Below are positions 1 through 64,000 of a DNA stretch of 64,000 nucleotides, piece after piece. The notes under the pieces are model-generated. The model was given only the letters and a program-made list of their open reading frames with translations. It was not told where the DNA came from and made no database searches. This DNA is from Hansfordia pulvinata (Eukaryota > Ascomycota > Sordariomycetes > Xylariales). The translations under genes were made by a program, and so were the position numbers. Positions within the stretch are counted from its first letter, which is position 1; every line of letters begins with the position of its first letter. The DNA lies in contig BJKQ01000027.1 of NCBI GenBank assembly GCA_006538405.1, positions 1-64,000 on the forward strand, written 5' to 3'.

Positions 1-87
1 ACCCTAACCCTAACCCTAACCCTAACCCTAACCCTAACCCTAACCCCCTAACCCTAACCCTAACCCTAACCCTAACCCTAACCCTAA
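1..87. repeat. Telomere, CCCTAA repeats
   Basis: About fourteen CCCTAA units read 5' to 3' on this strand, so the G-rich TTAGGG strand runs toward the chromosome end. One unit near 44-51 is a variant with five C residues (CCCCCTAA). The array stops at about 87 and passes straight into AT-rich repeat-derived DNA with no subtelomeric helicase gene visible in between. Confidence 0.98.
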
Positions 88-3000
88 GCTAAACCCGCGA
101 CGGTTAAAGGACGGCCTGGTCCTTATAACGGGGGCACGCTTAATTAAGGAAATGCATAACGGGGGAGTTACGGAGCTGTTAATAATTATTAACTTATAAA
201 AAATTATAAGCGTCCTCCGCTTTCACGTCACCGACCCGGCCCCGCCCCCCCCCTCCTTTTAAAGGTTAAAGACTTTTAAAGGCTATTTAACGAGTCCGTT
301 AAGGATAAGCTACCGCCGTATTAAGGGCACTTAAACTATTAAATCCGGTTACGGAAGGACGTTAAAAGGAACGACCTTAAGCTTTTATACAGCCCCCTTT
401 ATAATATACCGCGGGAGTAACTTTTAAAGTTATAACGTTAATTAATAAAGTTAAAGGATAAAGGATAAATTTAAGCCAGCTCCTCCTTAACCGTGGCGCC
501 GGTGCTGCTTATTAAAAAGCCGAGTAACGGGTAAAGGTTTTATATCGATTACCAGGCCTTAAATAAAGTTATTAAGAAAAATAGCTACCCGTTACCACTT
601 ATCCTGGAGACGTTACGGTCCCTTTTAAAGGCGAAGTAAGTGTTAAAGTTTAATATAAAGGCTGCTTTTCACCGCTTACGTATAAAAAAGGGTTAAGAAC
701 ACTTAATTACGTTTAAAACCCGCTTTAGCCTCTTTAAGTGGTTAATATACCCTTTTAAATTAACGGGCGCTCCCGCTTCGTTCCAGCGTTATATTAATAT
801 GGTATTAAGTAACACTTTAAGCGTTTTTATCACGGCGTTCCTTAATAATATCCTTATTTATAACTTAAGCTTTAAGGAGGATTATATAATTAAGGTGCGT
901 TAAGTGTTATAATTATTATAAAGGGCGGGCCTCTTTTTAAATAAAAAGAAATGTGAATTCGCGGTAAAGAAAGTAAAGTACTTAAGCTTTATTATTAAAG
1001 TAAAGAAAGAGATCCGCCTTAACCTTAAAAAGGTTTAAGCAATATAAGAATAAAAACCCCTTATAAACCTATATAAGCTCCGTAGTTTTTTAAGATTTAT
1101 TAACTTTTACCGGGATTTCATGTAAGATTATTCTTTTTTATTAAAGCCTTTATATCGATTAATAAAAAAAGGGGCGCTGTTTAAATAAGATTAAACGTAA
1201 AAGGAGACGTTTTAAGCGTTAAAGTCCGTCTTTATCACGTATCCGGTCCTTTATTAATAAAACCTTAATAAGCCCACGGTGATAAAAGCGGATTACTTAA
1301 AATAAGCCTTAAATAAGTACCTTTTATAATATTATAAGTTTATCCTTTACTTAATAACTTATTACTCGGTTAACTTAACGCCGGCGTAACGTAATTATAA
1401 GATTCACGATAAGGAGCTCCTTACGGTCGTTATATATTTAAAGGCGTGGTAAGCGGAATTACGATTAATAACCGATCCGTTCACGGTCTTCACCGATTAT
1501 AAAAACTTAAAATACTTTATAAAGTTAAAGTTATTAAGTAAAAGGTAAGCGCGTTAAGCGGAGACATTATCTTTATTTTTTTACCACCTTTATTATAAGC
1601 CCGGTACGTTAAAGGCCCGTTTAAATACCTTGTTTTACCGGTAATAAGATATTAAAGATAATAACGGTTAAAAAGGCCCGCTTATATAATTAATCTTTAT
1701 ACGTTATATAATTAACACGGCGTTAATATAAAAAAAGGTTTAAGTAATATTAAGACCGGCCTTACCTTTAATAAAGGCGGAACTATTTAAAAAGGCGTTA
1801 TTACGGAGATTATAAAATAAAGGAGTGTTAACGGACGACCTATACCGTATATATTTATAAAAGGTATAAGTAAAGGAACGTAAGTTCTTTTAAGCCGTAA
1901 AGGCAGCCGTTTAAATTAAGGATTATTAACTTAAGGCGGCCGGTGCGTTACGTTTCCAAGGACGACTTTAAGTCTTAAAGCATAAGCCGTTTATTACGGC
2001 GCTTATTTAAAGGGTTTATAACTCTCCTTTAACGGGCTATTTAAGTTAATAAAGCACGTTTTTTATATTATATCGGGACTTTTATTAAGATTATATATTA
2101 TAAAACGTAAAAAGGTTTATATAAAATTATTATTACCGCGGGGCGTATCAGTTTAAGCAGCGTCTTTAAGGTTTACTTTAACCTTTACCGTTAATAGACC
2201 GCTTTTAAAAGTAAATCTTAATAAACTTTATAAGTCCCCTTTTATAAGTAGATTTAAACGCGTTATAATAATTAATAATTCTTACGGACCGCTTATTAAA
2301 GTACGTACAGCTTAAAGCGATATCGTTTATAATAGTAAAAACGTACACGGAACGCTTTTAAGACTATTAATAACGTTTCCGGGGCTTCTTTAATTAATTT
2401 ATTTTCGATTAAAAATCGGATTAAGTAAAACGCTTTTAAACTCGGTTATACGCTATAACGGGCATTTAATAATGCCTTTTAACGGCTTACCACTTATAAT
2501 CCGATGGCGGGATAGAAAAAGTAAATTAAAAGGTTTAATCGGTGCTCCGCTTAATAATGGCCTTTTTATAATTAAATTAAGTTAGCCACTTACCGGCTTA
2601 TTAATTAACCTTAAATAACCGGGTCTTTATAATTATAAGGGTTAATCTTAACCGCCTCTTTTTAAGTTTCGACTTACCGATAATACAGTCCTAAGTGTTA
2701 TATTATAATAAGGTCGGGCTGCGTAGCCCGGCGGACCGCGTAGACGCGTTTTTAACTTATTTAAAAAAAGGTAATTAATAAGTTTAATCCGTAATTACAT
2801 ATATTTAATAACGTTAATAAAAGTCGGTAAATCGGTCTTATCGCTTTATAAAGCAGTTTTATAAGGGAGATAAGGTGTGGTTAAGCTTACGTAATATTAA
2901 GACGGCTCGGCTTAATAAAAAGCTAAATTAAGTATAAGGAAAGTACACGGTAATAACGGTCTTATCCTTTTTTATGGTCAAGCTTGATATCCTTAAGGAG

Positions 3001-3240
3001 ATTTACCTGGTCTTTCACGTGGACTTAATAAAGCGGGCTTAAAATAACCCTTTTTTAAGTTAATAAGTATCCGATTCGCGGTTATTAACGATTTAAGTGA
3101 CTTAAAAGAACGGGTTTATAAAGGAGGAATTTTATATAAAGGCTATCCTTAACGTAAAGAATACGAAAGGCCGCGGTGGGCATTAATAAGTGTTAATAAA
3201 ATAAGTAAAGTACGATAACCTTAATTAAAAGCCGCTCTTT
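88..3240 (+). mobile_element. RIP-degraded Ty3/gypsy chromovirus pol, truncated by telomere
   Basis: Reading plus-strand frames through the many stops gives an ordered gypsy polyprotein. Reverse transcriptase starts about 299 (LPPY), continues as FYIDY near 539-553, and has GAPASFQRYIN near 763-795 and an active-site stretch reading FLNNILIY near 840-865 where FxDDxLIY is expected. RNase H/connection lies about 1180-1640 (EIHDKELL-like, FTVFTDYKNLKY-like). Integrase lies about 1950-2640 with PLTGYLS and PLPLIDRF; zinc-finger cysteines read as tyrosine. A chromodomain-like tail (LVFHVDLIKRA) lies about 2985-3240. Stops are nearly all TAA or TAG where CAA, CAG, CGA or TGG would be expected. Gag and the 5' LTR are missing: the telomere begins about 200 bases upstream of the recognisable pol. 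It is not functional. Confidence 0.88.
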
Positions 3241-3469
3241 ATAATAATAGACACGGCAGCCTTAAACGCGTTTAAGGCGGTATAAGATAACGCGAAGTAT
3301 AATAATAAGCCGTAATCGGTCGACCCTCGATATTTTAATTAAAGTAAAGCGCCGGCGGTCCGGGTAATAATTATAAATTTAATAAACGGTTTTACTTCCC
3401 GCCCGTAAAAGGAAAGCGGCGGGGGTAAGTAGCTTACCGCGTTAAGTTAATTACGGTACGGGGGTACGT

Positions 3470-3735
3470 CGCCCTTTTATACGGCGCGGAGTTAAAGCGT
3501 TAACGCGTTAACACGTGCGCGGTACGCGGGTACTTCGATCTTATGCTTATAACGAGGCCGTAACGTTAATAAGCTGGTCCGTGTAAGGTATACGGGTACT
3601 TCGCTTTTATACTTATTATAAGGTTAAAACGTTAATAAGTTAACCCGTGCACGGTATATAAGTATATCCGCTTTATACCTATTATAAAGCCGTAATATTA
3701 ACGCGCCCCCGCGCTTAAAGTATAAAGGTATAACC
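3470..3735. repeat. 66-bp tandem repeat, array A
   Basis: Four diverged copies of a 66-base unit, with anchor positions 3487, 3553, 3619 and 3685 (consensus core like CGAGGCCGTAACGTTAATAA, then a CCGTGCACGGTAC-like segment). The spacing is exactly 66 each time. The array sits about 230 bases after the chromodomain of the dead gypsy element and shares its unit with array B at 5527. Confidence 0.8.
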
Positions 3736-5526
3736 GATAAAATAACGGTAAGGCCGCTTTACGTAACACGTGACTCCGCGTCCGTTATACGCGCTTATAC
3801 ACGATCACTCTTATATAAAGGCGAGGCGGCACCGCGAGGGGCGGATATAAATACGTTATAAGGCTTACGATTTATAAGGATAAAGGGGATAATAATCCTT
3901 AATTTAAGGAAATCGGCGCCGTAACGGCCGTTATTTAAATTAATTAAACGTTATAACGTAATATAATTCCTTATAAGGCGGGTATTAAACGCTTTTAATT
4001 AAGCGTTATATTAACCACTTTATTCCTTTTTAATTCTCTCGACCTTACATTATTAAGATCTCGTCACGTCGCGGTTAGCTTATTACTCGGGGCCGTTGTT
4101 CTCCCGGTAAAACTAAGCGTCGGAGTCGTCTTTTTACTTATCCTTTTATAACGGGACTTAAAAGTGGTCGACTTAATTAAATTAATAAGAGTTAAATTAA
4201 AGCGAATCGGGGTTAAGGTGGTGCCGACCTTAAAAAGGGGGGAGGGGGTGATAAGGCGTTACGTTATATAACGGCGTTACTTACGGTCAAGGTCCGCGTC
4301 CGACACGTTAACGAAACGGGAGCGCTTTAAGGGCGTCTTATTAAGGTCGGGGAGCCGGTTACGCTTTTTACCATTACCCGTATTAACGTTAAACGTGATA
4401 TTAAGTAAGGTACGAGCTTAACCGGGCGTGCTTAAGGCGGGATTAAAAGGGGTGTTAAGCGAGTTCGCAGCGTTAACGGCGATTTACGTAAGGTGAAAGA
4501 ACGCTTATAAGGTGGCTTTATAACGCGTAACGGCGGCTTTCGCCTTAACGGCTTAAGCGGTGTTTACAGCCTTTTATAAGGCTAATTATCGGTCCGAATT
4601 ATAAATTATACAGGAGAAGGCTTAACGTAAAACGGCAGCGTTATCGCCGTTAAGGGAAGCCGTATTAAGGATAATAAGCTGTTATTATTAATTATTACGG
4701 TTATAAGTCGAGATTAAAACGAGTACGGTTAAAAGGTTAAGGTTAATTAAAGCGTTATTATACGTAAATTAATTAATATTAAGGTTTTATTAAGTAAGGG
4801 CGTAAAAGTTATAAAAAGCCTTTATTATACGGCCGAACTTAAAGGTAAGTTAAGCCGCGGTACGACCTTAACCTGGGACCGTAACGGCTTTACCTTAATT
4901 AACGACCTTAACTATATCGCGTAAAGCGCGGCGGAGCTTCGCGTTATTAACGTAAACGTGCGACTTTTAATTACACGTTTTTTTGCCCCGCTTACACTTT
5001 AAACAGCCTTTCGTAACGTTATTAAGCGTGTATTATATAACCTTAATATAAAGGAACTTATTAATATAATTAATATAAGTGACCTTTATATCGATAAAAA
5101 GCTGGCTTTCTTTATTATCCGAGTTACCGTTAAAGAGGTAATTATTAAGGGCGCGATCGCGAGGCGGTTATTTACCGTTATTATTATTATCGTTAAGTAA
5201 GAGGCCGCCGTTAACGCCCGAAGCGGTGCCTTTTAAGGTAAGGTCGATAATAACGGTTATATCGACGCGAGGGAAGGATAAGGCCGTGTTAATAAAAGGA
5301 GAAGTTAATATAAGGGAGGTAAAGATATAATTAAAAGGTTATAAGTGCGCGTTATAGATGCGCGATGTAAAAGGAAAGGTAAAAGGAGGAAGGCTTATAA
5401 AACTTAAAATAAGGATAAGCGGGGGCAAGGTGATAAACACGTTATAAAGGGGCGGGTAAATAAAGGCCTTACTTACCGCCCGGTAAAAAAGCTTTTACGC
5501 CGTAACGCGCATTAATCGGGTCCTGG
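3736..5526. other. RIP-degraded AT-rich DNA, no gene resolved
   Basis: TpA-saturated sequence with almost no CpA or TpG but frequent CpG, the same signature as the gypsy remnant. No open frame of any length survives. It lies between the two arrays of the 66-base repeat and is probably further dead transposon sequence. I could not recognise a protein in any frame. Confidence 0.6.
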
Positions 5527-5765
5527 TGTTTTACCGCCTTATACTTATTACGAGGCCGACAGCGTTAATATAAGGCCCGTGCACGGTATAAAGGTATAAC
5601 CGCCTCGTACCCGTTACGAGGCCGACGGCGTTAATGTAAGGCCCGTGCACGGTACGAAGGTATAACCGCCTCGTACTTATTACGAGGCCGACGGCGTTAA
5701 TATAAGTTTTAAGGACGGTACGAGGGTATAGCCCGTTACGCTTATTATAAGGCGAATTTTTATTA
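5527..5765. repeat. 66-bp tandem repeat, array B
   Basis: Three well-kept copies of the same 66-base unit as array A, with the segment CGAGGCCGAC at 5551, 5617 and 5683, plus a decayed fourth copy. The copies here are less diverged than those at 3470-3735. The unit contains the palindromic core CCGTGCACGG. Confidence 0.85.
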
Positions 5766-5934
5766 AAGCGAGGCCGTATATTATAAACTTAATCTTTTAA
5801 CTTAATCTTATAATATATAACTACGGCAGCTCGTAGGCCCCGACGCCTTCCCTTCTTCTTCCTCCTTTAAGGAGAATATTACCATATCGACGCACTCACG
5901 CGGGCATTATTAATGGCCAGTTTATAACACTTAT

Positions 5935-6900
5935 ATATATATAAGAAAAAAGTTAAAGCGGATTAATAAAAAGGGTAATATATCTTTTATTTACTTTTAC
6001 GGTTAAGTAATAATAAAGGTTATACCGCGGTGTTTAAATATAAATAATAAAAAAGTTAAAGTAAATTAATAAAAGGGCGATATATCTTTTATTTACTTTT
6101 ACGGTTAAGTAAATAAAGGTCGTGTTATAATATTAATATATATATAATTAAAATATTAAGGTTATTTACTTTTAAAGTTAAATAATAATAAAGAATAAGT
6201 AATAACGCTTATATATATATAATAAAAAAGTTAAGGTAAACCGATAAAGGGGGCGATATATCCTTTATTTACTTTTATAATTAAGTAATAATAAAGGTCG
6301 TATCACGGTGTTTAAATATAAATAATAAAAAAGTTAAAACGGACCGATAAAAAAAGCAATATATCTTTTATTTACTTTTATAATTAAATAATAATAAGGG
6401 TTATATTACGGTGTTTAAATATAAATAATAAAAAAGTTAAAGTAAATTAATAAAAGGGCGATATACTTTTTATTTACTTTTATAATTAAGTAAATAAGGG
6501 TCGCGCCGCGGTGTTAATATATATATAATTAAAATATTAAAGCTATTTATTTTTAAAGTTAAGTAATAATAAAGAATAAGTAATAATACTTATATATATA
6601 TAATAAAAAAGTTAAAATAAATTAATAAAAAAGCGATATATCCTTTATTTACTTTTACGGTTAAATAATAATAAGGATCACACCGTAACGCTTATATATA
6701 TAAAGTTTAAAAGTAAAGGTAAATAAATAATAAAAAGTAATATAAGATTTACTTACTTTTATAATAAGGTAATAATATAAAATATATAATAATGCTTATA
6801 CGTATTTAATTTAAAGTTAAGGTAAATAAATAATAAAAAACGATATAAGCCTTATTTACTTTTATAATTAAGTAATAATAAGGTTAATAACACTATAATT
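5935..6900. repeat. AT-rich satellite-like array, 103/175-bp periods
   Basis: The segment AAAAAGTTAAA recurs at about 5951, 6054, 6229, 6332, 6435 and 6610, giving spacings of 103, 175, 103, 103 and 175. The longer period is a 103-base unit plus about 72 extra bases that contain a second TTATTTACTTTTA-like block. Units share TATATCTTTTATTTACTTTTA-like and GTGTTTAAATATAAATAATA-like blocks. Later copies (6700-6900) are more decayed. Confidence 0.8.
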
Positions 6901-7899
6901 ATATACTTTAAAATATAAAAAAAAGTGATATATTAAATATAATATTATATTAATTATATACGAGTAAAAGAACAGGGTTAAATAAGGGCTTAAATATAAT
7001 GCTTAATAGTTTTTAACCATTTATATAAAGAATAATAAGGGCGCCGACTTAACATTAATTATAAGATAAGGAAGGTGATATTTCTTAGCTTAAATTTAGC
7101 TGAAAATAAGTAAACGAAGTAAAAGAATAAAAGGAGAGATGATAATGGTTTAACTGGCTGGACGTTAAAAGGTGAAGGTTTATATGAGCAACCCTGACCC
7201 GATTTTAAAGAAGATAAAATTCTATTATTTTTAATATACTTTTTAATACACTTAGCCCTCGATACACTTATTTTATATGTTAAGACTTTTACGGCGCGTC
7301 TTCCTCGGGGTTTATATACGATATTTACCGTCGACGGATTTAACCCGCGTTATGTAAGATTACCGATTAATTATACTTAACCGACCTTTATCCTTTAAGG
7401 TATATTAAGCCCTTAATTATTATATTTAAAAAGGGATACATTTAAGTTAAATAATCGTATCGCAAAAACCACGCTGTTAAAGTCCTCCGTATCGCCGCTT
7501 CGTCTTTAATTTAGTTCATCCGGGCGGTCCCCGATTAAGGCCTTCTGCCGCCGCCACTTTACTATTATCAGTTTAAATGAGTTATAAGAGGCGAGGAATT
7601 AAAGTTATAAATAACGAACCCCGAGGTAGCGTAAGGGGAAGAGCTAATAATAGTAATAAGGGATTAAGCTACGCTTAATATAATTAATCGCCGATGTTTA
7701 AGTAGCCGTGTACCTGATTAAATTTCTCGACCACCGAAAGTTAAAAATAAAACGAATACCTTAGCCGAAATAAAACATCTCAGATTTTTCATCTTTATAA
7801 GTGAGCTTAACCATCTCGTCTTTATATTATTGTTATACAATTTTTTAAAGACGGGTATACAGCCTCGAACATTCCACCGATACGAGTTCCGTTGTCAAA
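6901..7899. other. AT-rich transition zone, no gene seen
   Basis: AT-rich sequence that passes from the satellite array into less strongly RIP-like DNA. Dense stops in all frames. The last 200 bases precede the secreted-protein gene at 7900 and presumably hold its promoter, but no specific element is recognisable. Confidence 0.5.
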
Positions 7900-8517
7900 A
7901 TGATGAGGTTCGCTGTATTAGCCTCCTTAGCACATGTCTTCTTTTCTTCTCTTTTAGTGGCGGCAGTAACCTTTTACCCCTTTAGCAGGGATTACACGAC
8001 TCCGAAGGGGTTGGAAAAGTCTTACAACATTGAAGTTCTCGACCTAGAGGACGGCGAACGAGCCCGAGTTATAAGTCTGCGCTCGTTATTTAGATCTGAT
8101 GGTGTGACGAAGTGGGCATTCACAGGCAGCAAGCGAGAGAGTATTTGGTTTTTTCAGGACCTGCGTGACGCTGAGGAACGAGCTCATGGCATGATCCAGG
8201 ATGGGAGATCTTGGGAGGTGCCGGAACAGACCGAAGATGATCTCTTAGACGACTATTATGACGTCTATTATAACGGGTATGATCCAAGGATGCCCGGGGT
8301 AATCAGCCGAGAGTTCGGCAGCAAAGATTCGAGCGACAGTTCTGAGAACTTGAACAAGAAGTTCCGATACAACGATAAGTGGAAGTTTATGGTTATCTAC
8401 CAATCTTATAGGAAAGGGCATACTAAAGCACCCCCTAAGCCGCAAAAAGCCAAGGTGCCCTTCTTCCGGGGCATTGCTGATGATGTAAGGAATCTCTTTG
8501 AAACAGGTCTGATGTAA
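7900..8517 (+). CDS. Small secreted protein, unknown function
   Basis: Uninterrupted 205-residue frame starting with two adjacent ATG codons. The first 25 or so residues are a hydrophobic signal peptide (MMRFAVLASLAHVFFSSLLVAA). The mature part has no cysteine, which is unusual for a fungal secreted effector. It has an acidic tyrosine-rich stretch near residues 110-128 (DDLLDDYYDVYYNGYD) and a basic, proline-rich C-terminus. I do not recognise a family. It is the gene nearest the telomere and stands as an intact, codon-biased island between RIP-degraded DNA and AT-rich DNA. A host-interaction role would be only a guess from position and secretion. Confidence 0.72.
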   Translation: MMRFAVLASLAHVFFSSLLVAAVTFYPFSRDYTTPKGLEKSYNIEVLDLEDGERARVISLRSLFRSDGVTKWAFTGSKRESIWFFQDLRDAEERAHGMIQDGRSWEVPEQTEDDLLDDYYDVYYNGYDPRMPGVISREFGSKDSSDSSENLNKKFRYNDKWKFMVIYQSYRKGHTKAPPKPQKAKVPFFRGIADDVRNLFETGLM

Positions 8518-9197
8518 ACATCCTTATTAATCTGCTTTATTAATCGGATAGCTGCCAGCCTTAAATATAGATCTTTATCTTATCACTCTTAAATATAGGC
8601 CTTCGAGTTAACCTTCGAAAGGAGCTTGAATTTCGTACAATAGATTCAGAAATTTATTCATAAAGTTCAACGTAGGTTTAATCTTTAAAAGGGTTAACCA
8701 ACCTTTTTAAGCTTAATATCCATCGGCTGTAAAGGAATTTATAAGTAAATTTAATCTTTATTTACGTCCTTATCCCCTTTATTACGATGGTTTAATAAAA
8801 CTGTATTTTTTAAAAAAAGAAATAAGGGTTATATACTCGGTTTGAATAATTAATAATTTAATCACTTTATTTAAATAGCATTTTTTCCTTTATATACTTT
8901 ACTTATAAATATGTACTTCTTATAAGACTCCGTATTTTAAATGTATATCTTTATATATACCTTCCCTTATCTTAAAAAACCATATTAACGTAAAGCCCGT
9001 TTAAAAAGTGTTCGAGCAATTATAACCTAGAATATAAAGGCATATTATTCAGTGAAGGAACTGAATTATAATAGTTATTCTAATAAAAGAAGAACTTAAA
9101 CCATTTATTCATTATTATCTCCGTTGTTTTTTTCATTAATATCGAAACTGAAGCTGGCTTCTTCTTTTAACACCTAGGTGAAGAAGCTTCCGAATCA
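8518..9197. other. AT-rich intergenic stretch
   Basis: AT-rich, stop-dense in all frames, no repeat or gene recognised. It separates the plus-strand secreted-protein gene from the minus-strand one. Confidence 0.5.
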
Positions 9198-9751
9198 TCA
9201 TTCAATATCTTCTCTCCACGTATAAAAGTTGGTTTTCGGTTCATTATACGCGGGGTTCTCGCCACAGTTCGTTATTGTGTATCTTGTCATGACTCGTTGA
9301 ATTGGCGTTTTGGTCTTATCTTCATGTCCAGAAGCATCCTTTGAATATACAACTCGCACAACACGATTTTTGACTTCTGTTACGCAACATAATCCGTCGA
9401 AATGGTGTTTTTTTAATTTACCTTGAAATTCTTCATGAAAAATTAGACCTATCATAGGGTAACTTGTGTAAGAGTTGAGAATGAAATACCTTGTTGCTTA
9501 CATCCTGCTCAAACAGGTGCGTTGATGTACGATGAAAGGCTGGACATGCAGTCCATGCCTTTCCCACATCTACCTTCTTTAGAAGCTGTCAATTTCTTAC
9601 AGCATTCTCCTAAGCTCTGAAGCCCGTTTTCAGTCTCCCTTGGCCGAACGGCAGGGCTCCACGAGTCTCCGCTAGGTAAGACATTTCCTAGAGCTGTGCT
9701 TGCTAGTGGCAAGAGTGTTAAGAGCTTGGAAAATATGGTGGCTGGGTGCAT
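9198..9751 (-). CDS. Small cysteine-containing secreted protein (two exons)
   Basis: Proposed model: exon 1 9531-9751, intron 9463-9530 (68 bases, donor GTACAT, CTCAAC branch-like site, acceptor CAAG), exon 2 9198-9462, giving about 161 residues. Exon 1 starts at an ATG and encodes a signal peptide (MHPATIFSKLLTLLPLASTALG). Without splicing, exon 1 stops at 80 residues and exon 2 has no good start. The joined frame contains seven cysteines, including two CC pairs. No family recognised. The donor is not a strong consensus, so the exact junction is uncertain; that the two frames belong to one gene is an inference from phase compatibility. Confidence 0.6.
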
Positions 9752-10618
9752 GATGATGATAATAATATAGAGAAGTTACAGCACCCGCGTGAAATCTTCG
9801 AAAGAGGGCAGTAACAATGTCTTTCCTTATATTTTGGTTTAAGAGAAGGTTTTCATATTCTTCCGTTGACGAAGGACCGGGCTTTTTATACCTTTCAATG
9901 TAAATTTTAGCCTTAGTTCAGGGGAACTGCAAGCTATTTATTAATTAGCCCACATTATGAGCGTATTATAAAAATAACGTCCGGTCCTGAAATTGGTAAA
10001 AAGTCATTAAAAGCCTTATTGTTTGTTTCTTACATCCATACGGGGATAGGGCCCTGATAGTTCTTAAAATATGCCGTGTACATATTCGTGTCGCCGTTTA
10101 ACGATACCCGAAAATATTTTAAAACTCAACCATTGGCTAATCATGTTAGCCAGTTTATAATGGACCCCGATTATCGCCACTTCTAATGGACTCGTGCAAC
10201 TATTTTTAAAGATCTTGCTGTAAAGCCTTAACGTGCGTCACTTAAGTTTTCCAGTTTTATTGAACTCGTGTCACTTTTATATGCAAAGTATAAGCTAATG
10301 ATCTCACTTTGAATAATGTCCATATTAGAATAATGCAACCATGCGACTTCCGCCAGGGAAGAAGACCACGGGTGATCATATTAATACTCAGTAAAGAAAA
10401 GTACTGTACAAAAAGAACTCCTTGAACAGGGAATGGACTCGACAAGAGCTGCCTTCACACGGCCTGGCAGTATAGCAAACAACACGGTGGAATGGGCCGG
10501 CCCCAACCTAATCCGAGTGCCCCGTCGTCCGACAAGATTCAGTACCGAAAGCAAAGCCGTCCCAGCGACTAATAGACCTTCCGACGTTGCTGCGCGACGA
10601 AGACCAAAGGCAGTAAGC
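9752..10618. other. AT-rich intergenic stretch
   Basis: AT-rich from about 9760 to 10370, then more balanced. Short frames here (for example 10257-10445 minus) look accidental. Contains the promoter of the minus-strand gene ending at 9198 and the 3' flank of the gene ending at 10619. Confidence 0.5.
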
Positions 10619-11008
10619 TCAATAACCCCAGTAGATTGCCTCGGCTGAATCAGACACCTTATTATCCCCAAAGACCATCTTCTTGCAGCCATCCAGATTG
10701 TCCTTTGTAAGGTCGATATTGTAATGATCGAAGCCGGCGCCGGCACACCAGTTCTTGTTGTAGATGGTTGCCTTGCCGTCGACAACGGGGCTGCCGTCGT
10801 CCCGCAATTCATTGTCGGAGCTGGCGTAGATTGCGGAGTAGAATTTGCCGGGGGTGGCACACGTCAATGCACCCATGGTGATGTTCTTCTTGAAGGTCTT
10901 GCAGTCCGTGTCCTCGAAGAGCATTAGGTGAAGATTTTCGCCGTTGACGAAGGACATCAGGGTGGTCGTCACGGCGGCCGTGAAGAAGGTGGTGAGACTG
11001 AGCTGCAT
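10619..11008 (-). CDS. Small secreted protein with four cysteines
   Basis: Single-exon frame of 129 residues from an ATG at 11008. A signal peptide covers about residues 1-23 (MQLSLTTFFTAAVTTTLMSFVNG). The mature protein of roughly 106 residues has four cysteines (in DTDC, ALTC, KNWC and DGC contexts), consistent with two disulfides, and ends in IYWGY. Codon use is GC-rich at the third position, unlike the flanking AT-rich DNA, which supports a real gene. No family recognised. Third of three small secreted-protein genes within 3.1 kb. Confidence 0.75.
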   Translation of the reverse strand: MQLSLTTFFTAAVTTTLMSFVNGENLHLMLFEDTDCKTFKKNITMGALTCATPGKFYSAIYASSDNELRDDGSPVVDGKATIYNKNWCAGAGFDHYNIDLTKDNLDGCKKMVFGDNKVSDSAEAIYWGY

Positions 11009-11456
11009 CGTGTCTTGAATGATTTGTTGTCGATTGGATAAGGATGTTTAAAGGCTAAGAACATGGTGAGATCAACCATTGCTCGGCTTGTGGAGTTGTT
11101 GTACTTACAGTGTGTTGGAGTTCTGCCTGCAGATGACTGGCTGATACTGGATATTGGAAACTGGAGCTCTGCTCTGAGGAACAAGGAGAAAGGAAAACAA
11201 TTGAAGGGAAAAGACCACGGTACTTAAGCTCGATTTCTTCGCCTCGGGGCTTGCGCTTTGGATGTTGCTTATCGTAATTTTCAAGAGCTACAGGGCACAA
11301 AGGTTCGTACGTACTTAGCTCCGAACCTGCTTACGACCTATGAATTACATATGACGGGCTGCTTTCGGCATTCCTACGTCTCAATTGATGGAAGGGTTTG
11401 ATCCCGGTGCCAAGTCTTTTAAGTAGCGGAATGTGTCCGGTAGCGGACAAAGGATT

Positions 11457-11516
11457 ACATCGGGGATTACTTGATTATATCGGCGATTACTGGATTATAT
11501 CGGGGATTCCTGTATT
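11457..11516. repeat. Three 20-bp imperfect tandem repeats
   Basis: The segment ATCGGGGATTAC-TTGATT recurs with period exactly 20 (cores at 11460, 11480 and 11500; variants ATCGGCGATTACTGGATT and ATCGGGGATTCCTGTATT). It lies between the promoter side of the secreted-protein gene (start 11008, minus) and the 3' end of the GH105 gene. The rest of 11009-11702 shows no gene. Confidence 0.75.
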
Positions 11517-11702
11517 AAAGGATGATACATGCACTGAATGCCGACGGATGGAGCCCGTCACCTTCACGTAAGTAGCGTGGAGTATTAAAAACCCATGTTT
11601 AAATAATTATTATTCCGCTCTCGCACTTTCACGATTAAAACTATTGCTCTGGCGCGTGTGCGCGTACTTGCAGTCTTGTTTCCCGGAACCCTCGAATCAG
11701 GG

Positions 11703-12923
11703 CTAGTAAAACCTCCTCGCCATCTCCACCAAAGCCATAATGGCCATGGCCTGCCCATATGGCATCGCTGTGAGCGGAATGTCTTTGTAGAACTGCAAAT
11801 CAGCGCCCATACCCGTGCCGAAGCTGACTTGCCGCAGCTCGCCCTCGGGCGAGACATTGTCCAACACGGCCCGGATCGCTGCCAGCGCCACGTCGTCGAG
11901 CGACTTGCCGCCACTGCCGCCGTCGCCTCCCACCGAGTCTCCCACGCGCGCAGGCAAGAAGCGCCTTCGCCGCGCCTTGAGGATTCCGTATGCGAAGCCC
12001 GCCGTGGCCGAAGCCTCCGGGTAGGAGCCCTCCTCCGCGGGGACATCGAGGAGGGTGCGCCAGAGGCCCGAGGAAGGCTCCTGCAACCCGGCCAGCGCGC
12101 GGGCCTGTGCCCCTAGCGTGTTGACCAGGTGGCCGCGGATGGCGTTCATGCCAAGGCCGTGGCCCGAGCCCGTCTCGGCGTCGTCCTCGTCGAGCAGCTC
12201 GAGCATCTCGGGGATGACAATGGTGAGCCAGCTGTTGCCGCGCGCCCAGCGGGCGTTGGCAAAGTTATGACCCGCCTCGAGCGGGTTGCCCTCGGGCGTG
12301 AACTGCCACCCATGGAAGAAGAGGCCCGTGCGGTTGTCGAACAGGTACTGTATAAGAACGAACATCTGCCGTAGCGCCTCCTCGATGTAATGTCGGCGCT
12401 TTAAAACGCGGCCGATACGGGCTAAGGGCAGCGCCGTCATCATAAGCGTGTCGTCCCATAGCTGCTGGCGGTTCTCCTTCACGTAAGTGATATGCTGCAT
12501 GCCGCCGTACTCGGTGCGCGGGAGCCCCTTATAGGCCCACTCGGCCCAGGCGTCGAGCCAGGGCAGGTAGGTCGGGTTGCGCGTGCGCTCATAGACGTGG
12601 GCGAGGGTCAGGAAGACGGAGATGGTGTTGATGTTCTTCTCGGTGCCGGCGTTCGGGCCAGTCAGATGGGCCGCGAACCAGTCCTCGATCAAGGCCAGGT
12701 GCTCGGGCTTGCCGGTCAGCTCGTAGTACTGCCAGATCCCGTACAGGCCCACGCCGTGCGTCCAGTCCCAGCCGTCCCAGCTCTTAGTGTCGATGATGCG
12801 ACCGTCGGGGAGGTGATAGAGAAACTGCTTGCTCTCGTCTTTGAGCCCGGTCAGCTGCGTGATGAGCGTCTCGATGGTCTCGTGGACCTGCGTGGCCGTG
12901 ATGCCCTCGCCGGAAGATGCCAT
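11703..12923 (-). CDS. GH105 unsaturated rhamnogalacturonyl hydrolase
   Basis: Intronless 406-residue protein of the GH88/GH105 (YteR/YesR) fold. It hydrolyses the unsaturated galacturonyl residue from pectin-lyase products. Visible motifs: SWDGWDWTHGVGLYGIWQYY near residues 53-72, the WDDTLMM segment near 156-162 that carries the family's catalytic aspartate, FFHGW near 203-207, and the ARGNSW and SYPEASATAGFAYG signatures near 228 and 310. There is no signal peptide, so it should act in the cytosol on imported oligosaccharides. Length is close to the family norm. It is transcribed divergently from a Dal5-type transporter 888 bases away, suggesting uptake and cleavage are co-regulated. Confidence 0.92.
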   Translation of the reverse strand: MASSGEGITATQVHETIETLITQLTGLKDESKQFLYHLPDGRIIDTKSWDGWDWTHGVGLYGIWQYYELTGKPEHLALIEDWFAAHLTGPNAGTEKNINTISVFLTLAHVYERTRNPTYLPWLDAWAEWAYKGLPRTEYGGMQHITYVKENRQQLWDDTLMMTALPLARIGRVLKRRHYIEEALRQMFVLIQYLFDNRTGLFFHGWQFTPEGNPLEAGHNFANARWARGNSWLTIVIPEMLELLDEDDAETGSGHGLGMNAIRGHLVNTLGAQARALAGLQEPSSGLWRTLLDVPAEEGSYPEASATAGFAYGILKARRRRFLPARVGDSVGGDGGSGGKSLDDVALAAIRAVLDNVSPEGELRQVSFGTGMGADLQFYKDIPLTAMPYGQAMAIMALVEMARRFY

Positions 12924-13075
12924 GTCGCGGATGCAGGGAGGCTTGGCTTGGTCTGGTCTTGGTGGGAAGTATTGTTGGCTCCAGTCTACCTAACCTTCAG
13001 CTGGGGCTCGGGCTTTGGAACCCAGACTCACCTCCTTGTTAAATAAGGTATCGAGGATGGACGAATGGTCGATTG

Positions 13076-13096
13076 CTCGGGCAATCTGCGCCCGAG
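13076..13096. promoter_or_regulatory. Dyad with CGG-N11-CCG (Gal4-type site)
   Basis: A perfect 7-base inverted repeat CTCGGGC/GCCCGAG with a 7-base spacer. It contains CGG (13078-13080) and CCG (13092-13094) separated by exactly 11 bases, the spacing bound by Gal4-type Zn2Cys6 dimers. It lies 153 bases upstream of the GH105 start in the divergent promoter. The binding protein is unknown. Confidence 0.5.
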
Positions 13097-13161
13097 AAAT
13101 GCACATAACGCTGCACGTGGAGTTCAAGGCTCGGTTGCTGATCTCGGCCGTAGATCGAGGC

Positions 13162-13196
13162 ATGACCCGAGTCCCGCCCACTGCGGGCCGGGTCAT
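13162..13196. promoter_or_regulatory. 35-bp nested palindrome in divergent promoter
   Basis: Outer arms ATGACCCG (13162-13169) and CGGGTCAT (13189-13196) are perfect 8-base complements. Nested inside are CCCGC (13173-13177) and GCGGG (13183-13187) around a 5-base loop. It sits about 240 bases upstream of the GH105 start and about 615 upstream of the transporter start. It may be a dimeric regulator site or a cruciform-forming element. Confidence 0.45.
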
Positions 13197-13811
13197 TTCG
13201 CGACGAGGGGGAGCGCGTCGCCTTGCGGTGGCGGAAATTGCGGCTGAGAAGAACTCACCAGGCGCCCATTTCATCCCGCTTCTGCCCCCTTCACGGACCT
13301 CTTCCTGGAGAAATCAGAGAAACCCTGGACTGGAAATCGCCGTCGGTTCTCTGCATCATGGCGGTCTTCACATATTTCTCCGACCCTGTAAGGTACTACA
13401 AGGTGAATTCCGGCCGAGGGTCTCTTTCGAGAGCGACCGCAGCTTCTGCCACCAGCATTAGCTGCTCCGTGTTAGACTGGCGTGACTGTCTCGCCCCACG
13501 ATGCGCCTTTCCGCGAATGGTGAAGGATGAGATCCAGAACCACACTGGACCCTGTCGCAGTCTCCTGACAAGGCTCAAACTGGTTAAATGCAAAACTCTT
13601 CCCCGCCTTCCCCAGATTTATCCCCGGAGGCGTCGTCGTGAGGCTATCCCGAACAAGGGCCAAGGTCGGGTCATCTCATCCCAGCTGTGTCCACCTCGAG
13701 ACAACATTTAATTGACGGCCGAGCGCCGACTGCCCTGAGGTTGTTGGGCAATGGCGACGCTGAACTGACCCTCCTCACATTCCTGAACCTCTCCCATTAC
13801 CAGCCGGAAGG

Positions 13812-15690
13812 ATGAGCAAACACCAAGAATCGCCCCCGACGGCGCAAGCCGAGGCATCGTCAGATCATGTCGAGACCGCACCGCAGGCAACACCGGGCAG
13901 AGACGACGCCCATCCAGTCACCAAGGGAGTCGACGCCGACCGGATCGACGACGAGGTTGCGGAATATGCAGCCGGCGGCCACGTCGAGATTGACGACAAG
14001 ACCAACACCCGTCTAAAGCGCATGATTGACCGCCGAGTTCTGTCCGTCATGATCATCACCTACTTCCTCCAGGCTCTTGATAAGGGTACCATCTCGTTCG
14101 TCTCAATCATGGGCTTCAACCATGACCAGCACCTTGTCGGCCAGCAATTCAGCTGGCTCACCACCTGCGTCTACATTGCCATCATTGTGGTAGAGTACCC
14201 CACGAATCTGATCATTCAGCGCGTCCCCATTGCCAAGTATCTCTCGTTCAACATCATGGCCTGGGGCATTGCCGTGGCCTGCCACGCCGCCTGCACCAAT
14301 TTTGCTGGCTTGGTAGTGGTCCGTACCCTTCTCGGGGTCTTCGAGGCCAGCTGCCAGCCGACTTTCATCATCTTGAGGTAGGGCCCACCCGACCCGATCT
14401 GAGAGTTTCGCAAGCTGTCACACGATGCTTGATGCTAACGTCAATAACACAAACAGCGCTATGTGGTACAAGAGAGAAGAACAAGCCGGGTCTGTCACCT
14501 ACTGGTACATGATGAACGGTGGTCAACAGATTGTCGGCGGACTTCTCGCGTACTGCTTCACCCTGATCGATAAGGGCCCTCTCAAGTCTTGGCAGGCCCT
14601 TTTCATTGCGTACGGGGGCATATCGTTCTTATGGGGCATTGCAGTTGCTTTCATTATGCCCGATTCGCCCATGCGCGCCAAGTGCTACACCGAGCAGGAT
14701 AAGAGACTCATGGTCGAGCGCGTTCGGGAGAACCAGACAAGTCTCCAAAGCAGGCAGTTCCGTCGCGAACAGGCTATCGAAGCCCTCAAGGACCCTCAGA
14801 CTTGGGGCTACTGCCTCATTTCCATCTGCACCACACTCCCAACGAGCGGCCTCGGTGCTTTCAAGTCCATCATCATCGAGGGCTTCAACTTCACTACACT
14901 TCAAACGCAGCTCTTGGCCATGGTGCTAGGATTCTACATTATCATTGTTCTGTTTGCTTCTCTTTGGCTGGTTAAGAAGACGGGTCAGACTTTTGTTGTC
15001 ATGGGCTGTTTCGTTCTTCCGTAAGACTTCTCTCTTTTCTCTTCTCTTCATGGTTCGACTTTCCGTTACGCCCCCCTTGCAATGTTTAACGTGCCACTTC
15101 GACTAATATGCGCCCAACGTTTCATCAACATACAGGTCCTTTGCGGGGACCATCGTTCTGATGGTGGTCGAGAATAAGAATGAGGCCACGCGAATCGGTC
15201 TTTTGATCAGTTACTACGTGGCCCTCTCCTTTTGGTCTGCCCAGACGTTGTCTTTATCCTTGATAAGCAGCAATGTTGCCGGGCGAACGAAGAAGTCGGT
15301 TGTCGTGACTTGCAACTTTGTCTCGTGGGCTGTCGCTGCTGCCATTGGTAAGTCGTCTGAAGCTAACATCCGTCCCCAATCTTATATTTGATATGTGCGA
15401 GTGTACCACTGCGCATAGGGCTGTTGGCGACTAAGTAAATCTACTAACACACGTCGCCATGTTTAGGACCCCAAGTATTCCTCTCCTGGGACGCTCCTCG
15501 ATACTTCATCGCTTTCTCCACGCACTTAGGCTGTTACACGCTCTTGGTTATTGTCATTATTCTGATGCGGTTTCACCTTAAGAGGCAAAACGAGCGGAAA
15601 GATGCTCTTTACGAGCGGGATGAAACCTATGCCAACGCGTTTACTGACCTGACCGATCGCGAGAATCCTAATTTCCGATACGTTTTTTAA
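13812..15690 (+). CDS. MFS transporter, Dal5-like anion:cation symporter family
   Basis: Four exons: 13812-14377, 14457-15020, 15136-15347, 15467-15690, all with GT-AG boundaries and CTAAC-type branch sites, giving 521 residues. The first exon carries an 80-residue hydrophilic N-terminus then MIDRRVLSVMIITYFLQALD-like TM1. Family signatures include YPTNLIIQR, the segment FEASCQPTFIIL joined to MWYKREEQ across intron 1, and GGQQIVGGLLAY. About twelve membrane segments end in a hydrophilic tail (RENPNFRYVF). Relatives import allantoate, nicotinate, biotin-like anions or pectin-derived disaccharides. Divergent pairing with a cytosolic GH105 suggests an unsaturated galacturonate-rhamnose disaccharide as substrate; that is inference. 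Confidence 0.92.
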
Positions 15691-16868
15691 ATGCAGATCC
15701 TGTAATAAGAAGGTCTATAATGATACCGGTCCCTGTTTAAGCTTACCGACAATATTAAACTGCCAGACTCGCTGCTTGTTTCAAATATAAAGGGTTGTCG
15801 ATACGTTTTTGATTATTCGTGTTTCTTGATCTATAAGAAATTATAAGTGTAAGGGAGGTGTTCTTACAAAAATCCTTCACAGTGTTGAAAGCTATTGAAA
15901 ATTGCTCGACATATCCTTTGTAAGGATCTTGAAATTCTTTTTAAATATCACTTATAAAAGCTTTAGTTTCGTTACATAAAATGTAATGACCCTCTTCACT
16001 TATTTGTATCCCCTTGATCAGAACCTTTTATATGTATTAATCATGAAGAATACGGCTTATCAATTTTATAGAAATTCTGAATAGTCTATACTTTATAAAA
16101 TGCTCGTATCGTGGGCTTTATAAGCTGTGAGGCACTGCCTTACATTATATCTTAAATGTACTTTTTTTCAAGTTTAACGCAGAGCGCGTGTACCGATGAA
16201 CAATAGTTATCGATTCGCCGAATCTTACGATTGGCCCGGGTACTGGTTCCGTAGTCTCGTTGGCAATGCTTATAATATTAGTGATACATGCATGCGCGGG
16301 ACGAAAGCACGTGACGGGCGTGCGTTGGAATGCTCATAGCCAGTCGTTTAAAACCGGTCAAGCAAGCCTGCTTTGGATCCACTCGCGCGTTGGCTGTTTC
16401 ATAGTAGCAGCTACTTGAAATGATTTAAGGCAATCGAACAATGCATTAAGCGACAAGAATTCGCCATCTATATAAGGTATAAGCTTCGTATATTCATAAT
16501 CGCTCAGAGCTATGGCTATGATACTTCGCCTTACGTGTGTAACAGACCACATCTTTTTAAAGAAAGGTGGATAGCTCATAAGCGCAGTGACTTCGTTACT
16601 TAGTACCACTCGTCGCCTTCTTTACAGATCCAGGACGATCAAAATCAGGTATGTGAGGAGATTTCAGTGGTCTGTGTGTCTTTTTCGTTAAGCTCACCCT
16701 TCAATAATGGGATTTTAGGAATATGAAATCTTGATTCTGTTACCGCTTCACTCGTCGTGGTTTAAGCTACTCGCTTCATATAAAAACGCACTCCCGACTA
16801 AGATCTTTATAAGGGGGTCAGAATATTCGCAGGGCCAATGACGCTCAAACCCCACACCTGAATTGATT
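15691..16868. other. AT-rich intergenic stretch
   Basis: AT-rich, mostly stop-dense. An 83-codon minus-strand frame at 16358-16609 has no recognisable homology by eye and no clear splice partners; I do not call it a gene. CpA and TpG are present at moderate levels, so RIP here is much weaker than near the telomere. Confidence 0.5.
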
Positions 16869-17912
16869 ATGCCAACCTTCACCATGGATATTTCCAAGTA
16901 TGCAGTCGGACCGGAAAGCTACGACTCTTTATCACACGCACAAATCCGCAGTTTCTTTTCGGATATCCCCGTTACAAGAGCTGAGTGCGATAACTTTGCC
17001 TCGCAACTGTCAAGGGGTCTTGTGGCTCCGACGCCAATTCAAGGCGGGTCCAGCTATACCTTGATCGGCAAGGAGGCAGCTTCAGTTATCCAATTTCGGT
17101 CTTCACGACTAGACGACACAAAGCTTGAACTGGTCCACCAGACTTACCCCAAGTTCGCGCCTTCTTACAGGTATCACGGTACTCGAGGACCACTTCATAT
17201 CTACCAATGGGAGCTGGTACACGGGCAAGCATTTTGCCGTGTGCGTCGAGAGATGTTCAACTCGACCCTGGGCGTGGATCCGCGTTTAAAGCAAGCCGTG
17301 CAAGATTTTGCCAGGTAAGCCACGCTCTGGACTGGTCCTTTTTCAAGCCTGTGTCCTCAAGTTTAACCCGATTCCCCGTTTAGATTCTCTGCATCGGCGT
17401 GGACGAACCGAATGATTTCGCAGGAGAAAAAGCCACTCGGGCTACAGACTCAGTACGTTGCCATTTTGGATGAGCTTATGGGTACGCTTCCAAATGCCCT
17501 GCACTCAACAATCGACATGGTCAAGAGCAACCTGCACCTTTTGTTTCGCGCCGACTACCCCAGTGCGCTTCAACATGGCGATCTCTTAGAGAACAACATC
17601 CACGTTGATGAATTAGACGGCCATATTACCGGACTTCTGGACTGGGCCGATGCTTTCGTGGCTCCGTTTGGCTTATCGCTTGGTGGAGCTGAGATTCTTT
17701 TTGGAATTCAGACTCACACAGATTGGCATTTGCACCCTTCCCACGTGGAATTGCGTCGGGAGTTCTGGGACACCTTCTACAGCGAGATTGGGGAGGTCTC
17801 TGACCTGGACAAGAGGTCGATGGAAGTGGCAAGACTGATGGGTCTTTTCGAGACGCACGGCTTTGAACCAAATGGAAAGTCGGGAGTCTACTTGCAAAAA
17901 TTGATTTTGTGA
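16869..17912 (+). CDS. APH-family phosphotransferase-like protein
   Basis: Two exons, 16869-17314 and 17384-17912 (donor GTAAGC, acceptor TTTAG), giving 324 residues. The ATG at 16869 is the first available in frame. The C-terminal half has the aminoglycoside phosphotransferase/fructosamine-kinase catalytic pattern: HGDLLENNIHVD (Brenner-like HxDxxxxN loop) near residues 211-222 and GLLDWADA with the metal-binding aspartate near 231-238. The N-terminal lobe is short and I do not see a clear nucleotide-binding lysine motif. Such proteins are very common in fungi and their substrates are mostly unknown. It lies in AT-rich flanks without a partner gene. Confidence 0.85.
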
Positions 17913-18260
17913 CCGGTGTGCAATCAATAAAGTATCCGCCAGGCTTTCAAAGCTGTTTTCGGTATCTTTGTTATAATTGCAACGAGTCCTAGCTTACGAG
18001 TACAAACGTACTTTGAACTCTCGGTGATGGCCTTCCACTGTCTTTGTAAACCCCTTACAAGTCGTACTTTTCCATCAATTGTTACTTCATCCACCACGAA
18101 GCTGAGAGTAAACCACTCTTATATACTCCTCCGCGTCAATCTCCTTCAAGTGTCGGTTTTTCTGTCTGCCCGCGCTATCTGTAATAGAAATCGTTTTATG
18201 TTTATCCATCTAAGTAGAATAAGGTATTAATAAAGATTGAAAATCGAATATTCTCTAGGA
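17913..18260. other. Intergenic, no gene seen
   Basis: AT-rich 3' flanks of two convergent transcription units. No recognisable element. Confidence 0.5.
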
Positions 18261-19004
18261 TCAAAATTTTCTTTTTAAATAACAAAACGAAGGAATGAAG
18301 AGCCAAAAAATTTGAAGGGCTTTATAACGTACCTTTAAAGTCACCACGAGGTCGGTGATAAAGTTCGCGGGAAACAGATATAATGTTAAGGGTAGACCGC
18401 CAAACGCGTGAAGCTGGTGTATAATGAATTTGTATTGCTTCTGATATAGCTCTCGTTGCACATCAACGTGCAACGGCGAACGGCGAAGATCCTGAGCAAT
18501 AACAACACTCCCTTGCGGGGTAAAGTGTTTAGGGTAGTAAGGCCCGTCAGGGTCCTCCGCGGATAGTAACTCGAACCATAAACTTAACTGTTGGTTCTCG
18601 TCTGGAATCCTAAACTCGCTGTCTGGATCCACGTCATCGCCGGCATCGCCAAAGTGGAGCAGAAACTTATCAAACTCGGCCTCCTTGCTTTGAGCACCGT
18701 AGACTATTCGACGACGTTATCCGGCATCACTAATCAATTCCTTTAGTATGAGTTCCCTTCCCAGAGTTTCCAGTGGTTCGTAACCGCGGAAGTCGGGGTG
18801 GGTGACACTTACTGTCCGTCTCGATAGCCCTGGTCGTGGGTGCACCATCACTTTCACCAATTCCAATGTCGACATCGTAGTCACGAGCACGAGGGGACAG
18901 ATGAGCTCGTGAAAATAGTTCGGACGAGCCTCTATCGGAAACATAAGATTAATATACTCAGCCAGGTGCAAAGCAGCTCACATACCCGGGGTGACGGCGT
19001 TCAT
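18261..19004 (-). pseudogene. Broken gene of unknown function (in-frame stop)
   Basis: On the minus strand two frames, 18971-18720 and 18716-18261, are in the same phase and separated only by a TAA at 18717-18719. Upstream, an ATG at 19004 leads to a canonical GTATGT donor (18985-18980) and an ATAG acceptor that joins in phase to the next exon at 18931, so a 54-base intron fits. A further in-frame TAG occurs upstream near 19050. Both stops are explained by C-to-T change of a CAA or CAG codon, the RIP signature. The protein (roughly 220 codons) has no motif I recognise. Could also be a diverged expressed gene with an intron spanning the stop, but I found no suitable splice sites there. Confidence 0.5.
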
Positions 19005-19049
19005 ATAGAGACGAGGTTTGACTTTGAACCGCGGCCGCGAAGGCTAAAA

Positions 19050-20418
19050 CGATTGGAAAGGACGAATAGTTGCAGATGAACCGCATTTTGAGAGATTTAA
19101 GCACTTGCAATGTGGGGGAACTTTAATAGTGGAATTGATGAGGCAACGCGTGTGAATACGTATGCTTCAATCAACTAGACAGGATCGAAAAAGGCTTTAT
19201 ATACTTAAATCAAGACCAGCTTCTTATTTAACCGCCCTTTATTAAAGCCGCGAGCTCTCCATCCTTGTGTTTAGCAGTCTTACGGTGAGGGTAATAATGT
19301 CAAAAATAGTATTCACGCTTACCGGTGCTTTTATCAGTGTACTGACTATGAATAATATTTATTTCAATCAATAAAGATTAAGAGTGCTATATTCTTTCCG
19401 ATCCCTTTTAAGTTACACTCATACCCGCACGTTGTACAGCGAATGATCTGTTTTTCTACCTTACAGGTTGCGCTTCTTTCATCTTTCAATGTATTTCTTT
19501 CTTAAAGAATGCCTTAAATGTAGCCGCCCGTGTGAAATTTAGCGCTTTATTCACGGGCGATATGCTTGCATATTGCCACTCGACTTGGCGAGGTAATAAG
19601 CAGGCTGACGCTGACGTTTGTGCGCTTTTTAAACCAGATTAGGGAACTCGGTACTGAAACGGGATGCTTCGATCCACGTTGCCTGTATTTAAATAGAAAT
19701 AATCGTCAGCTTATATAAAACCAAGGAAAAACCCATGGATTGTTGAGTTTTTCTTAAAGGCTACAGGCTGAGTCATTTTAAAGAATAGATGAAATGACTT
19801 TTAATACTCCTTTAATATAAGATATCAGACCATTTCCTAAGTAGATTACCTTTCTTTTCTATACGATGTCAGTCATGATCGTGCTTTCTACGGGATGATT
19901 CATTTAAAACACATGAAAAGATAATTAAACACGAGTAAGGAAAGCATATTTATGCACCGCTTTCGGTGCCGTGTTAACGTTCAGGTTCACGGCTCTCGGT
20001 TTGAAACTCTTATACGCTTTCATGTTCGGTTTATAAAAGTTCGTTTAAGGCTTAAGAAAAACTTTATTAATTCGCAACCTGGCTGTAAATCACTTAAAGG
20101 ACCAGACTAGACTTGCCTTATAGGCAGGTCCTTTGCTTATTTCGAATTTTTTCATCTCATGGAAACATACAGGCATGACCGGGATTATCCAGCCGCCTTA
20201 AGAACCGGAAGCACTTTACTGACTCGCTAAATACGTTATAAAACAAGCTCCACTTTCGAGCAACGCTGAATACCTAAGGTTAGCGATCATATTGATAAGG
20301 CCCTCCTGGCCAATTTAGAGCTTTGATGATCCCCATTCCAACACTTATAAGCCTTTATATCCGCCCCCCGTCCTTAATGTCTCCAGTCGGCCCTGTCTGA
20401 CTTGTCCTGGTTCTGGGC
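19050..20418. other. AT-rich gene-free stretch
   Basis: About 1.3 kb of AT-rich DNA with short frames only. Nothing recognisable; no tandem repeat seen. Confidence 0.5.
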
Positions 20419-21862
20419 TCAGGCAAATCTGAACGTGAGTCCCGCGACTGTTCCCCACGCAAATTCAATCTCGCACCGCACTACCTCGTACTTGTCCGTC
20501 TCATACATTCTCAGGCAGTCTTCCTCTTCGCGTGATCTCACCAAGTATCCCCAACCCAACACCGATCCCATCTTTGGGTCGTTCACTAAGCCTTTATACT
20601 TCCCCCCCCATGTCTTTAGTCGGCCCCCTTTAACTTGTGCTGGCTCAAGGGGCGAAAGGTCGTCCGTTGATACATGCATAACGCTAAGAAGACCGGTCTG
20701 TTAGCATGTTTCATAATGATCATAGCCTGCAAAAAGAGTAATCTATTAGTAGCTGCCCTTACCGTGATAGGACGGCTGGATCAGCCAGTGTGCCATAAAA
20801 GAAGTACCGGACTGGGTATTCATTTTGAGTCGGACTGCAGATCTTTGGTGTTGTTGGCCGATATTGAGGCAGTGTAAATTCAATTCCAAGGCATGGGCAT
20901 CGGCTCGATTGGGAGAGCTCTTTCGCGGCCTCAGAGTGTCGTATACATGTCAGGTTGCTTCGCCCGTTCTTAGCGAGAAAGCTTTCGACGAGGCCTTTAG
21001 TACGCCCGTCAACTATACAGAAAGAAGTCTGTTGTCCATCGTCGTCTTCTGCTTGTAAAATTTTTGGTGACTGGCGCATATTGCTAATGCCCTGCAACTC
21101 TTTGGTGCTAAAAGTGTCACAGTCCAGTTTGAGCAGCCATTTTGCGTTCGGGTTGTTGAACTTTTTGGCTCGTTGCGTCTCAGCCTTTTTAGCTCGCAGC
21201 CTACCGGTCGCTAAAGCGAATGCGTAGGATTCTCGGTCGAATTTTGGCCAGTTAGGTTGAATCATGGCCCAAGATGCTTCGGAAATGACCTTGCGTCCGA
21301 GGTCGGATCGCCATTTTTCAATCTGCAACCATTAGCACTGCATTCGACTTGAAGGCATACTGGCCAATAGCCTAAGAAAGTTCCCGAAAGCGATCGACTT
21401 CGATAGCGGCGATAAACGTTAAACGAGCCGCTTCAATAGTAGTTCGACGTCACTAAAGCCTTTGAGCGCCCGCCGTCGATGTTTAGGTTGCAAAGTGCAA
21501 CAACGGAAGTGGCGTTTAGCTATCATCGACACCGGCTTATTCTCTAAACCAGGCCCTTCCATAAACAAAGACCACCTGATCCATCGTGGTGACAGCAATG
21601 GCATAAGATGCGAGTGGAGGCCCGCGTAAGATTCTAAGGGAAAGACGGTGCAACTTGAAAGCCTTGGTTGAAACACGCGTGGAAATGGGGTATTGAGAGC
21701 TGTATACTATTGCAAACGACGACATACCTCATTTTTCGAATCGTTGTAACTCAGCTGGAATAGATCTTGCCACTTTTGGATCTCCGTGGGGGAGGGCCCA
21801 GTGTCTTCGGCCTTGTCAATCAAGTCCTGGCACGCCGCAAAGAGATCAAAGCAGTCGGCCAT
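20419..21862 (-). CDS. Gamma-glutamylcyclotransferase (AIG2)-like protein
   Basis: Proposed exons 21728-21862, 20763-21322 and 20419-20683, giving 319 residues in consistent phase. The second intron (79 bases) has a GTAAGG donor, GCTAAC branch and CTTCTTAG acceptor. The domain core is YFFYGTLADPAVLS at the end of exon 2, followed by GGRLKTWGGKYKGLV, GWGYLVRSREEEDCLRMYET and YEVVRCEIEF in exon 3, matching the GGCT/AIG2 fold in which YGTL forms the substrate pocket. The N-terminal 230 residues are a fungal-type extension containing FDRESYAFALATGRL. The first intron would be 405 bases, long for this genome, so the 5' exon (ATG at 21862) is less certain than the rest. Substrate unknown. Confidence 0.72.
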
Positions 21863-22443
21863 GGCGTTGAACTCTTCTGCGAGTTGTTTGTGGTGTTTGA
21901 AGTGTGTGGATGAGTATTTTGGATCAGTTGGTCGACGTGTGGACGATTTTAAAGTGTACGATGTAGGTGGGTGGGTTGGAAAAGCCCCAGAGAATGCGGG
22001 TTGGTCTTTTTTAAAGAGTCGTACAGAGCTCAGCGGCACAGGATACCATTAGCTGAAGATTAAACTTCGAGTATACCTTACATAATGTACGTAGTGAGTA
22101 CGCAGTCTTTACGCTTAAGCACATGCAGTCGGACAAGGGTTCAACGGCACGAGCAGGGTTCACGGTTGTTGAATAGGGTCGGAGATTTTGGTACTAAGGT
22201 TGTAGCGTAAGTATGCTAAGATCACTGTTAAGTACGCCTGGGCCAGATTGGCTGGGGTGCATGATCAGTAAAAGCTACAGTAAACGCCTCAACGGTGGCA
22301 CTTCTTTTGACACTTATGATCAAGAAGCTAGGACTAGGGCCAAGCCCACGACACTCGGGAGCGCGGTCCGTTATCAAAAATAGCGAGCTTAGCTTACCGC
22401 AGATGATGACCGTCCATGTGTTTCTGAGTCACGGGCGTTGTTA

Positions 22444-22653
22444 TCAATCTGAAGTCGATAAGAGATAAAACGCGGTCTGGAGATAGGCACTTGCCAGTGT
22501 CTGGGTTTCGTAAATCAAGTTCCTCGCTTTATACAGCTCATTTTCCAGCTGAAGAAACATATCCCTTCGCCTTTTGCTGCTCTCGTCCACGCGCTTTGCG
22601 TCGGAGGGATATTCCATGAGTAGACCAGCGACGGCATTCCGGGTGCTGTCCAT
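22444..22653 (-). CDS. Possible small helical protein, hypothetical
   Basis: A 69-codon ATG-initiated frame rich in charged heptad-like residues (VDESSKRRRDMFLQLENELY), predicted by eye to be helical. No signal peptide, no known motif and no neighbours to support it. It could be an isolated exon or chance. Confidence 0.25.
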   Translation of the reverse strand: MDSTRNAVAGLLMEYPSDAKRVDESSKRRRDMFLQLENELYKARNLIYETQTLASAYLQTAFYLLSTSD

Positions 22654-23657
22654 GATAAGGTGTTCGAAGCGCAGTGTGGTGTTTCCTTCAATACTACTTT
22701 TTCAACGAGAAACAGTGTGCAGGGTTTGTTCCCACGAATCGACCTGTGGTGTCCTCTGCAGCCAGGTGTTTATATACATACCTCACTCATTAATGCTCCC
22801 TGCTGTATACCACACCAATATTCTCAGAGTATGGCTGTTTGGTCTTGTCTCACTGTCCACAATGCAGTCTCGGGAGTTTGCCTAACACGAGGTTCCCGTA
22901 AGGCTATTCTAGGCCCGAACTTAAGCTTATTCCCGTCAGTAATCGCAAGCACTTAAGTGCTTACACTTTGTAAAAGCCATAACCATGCGCGCGACACAGT
23001 AGCTCAAGCTTGAAGATTCGAGTGGCAGTCGTCCTGCTCGATTGGGAATGCGCTATCCAGTATGGCTCAGCCGGGCCCATGATACTCCTAGCGGGAGCCT
23101 AAGGCCTAAGAGTTCAGTGGTTGCGGCCTACCCGCGCGCATAAGGAGATTTCAGCAACTAGCAGGATGGAGGCGCCCCTTGGCGCAGCATGACAAACTCG
23201 GCCTGGATTGATCCTGTCTGTCAAGTAAGCACCGAGGCAGGCACGCAAACATGGACTGCCAGGACTGGTGAAATTGGCGTTGAAGTATGCACGTGTTGGT
23301 AATCGCTCCTCTTTGATCCAACTACTCATGTAAACGCTCCGGGCGGCCCGGTCACCGCACGAGCTCTCCTAATCCAGGACATGCGACAGCCTGATTGCGA
23401 GGTGATGTCCATAGGTATAAGAGCGATAGGGGAGTCGCTGGGAATCCCGCATATGGATCATCAACAATCATTCTAAGATCTTCGCTTCTTACTCACCTAT
23501 CACTTCCAATATCCGACTCTATTCACATTTTCCATTCGCGTTGGCTTAATCGATTCGGATTCGCCATTTGCACGGTCCACCTTTCCGCTTCCTCGGCAGC
23601 TTTCGAAGACCCGCTTCCATTTGCACCTTTAAAAAACTCACCCCCACCCCGTCCACC
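22654..23657. other. Intergenic region
   Basis: About 1 kb of mixed composition. The last 150 bases before 23658 are CT-rich (for example CTCACCCCCACCCCGTCCACC just before the ATG), typical of a fungal 5' leader. No gene recognised. Confidence 0.5.
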
Positions 23658-24284
23658 ATGCTGTCCAACATCAAGAACGCCGCCACCTTCCTTTTCGTGG
23701 CCGCCAGCGCCATAGTTGTCACCGCCGGCCCGGTTGATGCCGAGGCCGCCGAGCTCGGGATCACCCCGTGGCCGTTGATGAAGCGCGTGGACCCGAAGTA
23801 CAACCATATCGACGGCTGCACGAGCCTGCCCGGCGTCGTCAACGGCGAGTGCATCTGGTGCTATTCCGAGAGAGATGCGAAGGGATTGGAGCTGATCCAG
23901 CAGCGGGCCAACGTAGGTCTTCTCTTCCCTTTACCACATTCCCCTCTCTCCACCCGCACCCGTCTGCCTCGATCCTCACGCTCGAAACTCTGTTTCTATA
24001 TCATTCGCCGCTGTGAATGGGTGGCTAACCACAGGACTCGTCGACAGTGCAACGGTGGAGGCGAATGCGTGCAGATCAAGCAGGGATTCAAGTCAATGAA
24101 GAGCGCGGGCGATGGCACCTATGGCACGTCGTGCAGGGCGTTCAGCGGTGACTACTGCCAGGGCGACACGCAGCTCTTCTACTCGGGCAACGTCATCGCC
24201 GGCTCGGGAGACACGCACCAGCCCGACAACAGCAACGGCACTGACATCACCATGTACAGCTACATGTGCTACTTCAACTGCTAA
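23658..24284 (+). CDS. Cys-rich secreted protein with Kex2-like processing site
   Basis: Exons 23658-23912 and 24048-24284 (donor GTAGGT, CTAAC branch in GGCTAACC, acceptor CGACAG), 163 residues. A nearer acceptor (ACAG at 24031-24034) would give the wrong phase and lose the cysteines. A signal peptide of about 23-27 residues (TFLFVAASAIVVTAG) is followed by a short pro-segment ending PLMKR, a Kex2-type dibasic site near residue 42, then a mature domain with nine cysteines (contexts DGC, GEC, IWC, CNGG, GEC, TSC, DYC, YMC, FNC). The architecture is that of secreted effectors or antimicrobial proteins, but I recognise no family. Confidence 0.78.
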   Translation: MLSNIKNAATFLFVAASAIVVTAGPVDAEAAELGITPWPLMKRVDPKYNHIDGCTSLPGVVNGECIWCYSERDAKGLELIQQRANVGLLFPLPHSPLSTRTRLPRSSRSKLCFYIIRRCEWVANHRTRRQCNGGGECVQIKQGFKSMKSAGDGTYGTSCRAFSGDYCQGDTQLFYSGNVIAGSGDTHQPDNSNGTDITMYSYMCYFNC

Positions 24285-24844
24285 GGCAGCAGAAGAGCAA
24301 CGGCAGCGCCATCTGGCCACGCCGAAGTCTCGAGGGGCTCCAGGGCAAACATATGCACCCATACAGTTGCATTTCTTGACATTATGCCTGCCGTCCATCT
24401 TTCACGCGGTCTTCAACAGCCCGGGTTCTTCTGCGAGAGGGATGATTGACCCAGTAGATGCTGGGGGTAAATGATGGGGATGTGGCCGGCTAACAGAGCT
24501 CTTTCTTACATTTTGTTTGTAGCCTATTACATGTATCGATAGCCCACGGATCGCGCAGTGGCCGGGGTGCTCTTGGCTGGCCAAAATAATACAATCCATG
24601 TTCCGGAAATGATAATTGCCTTTGGAATGGTCTTTGCCCACATAATCTTTCCATTAACAAATCGTGCGCGTCTTGTAGGTATCCTATCATCACGACTCGA
24701 GGGTAACTGGCCGGCTTCTTGTCACAATCGAGAGGCCAGGATTGACACAGGTCAGACCAACAGGGAGCCACTCGTCAAATGGGGCACGCCGGCCTCATGG
24801 AACTCGGTAAATGGCTAACAAACTGGCTCAAATGCACTGAGCTC
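24285..24844. other. Intergenic between convergent genes
   Basis: 3' flanks of the secreted-protein gene and the P450 gene. No gene or repeat recognised. Confidence 0.5.
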
Positions 24845-26623
24845 TCAACGCTGCCCGTCAGACTCCAGTCCGGGCGCAGCACGGGGGTGAATCCACTTGT
24901 CAGCGCCGTCTGTCCTTGTGAAGACAACCTTCAAGTTCTTCGGCATCAGCGGCCCTGCCTACATTAGATCTGGTTAGCACTAGTTCATTTGCGAAGTCTG
25001 ACGCCGTTTCTCGATTTGTGGCACTCCTGCCTAACCCTGCGACGTACCGGTGTCATTTTCCTCTCCCACGTGGGATGCAGTCTCCATCGCCCTGAAGTCA
25101 GCAGCACGGACATGGTGAGTCTATGCGCCGCCAACGCCCACTTCTGGCCCAGGCACGCTCGTTTGCCCCCGTGGAAAGTGATGAGGGCGGCCTTGCTGGT
25201 GGCGCGACGGTACAGAGCCGTCGCTTCCTCCAACGTGCTCCCCCAACGTTCCGGCGCGAACTCGTCGGCATCAGGTCCCCAGAACTCTCGGTTCCGATTC
25301 GTGCAGTACCCGTTGTACCCCGTGAATGTCCCCGGCTGCAGAGCGATCTCGCCGAGGACTGCATCCGCCTGTGTGCGCTTGTTCATGATTTGCGACAGAG
25401 GAGGATACAGTCGAAGAGTCTCGAACATGGTTGCCGTCAGGAGAGGTAGACCAGACAGTTTGTCAGCATCGCGACGATCTTGGTACGATAGACCCATCAG
25501 CTCCTCTCGCAAGCGCTGCTGCAACTCTGTGTTCTCGCAGATTACCAACAAGCTTGACAGCAGCAAGCATTGGGGGTTCTCGTGTCCTGCGATGAAAGTA
25601 ATCACACAGTTCTGTCTGAATTGCTCTCTGGTGCTATCGCATACGTCAGCCTGAATGCCAACACGGTGTGCCCCCTGCGGTCGTCATGGAGTCTGTTCAA
25701 GCCTCGCCTCCCTGTACTCACAGCAGTCCCTCACGATACGCAGCGACCAGTCTGCAACCCAGATTTGGCGCATCGCTTGTGCAGTGACCGGGCTCGTGCC
25801 CCTGCAGCAAAAGGTCCGCGAGGTCTTCGTTGAAGGCCAAGACGGCCCGTTTAGCTTCTGCACGACCTGGAAGGTTTAACCGATCCAGCATTGGGAAGTT
25901 GAGGTGGAACGGGTTGAAAATTTTGGGCTTGATTGTCCTCTGGAGCTGAAGAATACAAGCGTCGGGGTTTCCTAGAGCCTGCATGTGTGATAAACTGTCA
26001 GAGAGGTTCTCAACACGTGTAGGTACTGCCCGCGTTACCTCTATTTCGAAGCCAAGGAGCGATTCCGTGACATTGTTGATAGCAAAAGCTTGGACGTGGT
26101 CCTGCATTGCAACGCCTCCGGTTTGGCTTTGGTCTCGGGAAACAAGGTCGATCAGCCTCTCGGCGTTTTTTAGTATGGGGCCTGGGTCGACAGCAGACTG
26201 CAGCCCTGGCTTCATTACCGCCGCAAAGAGCTTCCACTTGTCGTCGACAGAGCTGATGATGTTCTCGCCCGTGTAGAGAGCCAAGACGGAGTTGGGATTC
26301 TTGACATGGTTCCCGGCTTTCGGGAATGTCTGGTCCTGCTTGAGGATGTGCGCCATGTACGACGGGGCCGTGACCAAGACATTCCAGTGCCCACCGAAAA
26401 AGATGTTGACGGCGCCCGATTTGGCAAGTGGCTCTTTCAGATATCGGTGGTATAAGTCCTCTTGGTCGACGTGTAGGAACAATGGGAGCAGAGTGTAATA
26501 GAAAGGTATCGTCGGGATGTTACTGGGATGCCAGACTGGTGGCAGCAGCCGTGCCCTTACGACAGCCCAGAGTCTGCCAACCAGAAGTACCCCTATCAGC
26601 AGGGCAAGTATGAATTGAAGCAT
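24845..26623 (-). CDS. Cytochrome P450 of the isocyanide cluster
   Basis: Exons 25722-26623, 25048-25615 and 24845-24958, 527 residues. A membrane anchor covers residues 1-20 (MLQFILALLIGVLLVGRLWA). The I-helix is FIAGHEN, split from exon 1 by the first intron; ETLR is the ExxR pair; FAPERW follows; the heme loop is FHGGKRACLG. The second intron (GTACGT donor, TAG acceptor, 89 bases) is needed to reach a normal P450 C-terminus (AGPLMPKNLKVVF); reading through it gives an abnormal basic tail. Divergent from the isocyanide synthase-dioxygenase gene over a shared 945-base promoter, so it likely oxidises or couples the isocyanide product, as Dit2 and xanthocillin-type P450s act downstream of their synthases. 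The exact reaction is unknown. Confidence 0.88.
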
Positions 26624-27568
26624 GACGGCTCTGAGAAGGAGGCGGGAGGGGGTTTCCTAGTGCCGCGCGGGAGCCGATTCAAGCGCAAGACGGGCTGTGG
26701 TGAAAGCCAGGTAGACCGGACAGACTGGCAGCACGACCACATAAAACCGCACGCAGAAGCGGCTGCGCAAGACCTGCGACTCGAAGAGCAAGGAGTACGG
26801 GATCCAGGCAGCGAGTCCGAGTCTGCGATGCCATGCCCATCAGGCCGCAACAAAGGCCGGCGACCCGGTGCGCGCTCCAGGTCGGCTGCCATGATCCGAC
26901 GGGGAGCCGGCACAGTGCGAGGACGACGCGTCCCCCAGCCAAGGTACAAGGCTGCCAAGCCAAGTCGGGTGTGCCGTGTGAGGCGGAACCGAGCGCCATA
27001 AGCGTCTCGGCATGCACGACGGCTTCATTCATCTCAATAGGTGCCAGGCAAGATCAGCTGGGGATTCGGGAAGACACTTGCGTCCCCAGGCTGAGGCAGC
27101 AGCCGGCCTCATGCTTGTACGTGTCCGGTGGCGTCGAATCAGTGAGCAAGTTTGAGGGGATTGGAGCGGGCACACCCTCTACATCCGCTGTACTTGAGGA
27201 AGCGCGCTCACTTGCCGCAAGGGCTTGGCATAGAACCGGCGAAGAATAGGACTGCTATCACGGAGGGGGAGAAATGACTCAATTGCTCTCACTGCGGGAG
27301 TGGGGGGATGAGAAGAGGGGGGGTGGCACACGAATGGGCCTTTTGGCACGGCCACGAAAGGTGTGTCTGACGGAACCAGAGGGCTGAACGTCGCCAGGGG
27401 CCCGATGAGGGTATTGATATAGGTTCCGGGGGTCTCGAAGGCCGCTGCAGAGATCCGGTGCAATGGCTCAGACCTCATACTTGCCCACGGAGAGACGACG
27501 ACGACGAGGACCGTCCGTGGCCGCGTCATTCCAAGTGTCTGTTAACCAGCTCGACCCTGTCTTGCGCC
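26624..27568. promoter_or_regulatory. Bidirectional promoter, P450 / isocyanide synthase
   Basis: 945 bases between divergent starts. Long pyrimidine-rich tracts on the minus strand near 27290-27330 look like leader or core-promoter sequence. A TGAGCAAG near 27142-27149 resembles the reverse of the TTTGCTCA copper-regulon (Mac1-type) element with one mismatch. Several minus-strand frames (26679-27032, 27179-27529) look accidental. Confidence 0.4.
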
Positions 27569-29637
27569 ATGTCCGCAGAGACTGTCGCCTTCCTTCCAGC
27601 CCAGGCGCCGGGCCTGCTTCCATCAAGCGAGCTGCCAGCCCCGACGCACTCCGACGGGAACGTCGATCCTTTGGCTGGGGCCCATCCCGCATCGCGTCCC
27701 CCAGCCGGACCATGGAGCACGCCTGGCGATGGACAGTCCCTCGGAGCACAGCCCCACAAGCTGACCGCTGTCGCGATTCTCAACAAGATCGCCAGCTACT
27801 CCACGTGGGCTGGGGACTCGGGGGGGGCTGCCGGTGCTGTCCAAGCCTTTCTTCCGGCCGTGTCCCGGGCCGTCGCCAGCGGTGCGCCGGTGCGCATGCT
27901 GCTGCCCGGCTTCCCCTTCAAGGACGGCTCTGGCACGACGACCCTCGGTGTCTTGCCGGATCTGGGCGAGGAGCTGGCGCTGGCCCATCTGCAGGGGCTC
28001 TGCGATAGCGTCTCGTCCGTCTACGCCGGCGGTGCTGAAGTGCTCATATGCTCGGACGGCTTGGTGTACAATGGTCGGTAACCTCGTCCGCCCTGCCGCC
28101 ACAACTCTGCGCTGCGAGGACTGTTGCTGACCTGCTCGGACGCGCCAGACCTGCTCGGCGTCTCCCAGGCGCAGGTTTGGGAGTATGGCGAAGGCGTGAG
28201 AGGCATTGCGGCTTCCAAGCAGCATCGTGGTCTCGGGTTCGTCCGTCTCCGCGATGTTCTCGAGTTTGACCTGGATGCGGTGCACTGGGCTACCGACCCT
28301 AAGGCTTCGTACATTGAACATGCCGCCTCGATAAGGGACACTCTGCTCGAACGGTTCGGCCACGAACCAACGGACGCCGACGACAACCATCCTAAGCCGG
28401 ACGTGAACGCATCCAGGCGTCTCGACACCTTCTCTCAGGTCCTGGGCGAGGCGCAACACAGCGATCAGGCCCGGACGGCCAGCCGCATGCAAGAGCGCGC
28501 TCGTGCATACGGGCGCGCTCTCTCTGCAGCCTATCCCGACCATGTTCGCCTCAGCATTCACGACTCGGACAACAGTGACCGGTTTTCCGTCTCGCTACTT
28601 CCCTCTCCAGGAGACCGCCGTACTGTAGGGATGATGCCGTGGCGATGCGCCGTTGCCGTGGGCGTCGACGGGTCCTATGGCGCGGTGCTGCCCCACGGTT
28701 TGCACGGGGACTACGAGGTCATCCACCATCACCAGACTCGACGCCCGTACTTCCTCCGGGCCCGGTCGCCGATGTTCGACTGGGCAGCCTCCGGTCTCGA
28801 TGTCCACTTCGAGCACCTGTACCCCTGTGGTGTCATTATCCGTCCGTCGGGGTCATCTGCGCCCATCTCCCTCCGTCAGGTCCCCATGGACAAAGTCCGG
28901 CATCTGTCCAACAGCCTCTCGCCGGTCGTCTTACGCGGCTTCGAGGAGACGACGGATGAGGACCTGTGGGTCGAGAAGGGCCACGAACTCGGCGAGATCC
29001 TGAGCTGGGCCCTGACAGGCACCATCTTCAAGGTACTGGACACCGGCGACACGGACAAGATGGCCAACAACGTCACCTCCAACGAGCCGCTCCCCATGCA
29101 TTTCGACGGGATCTTCAAGTTCAAGGAAGAGACCGACCCTGACACGGGCGCGGTGAAGAAGACGCTCAACCCCCCGGGTACCAGTACTTCACGTGCTTGC
29201 ACACCGCGCCTCCCGGGGACGGCTTCACTCTGTTCTCCAACTCGAGACTCTTCTTCGAGCACCTCCCACCACCGTGGACGCTTGAGATGCTGGAGCCCAT
29301 CACGTGGGAGATGGCCAACGACGGGTTCTGGACGAACAAGCACACGGGCCTGCCGCTGGTCGTGCGCCACCCCGCGACCGGCAGGCCCTGCGTCCGATGG
29401 CACTCGCCCTGGGACGGGGAGAAGACCAAGTACTCGACGTACCGGATCACCATCGAGAACGGGGACCAGGCCATCGTGCCGCTGGTCGAGGCGCTGACGT
29501 ACGACTACCGGGTCTGCCTGCGCTTTTCCTGGGAGGTCGGCGACGTGCTGGTGAGCGACAACGTGGCCATGCTGCACACCCGCACGGGCTACGCCAGTGC
29601 ATGCAAGCGGGAGATGTGGCGCATCCACCTGGACTGA
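27569..29637 (+). CDS. Isocyanide synthase-TauD dioxygenase fusion (frameshifted)
   Basis: Exon 1 27569-28073, intron 28074-28148 (CTGAC branch, CCAG acceptor), exon 2 28149-29637; about 664 residues if the frame is continuous. The N-terminal half is a DIT1/PvcA isocyanide synthase: LLPGFPFKDG, LPDLGEELALAHL, ICSDGLVYN at the intron, VWEYGE and HVRLSIHDS. The C-terminal half is a TauD/PvcB-type Fe(II)/2-oxoglutarate dioxygenase with HFD (iron ligands) near 29100, NDGFWTNKHTGLPLVVRHP, LTYDYRVCLRFSWEVGD and AMLHTRTGY with the distal histidine. PvcA enzymes turn an amino acid (tyrosine or tryptophan) plus ribulose-5-phosphate into an isocyanide; PvcB-type partners desaturate it. A one-base shift occurs in the C run at 29170-29175 (six C; seven would keep frame), inside the dioxygenase domain between conserved segments. 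Confidence 0.88.
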
Positions 29638-30065
29638 AGCTGTCAGCCCTATAGCAATGGGGCTTTTCGTAACCCCTGCTGCGGAATTTGATCCCCCATC
29701 TTTTTACCACGCTCGCTAGTTAGACTCGTAAACAGAAAGCCTCATCCCCCATCTTTTGATCCACAATGCAGAGTTGTTTCAGGTGCCATGCGCGTTAGTC
29801 ATTGATCACCAATCACAGGGTACACTCGCGATGATCACCTTGGTACTGGGTATAGGCACGGGACGGGGGTGGTGTAAGTGCAGCGACGCCAAGGCCGCTG
29901 ACAGCCCAGAGTGACAGCGAAAGACAAGCAGTTGGATTGTACAATACAGACGAGACTAAGTAACAAGGAAGAGAAAGAGCGGCTGTCATCTATGAGTAAG
30001 TAAGTAAGCACCTAGGTATCCGAATCTGAGCCCACCACGTGGGCATCCCCCATCACGGCTTGGCC
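29638..30065. other. Intergenic between convergent synthase genes
   Basis: 428 bases holding the 3' ends of two convergent isocyanide synthase genes. No ORF. Short ATGAGTAAGTAAGTAAG repeat near 29992. Confidence 0.5.
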
Positions 30066-31985
30066 TCACAGCTTGGCCCGTGGCGTACCGGTCACGTCCC
30101 AAACAATGCCCAACACCACCGTCGAAAATGTGGCCCGGGCCAACACGAAGAGTCCATTCACGAGGTTCGTCCACCTGGTGAGGATCACCGCCCAGGACAC
30201 GGCCACATCGGGCGAGGTGACAGCGGGATCGGCGACAGGGACGGCGGCGGTGAGATTGCGCGACGAATCGCATCCATCGCCCCCGCGGCCGCAGCGGCTG
30301 AGTGCAAAGTGGCCGCCCCCCGGGGCGCCGCCGTCAGTCCAGCCGCCGGCGTACTCGCCAGAGGCTACCGCATCCTGTGCGACGCTGGCGCGCGCCAAGT
30401 ACAGCACGTCATCCCCGGCCACGTGGAGAACACTGTTGTGCCAGGGCGTGGGCACCTGGAAGTCCAACGGGGCTGAGGATGCCGAGACGTGCGGCCCCGC
30501 GTCGTCGAGGCTGCGGATGGCGCGCACGCGGGCCGCTGGCAGCAGGCGGATGCCAAACTTGGGGCCGGCGTTGTTGTGCCCGTGGATGGACAGGCGGATG
30601 CAGTCGGGGAACAGCAGCTCGATGTAGTTGGCGAACGCCTGGTTGCGCGCCATCATCTCCTCCGCCGTCGCCTGCGCCACCTTCTTCCTCTTCGAAGTCG
30701 ACCAGGGCTTCTCGCCGCTCTGCTTGTCGCCGCGAGGCAGGCCACCTTGCAGGTCGTCCAGTATGAAGCGCGACAAGCCGCGGTAGGTTTGCAGGGCTCT
30801 GGGATCCTGTGCCTCGAGCAAGCCGCGTAGTTGCTTGCGGTCGATGCCGCTGGCGGCTTCCAAGATGCCACGGGCGAGGGCGGGTCCGTGGCTCTCGCCT
30901 GCCGCCATGGCCTGGGAGGGCTTCTTCTGTCTCGAAAGACATGTTTGCTTGCTTTTCTCGCCTTCGAGGTTGGGCACAAGATCGGTGAGGGTGCGAAACC
31001 TCACCTCGGCGAGCCCGTCGGCTGGCAAGGCATGGGATTCTTGCACCACTTTGTTTATCGCTTGCAAGTTCGATTCGTACTCGGAAACCTGGTCGTCGTC
31101 GACGCCAACTAGTGTGGAAAAAGACGTTAGTATTTGTTTTGTGGATCACTTTTTCCTTCCCCTTTTGACACTTCAAGAAGTCTGTTGTTCGCATTGACGC
31201 CCGTATCTTACACGCCATGTTTCATACGTACCGCAACTGGCCAGAACATGGCCATCGTGAATGATGGAAACAATAGCACCGGGCCTGTACATCTTCTGCA
31301 GGCTGCGTACGAAGGCGTGCAGCTGCTCGATGGCAATGCGCTCGCCTAGATCGGGTTTGACGCCTCCCACTTTGAGCTGGTTGGGCGATTTGCACGGGAA
31401 AGCCGGCAGAATGAAATGGCACGGCTCGCCCCGGTGCAAAAAGTCCAAAACACGTCGATGGAAGTATGCTCGACCAGAAATTCCCCACTGGTCATCTCTC
31501 GGTGTACTGAGGAGCATGCGTTCAAACACATCCACGATGCCGTCTGCGATCGGATGGCAGGTTTTGGTCGGGGTCAAAGATGGAGGTGGGTTGACGATGT
31601 GACGCGGTCGTAAGGTTGTCTGTGAGAGAAGAAAGGACTCCATCAAATCTCGAAACTCTCTGTCTCCGGAAAGGTCTGATCTGCCTGAGATCAGACCGAC
31701 GCAGCATCTATCAGAGTCTTGATATAGTTCGCGAGCGTGTAGAGTAGAGGTTTCAGCACGGAAAAATGGGCCCGCTTCAGGATTCATGATGCTTGACATA
31801 TCGATCACTTGCGGAGGCCGCAGCGTGTTCTGGTCGGGGTGACAGGTCGAAAGTTGAGTCCATATCTGTGGCCATGCGGCTGTGATGGCTTCGGCCTCCC
31901 GGCCCTCAACGGCGAGGAGTGTGCCGTCATGATCGCGGCAATAGAAGCCAAGGGTGGAGTGGTACAGCGAGGAACCGGTATTCAT
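30066..31985 (-). CDS. Stand-alone isocyanide synthase (DIT1/PvcA family)
   Basis: Exons 31232-31985 and 30066-31108 (donor GTACGT, acceptor ACTAG, 123-base intron), 598 residues. After about 130 residues of N-terminal extension comes the synthase domain: CHFILPAFPCKSPN, VGGVKPDLGERIAIEQLHAF, HDGHVL interrupted by the intron at the same place as in the fusion gene, GVDDDQVSEYE, YIELLFPDCIRLSIHGHNNAGPKF and TPWHNSVLHVAGD. There is no dioxygenase domain. The last roughly 90 residues are unusual: glycine-rich and then hydrophobic (FVLARATFSTVVLGIVW), possibly a membrane tail. Convergent to the fusion gene and divergent from an exporter. In yeast the homologue Dit1 acts with a P450 and the Dtr1 exporter. 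Confidence 0.88.
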
Positions 31986-33529
31986 GGTTGATTCGGAAAA
32001 GCCCCTATGAAAGAGATATGCAGATGGTAATGCCCAGGACCGCTAGCAGATCCCACGGAAAAGAGGTAATCAAGATTGAGCCCTTTATCAAAGCTACTAG
32101 GCGAGGAACAGTGAGAACCACCGAGGCCAGAATACACTTTGCCATCACAATTAATGCTGAAAAGGCTCAAGTTGCTATATATACAATGGTATCTATGTCC
32201 AGGGCCGGCAAGCCAATAGGCAGAGAAACAGGTCAGCACAGAACGGAATAGACACTGAACAGCATGGAAAGCCCAAAAGTCCTTGCCCAGATACACACCT
32301 ACACATCGCAGGTTCATACCGGTAAACCCTGAGGCCCGCGCCCCGCACCCTGCATCCACTCCTCCACGCACGCCCTTGCACTGGCTTCCGCGTGGGCAGA
32401 AACCCAAGCCGGGCTTGATCCTGCCTTGGGCGAACCACCAAGAGGGGGTCCTCGTAGGAACGACGAAGCCGACGCGCCCCAGCGGCGGTGGTCAGACTCA
32501 GCTAGCTAGCTGAAGTGCGACAAAGGACCGTTGAGGCGAAGCAGGGGGCGGGATCTTTCGAAGAGGACGGGAGGTGAGGAGGGGTGGGGGGGAGGGGGGG
32601 CAGGCTGCGGCATGGCCGTGTTCTTGCACGATCGTGAGCCCGAGGTGACAGAGGCTACCCCCTCCTTTGCGTGGAATTGCAGCCTCAGCTGCTGGCTGCC
32701 AAGACCCGTCATGGGGGCTTCGGAGGTGCGACGAGGCAGACAAGGCAGCTGGATCCACGGCACGATGACCGGTGTACATGCGAGATACATCGGATGAGAA
32801 TAAAAAAAAACATTGCCGTCGAAAAGGGGGGAAGCTTTTCCATCATCCCCATGCCACGTGAGCATGTTTGCTCTCGTTTCTGCAGACAGTGCGAGAGAGC
32901 GGGCCAATTCGAGGTGGTAGCCGCCGGCCTTTGGCCCAGTCCCGGCCGACGCCGGAGTCAATGCGCCCACCCGGACGCCGCGTCCTCAGAGGGCGACGCA
33001 AATAGATCCTGACTGCGCTCGGTGCTGGAGCCACTGCTGTCGGCCTGCCTCGTGTGCTAAGCAGTCGGTCCCGTATCTAACATGAACCTTTCGAATATGT
33101 CTCCGTGGGTAGCACTAGCAGGCAAGCACGGCTGCTACCTAGAGGTGTCCATATGTTACATCCACTAGGTGGTAAGGTTAGGTAGGTGTGTACACGCAGT
33201 AGAGAGGAGCCCGGGCAGCATCCGTGGCAGGCACGCGTCGATGCCCCCCGTCGCCTCCTTCCTGTCAATCCCCAAGCGGTGTTAAATATTTCCTTCTCTT
33301 GTCTGGCCAAGATCCGGTTTCCTGGGCCATCTCCCTGTTCATCTGCCTGACCCATCTTCGGGAGCAACACAACTCGACCACCAAACAGTTGTCTACCCGC
33401 TTGGTGTCACCCAATCGCCTTCACCTGCCACAGCCGCACAAGACCAAGCCAGATCTTGTCCAAGCTCGGCCTGCGCGGCTCCAGCTTTGCCGCGTCGCAG
33501 CTTTTACTCCTCTTCCCAATTGCCTGAGT
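31986..33529. promoter_or_regulatory. Bidirectional promoter, isocyanide synthase / exporter
   Basis: 1.54 kb between divergent starts. Contains a G-rich run near 32578-32600 and the dyad listed separately. A long pyrimidine-rich leader precedes the exporter ATG (33240-33530). No convincing gene. Confidence 0.45.
32860..32873. promoter_or_regulatory. GAGCA-N4-TGCTC dyad, copper-element-like
   Basis: Perfect 5-base inverted repeat with a 4-base spacer; the right half reads TTTGCTC, 7 of 8 bases of the Mac1-type TTTGCTCA copper element, and the left half GAGCATG is similar on the other strand. Known fungal isocyanide clusters can be copper-starvation controlled, so the site is worth testing; the identification is tentative. 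Confidence 0.3.
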
Positions 33530-35199
33530 ATGACTCCAGAGGAGAACATGACCGAGAAGGCACCCGCGCTGGAATCGCCAGGCTCCCGGTCCTCGACCAC
33601 GAGCGCACAAGCCAAATCCCCTGATGTTTCCGTGGCAGATGTTGGGAGCGGCTCGGTCGCCTCCGGCACTTCTGCTGGCGCCGGGCCTCGCGACGTCGAG
33701 CCAGGCCCACCGGCGCCGGAAACCCCTGCACCGTACACGGCATATCCGGCATCCCGTCAAATGTTCATTGTCCTCATCGTCACATGCGCCGGCTTCTTCG
33801 CACCCCTCTGCGGCGCCGTGTACCTCCCCAGTCTGCTCCTGTTCCAGGGCGTGTTCCAGACGTCGGCCGATGTCATCAACGCCACTGTGAGCGTCTACAT
33901 GGCTGTCTTCGCTGTGACGCCGCTGTTTGGGGCTGCCGCCAGCGACTACGGAGGCCGAAAGTCCGTCTACATCGGCACGCTGGCCCTGTTCCTCGTTGCC
34001 AACACCCTCCTGGCCGCGGTCCCGGCCAACATTGGCGCGCTCTTCGTGCTGCGCATCTTCCAAGCCCTGGGCGCGTCCGTCGTCACCTCGGTCGGCGCCG
34101 GCACCATCGCAGACATCACGGAGCCCGCCAAGCGAGCCTCGAGGATGGGCATATTCCTGCTGGGGCCCCATCTGGGCCCGGTACTCGGCCCGTTGATCGG
34201 CGGACAATTCTCAACGCCCAATCGCTGGAGGTGGATCTTTGGCTTTTTGTGTGAGTAAACACGCATTCATTTGCTATGCTTTGCCAATTTTCCGTCTTTT
34301 CTTCCAAGTCCAGCACCCATCCACTCCTCGATATCCTGAAAAGACGAGACACTGACTTTGTTTTGCACGCAGCAATCGCCTGTTTCCCGGTCTTCTTGCT
34401 CGTCGTCTTCTTCCTGCCGGAAACCCTGCGGTGCCGTGTTGGTAACGGGAGCGCCTTTGCGAGCGGATCGTGGATGGTGAAGCCCAAATTGCGACAGAAA
34501 CAGCTCGTGCCCGAGGGTGTGTATCCGAAGCCGCCTCGACCGACCCCCAAGAGGCTGTACCGGCTGCTTCTCTTCGTTCCGAACCTGATCGTCAGCGTTG
34601 GGTCCGCAATCCAGTTCTCGGGGCTCTACTGCGTGTACATTACTTTTCCCAGGGTCTGGCAGAAGCTGTACGGGTGGACTGGCAGCCAGACCGGCTATGC
34701 GTACCTCGCCCCGGCCGTCTTCCTGCTGGCCTCGTCGCTGGCAGTGGGTAAGCTATCGGACCTGCAGTACCGGCGCCTGAAGGCCCAGCATCCCGAGGGT
34801 AAGGCCCCGGCCCCGGAGAGGCGAATCGACATCCAGATCTGGGGTTATCTCACCGCGGCCGCCGGCAAAGCCATGTACGGCTGGTTTGTGTTCTATCACT
34901 TCCACCCTGCAGCGGGCTTGGCGGCGAGCGCCGTGGCCGCCGTCGGTACTGGCCTCGTCATGGTCACGAGCACGGCGTACCAAACCGAGTGCCAGCCCAC
35001 CGCAGCCGCCATGCTCGTGGCGCTGTCCGGGCTGCTGCGGAACCTGGGTTCCGCTATATCGGCCGCCATCATCGACCAGCTTTTGAGTGCCATGGGGCTG
35101 GGGTGGTGTTTTACCGGCCTGGCACTACTTGATGCGCTGTACAGCGGCGCTATTATCTTCCTGCGCATCAAGGGTCACCGGTTCCGACAAAAGACGTAG
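33530..35199 (+). CDS. MFS exporter, Dtr1/Qdr3-like (DHA1 family)
   Basis: Exons 33530-34250 and 34373-35199 (donor GTGAGT, CTGAC branch, GCAG acceptor), 515 residues. A hydrophilic Ser/Pro-rich N-terminus of about 75 residues is followed by twelve membrane segments. The drug:H+ antiporter motif A reads GAAASDYGGRKSVY in loop 2-3, motif C-like GIFLLGPHLGPVLGPLIGG in TM5, and RWRWIFGFL follows; FFLPETLRCRVGNGS after TM6 is typical of the Dtr1/Qdr3 branch. Yeast Dtr1 exports the dityrosine precursor made by Dit1 and Dit2. Its place next to a DIT1-type synthase points to export of the cluster product. Start chosen as the first ATG with the family-like leader; a second ATG lies seven codons downstream. 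Confidence 0.9.
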
Positions 35200-36074
35200 G
35201 GGCTTTTCAGGGCATCGCGGACGCGGAAAAAAAATCTCGAATGAGGAAATACTCCCAATAGACGGGAATCCCCTTGGAGTGTGGCTTCGACGCGTGGCTA
35301 GGCTAGACTAGGTACCTAAATAATAGAACATTCCATCTCATGCCATCCGCACAACGCACATATCAAAACCTGCATGCATTCATCCTGTGCCCCTGCCCCT
35401 GATCGAAGCTTCTACAGGGACAAATTTCAGCCAATATCTTCGCCCAGCGCCCGGATTGCTGACAGTTTGTTTCGTGTTGAGAGCAGCTCTCCACTTGGGC
35501 GGTAAGCTTCGCCTGCCGGTTTATCGGTGCCTCGATTGCCTAGTGGACGGATCGTGGGACAACGCGCCGCCCCCCGCGCAGGCCACCAACGGGAGCGACC
35601 GAGCTGCGCTGAGCCAATGGAGGGAGTTCGGCAGCCACCGAAACAGTGATCTTGGTTGCCACAAGGAAGCGCCGAGCCGCCCCAGGGCGGGCCATATGTT
35701 TCAAATGGACTTTCTTTGTTCCCCTGGCCTGGCCGCAAGAGGCCGGTCCCATGCACATGATGTGAGTGCACGACCCCTGCGCTGACAGGAGGTGCTTCCT
35801 TTCCAAGGGATCGCTAGCAGAGGCCTGGCTGCGAGTGGAGGACGATGGAAACAAAGCAATGCAAGCCCCCGGGTGGTAGGGCGCGGATGCGACTATGGGC
35901 ACGTCCTGGCCGGCGTACTTAATCTCCATCCATGGGCTCTTCTTTGTCTTCTCGGGTGTATTTCCGATGGTCCAGGGTTGTTGCCGACGCTCATTCATTC
36001 CTTCGTTCATTCGTTCATTCGACAATTATCTATTCGCTGGTCGCTTCTATCAACATTAATCTGCACCCGTCAAG
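35200..36074. other. Intergenic region
   Basis: 875 bases between two genes in the same direction. The last 80 bases contain a TTCATTC(G) repeat (about five units, 35990-36020), which lies in the likely leader of the DJ-1 gene. No gene recognised. Confidence 0.5.
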
Positions 36075-37033
36075 ATGCTGGCGTTGCGAGTTCTGCCCTC
36101 TCTTCTGGTTTCCGTCGCGGCGCTTTCCCTGCGAAGCCCTGGAGGCGCAAGCGGAGGCGGCACGGGGCTCCTGGGACGGGCCCGTGACCACGACGCCGCG
36201 GAAAGCCCGGCGAGGAGGAGGTCCGAGGATGGGACGGCGGCGGCGGCGGCGGCGGCGGCGGGCGAGGCGAAGGGTCCGCTGAACTTCGGGGTGGTGCTGT
36301 TCCCGGGCTTCGTCATCTCGGACGTCGTGTCCGTGACGGACCCCCTGCAGCTGCTGGCCAGCACGGTGCCGGGCATGAACCTGTACGTGCTGGCGGAGAC
36401 GATGGACCCCGTCAGCACCGACCCGCAGTCGGGCGCCGCCGCCGGCCCGGCCTCCTCGTTCTACCCCAGCATGAACCCGACGCACACCTTCGACGCCCCG
36501 CCGGCCGGGATCCAGGCCCTGGTCGTCCCCGGCGGGCCGGGCGTGCGCGGCAACGGCACCGCGGCGGCCGCCAGCTACCTGGCCAGGGCGTTCCCGGACC
36601 TGGACTACCTCATCACCGTCTGCACGGGCAGCGGGCTCGCCGCCAAGGCGGGCGTCCTGGACGGCCGCCGCGCCACGACCAACAAGCACGCCTGGGAGAC
36701 GATGACCAAGCTGGGGCCCAAGACCACGTGGGTCAGCCCCGCGCGCTGGGTGGTCGACGGCAACGTCTGGTCTTCTTCCGGGGTAAGTCTCGAGCGAAAC
36801 GCGCGCCCGCGCACCCATCTCCTTGCCGTGTCACGTCTCCCCCGTCTGGAATCTAGGTATGCTAACATGGCGCTTTGCAGGTCACGGCGGGGATCGATTT
36901 GGCGTTCAGCTTCATTCAGCAGTTCTGGGGCGCCGAGGCGGCGGAGCGCATCGGCGGGCTCATGGAGTACGAGCCGCACCCTGCGACGTACGACCCCTTT
37001 GCGGAGCAGTTCAAGGTGAAGCCGACGGGCTGA
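36075..37033 (+). CDS. DJ-1/PfpI protein, isonitrile-hydratase-like, secreted
   Basis: Exons 36075-36782 and 36881-37033 (GTAAGT donor, GCTAAC branch, GCAG acceptor), 286 residues. The N-terminus is a signal peptide (MLALRVLPSLLVSVAALSL), followed by a low-complexity segment with an alanine run near residues 55-61. The catalytic fold has VVLFPGFVISDVVSVTDPLQ with an acidic residue where family members have one, VVPGGPG, the nucleophile elbow YLITVCTGSGLAAKAG with CTGS, HAWETM and SSSGVTAGIDLAF across the intron. The CTGS elbow and SSGVTAGID are shared with isonitrile hydratase (InhA type), a DJ-1 superfamily enzyme converting isonitriles to formamides. Next to an isocyanide cluster this suggests product turnover or self-protection, apparently outside the cytosol. 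The function is inferred, not shown. Confidence 0.82.
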
Positions 37034-38292
37034 TTGGAGCCCACGGAAGATATCCGGGCAGGAGACCAGAGCGACAGGCCAAGGCCGGGCTGCCTTGGTG
37101 CAATTCTGCAGACTGGGCTTGCTCGACTGGCGGACGTGTGCGGATAAGTGCAATCACGCCGTTATTGGGAACATGGAATATGGGGAGGGGGCGAAAGGGG
37201 AACGCCTGGTCCAATGGTCGGAACAGCCAGCAAGCCACGAATCTCTCTCCCCGGGCTGAGCGTGGAGGGGAACGGGAGTCCCGAAGCCGCGCTGGCTTGA
37301 CGCAACTTTGGATCCGTGCATTTGATTTCAGTGAAAGAGTATTACACTGATGTACGAGTACAATGCGTGTATATATCACAAGGTGGGCCCAGTCCTCGCC
37401 AAGGTCTATTTCCAGTGGATTGCAAGTTGGCACTGTAGGGTACTTGACTGCATTAGGTAGAATACCTTACATACCTGATAGGCGACGGTCTGGTAGGCTC
37501 ACGCCAGTTTGACGATGTCCACCACGTTGACTTTCTCGTGTTCTAATCTTGCAGTTGCAGAGGTGTTGCACGGGTGTGATTGGTGACGTGCAGCTTGGAA
37601 GTCCTGCAGGGTGGAAGTAGTGGAGGGGAGCTGCCGGCGCGTGTGTGTCGGGTCGGATGTCTGTGTGTGCCCAGTGTGCCAGTCACGCCAGTCTCCTGGG
37701 GAGCGCCTTCCGCCCCACTTCACAGCCCCTCCACATGCTCTTTTGGGAAATCTGCTCAAATCGCCGCAACTCCCGCGTCGCAGACATCCCGCAGACATCC
37801 CATGCCGAAAACTGCTCCCTTTGCTTTCCGGCCCCCCGTCCCCCAGGTGTCGTCGGCAGCACACTACCTATCTGAACACAGCGCGGCCACGAAATCATGC
37901 CACTGTATGGATGCACACGGGGCGCTCAGGCATCGGCCAGGCCCGAATCTGACGCTCCTCTTTCGCGGTACCTACATCGCCAACCGACGGGCAATCCCTC
38001 TCCTGCAGCCTGGGGATCGCCCCGGTCCAGGCTGTGCCGTCCTGCCAACATGTCGGCCTCCACGAAAACGGACCCAAGGCTCCTTCTATTTGAACGAGAG
38101 ATTTCTACCGGGTTTCCTGTGAGGCCCTTCGGTCTCATCATGCGACATTCGACTTTCTCGGAAGCCTACAGTCACTCTGCAGTCCAGCCTGCTCGCCCCC
38201 TTGTTGCTCGTCATTCGCTCAATCATCGCTTTATATAGTTGCTCAGCCTCAATAGCCCGACGACCTTCCAACCGAAAGAAAAAAAAAACACA
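37034..38292. other. Intergenic region
   Basis: 1.26 kb without a recognisable gene. Short frames on both strands overlap each other and look accidental. An A run (about 13) lies just before the Atg22-like start codon. Confidence 0.5.
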
Positions 38293-40222
38293 ATGCCCAA
38301 CTCCAGGGAGGTAGTCCCCGACGGGGATAACATCCAGAGGCCCCTCCGGAAAGACGGCTCTGCGGGCGCATACGGGAGCTTTCCTGACAATGGCGACGCA
38401 CCCATCAAGGTGGCCGTCGATGAGTCTACTTCTTCCTTGCCCGAAGACGAGACCCCGTCTCCTCTCCGGAATAGCCTTCTCTCCAACCGTGCTTTGTGGG
38501 CGTGGCTGCTCATATGCTACTCTGTGGGTTAATCCAACAGCAGGATGATCCCCCCCCTACTCGCCATCTGTTTGTGGCTGACATGGCTCTCAGACGGGAC
38601 CAGCAAACGGCGTGGCTTCGCGATATGTGCCGGCGCTTCTGCAGTCCGTGGCCAACGCCATTGGTCACAAGCCAGGTACCAATGAGCCCTGCGCAAAAAG
38701 AGGCAACAGCATCGCCTGCAACGTGCCTTTTGGTCGCTGGGAAGTCAACTACAACAGCTACATCCTCTACCTTGAAGCCATCAGTCGCTCGATCGAAGGC
38801 GCCTTGACCCTTTTGCTGTCCGGCATCGCTGACTATGGCCGTACGTCTCACCCCTTTCACTCGCGCATTCCGATCCGTTCCAGGCTTCCCTAAACGAGCT
38901 GACCCCTCCGTTGCAAAACCAGACTACCGCAAGGCACTCATGGTAGCAAGTATCATCCTCTTCGGGACCTTTGCCTTGCCCTTCGCTGCCTTTACCGAGA
39001 AAACACAGCAGAACTTAGTCACCTACGCGTCGCTGTGGCTTACCATGAATGCCGTATCGGCAGCCTATGGAACCATTGAAGCGTCGTATATCCCTCTATT
39101 CATGCGACAGACAGGCTGGTTTCCAACTACAGCCGAAAACCCACCATCTCAACTTGCCCCAAGTCAAGACGCTCTCGCGTCCCAAGCCTCGGCCTCGGGC
39201 GAGGCTCGCCATAGGAAACAGATGAAGCGCGGCACCACTGCTAGTGTTTTGAGTCTCATCGCTGGCAACCTGGGCTCAATTACCGTACTTCTGATTGGTG
39301 TCATTATTGCCTACACCAGTGCCTCGGGCCCGAGCGACGGCTACAAATCATTCCTCATAGCCATTACCGTTGGAGGTGCCATGACTATAGTCTTTGGTAC
39401 TGTTGGCTGGTTTCTGGTCCCATCGGTCCGAGGACCGGATGCACCCTCCAAGAACCTCCCTTGGCTTGCGCTCAGAAATCGTATGTCTTCGCTCCCATGT
39501 GGCCCTACCTCGCCCCCAGCGACGCGAGTCTTCTCCGATCAAACAACTCACACCATAGCGCAGAGTATGACCTTCTCAAATCAATTCGCAAATATCCAGA
39601 GGCATTCAAGCTCTGCATTGGCTGGGTGCTGTGGAATACAGCAAGCAGCAACTTCAGCTCAGTCCTCGGCTTAGCATTCCGCGAGGTCACGGGTTTGGGC
39701 ACGGGCGACCGGCTTTACACGGTTTACTCCTTCATGGGTATTGTGACTGCCAGTCTGGGCTCGCTGACGTGGATGTTCGTCTATTCGGCGATGACGTGGA
39801 AGATGAAGACCTACGCTTATGTGTTCCTCGCTCTTCACCTCTTCTGGTGCTTCTGGGGAACATTGGGCATTGGTCAGAACATCCCCATTGGGTTCAAGCA
39901 CACTGCCGAGTTCTGGGTCGAACTTGCCCTGCTCAACCCTGCAACGAGCGCGCTGCGTGCATGCAACCGCGTTATGTATGCTGCCATGTTCCCGAAGGGT
40001 CGGGAGGCGCACTTCACTGGCCTTGAGCTGACGCTGGCCCTGGCCACTGGATGGATCAACCCGCTAGTTCAGTCGGTGATACAAGATGCGACTCACAACC
40101 TGCGATACCCCATGCTGCCAAACCTGTTTCTCTTTCTTTTGTCTGGAGCGTTCTATGTATGGTTTGACCTGGACAAGGGGATCGAGGAGTCGATGCAGCC
40201 TTGGGAGCCTGAGGCGGAGTGA
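38293..40222 (+). CDS. Atg22-like MFS transporter
   Basis: Exons 38293-38523, 38594-38840, 38923-39480 and 39564-40222, 564 residues in consistent phase. The first donor is GTGGGT directly after TGCTACTCT; this gives CYSTGPANGVASRYVP, the family signature. Other Atg22-type segments: DYGHYRKALM after the second intron, SYIPLFMRQTGW and KYPEAFKLCIGWVLWNTASSNF after the third, NPATSALRACNRVMYAAMFP near the C-terminus. Yeast Atg22 is a vacuolar amino-acid effluxer linked to autophagy; the many fungal paralogues are of uncertain substrate. It borders the isocyanide cluster but nothing ties it to the product. Confidence 0.88.
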
Positions 40223-41757
40223 GACTGGTCCCTTGCTCCCCGCTAGCTATTTAACGCAATAGATTTATCGGCCCCCGTCTCTCGTGTTCTAGATGGGTGT
40301 GTTCTCCATGTCCCCTCGGTCGGCTCGGCCGCGTAGGTCTACCAGAGCCTCGAGAATATGGATGAGTTAGCTTGCAACCTTCGTCTGTGCCGGCGGACGT
40401 AGCTCTACGTCGGTACACTCGAGCATGCGTAGATGCCCTGATTGTCGGACTACGCGACTTGTGAGCGCGTCGTCTCTCGTCCGCTGCATCACAGTCTCCG
40501 AAAATCGAACCCGACCGGGGCAATGGAGAGATTGCCGACAGGACATTACACTAAAGGTAACGCGAGGTACCCTCCTGCATCTTCACCCTCCCAATTTTGG
40601 ACATTCACGTTCAAACTCTGCTGCATTCTCGGCGATAGCACTCTCTATCACCCAGCTTTGCCATTTTAGAAGAAGTCTGAGACAATCCTGAAGGCCCCTG
40701 TGCTCGTTCAGTCTCAAGAAGATTCTACGAGAGCCTCCTATCAGATGAAAACAACCCCCAAGTCTTTCGGACTGCACTGTTGACGTTCGACGGTTGATCG
40801 TCCCGATTCTTTCGCACTCTCGCCGCGAGATGCCCGCAACCCTCGAGTCGACAAGGGTTCGCGATGGACTGGTGTCTAGCGATGAAGCCCATGACCACGG
40901 ATGGGTCTATGGCTGTGTGATTTTCGGCTCCCGCCCCGTGGTGGTAGACGTGCGGCAGCGGGGGAGGGGCTCGGGCGGCAACGTGATGCGTGATAGCCGC
41001 CTCATAACAGATTTCCTCGTCATGATCGGGATGTGCCATGCACCTGTCAGCGACACTGCGCAGCAATTCTCCCGGCACGATTAACCTTTTTTGAAGGGGG
41101 GTTCATCCTCAAGACTGACCAGCCAGCCTTGTGTTGACAGCGAGACCACATTACAGCCGCCCTGGGCCGAAGAATGCGTTCTTTCTGGCTGGCCATCACT
41201 GTATATCCTGATGAGCCTGGCGGCGAATCGATCCGTTTATTTCTTGCGCTTCTAGATTCCTCTCTTATGGGTCTCCTCGTTAAGCGCAGGCCCATAAGTG
41301 CGTGGAATGAGCTCGCGCCAACATAGACAGAGTAAAGGAGCGGAAGCCACGGGCGCTGAGCCGCAGCCGTGGACCTCTCCGTTCCGGGCCGTCAGTCTGT
41401 CAATAGGTAGGACAGGGTCCCTCCCTGGCCCACGAGCCGGTCAGCATCAGAGGATATGCGAGATGGTACCTTTCTATCTCTTGAATCACAATCGAGGGAT
41501 GGGCCGCCATGACGAGAAGCAAAGTGTTGCATCCGTCGCTTCCTATTGCAGGGTATTATACAAACATCAATCCCACAGTGTCATCATCTTACACCCCGAG
41601 AAACCACCACATCTTCGCGCGAGTCAGCGCGCACCCCGCCAGGAAGTATCACAAGAAAAGAAGAGAGAATCAAACGGGACCAGCCCTGCGACCCGAATGT
41701 GCCAGGAGCCTCCGCGCCGCCCACCTCATACCACCCCCCCCAGACGAAAGCCCTCCG
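40223..41757. other. Intergenic between convergent genes
   Basis: 1.5 kb with no convincing gene. Frames such as 40725-41078 (minus) and 41298-41768 (plus) show no family resemblance and overlap with others. Confidence 0.5.
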
Positions 41758-42669
41758 TCAGTGCGTGATCTTGAGCTTGAAGAAGTGGACCTCGGCAGTC
41801 TCGGTGGTGTCGGTGTCCTGGTTGTAGTTGCCGGCCTTGAAGAAGGCCTTCTTGGTTGTGAAGTAGGTCTTCATCGTCCGGAAGGGGTCCTGGTTGAGCC
41901 TGGCGAGCAGCTTGCCGCCCTCGAAGCGCACCTCGTAGGTGAACCGGGTGCCCGGAGCCACCGAGCCGATGGGCTGGAGGTCCTGCCCTCCGCCGCCCTC
42001 GGCGGCCTGGGCGGTGCCGAGCTTGACCGTGCCGTCCGCCCCGTAGTACAGCTCGGCGAAGGGCTTGTTGTGGCCGTTGCTCGACTGGAACACCTGGCCG
42101 ATGCACACGTTGTGCACGTTGAGGGCCTTGAGGTCCGCGACCAGCCGGTTGGTCCCGGCGTCCGGGCTCCAGGGCTCCTGCTCGCCGAACTCGGTCCTGC
42201 AGTGCTCGCTGCCGGACGTCTTGAGGCAGTGCGTCTTGTCAGGGCTGCCAGGCGCCTTCATCACCATGGCCCCGCTCTGGGCGTCGGTGTAGAAGTATTT
42301 GCGGCCCGCGTCCTCGTAGCCTCCGCAGCCCGAGAGCTTCGACGAGGAGACGGAGTCCGGCGAGTCCTGGCCGATCGGGAGCTGGAGCTGCCAAGCAGAG
42401 AGGTCGAAGTTGCCCCCCGGAGCGCATTTTGGGTTCAGCGCCGAGGGAGGGCCTGCCGAGGGTGCGGGCGAGCCGGCTGACGCTCCGGAGCTCGACGGTG
42501 TAGGGTACTCGACCGGTGCCGCGGAGCTTGTTGGCGTGGCATAGCCTTTGGAGGAGGAGGAGCTGGTGTGTGTAGGGGAGTGATGCGATGTAGAGTATCC
42601 CTGGCGCGGCATGGCATAAGCTACCGCGCAGGCAAAGGGGGCGCTGACGAGGAGAATCGAAGTCTTCAT
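41758..42669 (-). CDS. Secreted PL7-type alginate lyase family protein
   Basis: Intronless, 303 residues. Signal peptide residues 1-19 (MKTSILLVSAPFACAVAYA), then a Ser/Thr/Pro linker to about residue 78, then the Alginate_lyase2 jelly-roll: NFDLSAWQLQLPIG, HCRTEFGEQ (position of the RxE catalytic strand), VCIGQVFQSS, FAELYYGADG, FTYEVRFEGGKL and the C-terminal KAGNYNQD with the catalytic tyrosine. Family lyases cleave uronate polymers by beta-elimination. The QIH motif, whose histidine takes part in catalysis in many PL7 enzymes, reads QVF here, so activity or specificity may be altered. Fungal substrates are probably plant, algal or bacterial glucuronans rather than alginate as such. Confidence 0.87.
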   Translation of the reverse strand: MKTSILLVSAPFACAVAYAMPRQGYSTSHHSPTHTSSSSSKGYATPTSSAAPVEYPTPSSSGASAGSPAPSAGPPSALNPKCAPGGNFDLSAWQLQLPIGQDSPDSVSSSKLSGCGGYEDAGRKYFYTDAQSGAMVMKAPGSPDKTHCLKTSGSEHCRTEFGEQEPWSPDAGTNRLVADLKALNVHNVCIGQVFQSSNGHNKPFAELYYGADGTVKLGTAQAAEGGGGQDLQPIGSVAPGTRFTYEVRFEGGKLLARLNQDPFRTMKTYFTTKKAFFKAGNYNQDTDTTETAEVHFFKLKITH

Positions 42670-43131
42670 TGTTATCGGTGCTGATTGGTCCCGTTACTGG
42701 GTGGAAGATGTGTGTGGTGGTTGTGCTGGGGAATCACACAGTCAGCCTTTCCAAGCAGGACATCTCGCCCTCTTATCACGCTGGAGGTTGGGGCGGATCG
42801 CAGCCCGCAAAGCAGAAGATCGAGTTTTCTACTGGTGAGAGTCGGCAGACCACTGGCTGGAGGCTGGACGGTAGTTGCACGGAGCCTCGGGCCGTCTTTG
42901 ACGCCTACGAGCTCAACATTCCATGGCGAGCCAAAGAACACAAGCGATGGATGAGAGCTGAAGACATTTCTCGTACTGATTGTTAGCCGCGGCGCTGTAG
43001 ATCGCAGCTAGTCCTTTGCCAGCGGGATGGAGGGAGATCTGTGCCTGCGTCCCTCTAGCGGATCATGGGCCACGAGCTTCTTTCTACATTCAGACAAGAC
43101 TACGGCAGTCGCACGAACCTTGCCGACAGCG

Positions 43132-44016
43132 CTAGAGACGCTTGATCTCGACGACAACGACCCTCGCAGACTGGGACAAGCTGAAGATGGTCTCACGCTG
43201 CCCTGAATCCCTATCCACTTTGGGTTTTCTGTCCGTGGAGTTGCGCGCACTTGCAACCGACACGGGTATCATGGTCGGCAGGCAGCTGAGCACATGAGGT
43301 TGGCGGGTGGGAATCTGGCGTTGCATCCATACAATCAGATATCGTGCTGATGCTATTCGCAGGTCATTCGTTTTCAGAAGATCTGCTGATGCTGTTGAAA
43401 TGTACAGCTGGTATGCCTGCAGACCTCCGATTGCCGATCGCCAACCATGCCGTGAACCCACAAGCGCGGTGCGGGGAGGAACACGATTGCGTGGGTCAAG
43501 CCTCAAGGAAGCTAAGCCATCAGTAATCCCGACATCTGGGACGATTAGCACAATGCCCCAGGCAGAAAGCTGAGGCGGGGGCGGCCTAGCTCGATGTTGG
43601 CGGATCGGAAGGTGAATCCTAGGAGATGCTTGACTTATAGCGCATTTATTTCCCGAGACTTTGTTTGTCATAAGTATGTACATAGAGGAGGAAGGGTAAT
43701 CGTTGGCTGCTTCAATCTTGAACTCGCTTTGCGAAAAGCAAGCAGCGGTTCTTTTGTAGAAAGCGCTGAAGATCGACAACCGCCCGGTGAGGATGCTCGC
43801 TTTCCTCGAGAAGGCACTGGCAGTTTGGAGCAACTCGTGATTGATCACTGCCTCGAAGGGTGCTATGAAGTCACGGGCTCGCAAATCAAGCGTCGTGGTG
43901 CTCAGGTCGTCCTCCAAGGCGCCTACGAGTATGCTCTCAGGGAATAACGAGGTGGCCGACAAGCGATGGATCGCGGTAGCCACAGCAGCACAATAAACAC
44001 AGATAGAACGGTCCAT
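43132..44016 (-). CDS. Long open frame, hypothetical
   Basis: A 294-codon ATG-initiated frame in a region with no other gene. That length is unusual for chance in DNA of balanced composition. It has no signal peptide, domain or motif I recognise; the middle contains CFSQSEFKIEAANDYP-like globular sequence, the rest is basic and low in conserved patterns. It lies 52 bases downstream of the rhodopsin-domain gene on the same strand. It may be a decayed or lineage-specific gene, or chance. Confidence 0.3.
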   Translation of the reverse strand: MDRSICVYCAAVATAIHRLSATSLFPESILVGALEDDLSTTTLDLRARDFIAPFEAVINHELLQTASAFSRKASILTGRLSIFSAFYKRTAACFSQSEFKIEAANDYPSSSMYILMTNKVSGNKCAISQASPRIHLPIRQHRARPPPPQLSAWGIVLIVPDVGITDGLASLRLDPRNRVPPRTALVGSRHGWRSAIGGLQAYQLYISTASADLLKTNDLRIASARYLIVWMQRQIPTRQPHVLSCLPTMIPVSVASARNSTDRKPKVDRDSGQRETIFSLSQSARVVVVEIKRL

Positions 44017-44068
44017 CCAGTCCCTCCAGACTGCGGCCTCCTCAACTCGGACGTCACGGGGAGCAGAT

Positions 44069-45647
44069 TCAGGTCAATGCTGACCGTACGCCCTGCGCCT
44101 CCACCCTGGTCATGGATTTCATCGAGCCGAGCTGCATTTCGAGATCGCGCATGCTGTCCTCTGGCTGCTGTCTGGCCTGCGCCCGCGCCCCTGGCCTGCC
44201 CATGATCGGGTCCGTGTCTGCGTCGTTCTCGCCGTACGCCACGTACACCGCGTGGTCGACCTGAATCTGAGGGCGGCTGACGAACAGGTCGGCTCCGGTA
44301 ATTTGCGATGTCGGGGTTGCGCAGTTGCTCGAGGAGCCCCCGCTGAGCTTCCACAACGGCGCCGATCGGCGGTCTCGGGCCCGGAGCAGGATCTGGATGG
44401 TCGGAAGGCAGGCCGCCACGATAGCGACGCCGGCCTCGACCATGCCCCAGTACAGGTTCGACGTCAAGTTGCCTAGGCATCCACCGAGCGCGTGTCAGCC
44501 ATGGATCTCGTCTGTGGTCTTCCGCATGGAACGCACCGATTCTCTCCTCCTGCGGGACAGGGACGGCCTGGGCCTTCTGGACCGAGCCAATGTTGGCGAT
44601 CAGGGGCTTGGCCATGTTGGCAAAGCGAAGCAGCGAAGCCGCCACCGTGCTGTGGTCTCGGTTAGCGGTGAGCTGCGCTGCCTGCAGCGCTCGCGGAGAG
44701 GGACATACAGGGAGCCCATGAGGAATATGGACATGACGCCGAGCTTCTTGGCCGTGGTGAGGTGCAGCTTCCAGATCTGCCGGGATGTCAGTCTCGAGGC
44801 CGGGATCCGACGCGACGCTCCGCTACGCGACGCGACGCAACGCAACGCAACGCAACGCAACGCAACGCAAGGATGGGGGCGTTACGAACAAATGCCATCG
44901 GCAGCACCAGGATGTATAGATCCAGCAAGAAGCCAGACAGGCTGACCCAGAAGACTATCCACAGGGTCTGGCTGCATTTGTCGGAGAACTCGGCAACGGA
45001 GCCCCAGTTTGCCGAGAAGTTGGCGCCGCATTGGAAGACCTCACTCAGGAAGAACGCGACGGACCACGCCGCCACGAGAGCAATGGACCCGATGATGAGC
45101 TTCCGTGTCTTCTGGATCGAGAAGACCCGAAGATAGAGGAAGAGGAAGCTGCAGCGGATCAAGCCCAGAGTGAGGGGGTGCAGCATGAGGAACGGGTATT
45201 GTATCTGGACGATGGCCCGTCAACACTGAGGACTCGTGGGGGGCGCGCTCTGGGCTAAGTGAGTGGTCGGCGTACCTTTCGGGCCAACGTGAGCTGGGCG
45301 ACCTCGAATGCTGCCAACTCAGCCTTGCCCTGAGGGGCGGCGTGGAGCGGAGGCGAGCCGAGCCCATCGAGAAAGGCTCCGGTGGTCAGCATCGCACTGA
45401 TGCGACAGTCAGGACCTGCAACACGTCAACTCGTGATCTATCGAGGAGGCGCACTGAGGACTCAGGAGGGGAACAGCTATGGGGTTTGACGCACCGTGGC
45501 AGGCACCAGAAGCCAGTCGTCCGCCTTCAGAGGCTGCTTCATCCTCAGTCGCGTCCAGAACTTCAACGGGACGGCGACGGCATTGGCAACAGCCAGGGCA
45601 ATGCTGGCCGCGATCAAGTGCTCCGGGGTCTCATAATACTTGTGCAT
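44069..45647 (-). CDS. PTH11/SAT4-like rhodopsin-domain membrane protein (frame break)
   Basis: Six exons: 45495-45647, 45276-45415, 44890-45204, 44709-44776, 44537-44649, 44069-44472, with good splice signals. The protein would be about 397 residues. Family features: LKADDWLLVPAT in exon 1, GKAELAAFEVAQLTLARK before and IQYPFLMLHPLTLGLIRCSF after intron 2, CGANFSANWG and LDLYILVLPMAF, KKLGVMSIFLMGSL, TVAASLLRFA and NLYWGMVEAGVAIVAACLPT in exon 6, then a hydrophilic tail. These receptors sit in the plasma membrane; PTH11 itself is needed for appressorium development. Exon 2 is one base short: no acceptor choice (45415 or 45396) gives a continuous frame, and the break lies near 45393-45397 (GTGCG where GTGGCG would fit). 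It is either a recent mutation or a sequence error. Confidence 0.82.
44836..44870. repeat. (CGCAA)7 microsatellite in intron 3
   Basis: Seven perfect CGCAA units, preceded by related CGCGA units from about 44826. It falls inside the third intron (44777-44889) of the rhodopsin-domain gene and may vary in copy number between strains. Confidence 0.9.
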
Positions 45648-47025
45648 TTTGGGTCGAGTTGCGTCGTATCAGCTTCACTGTCCGAGATGTCAATGCGAGG
45701 GGTGTTGCGCAGGAACTAGATATGCGGTGCTCACTGGCGTTTTATACATTCAGTGGACGACTGCCCGTGCCTCGAAGCTGTTGGTGTAGGCAATCCACAC
45801 GCAGCCTTGCTTGCCTGCCTTGAGATGGTGACTGGAATGAGACACGGGCCTCCACTTGAAAGGCGCAGTGGCAGTCTCGTCTGCATGCCGCCCAGATACG
45901 CCCCGAACGCAAAGCGCAGGACGGCCGGCTTCATCGTCGTGTGCGGCTACTGACTGACTGTCTGGCTGGCTGGCTGGCTGCCTGCCTGCCTGGGTAGCTG
46001 ATTGGCAATGCTCGACATCAGCTCCCGCCGCATGTTCCAAAGGATCGCGAGCCCCGGCCCAATCATCACCAGATCCGGAAAATGCCCGAATCACCCTGGA
46101 GGTGACCGCCTCTCGTCACTCGCCCTCCCTCGCGGAGAACCCCGCGCTCTTCTTCGGCGCCCGCTTGCGCTAGAAGGCCGTCTCAGTTGCGGGCACAGCC
46201 CCCCAGACTAATCATCGTGAGAGACGGGTCTCAGTAGGTCTCGCAGCGACCGCCTCGGTGGCTTACTGTGACTGTCAGCGAGCGAGTTGAACGAAAGGCT
46301 GCCGCGGAAATGACCTGACGGAGCCAGTCTACCCATTTACGCGGCCTGTGAAGATTGTCACGTCGCGGCTCGAGCCTCCTGTCCGTCCATCCATGTGCTC
46401 GCACGTCGTGAGTGATGGAGGCTGGCGTCGATTGCCCATAAGGCTGAGCCGAGTCGCCCTACGACCGGGGTTTACTCGTAAGCTGTTCCCTGCTCGTAAG
46501 CTGTTCCCTGCTCGTAAGCTGTTCCCTGGACGCAGTCAAATCGACCAGCATTCGAATCCAGGCAGTCTGCGTCCGCCCGATCTCTTCTTCTGATCAAACC
46601 CCTGGCGCGGATTAGCGGGGCGACGTCAGCCGCGCACGCGAATATCGTAGGGAGCAGCGCCCACGGCGGATGATCGTGCTTTCGCGCGCCGGCTGGGCAG
46701 CATGGAAGCGAATCCTCCGTCAGCGGTATTTGGAGGTATAACCTGTTTTCCACGCCGCCGGCCTGTCCTTTGATGACTATAATTGAAAGCTGAGAATCCT
46801 ATATTCTGGGCAGACGGTCTATAGTACACGTCTTGCGTTTGGGATACCTTCTGGGGAGAGTACAAAAGCCGCGCTGCTCGCCAACCAGTGAATGACTGAC
46901 TGCCCTGGAAATCAATTCAATCCCAACACGAAAATCACCGCCTCACTCCTCACGACTCGCCTCTCTGTCCACACGCGCATTGGAGGATTCGCCAATCACT
47001 ACCACAACCACAACCAACATCCGCC
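45648..47025. other. Intergenic with short repeats
   Basis: 1.4 kb between divergent genes. Contains a CTGG/CCTG-type microsatellite at about 45953-45991 and three perfect 18-base repeats listed separately. No gene recognised. Confidence 0.5.
46475..46528. repeat. Three perfect 18-bp tandem repeats
   Basis: CTCGTAAGCTGTTCCCTG is repeated head to tail at 46475, 46493 and 46511. About 500 bases upstream of the Cys-rich secreted-protein gene. Confidence 0.95.
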
Positions 47026-47434
47026 ATGCAGTACCAGATCATCAGCCTCCTGCTGGCCTCCGTGGCCACTATGGCAGCCGCGGCGGACTCCTCCGCACCG
47101 CCGGCGCCGTCCCCGACTCCCACCGGGCCGTTCGAGTCCAAGTCGACGTGAGTACCGTGCCTCGTTCAATCGACGCACGCCACCATCCGAGACCAGCGCA
47201 GCGACTAACAAGACGCGGGACATCAGCTGCGGCACGACCATCTTCGCGAGTGGGGACGACTGCAAAGACGACTGCGGGCGCGACTGCGTCAAGGGCGACC
47301 AGGACCAGTGGGTGTGCCCTTGCTGCTACTCCAGCCCCAACTACGGCGGCCAGTGCTCCGAGGACTGCGGGGCCAGCTGCGAATGGAAGTCCGGGGAGAA
47401 CCAGGGCTGGCGCTGCCCTACCTGCAAGATCTAA
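47026..47434 (+). CDS. Small secreted protein with duplicated 6-Cys motif
   Basis: Exons 47026-47147 and 47227-47434 (GTGAGT donor, ACTAAC branch, ATCAG acceptor), 109 residues. Signal peptide residues 1-20 (MQYQIISLLLASVATMAAAA), then a Pro/Ser/Thr-rich spacer, then a mature domain of about 68 residues with twelve cysteines. Two copies of C-x3-C-G-x2-C-x(7-9)-W-x-C-P-x-C follow each other (CKDDCGRDC...WVCPCC and CSEDCGASC...WRCPTC). The duplicated, disulfide-rich layout suggests an extracellular binding or effector-like protein. I do not recognise the family. Confidence 0.8.
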
Positions 47435-49031
47435 GTCAGAAAGCCCCCGCTTGCAACTTCTTCCATCTTCTTCTCTTCTTCTGCGGGTTGCAGCATTCGT
47501 GGGGTCTTGGTCTTCGGGTGTCGCCATTTACGAGGAATCGGGCCCTGCCGCGGACCCTTGGACTCGGGGCTGTTTCTTGTTAGCCATATTTTAGCATACA
47601 CGCATTTGTGCCTAGGTAATTTCCATCTTCAATTCAGCGATTGCATTGTCACCGCAGCCCTTGCTTGCTGGGCTCATTTGTGAAGCATACCTCTCCGCGG
47701 TGCCGCCGAAGCGACCATGTCCCACTTGGTGATGTGATCCCAATAACAAAAACAACAACGACGCGGGTTTCCATGGTGTCTAATCATTGACTCGTCATGC
47801 CAAGGCCCAAGGTCTTGACGCGTGAAGCAATGCAAGCGTAGAAAAAAGAAGCTTCGGTTCGTATTCAACAAGGGATGTCTATCTAGACTTGGATACTGAT
47901 GTCGTCTGTCCACCGCTCTGGATGATCCCAATATTTCATGCCGAGTTCAGTCTGCCAGGCTCACGTTGCCGTCCACCGCTCGAGGCAGGCACGAGTATTC
48001 AATATAACAGACCTCGCACATCGCTGATATCCCGGCGTTCAAAGGCGCAGACTGGGATAAGGGGGGGGGGGGCGCGGACCGGCAGAGACGCCGGATGGCA
48101 GAGCGCAGCGGGACAGCAAGGCAGTGCGCAGAAGTAAAGCTTTCTATTTCCATAAAGGTAGGTACTGTAGGTTAGGTAGGCAAGCTACCCACCTACACTT
48201 AGATCCAAGCCTGGAACTGATGTGGCCCTGCGCAACCACATACAGGTACCCAAGCTGTGTAAGAGAGAACCAGCTGAGTGCGGCGCTCTCCCTGTCACGC
48301 CCTAGCCAACGCGCAACCTGTGGGAGGATATTCCCCTGTTGCGCCTTTTCCATCCAAAATATGCGCGGTTCGTGCCTTTACTCAACTCAAGGTTTGAAGC
48401 GATTCGAATTTGGAATTGCCGGACTCGAAATTGCAGCCCGCTCTTGCGGACAGGTCCGGCAAACGCCTTTAAACGCCCGGCCTCGCCGCCCTCGCCCCTC
48501 GGCGCCCTCGGCGCCCTCGGGACTCAGCGTCCACGACCCGGTCAACATCCGTTGGGGGGTGGTCCATCGGATGCAAGCGACCGGATTTGCCACCGGCCCT
48601 AGGGGCTTATTGAGAATTCCCTCGCCACAGCACCTAATGTCTAAGGCGCTCACCTAATGTCTTAGGCGCTCACCTAATGTCTTAGGCGCTCACCGGCAAA
48701 ACTCCCAAGATTGACGGGGAGGCAAAGCCACACAAAGACGATGGATTATCTCTAGATAGTCAACTGCTCGGGCGAAGCCTGAGGATTTCCGCAGCGTCCA
48801 GATCCTCGGTGCCTGGGCTAAAAAGCGAAATCCGCCCATACTAGACATGAATAGCCACGGCCGAAGGATGGACTTACCAAAGAACCTGAGGTCGGTGAGC
48901 TCAGTCGAGTCCCGGAAGAGCCATTCGTCATGAGCTATATGATCTGCCGGCTTGACCGCGCAACAGATCTGGACTGCGCGATTCCATGTCCGAAATTTTC
49001 CAGACTTCTCTCCGAGCCATCTTTCGTCAAG
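47435..49031. other. Intergenic region
   Basis: 1.6 kb without a convincing gene. Has a G10 run near 48061-48072, a CGGCGCCCT repeat near 48497-48520 and the 20-base repeats listed separately. Confidence 0.5.
48631..48690. repeat. Three 20-bp tandem repeats
   Basis: CACCTAATGTCTTAGGCGCT is repeated at 48631, 48651 and 48671; the first copy has CTAAG in place of CTTAG. About 340 bases upstream of the GDSL esterase start. Confidence 0.95.
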
Positions 49032-50365
49032 ATGAACGTGTCGCTCCTCGTCCTCTCGTCTTTGCTGTGGGCAGTGGCATATGGTGGAAAGGCGCCGGCT
49101 CTGTGAGTTGACTCCGCTCTGATGAGTGCCTGCCTAGTTGCGCCTTCCATCATGCCAGACACTAACCTCGCTCGCCGGCCGCAGGGTTGCGTTTGGTGAC
49201 TCGCAAACCCTGACCAACGCGGTGCTCAGCCGTAGTGATAGGCTGACCGTCGTGGGTGTCACGAGAGACATTGAATCGAGCATGTACGGGGGCCCGACCT
49301 GGACGCAGTGGCTGACGGGTTGTGGTGTCCGAGGCAAGACAACGCTCATTTCGAATTGCAAGACTGGCATGTACCCTTTCGCGGCGCCGAACGCGGCCAT
49401 CGTAACGGAACCGAAGAACAGCAACCATGACGATGACGATTTCGACGATTACTACGATTCTGACTACGATGACGATGATGAGGTTGCTATGGATTCCACA
49501 CTGAAAGGCCAGTTGGACCAATTCCTGGGCCCGTTCGCAAAGAACAAGTACGACATTGACGCGGATAAGACCGTCGCAAGTCTTTGGTTCGGGCTGACAG
49601 AGGTGGTTCTGGCCCGCGAGAAGAAAAAGAAGAATCCTCTGTTCGATGTCGAGAACGCATACGCGGAATGGATCGAGGCGCTGTTCGAGCAGGGTGTTGG
49701 GAGGTTGATTGACGCAGGGTTCCGCAACATCCTTGTGATGAACCTGTTCCCGGTCGACCGCTCGCCTGGCAACGCACGGAGGGTTGCGGAAGGGCGCAAG
49801 GCGATCCCGTCGAGGGAAGAAATGGACATGTGGAACACAATGCTGCAAAGAGAAGCAGCCGAATGGCAAAGTCATACGGGGGCCAGGATCATGGTGTTTG
49901 ACGTCAACCGTGTACTCAACGGGATCCTCGATCGCCCGGCAGACTGGGGCATCGAGGTAACCAACGACTTCTGCGAGTGTCAAGACCCCAAAAAGACTTA
50001 TTGGCGCCAGCGATGCTACAAGCTGTTCAACAGTTTCCACGATTACCATCACGAGGGGAGGAGATGCGTGCAGGGATACAAGTATTTCTGGTACGACAAC
50101 ATCCACCCGTAAGTCACCCTTCGGAGATCCCCCCCCCACCGCTGGCCATTTGGCCTGTAGAGCTCTTCTCACTGGAGCTTGAGCCTTGCGCGATGTATCT
50201 GATTTGCGATCCAGACAAGTCAATGTGCAGAAAGTCATAGCGCTGCGCGTTTCCGAGTTCCTCCAGAAGGAGCTGGGCGACGATTTCTTCCCCGAATGGC
50301 CGGCCCCCGACAGGCAAAGCATCAAGGACAACTTGAGAGAATGGGGCTTTGGTACTTGGCATTGA
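49032..50365 (+). CDS. Secreted GDSL/SGNH esterase with Asp-rich insert
   Basis: Exons 49032-49102, 49185-50108 and 50215-50365, 381 residues. Signal peptide MNVSLLVLSSLLWAVAYG. Block I reads VAFGDSQT with the nucleophile serine directly after intron 1; block V reads FWYDNIHP with Asp and His of the triad, just before intron 2, whose acceptor CCAG restores frame to VQKVIALRVSEFL. Between them lies an acidic insertion (residues about 108-130, HDDDDFDDYYDSDYDDDDE) that ordinary family members lack. Similar proteins act as extracellular carbohydrate esterases or lipases. The FGDS block has a glutamine after serine (DSQT) rather than the common DSLT or DSYT. Confidence 0.84.
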
Positions 50366-50895
50366 ACACCTTGATAGGCCGTCTCGTCGGTATCGGCGAA
50401 GCTTCGTCAGATCCAAAAACGGTGGAACATGGGTGAGATAGCCAGGTACGGCCCAAGGGAGTCTAGATACCTGCCTGAGATTGGGATCTCGGCTACTTGT
50501 GCGGCTGCGGAAAGCTCATGCACACGATTCGAATTCGGCAGACGGCCGAGCCACGTCGAGAACTGGATCACGTATGGTCTCGACGGGTATATGGAAAGGC
50601 AAATCCCTCTCCTAGAATTCAGATATATAGATACCTATGATTAATGAACCGCTATACCACTATACCACACTTGCCATCACCATGATCGGCCGGGTTGAAC
50701 TGAGAAGCTCGACTCTGCAGATCAGTCCGGTCGTTCAGGCATCGTTTATTTTGCCGGCACAATGAATTCCTGGCAAGATCGGGCGGCATGGAGGGTTCCA
50801 GTCTGATCGCTACCTGTTACTTGACGCCACAGGCCACGAGTGTTCCGTGCGCGTTTCCCATCTTGTCTTCCGGCGCCCAAATCAAACGAAGAGCA
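50366..50895. other. Intergenic between convergent genes
   Basis: 530 bases, 3' flanks of the esterase and the SDR gene. No gene recognised. Confidence 0.5.
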
Positions 50896-51708
50896 TCAAA
50901 CCCTGCCCGTGGAGGAGGTGATGCCGCCATCGACGACCAGCTTCTGGCCCGTGATGTAGCGGGCGTCGTCGGAGGCGAGGAAGGCGACGGCGTCGGCGAC
51001 GTCCCAGGCGTCGCCCATGCGGCCCATGGGGACCTGCTGGTCGCGCATGGCCTTGAAGGCGGCGTAGCCGCCGGGGACGGGGAAGCGCTCGGCCAGGCTG
51101 CGGGTGTAGGGGGTCTCCATGAGGCCGGGGACGACGGAGTTGAGGCGGACGCCCCGGGCGGCGTAGATGACGGCGGTGGCCTTGACGAACTGCAGGATGG
51201 CGGCCTTGGTGGCGTTGTAGGCGACCTGGGGCTTGCCGATGTAGCGCAGGCCGGCGATGCTCGAGACGCACACGATGGCGCCGCCGGGGGGCTGCTGGCT
51301 CTCCATGACGGGCAGGACGTGGTGGCAGGCGAGGTAGACGCTCTTGAGGTTGAGGCCGACCTGCGCGTCCCACGTGCCCTCGGCCATGGTGGCGGGGCAC
51401 CCGGGCTGCGACCCGCCGACGTTGTTGAGCAGCACGTCGATGCGGCCGTGCTTGGCCACGCAGGCGTCGACGAGCGCCTTAACCGACTCGGACGACGTCG
51501 CCTCGGTCGCCACCACGTCGCACGTGCCGCCCTCGGCCGCGATCGCCTCGGTCGTCTTGACGGTGGACGCGACGCTGCGGTTGCCCCCGAAGATGACGGC
51601 GCCCTGCCGCGCCAGCGTGACGGCGCACGCGGCGCCGATGCCCCAGCCGTCGGTCCCCGTCTGTCCGAGGCCGACCACCAGCACCACCTTGCCCGTGAAG
51701 TCGGGCAT
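50896..51708 (-). CDS. Short-chain dehydrogenase/reductase (SDR)
   Basis: Intronless, 270 residues, the classical SDR length. The cofactor loop starts VVLVVGLGQTGTDGWGIGAA (an extended TGxxxGxG), then NNVGG in place of NNAG, the catalytic serine in IVCVSSIAG, and the YNATK active-site Tyr/Lys pair; the C-terminus has FLASDDARYITGQKLVVDGG. No targeting signal, so cytosolic NAD(P)-dependent oxidoreductase. It is divergent from an IlvD/Edd dehydratase over 659 bases. SDR plus IlvD/Edd dehydratase is the enzyme pair of non-phosphorylating pathways for sugars such as L-rhamnose, L-fucose or L-arabinose, so a sugar or sugar-lactone substrate is a reasonable guess. Confidence 0.9.
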   Translation of the reverse strand: MPDFTGKVVLVVGLGQTGTDGWGIGAACAVTLARQGAVIFGGNRSVASTVKTTEAIAAEGGTCDVVATEATSSESVKALVDACVAKHGRIDVLLNNVGGSQPGCPATMAEGTWDAQVGLNLKSVYLACHHVLPVMESQQPPGGAIVCVSSIAGLRYIGKPQVAYNATKAAILQFVKATAVIYAARGVRLNSVVPGLMETPYTRSLAERFPVPGGYAAFKAMRDQQVPMGRMGDAWDVADAVAFLASDDARYITGQKLVVDGGITSSTGRV

Positions 51709-52367
51709 TTCCTTCCAGATGTCTTCCCTTTGGACGATTTATCAGAGTGACAATCTCGGGTTGCTCTGGCGTTTGTTAGTCTGATGGACTCTTGGAGGAT
51801 GTTGGGGTGAGGTGAGCTGAGTTGAGGTGACCGACAAGTGAATATCCAGGGATGACGGGGCGGGTTCGTTGCGATTTCAATTGTTTAGACCGTCGTGGGC
51901 TGTCATGCACTGTCGTTCGTGATAGCATCAGCCAAGCACGATGTGACCTTTGATCAACTGTATCACCCATTTATGATTGCTCAGGCATCTGCCGACCACC
52001 AAAGTGCGGATGCGGAGAAATCCCGTCGGCCATGAGCGGGAGGATCCCCCTCTCGCTCGGCCGGCCGGTCTCCGCCGCTGGTGCCATACTACCTATACCT
52101 AACCAACCATTCAACCCCAACCTAAGGCTTTCGGCCATCGCGTGCTTCTTGCGCGTGGCGCATCGGAGCTTCTCCGAACTGCGGGCTGCTGGCCTCCTGC
52201 ATGCGCATTCGTCTGCCATCAATAAAAGTAGTGGTGGGGGTGGTGGTTGTTGTCGTCGTCGTCGATACTCGTCCATCTTCCAATGAGATCGCATGCAATT
52301 ACGCATCCACCAGTATCGCCTTTGGATTCCTATTGTTCTTCCCATCCCGCGCAACCCTTAGTAAAAA
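51709..52367. promoter_or_regulatory. Bidirectional promoter, SDR / dehydratase
   Basis: 659 bases between divergent starts. Contains the perfect 10-base palindrome CGGCCGGCCG at 52058-52067, with overlapping CGG/CCG half sites of the kind used by Zn2Cys6 regulators, and a GTC/GGT-rich microsatellite at 52215-52266. Confidence 0.45.
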
Positions 52368-54463
52368 ATGGCCGGAGACGCACCTGCTCAAGCGGAGGGC
52401 GCCGCCGCCGCCGCCGCCGCCGCCGCCACGGGGCCGTACAACGCCGACTACGACCTGTCGAGGCCGGTCGACTCGCAACAGCAGGGGCTGCGGCAGGGCC
52501 TCACGTCGTACGGCGACGCGCACTTCTCGCTGTTCCTCCGCAAGGTGTTCATCAAGGCGCTGGGCTACAGCGAGGACGCGCTGGCGAGGCCCATCGTCGG
52601 CATCGTCAACACGTACTCGAGCTTCAACCCCTGCCACGCCAACGTCCCGCAGCTCATCGACGCCGTCAAGCGCGGCGTGCAGCTCCGCGGCGGCCTCGCC
52701 ATCGACTTCCCCACCATCAGCCTCCACGAGTCCTTCTCCAGCCCGACCAGCATGTTCCTCCGCAACCTCATGAGCATGGACACGGAGGAGATGATCCGCG
52801 CCCAGCCCTGCGACGCCGTCGTCTTGATTGGGGGTGAGTTTTACCTACTTTTTCCCCCAACACTCGCAAGCGGGTGTTTTTTTTTTTGTTCTTTTTAATT
52901 TCTTCTTTCTTTGAGATCTAACCCGCGACCACAGGCTGCGACAAGACGACCCCGGCACAGCTGATGGGCGCCATATCGGCCAACAAGCCCGTGGTGCACC
53001 TCGTGACGGGGCCCATGATGCCGGGCTCCCACCGCGGCGTGCGGATCGGGGCCTGCACCGACTGCCGCAACAACTGGGCCTCCTACCGGGCCGGCAAGCT
53101 GGACATGGAGGACATCTCGGCCATCAACGACGAGCTGGCGCCCACCGTAAGTGCCCTCCACGTCATGTCATGTCGCGTATCTAGCCAGCCCCAGCCCCAG
53201 CCCCAGCTGCGGCGAGGCGAGGCGATGCGAGACGAGACGAGACGGTCTACCTGGCTAACAGAGTCGTCCCTCGGGGCGCTGTAGGCCGGCACGTGCGGAG
53301 TCATGGGGACGGCCAGCACCATGGCGTGCGTGCTGGTCGCGCTCGGGCTGATGCCCTTCTCCGGGGCGTCGGCGCCCGCCGTGTCGTCGAGCCGGCTGCG
53401 GATCGCGGAGGAGACGGGCGGCATCGCCGCGCGCATGGCGACGACCCCGGAGCTCAAACCGCAGGCCATCCTGACGCGCGAGTCGTTCCTCAACGCCATC
53501 ACCGTGCTGCAGGCCGTCGGCGGCTCGACCAACGCCGTCGTCCACCTGCTGGCCATCGCGGGCCGCCACCCGGGCGTGGCCGGCTCCGTGACCCTCGACA
53601 CGTTCGACGAGATCGGCCGCCGGACCCCGCTGCTGGTCGACCTCAAGCCCAGCGGCGACAACTACATGACCGACTTCCACAACTCGGGCGGCATGCTGGC
53701 GCTGCTGCGCGAGCTGGCGGGGCTGCTGCACCTGGGCGCGCCCGCGTACAGCGGGCGCACGCTGGGCGAGGAGATGGCGGCCGCGACGCTGATCCCGGTG
53801 CCGCGCGAGCTGAGCGTCATCCACCCCTTCGGCCAGCCGCTGCACCCGGCCTCGTCCCTGGCGGTGCTGCGCGGCAACCTGGCCCCCGGGGGCGCCGTCG
53901 TCAAGGCCAGCGCCTCCAAGGATCGCCGGCTGCTGCGGCACGCGGGGCGCGCCGTCGTGTTCGCCGGCGCGGCCGACCTGGCGCGGAGGATCGACTCGCC
54001 GGACCTCGACGTCGACGCCGACAGCGTCCTCGTGCTCCAGGGCATCGGCCCCAAGGGGAACCCGGGCATGCCCGAGGCCGGCATGATCCCGATCCCCCAG
54101 AAGCTGGGCGCCCGGGGCGTCGCCGACATGCTACGCCTGTCCGACGGCCGCATGAGCGGCACCGCCGGCGGCACCATCGTCCTGCACGTCTCCCCCGAGG
54201 CCGCCGACCCGCGGTCCGTCCTCGGCGTCGTGCGCGACGGCGACCTCATCACCTGCGACCTCGACCGGAGGTCCCTCACCGTCGACCTGTCGGACGACGA
54301 GATTGAGGCCCGGATCCGGGCCCGGGCCGAGGCGACGGCGACAGCCGAGGAGAAGCAGCAGCCCGCGGAGAGGGGGTATCGGGGGCTGTACAAGCGGACT
54401 GTGCTGCAGGCGGACAGGGGAGCAGACTTTGACTTTCTGACGGCGTTTGGTCCCGACTCGTGA
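52368..54463 (+). CDS. IlvD/Edd family dehydratase (sugar-acid dehydratase-like)
   Basis: Exons 52368-52833, 52935-53146 and 53285-54463, 618 residues. An alanine-rich N-terminus (GCC repeat) is followed by the dehydratase core: FNPCHANVPQLIDAVKRGV, GGCDKTTPAQLMG with an Fe-S ligand cysteine spanning intron 1, GACTDCRNNW, GTCGVMGTASTMA with another ligand cysteine after intron 2, AVGGSTNAVVHLLAIAGR, GPKGNPGMPE and LSDGRMSGTAGG. The enzyme eliminates water from 2,3-dihydroxy acids: valine/isoleucine precursors or aldonic acids. There is no clear mitochondrial presequence, and the SDR and sugar-type transporter neighbours favour an aldonate dehydratase over branched-chain amino-acid synthesis. 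Confidence 0.92.
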
Positions 54464-54682
54464 TGCTCAGGTACCAGAATGTAGGCATTCAATGTATTAT
54501 TTTTGGGGGGGTTTGCTGCGCTCCAGCCGAGATGGCTCCTCCGACAAATCAATAATGCGAGACCTGCAGCGTGGCTTGGATGTATCCGGACATATGAGCT
54601 GCTAGTAGTCAGACCGCAGGGCCGAAGTAGGAGATCGGCTACCATTTCTTCGAGGTCACAGTAAGCTGACCGCGGAGACTCA

Positions 54683-54718
<36 letters not shown>

Positions 54719-56551
54719 GTGTGGGGAACCGCGAGCGGGACTCCAGGCGGGGCGGGTGGTCCATGTCTCGGCATACCGGTCTTCACCGCGGCCGCGTTGC
54801 CTTGGTGAGAGGCACGGGTAGTACTCGTAGGTGGGCTTTTGCCTCCCTGCAACACACAGAAGCTTTCGTTAGTTGCGGCCTCTAGAGCCGTGATGCCATT
54901 GCGGGATGGCGCAGGCAAAGCCCGCCTCCTGCGCGGAACGAGACCGGAACTGACGCCTTACCTTGCACCGCACTCGGCGCGCGCGTGAGGGAACCAGACT
55001 ATTGGCGTGATTCGCTTGGTGGCGCTTGATCACGGGCACCGTCTGCCATTGCGAGCACAACTCCGGCCTGCCCGCGGCCCCCATGTTGGCCCCCTTTTCG
55101 CGGCGTTCGTGACACGGGACTCGGGACTCGGCGCCGACCTACCCCCAGAGTACTCGTCTCGTATGCGTACCTAGGTAGTCGCGAGCTCATGTGAAGCTTT
55201 CGTCTCTGCCTCCCTCGACGCGCGCGCAGGCGAGGAAAGCAGGACACCGCCGCTGGACAGGCCCTGACTGTTGACAGTCGACCTGGCCCATGCTTGATGA
55301 AGACCCGCGTGCTCCGCTAACTTATCACCGGGATCCCGAGATTGGTTTGTGGCTTACGGAGATCCCTCCGAAGCCTCTCATCACTCCGTCTGTGCCTGTG
55401 TGCCCGTGTGCCTGTCTCCAACACTACCCACCCCATCATCTAATCAGACCAAATCCCCGCAGTCGTAGTCGACCGAACCAGGCGACCGGCCCATAGATCT
55501 GTCGTCTAAGCCATTAGCGGCGATGGCTCTGTCCCGGAGGCTTCCGTGCCACGCCTGTGAGTGTCTCCCCCGGAAACCCTGCTAGTCGACGCAGCCGCAT
55601 GGCGCCAATGCCCACATCACTGGCGCCAATGCCCAAAGCAGCCCGTGTCACGGAAGGGCGCCAGCCTGGGGACATGGGAACAGGAGGGGAAAAGGAACGT
55701 GACACGGCATGGGCACGACTATTCGAAGAAGTAGAGTCGATCCGGGTTCTGCGAACGAGATGGCATTCTCCCGTCGTGTTCTGAAAACGCCAGAGAGGAC
55801 TCTGTGAGAGGGGAGACGCGCCTTGGCCTGGCTCTGACCACCAGCGTGGCTGTTCCAAGTAGGACAGATTCTGCGGTGAGCATTGCACGAGTGCGGGTGC
55901 TCGTACTCCCCATCGGCAGAGGAGCTTTTGTCGGGCGTCCCCCGTCTATCCATCGCACCAGGCTTTTCACAGACTCGGACGTTTCCCACCGGATGATCAA
56001 GCACGGCACGCCGCGGCCTGGATCTCTTCTTGTGCCATTGGTTCACGGCGTGACCGTCGTGCAGCTCAGTGTGCTCACCCTACATTGGTCCCGAGCCGGT
56101 CTCGGCCAGCACACAACTCGTACTGTTCAGCTGCTTGTTACCCAATTCTTAGGTGGTGAGGAGCAAGTCGCCATGGCTGCCGGCCTGACCTTGTGTCGAT
56201 CTCGGCGGTGGGGAAGATCAGATCTGGAAAGCCTAGCCCACCAAAGGGTTCAGCTCGCGCGAGGAAGCCTCTAATGCCGAGTTGGGATAATGTGATGGGC
56301 CGCGACACGGTCAGGTCAGGTCAGGTGTGGCTCGGCCAGCGAATAGCCATGAGTACCGTAAACAGAACTGCCGTGCTCCTCGGGTGCGTGCCCGAGTGCT
56401 CGTAGGCGGCTGTTTGTCGAGCCGAGGGGTTGAAAAGGGACCGAGACGGCAGCTCTCCTGTCCCGTTGGATCTCTCGCCTCATCCGTCCGCACTGGCAAA
56501 GTGACCCCCGCTGGCAAGCACACGACAGGCCACCACGTTCTAACCACCAAG
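54464..56551. other. Intergenic region with CGT microsatellite
   Basis: 2.1 kb with no convincing gene; frames on both strands are short and mutually overlapping. Holds the TCG repeat listed separately and a GGTCA(GGTCA) repeat near 56308-56325. Confidence 0.5.
54683..54718. repeat. (TCG)12 microsatellite
   Basis: Twelve perfect TCG units in the 3' flank of the dehydratase gene. On the minus strand it produces a run of Asp codons inside a shadow frame (54918-53662), which is why that frame looks long. Confidence 0.95.
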
Positions 56552-57727
56552 ATGCTCTACCAGTCTGGGTCCCTGGCCCTGCGCGGCCTCACCGCGCTGG
56601 CGGCGCTCGCCGCCGTCTGCACGGCGCAGTCCGGCACCGTCAAGCCCTCGGCCGTCTACGACGGGGGTCTCGGGGCTAACTCAAACGGCGACGTGAAGCT
56701 CAAGATTGGCAACGGAGGGGCCGGGCAGAGCGGCCTGATCAAGGGTAAGCGCTCCCTTCTTTTTTTTTTCTCCCCACCTGTTCATTCATGACCGCTGACC
56801 CGAGTCCGACACGCAGCCCTGGCCGACGCCTTCATCCAGGACAGCGTCGGCAACGGGACCGAGCCGTTCAAGGTGGCCTGGTACACGAGCGACACGACGT
56901 ACAGCATCAAGAACATGCAGTCGGGGATCCTCGACGTGGGCATCACCTACAGCCCGGCGGCGGAGCGCATCGCCATCGAGCAGGGCATCGCCAAGTCGCC
57001 CAGCTACTACGCCTTCCGCGACCACTTCCTGCTGGTCGGCCCGCGCGACAACCCGGCCAACCTCACCAAGAGCTCCGACATCCTGACCATGTTTGCCGAC
57101 CTGCACGAGGCCGCCGAGGGCAAGGAGACGGACCCGCCGACCCGGTTCCTCAGCCGCTTCGACAAGAGCGCCACCGACATTAAGGAGGCTCTTCTGTGGG
57201 CCAGTATCGGACAGGTGGGTTTCCAGATAGACACACACACATACATACACAAACACACACACATACAGTCTACCGCATCATATCGTAACTAACAGACTGT
57301 TTCCCCCCCTCAGGTGCCGTGGGCCACGGCCTACTCGACCTGGTACCACCAGTACATCGACTTCCCGGTGCAGGCGCTGCGCGCGGCGATCCTGCTGGAG
57401 GAGTACACGATCACGGACCGGGGCACGCTGCTGACGCTGCAGGACGAGGAGCCCGAGCTGACCAACAAGACGGTCATCTACAAGGCGGGCCGGGACGACG
57501 ACCCGGACGACCCCCTGCTGAACCCGGCCCACCTGCTCATCGGCCGCGCCGCGCCCAACCCGGACTTCGCCCAGCGCTTCGCCGACTGGGTCGTCAGCCC
57601 CGCCGGCGGGCAGAAGGTCTGCGCCGAGTTCAAGAAGACCGGCGAGGTCCTCTACAGCCCCGCCCCCAAGGCCGGCGAGGCGGGCGCGGCCGGCGAGAAG
57701 CGCTGGCTCGGCGGCATGCTGCAGTGA
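56552..57727 (+). CDS. Secreted TupA-like periplasmic-binding-protein domain
   Basis: Exons 56552-56744, 56817-57214 and 57314-57727, 334 residues. Signal peptide to about residue 25 (ALAALAAVCTAQ). The remainder is a type 2 periplasmic-binding fold like bacterial tungstate/molybdate binding proteins: LKIGNGGAGQSGLIKALADAFIQ with the anion-binding loop, VAWYTSDTTYSIKNMQSGILDVGITYS, the DHFLLVGPRDNPANL hinge, ATAYSTWYHQYID, and FADWVVSPAGGQKV near the C-terminus. In bacteria such proteins feed ABC importers; fungi lack that system, so this secreted form must do something else, perhaps oxyanion sequestration. The second intron contains a CA repeat (57231-57270). Confidence 0.87.
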
Positions 57728-58175
57728 GTGAGTGACGGGCGGGGCCTCGCGTCGTGGGGGAGTGGCCAGATCTCGGCACCCCAGAGGCTGTCGTGATCGA
57801 GGAGCATTCTTGGGAGGGGAATACTAGATGAATGATAAAGTAATGGGGTAATAACACATAAGCTGCACCCCTCACGTAGTGGGCAGCTGGCTGCTGATGG
57901 AGGACGCTCGACCCGCGTTATGAATAATGTTCTTGTCAAGAGCCGTTGGGCAATTTAATGAATCGAGATTACGCTTCGGGCGCCACATTGGCGACAGAAA
58001 TGCCTCTGTTGAGTATCATCACGATGCCTTCCTCCGTGCCGAGTAGGTCTGCCTGCTCCCCAGGCCAGCCGACCCTGGCTACCTACACTTGGATACGAAA
58101 TACCGGCGGCATCTCGTCTCGCCTGTGAGTCTCCAGACCTCGTCTGGATTGCATTCCAACGGCGACTGTCAACTC
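57728..58175. other. Intergenic between convergent genes
   Basis: 448 bases of 3' flanks. No gene or repeat recognised. Confidence 0.5.
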
Positions 58176-59510
58176 CTATACCTTAACCCACGGCTTCCAC
58201 CCCGCCTTGGCCACCCTCGCGCCCACAGCCATGCCGGTCCCCGCCAGGATGGACGTGGCAGCGAAGACCTGGGCGCCGACGTAGCTGCCGCCCTGGCTGG
58301 CGATGATGGCGCCGCAGATCGACGGCCCCGTGAGGTTCGCGAGGCTGACGACCCCGAGGATCATGCCGACGCGCGTGCCCGTCAGGCCGGGCGAGGGCGA
58401 CATGGTGGTGGCGGCGGCGGGCAGCAGCCCTTGCAGCGCGGCGGCGTGGAGCCCGTACACGGCGGTGAAGGCGGCGAGCCCGCCGGGCGAGTCGACGGCG
58501 GCCCAGGCGTAGACGACGACGGCCGTGGAGCACCCGACCAGGACGATGGTGTTGAGGGTGCCCAGCCAGCGGTTGGCGGCCAGGTTGGGGACGACGCGGC
58601 CGGCGACGCCGACGCCGTTGAGGATCATGAGCAGGTAGATGGACTCGCGGACGCCGACGACGTCGTGGGCGAAGGTGCCCAGGTAGAAGAAGGCAAAGTA
58701 CAGGCCCCAGAAGTGCAGGAACATGGCCGCGGTGAAGAAGACGAACGGGGGCTCCCGCAGCGCGGCCCAGTCGACCCACGGGCCGGATCCGGAGGAGGAG
58801 GAGGAGGAGGACGACGACGACGACGACGACGACGACCGCCCGGGCGCCGCCGCCAGGCGCGGCCGCAGCCAGACCAGGCAGGGGATGTAGGTCACGAGCA
58901 TGACGAGGCCGACGGCGCGCATGGTCCAGGCGAAGCTGACCTGGTGCTTGAAGATGAGCCAGTAGACCACGACGGGGTAGACGAGCCCGCCCACGGCGGC
59001 CCCGGCGGCGGCGAGGCCGACGCTCAGGGCGCGGTTCCTGTCGAAGTACTGCGAGAGGACGGTCAGGGCGGGGCAGAAGGTCAGGCCGTTGCCGAGGCCG
59101 AGGCAGACGGCCTGGGCCAGGAACACCTGGTAGTAGGCGGAGGCCAGGGAGGTCATGAAGATGCCCAGCAGCTGGAGGAGGACGCCGGAGAAGAAGGCGG
59201 GCCGGAAGTAGCCGGTGTCGGTCAGGCGGCCGCCGGCGATGCCGACGGAGAAGAGGAGGAAGACCTGGACGCTGCCGATCCAGGAGATGTTGGAGGCGGA
59301 CTGGCCGAGGGCGCCCTCGTAGTACTGCTGGAAGACGCCGTAGCCGTTGGCGACGCCCCAGGTGTTGAAGAAGACTATGTGCGCGCACAGCACTTGCATC
59401 CAAGCCCGGCCGCCTCCGTCCGGGGCCGGGCTGGCGTCCTTGGTCTCGGGGCCGGTCTCCTGGTCGTCGGGAGGCGGCTTTTCCGTGTTGGGCGGCGGAC
59501 GAGGCGTCAT
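58176..59510 (-). CDS. MFS transporter, monocarboxylate-transporter-like
   Basis: Intronless, 444 residues, twelve membrane segments. The N-terminal signature PDGGGRAWMQVLCAHIVFF followed by WGVANGYGVFQQYYEG is diagnostic of the fungal MCT-like family. GIAGGRLTDTGYFR is the loop 2-3 motif, CLGLGNGLTFCPA follows, and LAAAGAAVGGLVYPVV is TM5-6. The central cytoplasmic loop carries a run of about fourteen serines coded by a GGA/CGA-type microsatellite (58794-58836 on plus). Substrates of the family include short carboxylates, riboflavin and siderophore-like compounds. Lying between the dehydratase/SDR pair and a Zn2Cys6 regulator, it may import a sugar acid. This is inference. Confidence 0.9.
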   Translation of the reverse strand: MTPRPPPNTEKPPPDDQETGPETKDASPAPDGGGRAWMQVLCAHIVFFNTWGVANGYGVFQQYYEGALGQSASNISWIGSVQVFLLFSVGIAGGRLTDTGYFRPAFFSGVLLQLLGIFMTSLASAYYQVFLAQAVCLGLGNGLTFCPALTVLSQYFDRNRALSVGLAAAGAAVGGLVYPVVVYWLIFKHQVSFAWTMRAVGLVMLVTYIPCLVWLRPRLAAAPGRSSSSSSSSSSSSSSSGSGPWVDWAALREPPFVFFTAAMFLHFWGLYFAFFYLGTFAHDVVGVRESIYLLMILNGVGVAGRVVPNLAANRWLGTLNTIVLVGCSTAVVVYAWAAVDSPGGLAAFTAVYGLHAAALQGLLPAAATTMSPSPGLTGTRVGMILGVVSLANLTGPSICGAIIASQGGSYVGAQVFAATSILAGTGMAVGARVAKAGWKPWVKV

Positions 59511-60943
59511 GGTGGAAGCCGGCGAAGGGTTGAACGTCCGTAGAGATGATTAGGAGAGTGGTTCCATGGAGGAGAGTGCTTCGATACCTTAATTAGTTGC
59601 CACAGGCGTCCGGGCGGTGGGTTGATATGTTGCTGGGAGGCCGGATGGATTACACGAGGATCCCGGGAATGGAGTTCACGGGGGAGACGCAGCGCCGGCA
59701 CGAGACAGCCTTATTTGATGCAGTGTTACTACGCGTATACCTACACGGGATCAGACTCGAGACCGACACTGCCTTGTCGTGGAAAAACCGGGACTTTTCA
59801 CTAGTTTTTTGCAGTCGAATCTTTGTGAGCGCCCTTGAGGATGTCATTAGAGTGACGATGTCCGGTCCCGCCATTGCCGCGATACCCGTCGTTCCCGACG
59901 GTGCCGCCGCTGCCGTCGCAGCCGACGGCGCTGTCGCTCAGCTGCAGAGGCAGATGAGGCCAGTGCCAGTGGTCAAGTTGATGTCAGTATCGGTGGCGTC
60001 AGGGCCGTCCATGTCGACTTTGTGGCCACGCCCTTTGGGCGACAAGCCTTTCTTTGAGTCGGGTATTCACTTGGAGCGCAGCCGATCAGGGGTCCACCCA
60101 CGTCCGAAATACTCGTACACGGAGGGAGTACTCGTAGTCGAACGGAGTATAAGGCGGGGACTGCTCGTGCCCCTCGTGCCCCTCGTGCCCCTCCTCCCGG
60201 CTCTGGACTTATGGGTAGCCGGATGTCCTCTTGCTTGGCTGCCTGCGCGCCCCGAGCCATTGCCGGGGTTCCTGTCCGCTATTATATTAGCATCCATTTG
60301 CCTCAGCGCTGGGTTCCGTAGTGTCGGCACTCGGCCACGCTGGCGGCGGAGGCGGAGGCGGAGGCGGAGGTGGTGGGGCGCCCGTCTCGCGGCGGGTGAG
60401 AAGCATTGCCTGGTACCGTAGGTACCTGAACTACCATCCAATACGTAGCACCGTACCGTATGTGGTACCTATCTGGGCAACAGTTTCAATGTGACTGCGG
60501 GCAGCCCTTCATCTCCGCTGTTTGCCTGCCGCCTTCATCCAACATCCTATCCTACTGTGCGCCTCGCTCCTCCAGCCCCGGGCCCGCGCCCCGTTCATTG
60601 CAGCTCGTGGCCATCATTGGGACTCTTGTCCGGCCCACCTGTCCCCCAGCCGTTACATTCGACCTCCCCCCCCCCCCCCCCCCCCCGTTCTACGGTCCCG
60701 TCCCTTGCGAGCCCGTCTCGGCAGCCGTGCGGCTCGGCTCCCCTCCCACCCCACAGCCTGGCCTGTCCGTCTCTCTGTGTGTGTGTGTGTGTGTCCCAGG
60801 TAGGTGCCCGTTGCGCTGCCGGCCTCGAGCTGTTTGCACCGTGCGGTCGGTCCGAGCTGCGCGCGGTCCCGGGTCCGGTCGTACCCGTGCGTGCCTTGCC
60901 TACGAGGACCTACGTACAAGCCGCACCCTCTTCTTCCTCTCCC
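59511..60943. promoter_or_regulatory. Bidirectional promoter, transporter / Zn2Cys6 regulator
   Basis: 1.43 kb between divergent starts. Contains a CTCGTGCCC repeat at 60167-60193, a GGAGGC microsatellite near 60344-60372, a C21 run at 60666-60686 and a GT repeat at 60774-60794, the last two within the likely leader of the regulator gene. No gene recognised. Confidence 0.5.
60666..60686. repeat. C21 homopolymer in regulator leader
   Basis: Twenty-one consecutive C residues about 260 bases upstream of the regulator ATG. The reported length is likely approximate, since such runs are hard to sequence and replicate. Confidence 0.9.
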
Positions 60944-61884
60944 ATGTCCGCGCCGCCCGGTCGCAAGCGCGCCAGGCTGGCATGCAGGACCTGTCGGGAT
61001 CTCAAGCGCAAGTGTGACGGCCAGCAGCCCTGCGGCACCTGCGTCCGCTTCGAGTACGCCTGCTCCTACGGCCCCGGCCCGGCCCCGGCCCACGGCCCCG
61101 GAGCCGGAGCCGGCGTCAAGGAGCCTCCTCCCCGCCGGTCCGACCTGGCCCAGGCCCAGGCCCAAGACGTCTCGCCACCGTCGTCCCATCCCCATCCCCA
61201 TTCTCATCCACATCTCCATCAGCTCCCGCCGCCGCGCCCCTCGGAGCAGCCCCTGCAAGACAAAACGCGCTCGCTCGAGGCCAACTCGGGCGCCACTTTC
61301 CTCCGCAAGCTCGTCCTCCGCCTCGATCCCAAGTCCGCCCCCGCCTGCACACCTTTGCCTGGAACGCCTTCCTCGGCTCCCGCAAGCAAGGCCATGTCGC
61401 CGCCGCTCGGCCCATCACCAGCACCATCACCCTCGACCAGATGCGCGAGCTGTCCCTCGTCTACTTCCAAAAGGTCGACCCCATCTACGGCTTCCTCGAC
61501 CGCCAGCACGTCGAGCAGCTGATCGAGGGCCGCTGGGCCGGCGCGCCGCCACCTCGGCACGGCTCCGCGCCCCAGCCTCAGTCCCAGCCCCAGCCCCAGC
61601 CCCAGCCCCAGCCCGACGCCGCGCGAGATGCCATCCTCTGCGGCATCGCCGCCATCGGCTGCCTCTTCTCCCACGTCCAGCCTCCCGGCTTCGAGCTCGA
61701 CCTGGTAGAGTCCGCCCGCGCCATCCTGGAGCCCACCATGTCCGAGGCCCCCACCGTCGACGCCATCACCGGCTGGGCCCTGCGCGCCGTCTACCTGCGC
61801 ATCGCCGACACCCACCACGCCGCCTGGATGGCCAGCTGCGTCCTCATGCACAAGGTCGAGGCCGCGGGGCTACACCGAGATCAG

Positions 61885-61928
<44 letters not shown>

Positions 61929-62617
61929 ACAAACCATCATCGACCCGGACCTGTGCCGGAGGCTGGCCTGCGTCTCGCAGCACATCAACATCTGGACCTC
62001 GTTCGACGCCGGCCTCTCGCGCGTCTCCCTCTGCAACGCCAGCGGCGCCATCCCCGACCGGCGCCCCGGCGACCAGACGTCGGAGCTCATGAGCCTGCTG
62101 GCCTACTCGGCCGAGCTCGACCCCCAGAAGTGCCCCAGCCCCGCGGACCTCGAGGACGCGCTGCTCGCCGTCACCACCGGCAGCGAGCACACCAGCCCGC
62201 CCTCGGTGCTGTCCCAGTGCAACCTGGCGCTGTGCCTGTGCCGCCGCCTGCAGTCCATCGGCGTCCCCTTCTCCGCCAAGATCCTCGAGCCCATGCTGGC
62301 CCTCTGCTCCCAGGGCATCCAGGCCGCCCAGGACGTCCTCGACCAGCGCGCCCCCTGGCACCACGTCGCCAACGTCCCCTTCCAAATCGTCGCCCTGCTG
62401 CTCGCCATCGACCACCACTCCGCCGCCGCCTGCCTGCGCAAGGCCATCTCCTGCCTCGGCAACGTCGCCCGCGTCTACGACACCCCCGCCATCCAGGAGG
62501 CCCTGCAGACCGCCTCCTCCCTCATCGCCATGCACATCCGCTGGAAGGAGAGGTGCACCTCGGAGCTCCGCGACATCCTCACCATGCTGCCCGACACCGA
62601 CGCCGACACCCCGCCTC

Positions 62618-62648
<31 letters not shown>

Positions 62649-62823
62649 TGCTGCCAACCCCCAGCACGCCGCCTCCGCCGCCGGCCGCCTGCGCGACGCT
62701 CCCGATGGCGGCCAGTGGTTCGGCAGCCTGTCCGAGGACCTGTCCTGTCTCCCGTGCTTTGACCTCGACGAGTTTGTCGTCCCGGCGTTTTTGAGGGAGG
62801 GCAATATGGGCAATAACTTGTAG
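60944..62823 (+). CDS. Zn2Cys6 transcription factor (frameshift in C run)
   Basis: ATG at 60944; about 626 residues if the frame is continuous. The binuclear zinc cluster lies at residues 10-37: CRTCRDLKRKC, then CGTCVRFEYAC. A Pro/His-rich linker follows, then a segment like FLRKLVLRLDPKSAP. At 61338-61342 (five C) the frame breaks: the continuation RLHTFAWNAFLGSR, expected by family pattern directly after DPKSAP, is in the -1 frame, so one more C would restore it. The downstream fungal-specific domain (MRELSLVYFQKVDPIYGFLDR) runs without introns to a stop at 62821. There is a 17-Gln run (61882-61932) and an alanine run near 62620-62655. Divergent from the MCT-like transporter, so it is the candidate regulator of the local catabolic genes. 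Confidence 0.87.
61882..61932 (+). repeat. CAG/CAA repeat coding 17 glutamines
   Basis: Seventeen mixed CAG and CAA codons within the regulator's fungal-specific domain. Mixed codons make it more stable than a pure CAG tract. Confidence 0.95.
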
Positions 62824-63311
62824 CAATTTGTTGTACCGGGCAGGATGGGCGGCGCCCCGTGGTAGGGATTTGTGTCTTGGGCGTTTTCTGTCTGGCAGTG
62901 CCTCGGGGGCGACGGCAGCTCGATTACTTTTGACACATGGGACCTTGATACTGAATAGGTCAGTCACGCTCAAGCCGTCCCTGAACGAAGGAGCACAGAA
63001 AGGACCGAAGCCATGAAAAGTGCGTTGGGTTTGGTTGAGGTATCGGTTTATTTGGTTCGCGACAAGTGGCGTCGGTTGATTTAAGTATGTTCTGTTTGAA
63101 TATCAACAAGAAGGGGTTCCATGTCCAAGACGCATTCCACCTCTGATTCGTATAAGACCTGGTAGTCGGCATAGCACAGCGGCGTGGATTGCTGTATGGG
63201 AGCAAAAGAGTCCGTGGCAAACGAAGAGATCAGGCTTGCAGTCAACATGCAGAGCGCAAGAACGAACAACATCTCCCACACGTTTCTTCGTTTCTTCCCT
63301 TTTTCCGACAA
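62824..63311. other. Intergenic between convergent genes
   Basis: 488 bases between the regulator stop and the minus-strand gene stop. A 76-codon minus-strand frame at 63081-63311 contains a hydrophobic stretch (MLFVALCMLTASLISS-like) but directly abuts the gene stop at 63312 and is likely accidental. Confidence 0.45.
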
Positions 63312-64000
63312 TCAGGCCAGCCGCAGCTGGGCGCGGAGGAAGTCGACGAGGCCGCGCTCGATGGAGGCGGAGAAGGCGGCGAAGACAATCATGCTGGTGG
63401 ACGCCGGGGGCGGGCAGTACTGGACGTCGGGCAGGACCTCGATCTCCTCCACCCCCTTCACCTGCGCCAGCTCGTGCACCCAGTCGAGGCTCTCGTGGCG
63501 GATGTCGGCGAGCAGCTGGAAGTCGGCGGCCGAGAACTCCCGGGGCCCGGACCAGGGCCCCGCGGGCCGCCCGCCCTGGATCGTCAGCCGGAGCTTGCGG
63601 ACGGTCCGGTTCGCGCGCAGGAACCGGCACAGGCTGCGCCACTCGCTGCGGTCGTTCTCGTACAGCGGCACGGGCCCGCGCTTGTACAGCGCCACCTCGC
63701 GCACGCGGGGGCGCGCCCCGTACGCCGTCAGGTCCGACAGGAACGGCTCGATCGCCTCGATGTGGCTGGCAAAGTCGAACAGGTGCCGCCCGTACACCAG
63801 GTCCACCGCCTCGTCGTAGATCTGCCTGTTTGCGCGCATCAGCGGCGCGCAGAAGTAGCTGCTGCTCCTGCTGTTGCCGCTGCCGCTACTGCCGCCGACG
63901 TTGTCGACGAGGTGGTACGTGGTCTCGTAGCACCGGCGGTGGAAGGTCCGGTCCAGCACGTGGTATCGTCGGCGGCGGATCTCCTTGTCGCTCGGCAGCG
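63312..64000 (-). CDS. Hypothetical fungal protein, 5' end outside window
   Basis: The frame is open to the window edge; no ATG is needed inside, so the N-terminus lies beyond 64000. About 229 codons are visible. The segment PLMRANRQIYDEAVDLVYGRHLFDFAS resembles the common fungal pattern of F-box-like or DUF3-digit proteins in which a conserved 'R-x-I-x-x-E-A-x-x-x-x-Y' stretch follows the N-terminal domain; ESLDWVHELAQVKGVEEIEVLP and the C-terminal SIERGLVDFLRAQLRLA follow. Codon use is strongly GC3-biased, as for other genes here. The function is unknown. Confidence 0.75.
   Translation of the reverse strand, partial: LPSDKEIRRRRYHVLDRTFHRRCYETTYHLVDNVGGSSGSGNSRSSSYFCAPLMRANRQIYDEAVDLVYGRHLFDFASHIEAIEPFLSDLTAYGARPRVREVALYKRGPVPLYENDRSEWRSLCRFLRANRTVRKLRLTIQGGRPAGPWSGPREFSAADFQLLADIRHESLDWVHELAQVKGVEEIEVLPDVQYCPPPASTSMIVFAAFSASIERGLVDFLRAQLRLA

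What the first reader, a model, noticed from the sequence alone, without database searches (positions are those of the whole stretch)
24845..37033. Subtelomeric isocyanide biosynthetic cluster with two synthases of different architecture
Five adjacent genes form two divergent pairs plus one: P450 / PvcA-TauD fusion, and DIT1-type synthase / Dtr1-like exporter, then a DJ-1/PfpI protein. Seen: family motifs in each gene. Known: DIT1/PvcA enzymes make isocyanides, PvcB-type dioxygenases desaturate them, and yeast uses Dit1, a P450 and Dtr1 together. Inference: two synthases in one cluster could make two isocyano precursors that are joined (a P450-coupled dimer or mixed product) or act in series. 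I know of no described fungal cluster with exactly this set.
Basis: partly seen in the sequence, partly recalled or inferred. Interest (0 to 1): 0.88.

Follow-up and report, generated by a model that had tools for sequence, protein, structure and literature searches.

The report
Two-synthase fungal isocyanide gene cluster
Near one chromosome end, this fungus carries a small gene set that mixes parts of two known tyrosine-based pathways (spore-wall dityrosine and the antibiotic xanthocillin), and the core of the mixture recurs in Xylaria-type fungi, so it may make an undescribed isocyanide, although one of its two synthase genes is interrupted in this assembly.

Summary
The ICS-TauD is not one frame here: its dioxygenase half changes frame at a C6 run (29170-29175) where relatives read straight through. 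Both sides look well conserved, so the break is recent or an assembly error. The core set is no chance neighbourhood: of the 23 closest DIT1 relatives (22 mostly Xylariales, plus Lindgomyces), 20 have an ICS-TauD and 18 a P450 on a contig of equal length; of the other 97 listed DIT1 rows, none has the ICS-TauD. DIT1 and the P450 are dit1/dit2 (dityrosine) family members in a Dothideomycete-like branch; the ICS-TauD belongs to the XanB side. One such P450 serves two synthases. Dioxygenase residues predict a vinyl isonitrile. Two-synthase clusters as such are known (A. fumigatus icsA/icsB). Verdict: a real, conserved, composite dit/xan-like cluster; a mixed dimer is plausible but unproven.

The parts
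1..87 (.). telomere repeat (ACCCTA)n: the window begins at a chromosome end
   Evidence: Tandem repeat finder, 14.2 copies, 95% matches
24845..26623 (-). cytochrome P450, Dit2/CYP56-like; exons 24845-24958, 25048-25633, 25722-26623; 533 aa
   Evidence: Model; Pfam p450 2e-36; 15 of the 18 best hits named 'Dit2 protein', those 18 at 55-60% identity; 92 of 95 near-invariant columns kept
26624..27568 (.). shared intergenic (promoter) region of the divergent P450 / ICS-TauD pair
   Evidence: From gene models; no XanC site AGTCAGCA here
27569..29179 (+). ICS-TauD gene, first frame: isocyanide synthase domain plus N-terminal part of the dioxygenase; exons 27569-28073 and 28149 to the frame break (the open frame itself runs on to a stop at 29497)
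   Evidence: Pfam DIT1_PvcA 3.2e-59; PvcA 3e59 5.2e-21; 61 of 64 near-invariant columns kept, HxD iron ligands present; stop
29170..29175 (+). CCCCCC run at which the reading frame of the ICS-TauD gene changes
   Evidence: relatives read ...PPG-YQYF... (or a near variant) without gap
29173..29637 (+). ICS-TauD gene, second frame: C-terminal 154 residues of the dioxygenase and the stop
   Evidence: Pfam TauD 1.1e-21; 69-76% identity in the 12 best rows; 23 of 23 near-invariant columns kept; GC at third positions 0.929
30066..31985 (-). DIT1-type isocyanide synthase (monodomain); exons 30066-31108, 31232-31985; 598 aa
   Evidence: Pfam DIT1_PvcA 3.8e-69; 22 best hits 40-44% identity; trees
31986..33529 (.). 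shared intergenic region of the divergent DIT1 / MFS pair
   Evidence: From gene models
33530..35199 (+). MFS transporter (drug-efflux type), putative exporter; exons 33530-34250, 34373-35199; 515 aa
   Evidence: Pfam MFS_1 1.2e-37; NCBIfam TIGR00880 'multidrug resistance protein' 5.7e-29, below its curated cut-off
36075..37033 (+). DJ-1/PfpI protein resembling isonitrile hydratase; exons 36075-36782, 36881-37033; 286 aa
   Evidence: Pfam DJ-1_PfpI 2.5e-11; isonitrile hydratase InhA 6ni4 4.2e-16 with the VCTGS motif aligned; best match overall is 3mgk, a ThiJ-family protein, 3.4e-29

Best explanation
A composite isocyanide cluster: a dit1/dit2-derived unit (DIT1 synthase, Dit2-type P450, MFS exporter) joined with a XanB-type ICS-TauD and an isonitrile-hydratase-like enzyme. 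Most likely working: the ICS-TauD turns an aromatic amino acid (tyrosine by analogy) into an isonitrile and then, by decarboxylating desaturation, into a vinyl isonitrile; DIT1 makes the carboxylate-bearing isocyano- or N-formyl-tyrosine; the single Dit2-type P450 couples such units oxidatively into a homo- or mixed dimer; the hydratase turns isonitrile into formamide; the MFS protein exports the product. Shown: gene identities, conserved linkage of the three-gene core, family placement, conserved residues. Inferred: substrate, order of steps, coupling, hydration, export. In this assembly the ICS-TauD gene is interrupted, so the full pathway may not run in this strain.
For: Linkage: of the 23 closest DIT1 hits, 20 match a listed ICS-TauD and 18 a listed P450 in contig length, 15 both, each at least one; of the other 97 listed DIT1 rows 0 match an ICS-TauD and 13 a P450. 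About 0.34 ICS-TauD matches are expected by chance for the 23, with 45 Mb genomes assumed. Locus tags for DIT1/P450/ICS-TauD: O1611 g338/g340/g341, ANO14919 099890/099910/099920, E0Z10 g8894/g8892/g8890. One P450 of this type in the genome (next hit 33% identity, E 9e-13) and three PF05141 loci in all, two of them here. Dioxygenase: iron ligands and arginine present, K at the PIsnB K107 position and H at the N188 position, both vinyl-isonitrile type (rule from passages of PMC9467999). Both synthases keep most of their relatives' near-invariant columns (64 of 71; 61 of 64). Isonitrile-hydratase resemblance.
Against: Frame break in the ICS-TauD. Linkage of the MFS and DJ-1 genes in relatives was not testable (protein searches spent). 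The DJ-1 gene has two paralogues elsewhere in this genome, best pieces 52 and 48%. No shared XanC or copper motif in the promoters. No expression or chemistry. Contig-length matching is a proxy, weak for contigs above 1 Mb (7 of the 23). Three of the 23 DIT1 relatives show no ICS-TauD among the 120 listed rows (of 184 found), five no P450 (120 of 209); clustering at 90% identity may hide some. 2 of 17 Xylariaceae ICS-TauD rows have D, not K, at the K107 position.
Confidence: 0.5

Rival explanations
1. Two pathways in one place: DIT1 + P450 + MFS make a dityrosine-type spore-wall precursor, as proposed for the Coccidioides DIT1/DIT2/DTR1 cluster, while the ICS-TauD with the same P450 and the hydratase makes a xanthocillin-like defence compound. 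The cluster is shared machinery, not one product.
For: DIT1, P450 and MFS match the gene kinds of the Coccidioides spore cluster (passages of PMC12077801); Nickles et al. note an MFS gene in dit clan 3 and Onygenales clusters; no other dit-type synthase was found in the genome; Pyrenochaeta and Westerdykella carry a P450 of this clade on an ICS-TauD contig with no DIT1 row listed there, so that pair can stand alone.
Against: DIT1 and ICS-TauD stay together in 20 of the 23 closest relatives and in 0 of the other 97 listed DIT1 rows, which fits a joint role in this branch better than two independent pathways.
Confidence: 0.25
2. The ICS-TauD gene is a pseudogene in this strain and the locus is decaying to a dit-type cluster.
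For: Frame change at a C6 run; the first frame then ends at 29497; two relatives list a synthase without a Pfam TauD domain (P0138, 414 aa; P0181, 571 aa), and three of the 23 lack a listed ICS-TauD.
Against: The part after the break is the better conserved one (69-76% identity in the 12 best rows, 23 of 23 near-invariant columns, third-position GC 0.929), so no decay is visible; a homopolymer error in the assembly explains it as well. Short gene models in relatives may be annotation errors.
Confidence: 0.2
3. Serial action: DIT1 supplies isocyano- or N-formyl-tyrosine and the dioxygenase domain desaturates it, the synthase domain of the fusion being a back-up.
For: PIsnB, PvcB and PIsnB-Ah accept the N-formyl analogue of their substrate (passages of PMC9467999).
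Against: The fusion's own synthase domain keeps 61 of 64 near-invariant columns (first piece as a whole), so it does not look redundant.
Confidence: 0.12
4. Chance neighbours at a fast-changing chromosome end.
For: Subtelomeric position; gene order differs from relatives: here the ICS-TauD lies between P450 and DIT1, while the locus-tag numbers of O1611, ANO14919 and E0Z10 put the P450 between DIT1 and ICS-TauD.
Against: Conserved linkage in Xylariaceae and Lindgomyces despite reordering.
Confidence: 0.03

Closest known systems
Aspergillus fumigatus ICS4G cluster (icsA one-domain ICS + icsB ICS-dioxygenase)
   Same: Two synthases of the same two architectures in one cluster (PMC5974471)
   Different: I did not obtain the icsA/icsB sequences, so kinship was not tested; the paper saw no expression of them under its conditions
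xan cluster (XanB ICS-dioxygenase, XanG P450, XanA isocyanide hydratase)
   Same: ICS-TauD on the XanB side of the tree, a P450 and an isonitrile-hydratase-like gene
   Different: Extra DIT1 synthase and MFS transporter; P450 groups with Dit2-named proteins, many on DIT1 contigs; no XanC site in the promoters; no methyltransferase among the five genes
dit superfamily (dit1 + dit2, clans 1-3)
   Same: DIT1 on the dit side and P450 in the Dit2-like family, both nearest (outside their own clade) to a Dothideomycete pair, Rhizodiscina P0041/P0269, on one contig
   Different: An ICS-TauD lies between P450 and DIT1, and these two are both on the minus strand
Coccidioides DIT1/DIT2/DTR1 spore cluster
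   Same: DIT1, Dit2 P450 and MFS exporter together (passages of PMC12077801)
   Different: The passages seen name no ICS-TauD and no hydratase among its six genes; DTR1 orthology of the window's MFS was not tested

Membership tests
dit superfamily | Synthase in the dit clade, apart from other fungal ICSs | tested here: met
   Deep split with DIT1 on the dit side; Xylariaceae+window clade 100/99 inside it
dit superfamily | Co-localised P450 in the Dit2 clade | tested here: met
   P450 inside a set of Dit2-like proteins, many on DIT1 contigs; Zygosaccharomyces DIT2 as outgroup
dit superfamily | Synthase and P450 genes in the orientation of yeast dit1/dit2 | tested here: inconclusive
   Both on the minus strand with a gene between; the yeast orientation is recalled as divergent and Figure 5a of PMC10153163 was not readable
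xan cluster family | XanB-type ICS-TauD backbone in one protein | tested here: inconclusive
   On the XanB side, sister to Pleosporales, then Aspergillus xanB (quick tree, long window branch); but split over two frames in this assembly
xan cluster family | XanC regulation (A. fumigatus site AGTCAGCA in promoters) | tested here: not met
   One match in the window, inside the P450 gene (25096); 1.47 expected by chance. The site is also missing from many Penicillium xan promoters
xan cluster family | P450 orthologous to XanG | tested here: inconclusive
   A. fumigatus XanG not identified among the 120 listed hits; rows named xanG such as P0277 and P0282 share contig lengths with DIT1 hits
Isonitrile-forming Fe/2OG dioxygenase, vinyl (PIsnB) type | K/R at position 107 and N/H at position 188 (PIsnB numbering) | tested here: met
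   K492 of the first piece aligns with K107; H77 of the second piece with N188; among 105 relatives K/R in 99 and H in 99
Isonitrile hydratase (InhA) | DJ-1/PfpI family with cysteine nucleophile in VCTGS | tested here: met
   6ni4 4.2e-16, motif aligned
Isonitrile hydratase (InhA) | Catalytic acid (Asp17, recalled) | tested here: inconclusive
   The N-terminal part does not align with InhA
Isonitrile hydratase (InhA) | Hydrates isonitriles | not testable with these tools
   Needs an enzyme assay
Dtr1 bisformyl-dityrosine exporter | Orthology to yeast Dtr1 | not tested
   Only MFS family membership shown

The most novel reading that the evidence does not exclude
A hybrid dit/xan pathway in which one Dit2-type P450 cross-couples a vinyl isonitrile from the ICS-TauD with the carboxylated isocyano- or formyl-tyrosine from DIT1, giving a mixed dimer of a kind I know no report of; the set arose from a Dothideomycete-type dit1/dit2 pair that captured a XanB-type gene and reached the Xylariaceae by horizontal transfer.
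Probability: 0.25. Interest if true: 0.75.

Novelty: new variant of a known kind. Interest (0 to 1): 0.55.

Why it matters
Dityrosine (dit) and xanthocillin (xan) synthesis are described as related but separate fungal uses of the same enzyme families. A conserved cluster that holds a synthase from each side with a single shared P450 links them, gives a direct test of whether Dit2-type P450s can couple isonitriles, and points to an untested isocyanide in Xylaria-type fungi, which a genome survey ranks among genera with high unexplored potential (PMC11433233, passages). It also offers a clear case for how such clusters are assembled, since its dit genes do not group with those of other Sordariomycetes.

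Tried and rejected
Copper regulation: TTTGCTC occurs 3 times in the window against 9.07 expected, once in the DIT1/MFS intergenic region (32867, beside a GAGCA half-palindrome); TGTGCTCA twice, outside the cluster; neither supports the idea (both motifs recalled, not read). XanC site: only inside the P450 gene (site read in PMC8406171).

An intron at the frame break: rejected, because relatives align without a gap across it.

DIT1 as the ordinary Sordariomycete dit1: rejected by AU test (p 9.8e-6); the same for the P450 against three Sordariomycete Dit2 rows (p 3.05e-4). These groups were named after a first tree had been seen, so the p values are indicative. One row of the 'other Sordariomycetes' group, P0059, is named Xylariaceae sp. 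FL0662B; it sits with Hypoxylon.

A DIT1-DJ-1 fusion as proof of a functional link: two DIT1 proteins carry a C-terminal DJ-1-like part (P0110, P0119), but neither keeps the cysteine of VCTGS, and Pfam sees the domain only in P0110; weak support only.

One search used a part of the lists (38 of 120 DIT1, 30 of 120 ICS-TauD and 41 of 120 P450 rows, some chosen after a match was seen). One search repeated the count with all 120 rows of each list and gave the same figures for P0001-P0023; the lists themselves are the best 120 of 177, 184 and 209 hits.
Full report
What is there. Five genes at 24845-37033 were modelled with introns of 75-123 bases and identified with Pfam: a P450 (533 aa, minus), an isocyanide synthase-dioxygenase gene (plus), a monodomain DIT1-type synthase (598 aa, minus), an MFS transporter (515 aa, plus) and a DJ-1/PfpI protein (286 aa, plus). 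The window starts with a telomere (1-87), followed by AT-rich sequence (2 kb windows of 26.5-40.4% GC up to 10 kb); the cluster lies in windows of 55.7-63.4% GC. Of nine flanking open frames scanned, seven have a Pfam match: GH88 hydrolase and MFS on the telomere side; ATG22-like, alginate lyase, short-chain dehydrogenase, dihydroxy-acid dehydratase and a second MFS on the other. None clearly belongs to the pathway, but introns were not modelled there. The genome (46.8 Mb, 63 contigs) has a third PF05141 locus on contig C19.

The frame break. The ICS-TauD gene is read in one frame through the synthase domain and the HxD iron-binding motif of the dioxygenase to about 29179, and in another frame for the last 154 residues. 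The change sits at a CCCCCC run, 29170-29175. The nine relatives printed at this point, eight ICS-TauD proteins of Xylariaceae and Pleosporales and A. fumigatus P0177, run through it without a gap, so an intron does not explain it. The second piece is better conserved than the first (69-76% against 49-55% identity in the 12 best rows of each), keeps 23 of 23 near-invariant columns and has third-position GC of 0.929 in its own frame. Either the assembly is wrong there or the gene broke very recently. The pieces were searched apart throughout.

Is it a real cluster? The database search gives contig lengths, so proteins of one organism on contigs of equal length can be taken as linked. With 45 Mb genomes assumed, 0.34 ICS-TauD matches would be expected for the 23. 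Contigs as short as 38.9, 57.5, 69.6 and 83.1 kb are among them; seven exceed 1 Mb and prove little on their own. Locus tags place the genes close together in four genomes: O1611 g338 (DIT1), g340 (P450), g341 (ICS-TauD); ANO14919 099890, 099910, 099920 (steps of ten assumed to be one gene); E0Z10 g8894, g8892, g8890; GQX73 g6311 and g6309 (DIT1, ICS-TauD). In the first three the P450 lies between the synthases, whereas in the window the ICS-TauD lies between P450 and DIT1: the set is kept while the order changes. Missing partners in some relatives may be real or hidden by the 120-row lists and by clustering at 90% identity. Whether the MFS and DJ-1 genes travel with the set could not be tested.

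Where the parts come from. In a quick tree of 96 synthases the two window proteins fall on opposite sides of the deepest split: DIT1 on the dit side, ICS-TauD in a Xylariaceae clade (100) next to Pleosporales including Lindgomyces, then a group with Aspergillus xanB. The tool warned of long branches (C19, both window rows) and of an odd letter make-up of the window ICS-TauD row. In a careful tree of 56 dit-side proteins, window plus Xylariaceae form a clade (100/99) joined by Lindgomyces (100/98) and Rhizodiscina (99/93), apart from the dit1 of 13 other Sordariomycete rows, Hypoxylon and Daldinia included; forcing them together is rejected (AU p 9.8e-6). The P450 repeats this: window and Xylariaceae (100/99), plus six Pleosporales-type rows (together 100/100), two of these six on ICS-TauD contigs with no DIT1 listed, then Rhizodiscina (91/91), whose P450 and DIT1 share a contig; grouping with three Sordariomycete Dit2 rows is rejected (AU p 3.05e-4). 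A third P450 on an ICS-TauD contig, Zopfia P0333, lies outside this clade, on a 5.8 Mb contig. So a dit1/dit2 pair of Dothideomycete type seems to have joined with a XanB-type gene. Horizontal transfer and old duplication with loss both fit. The window rows have long branches, and deeper P450 nodes are weak (51/31 and 55/72).

How it probably works. Lim et al. 2018 (PMC5974471; Results parts 1-2, the model section and passages read) propose that XanB makes a putative isocyanide intermediate from tyrosine in two steps, that XanG, a Dit2 homologue, may dimerise it, and that XanA, an isocyanide hydratase homologue, gives N-formyl products; in yeast Dit1 makes N-formyl-tyrosine and Dit2 dimerises it. 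Here the dioxygenase keeps its two histidines, the aspartate and an arginine. Passages of PMC9467999 give a selectivity rule: K or R at position 107 and N or H at 188 (PIsnB numbering) mark vinyl-isonitrile formers, L and C mark isocyanoacrylate formers. The window has K (aligned) and H (aligned). Of 105 relatives, 99 have K or R and 99 have H at these positions; 2 of 17 Xylariaceae rows have D at the first. Both synthases look competent: DIT1 departs from 7 of 71 near-invariant columns, the ICS-TauD first piece from 3 of 64; both match PvcA 3e59. The P450 departs from 3 of 95 and has no close paralogue in the genome (next 33% identity), so it is the only obvious coupling enzyme for both synthases. 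The DJ-1 protein matches isonitrile hydratase InhA over its C-terminal half with the VCTGS motif, but its best structural-database match is another ThiJ-family protein, and it has two paralogues in the genome (best pieces 52 and 48%); its role is the least certain. That the two synthases' products meet at the P450 is inference.

What is known. Two synthases in one cluster are not new: A. fumigatus ICS4G holds icsA and icsB, of the same two architectures, and GCF 1 of Nickles et al. 2023 (PMC10153163, preprint version; sections 18, 20, 21, 23, 24, 31 and passages read) holds two synthases. That paper finds isocyanide hydratases in 21.1% of ICS clusters and MFS genes in about 60%, and an MFS gene in dit clan 3 and Onygenales. 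A Coccidioides DIT1/DIT2/DTR1 spore cluster is described in PMC12077801 (passages). A cluster joining a dit-side synthase, a Dit2-type P450 and a XanB-type ICS-TauD was not found in the text I read. Full-text searches, of which I saw listings and starts of abstracts and in some cases passages, gave none either by title or abstract: Xylaria+isocyanide 12 papers; isocyanide+dityrosine+DIT1+filamentous fungi one; isonitrile+Xylariales none; isocyanide synthase+Nemania one (passages); xanthocillin+Xylari 19; isocyanide+dit1+TauD two (passages). The library holds open-licence papers only, and the authors' cluster website and supplements were not available, so the set may be listed there.

Verdict. 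I rate it a new variant of a known kind, interest 0.55.

Noticed in passing
G000 contig C19:208565-209538 (L016 8566-9539): A third isocyanide synthase, PF05141 in three exon pieces, on the XanB side of the tree but very divergent (34-35% identity to its best listed relatives); none of the 19 listed TauD matches of this genome lies on C19. Nearby frames look like a HET protein and a flavin monooxygenase by eye.
   Followed up: partly
P0004, P0132, P0265 (O1611 proteins, named Lasiodiplodia mahajangana): All three group with Nemania sp. FL0031 inside the Xylariaceae rows, although the genus name belongs to a Dothideomycete family (recalled): the genome is probably mislabelled.
   Followed up: partly
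P0106 (Collariella sp.): A DIT1-type protein continuous with a Ctr copper transporter domain (PF04145, 6.6e-33): either a true fusion or two neighbouring genes merged in annotation; in both cases a copper transporter next to a dit synthase.
   Followed up: partly
P0110 (Magnusiomyces paraingens) and P0119 (unnamed source): DIT1 proteins with a C-terminal DJ-1-like part that lacks the catalytic cysteine.
   Followed up: partly
window 5931-6920: AT-rich tandem repeats of about 102-103 bases on the telomere side, reaching into a 2 kb window of 26.5% GC; it looks like mutated subtelomeric repeat DNA, which was not tested.
   Followed up: no
window 11703-12989 and 41758-42693: A GH88 hydrolase and an alginate-lyase-type gene flank the cluster at a distance, hinting at uronic-acid polysaccharide breakdown.
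   Followed up: partly
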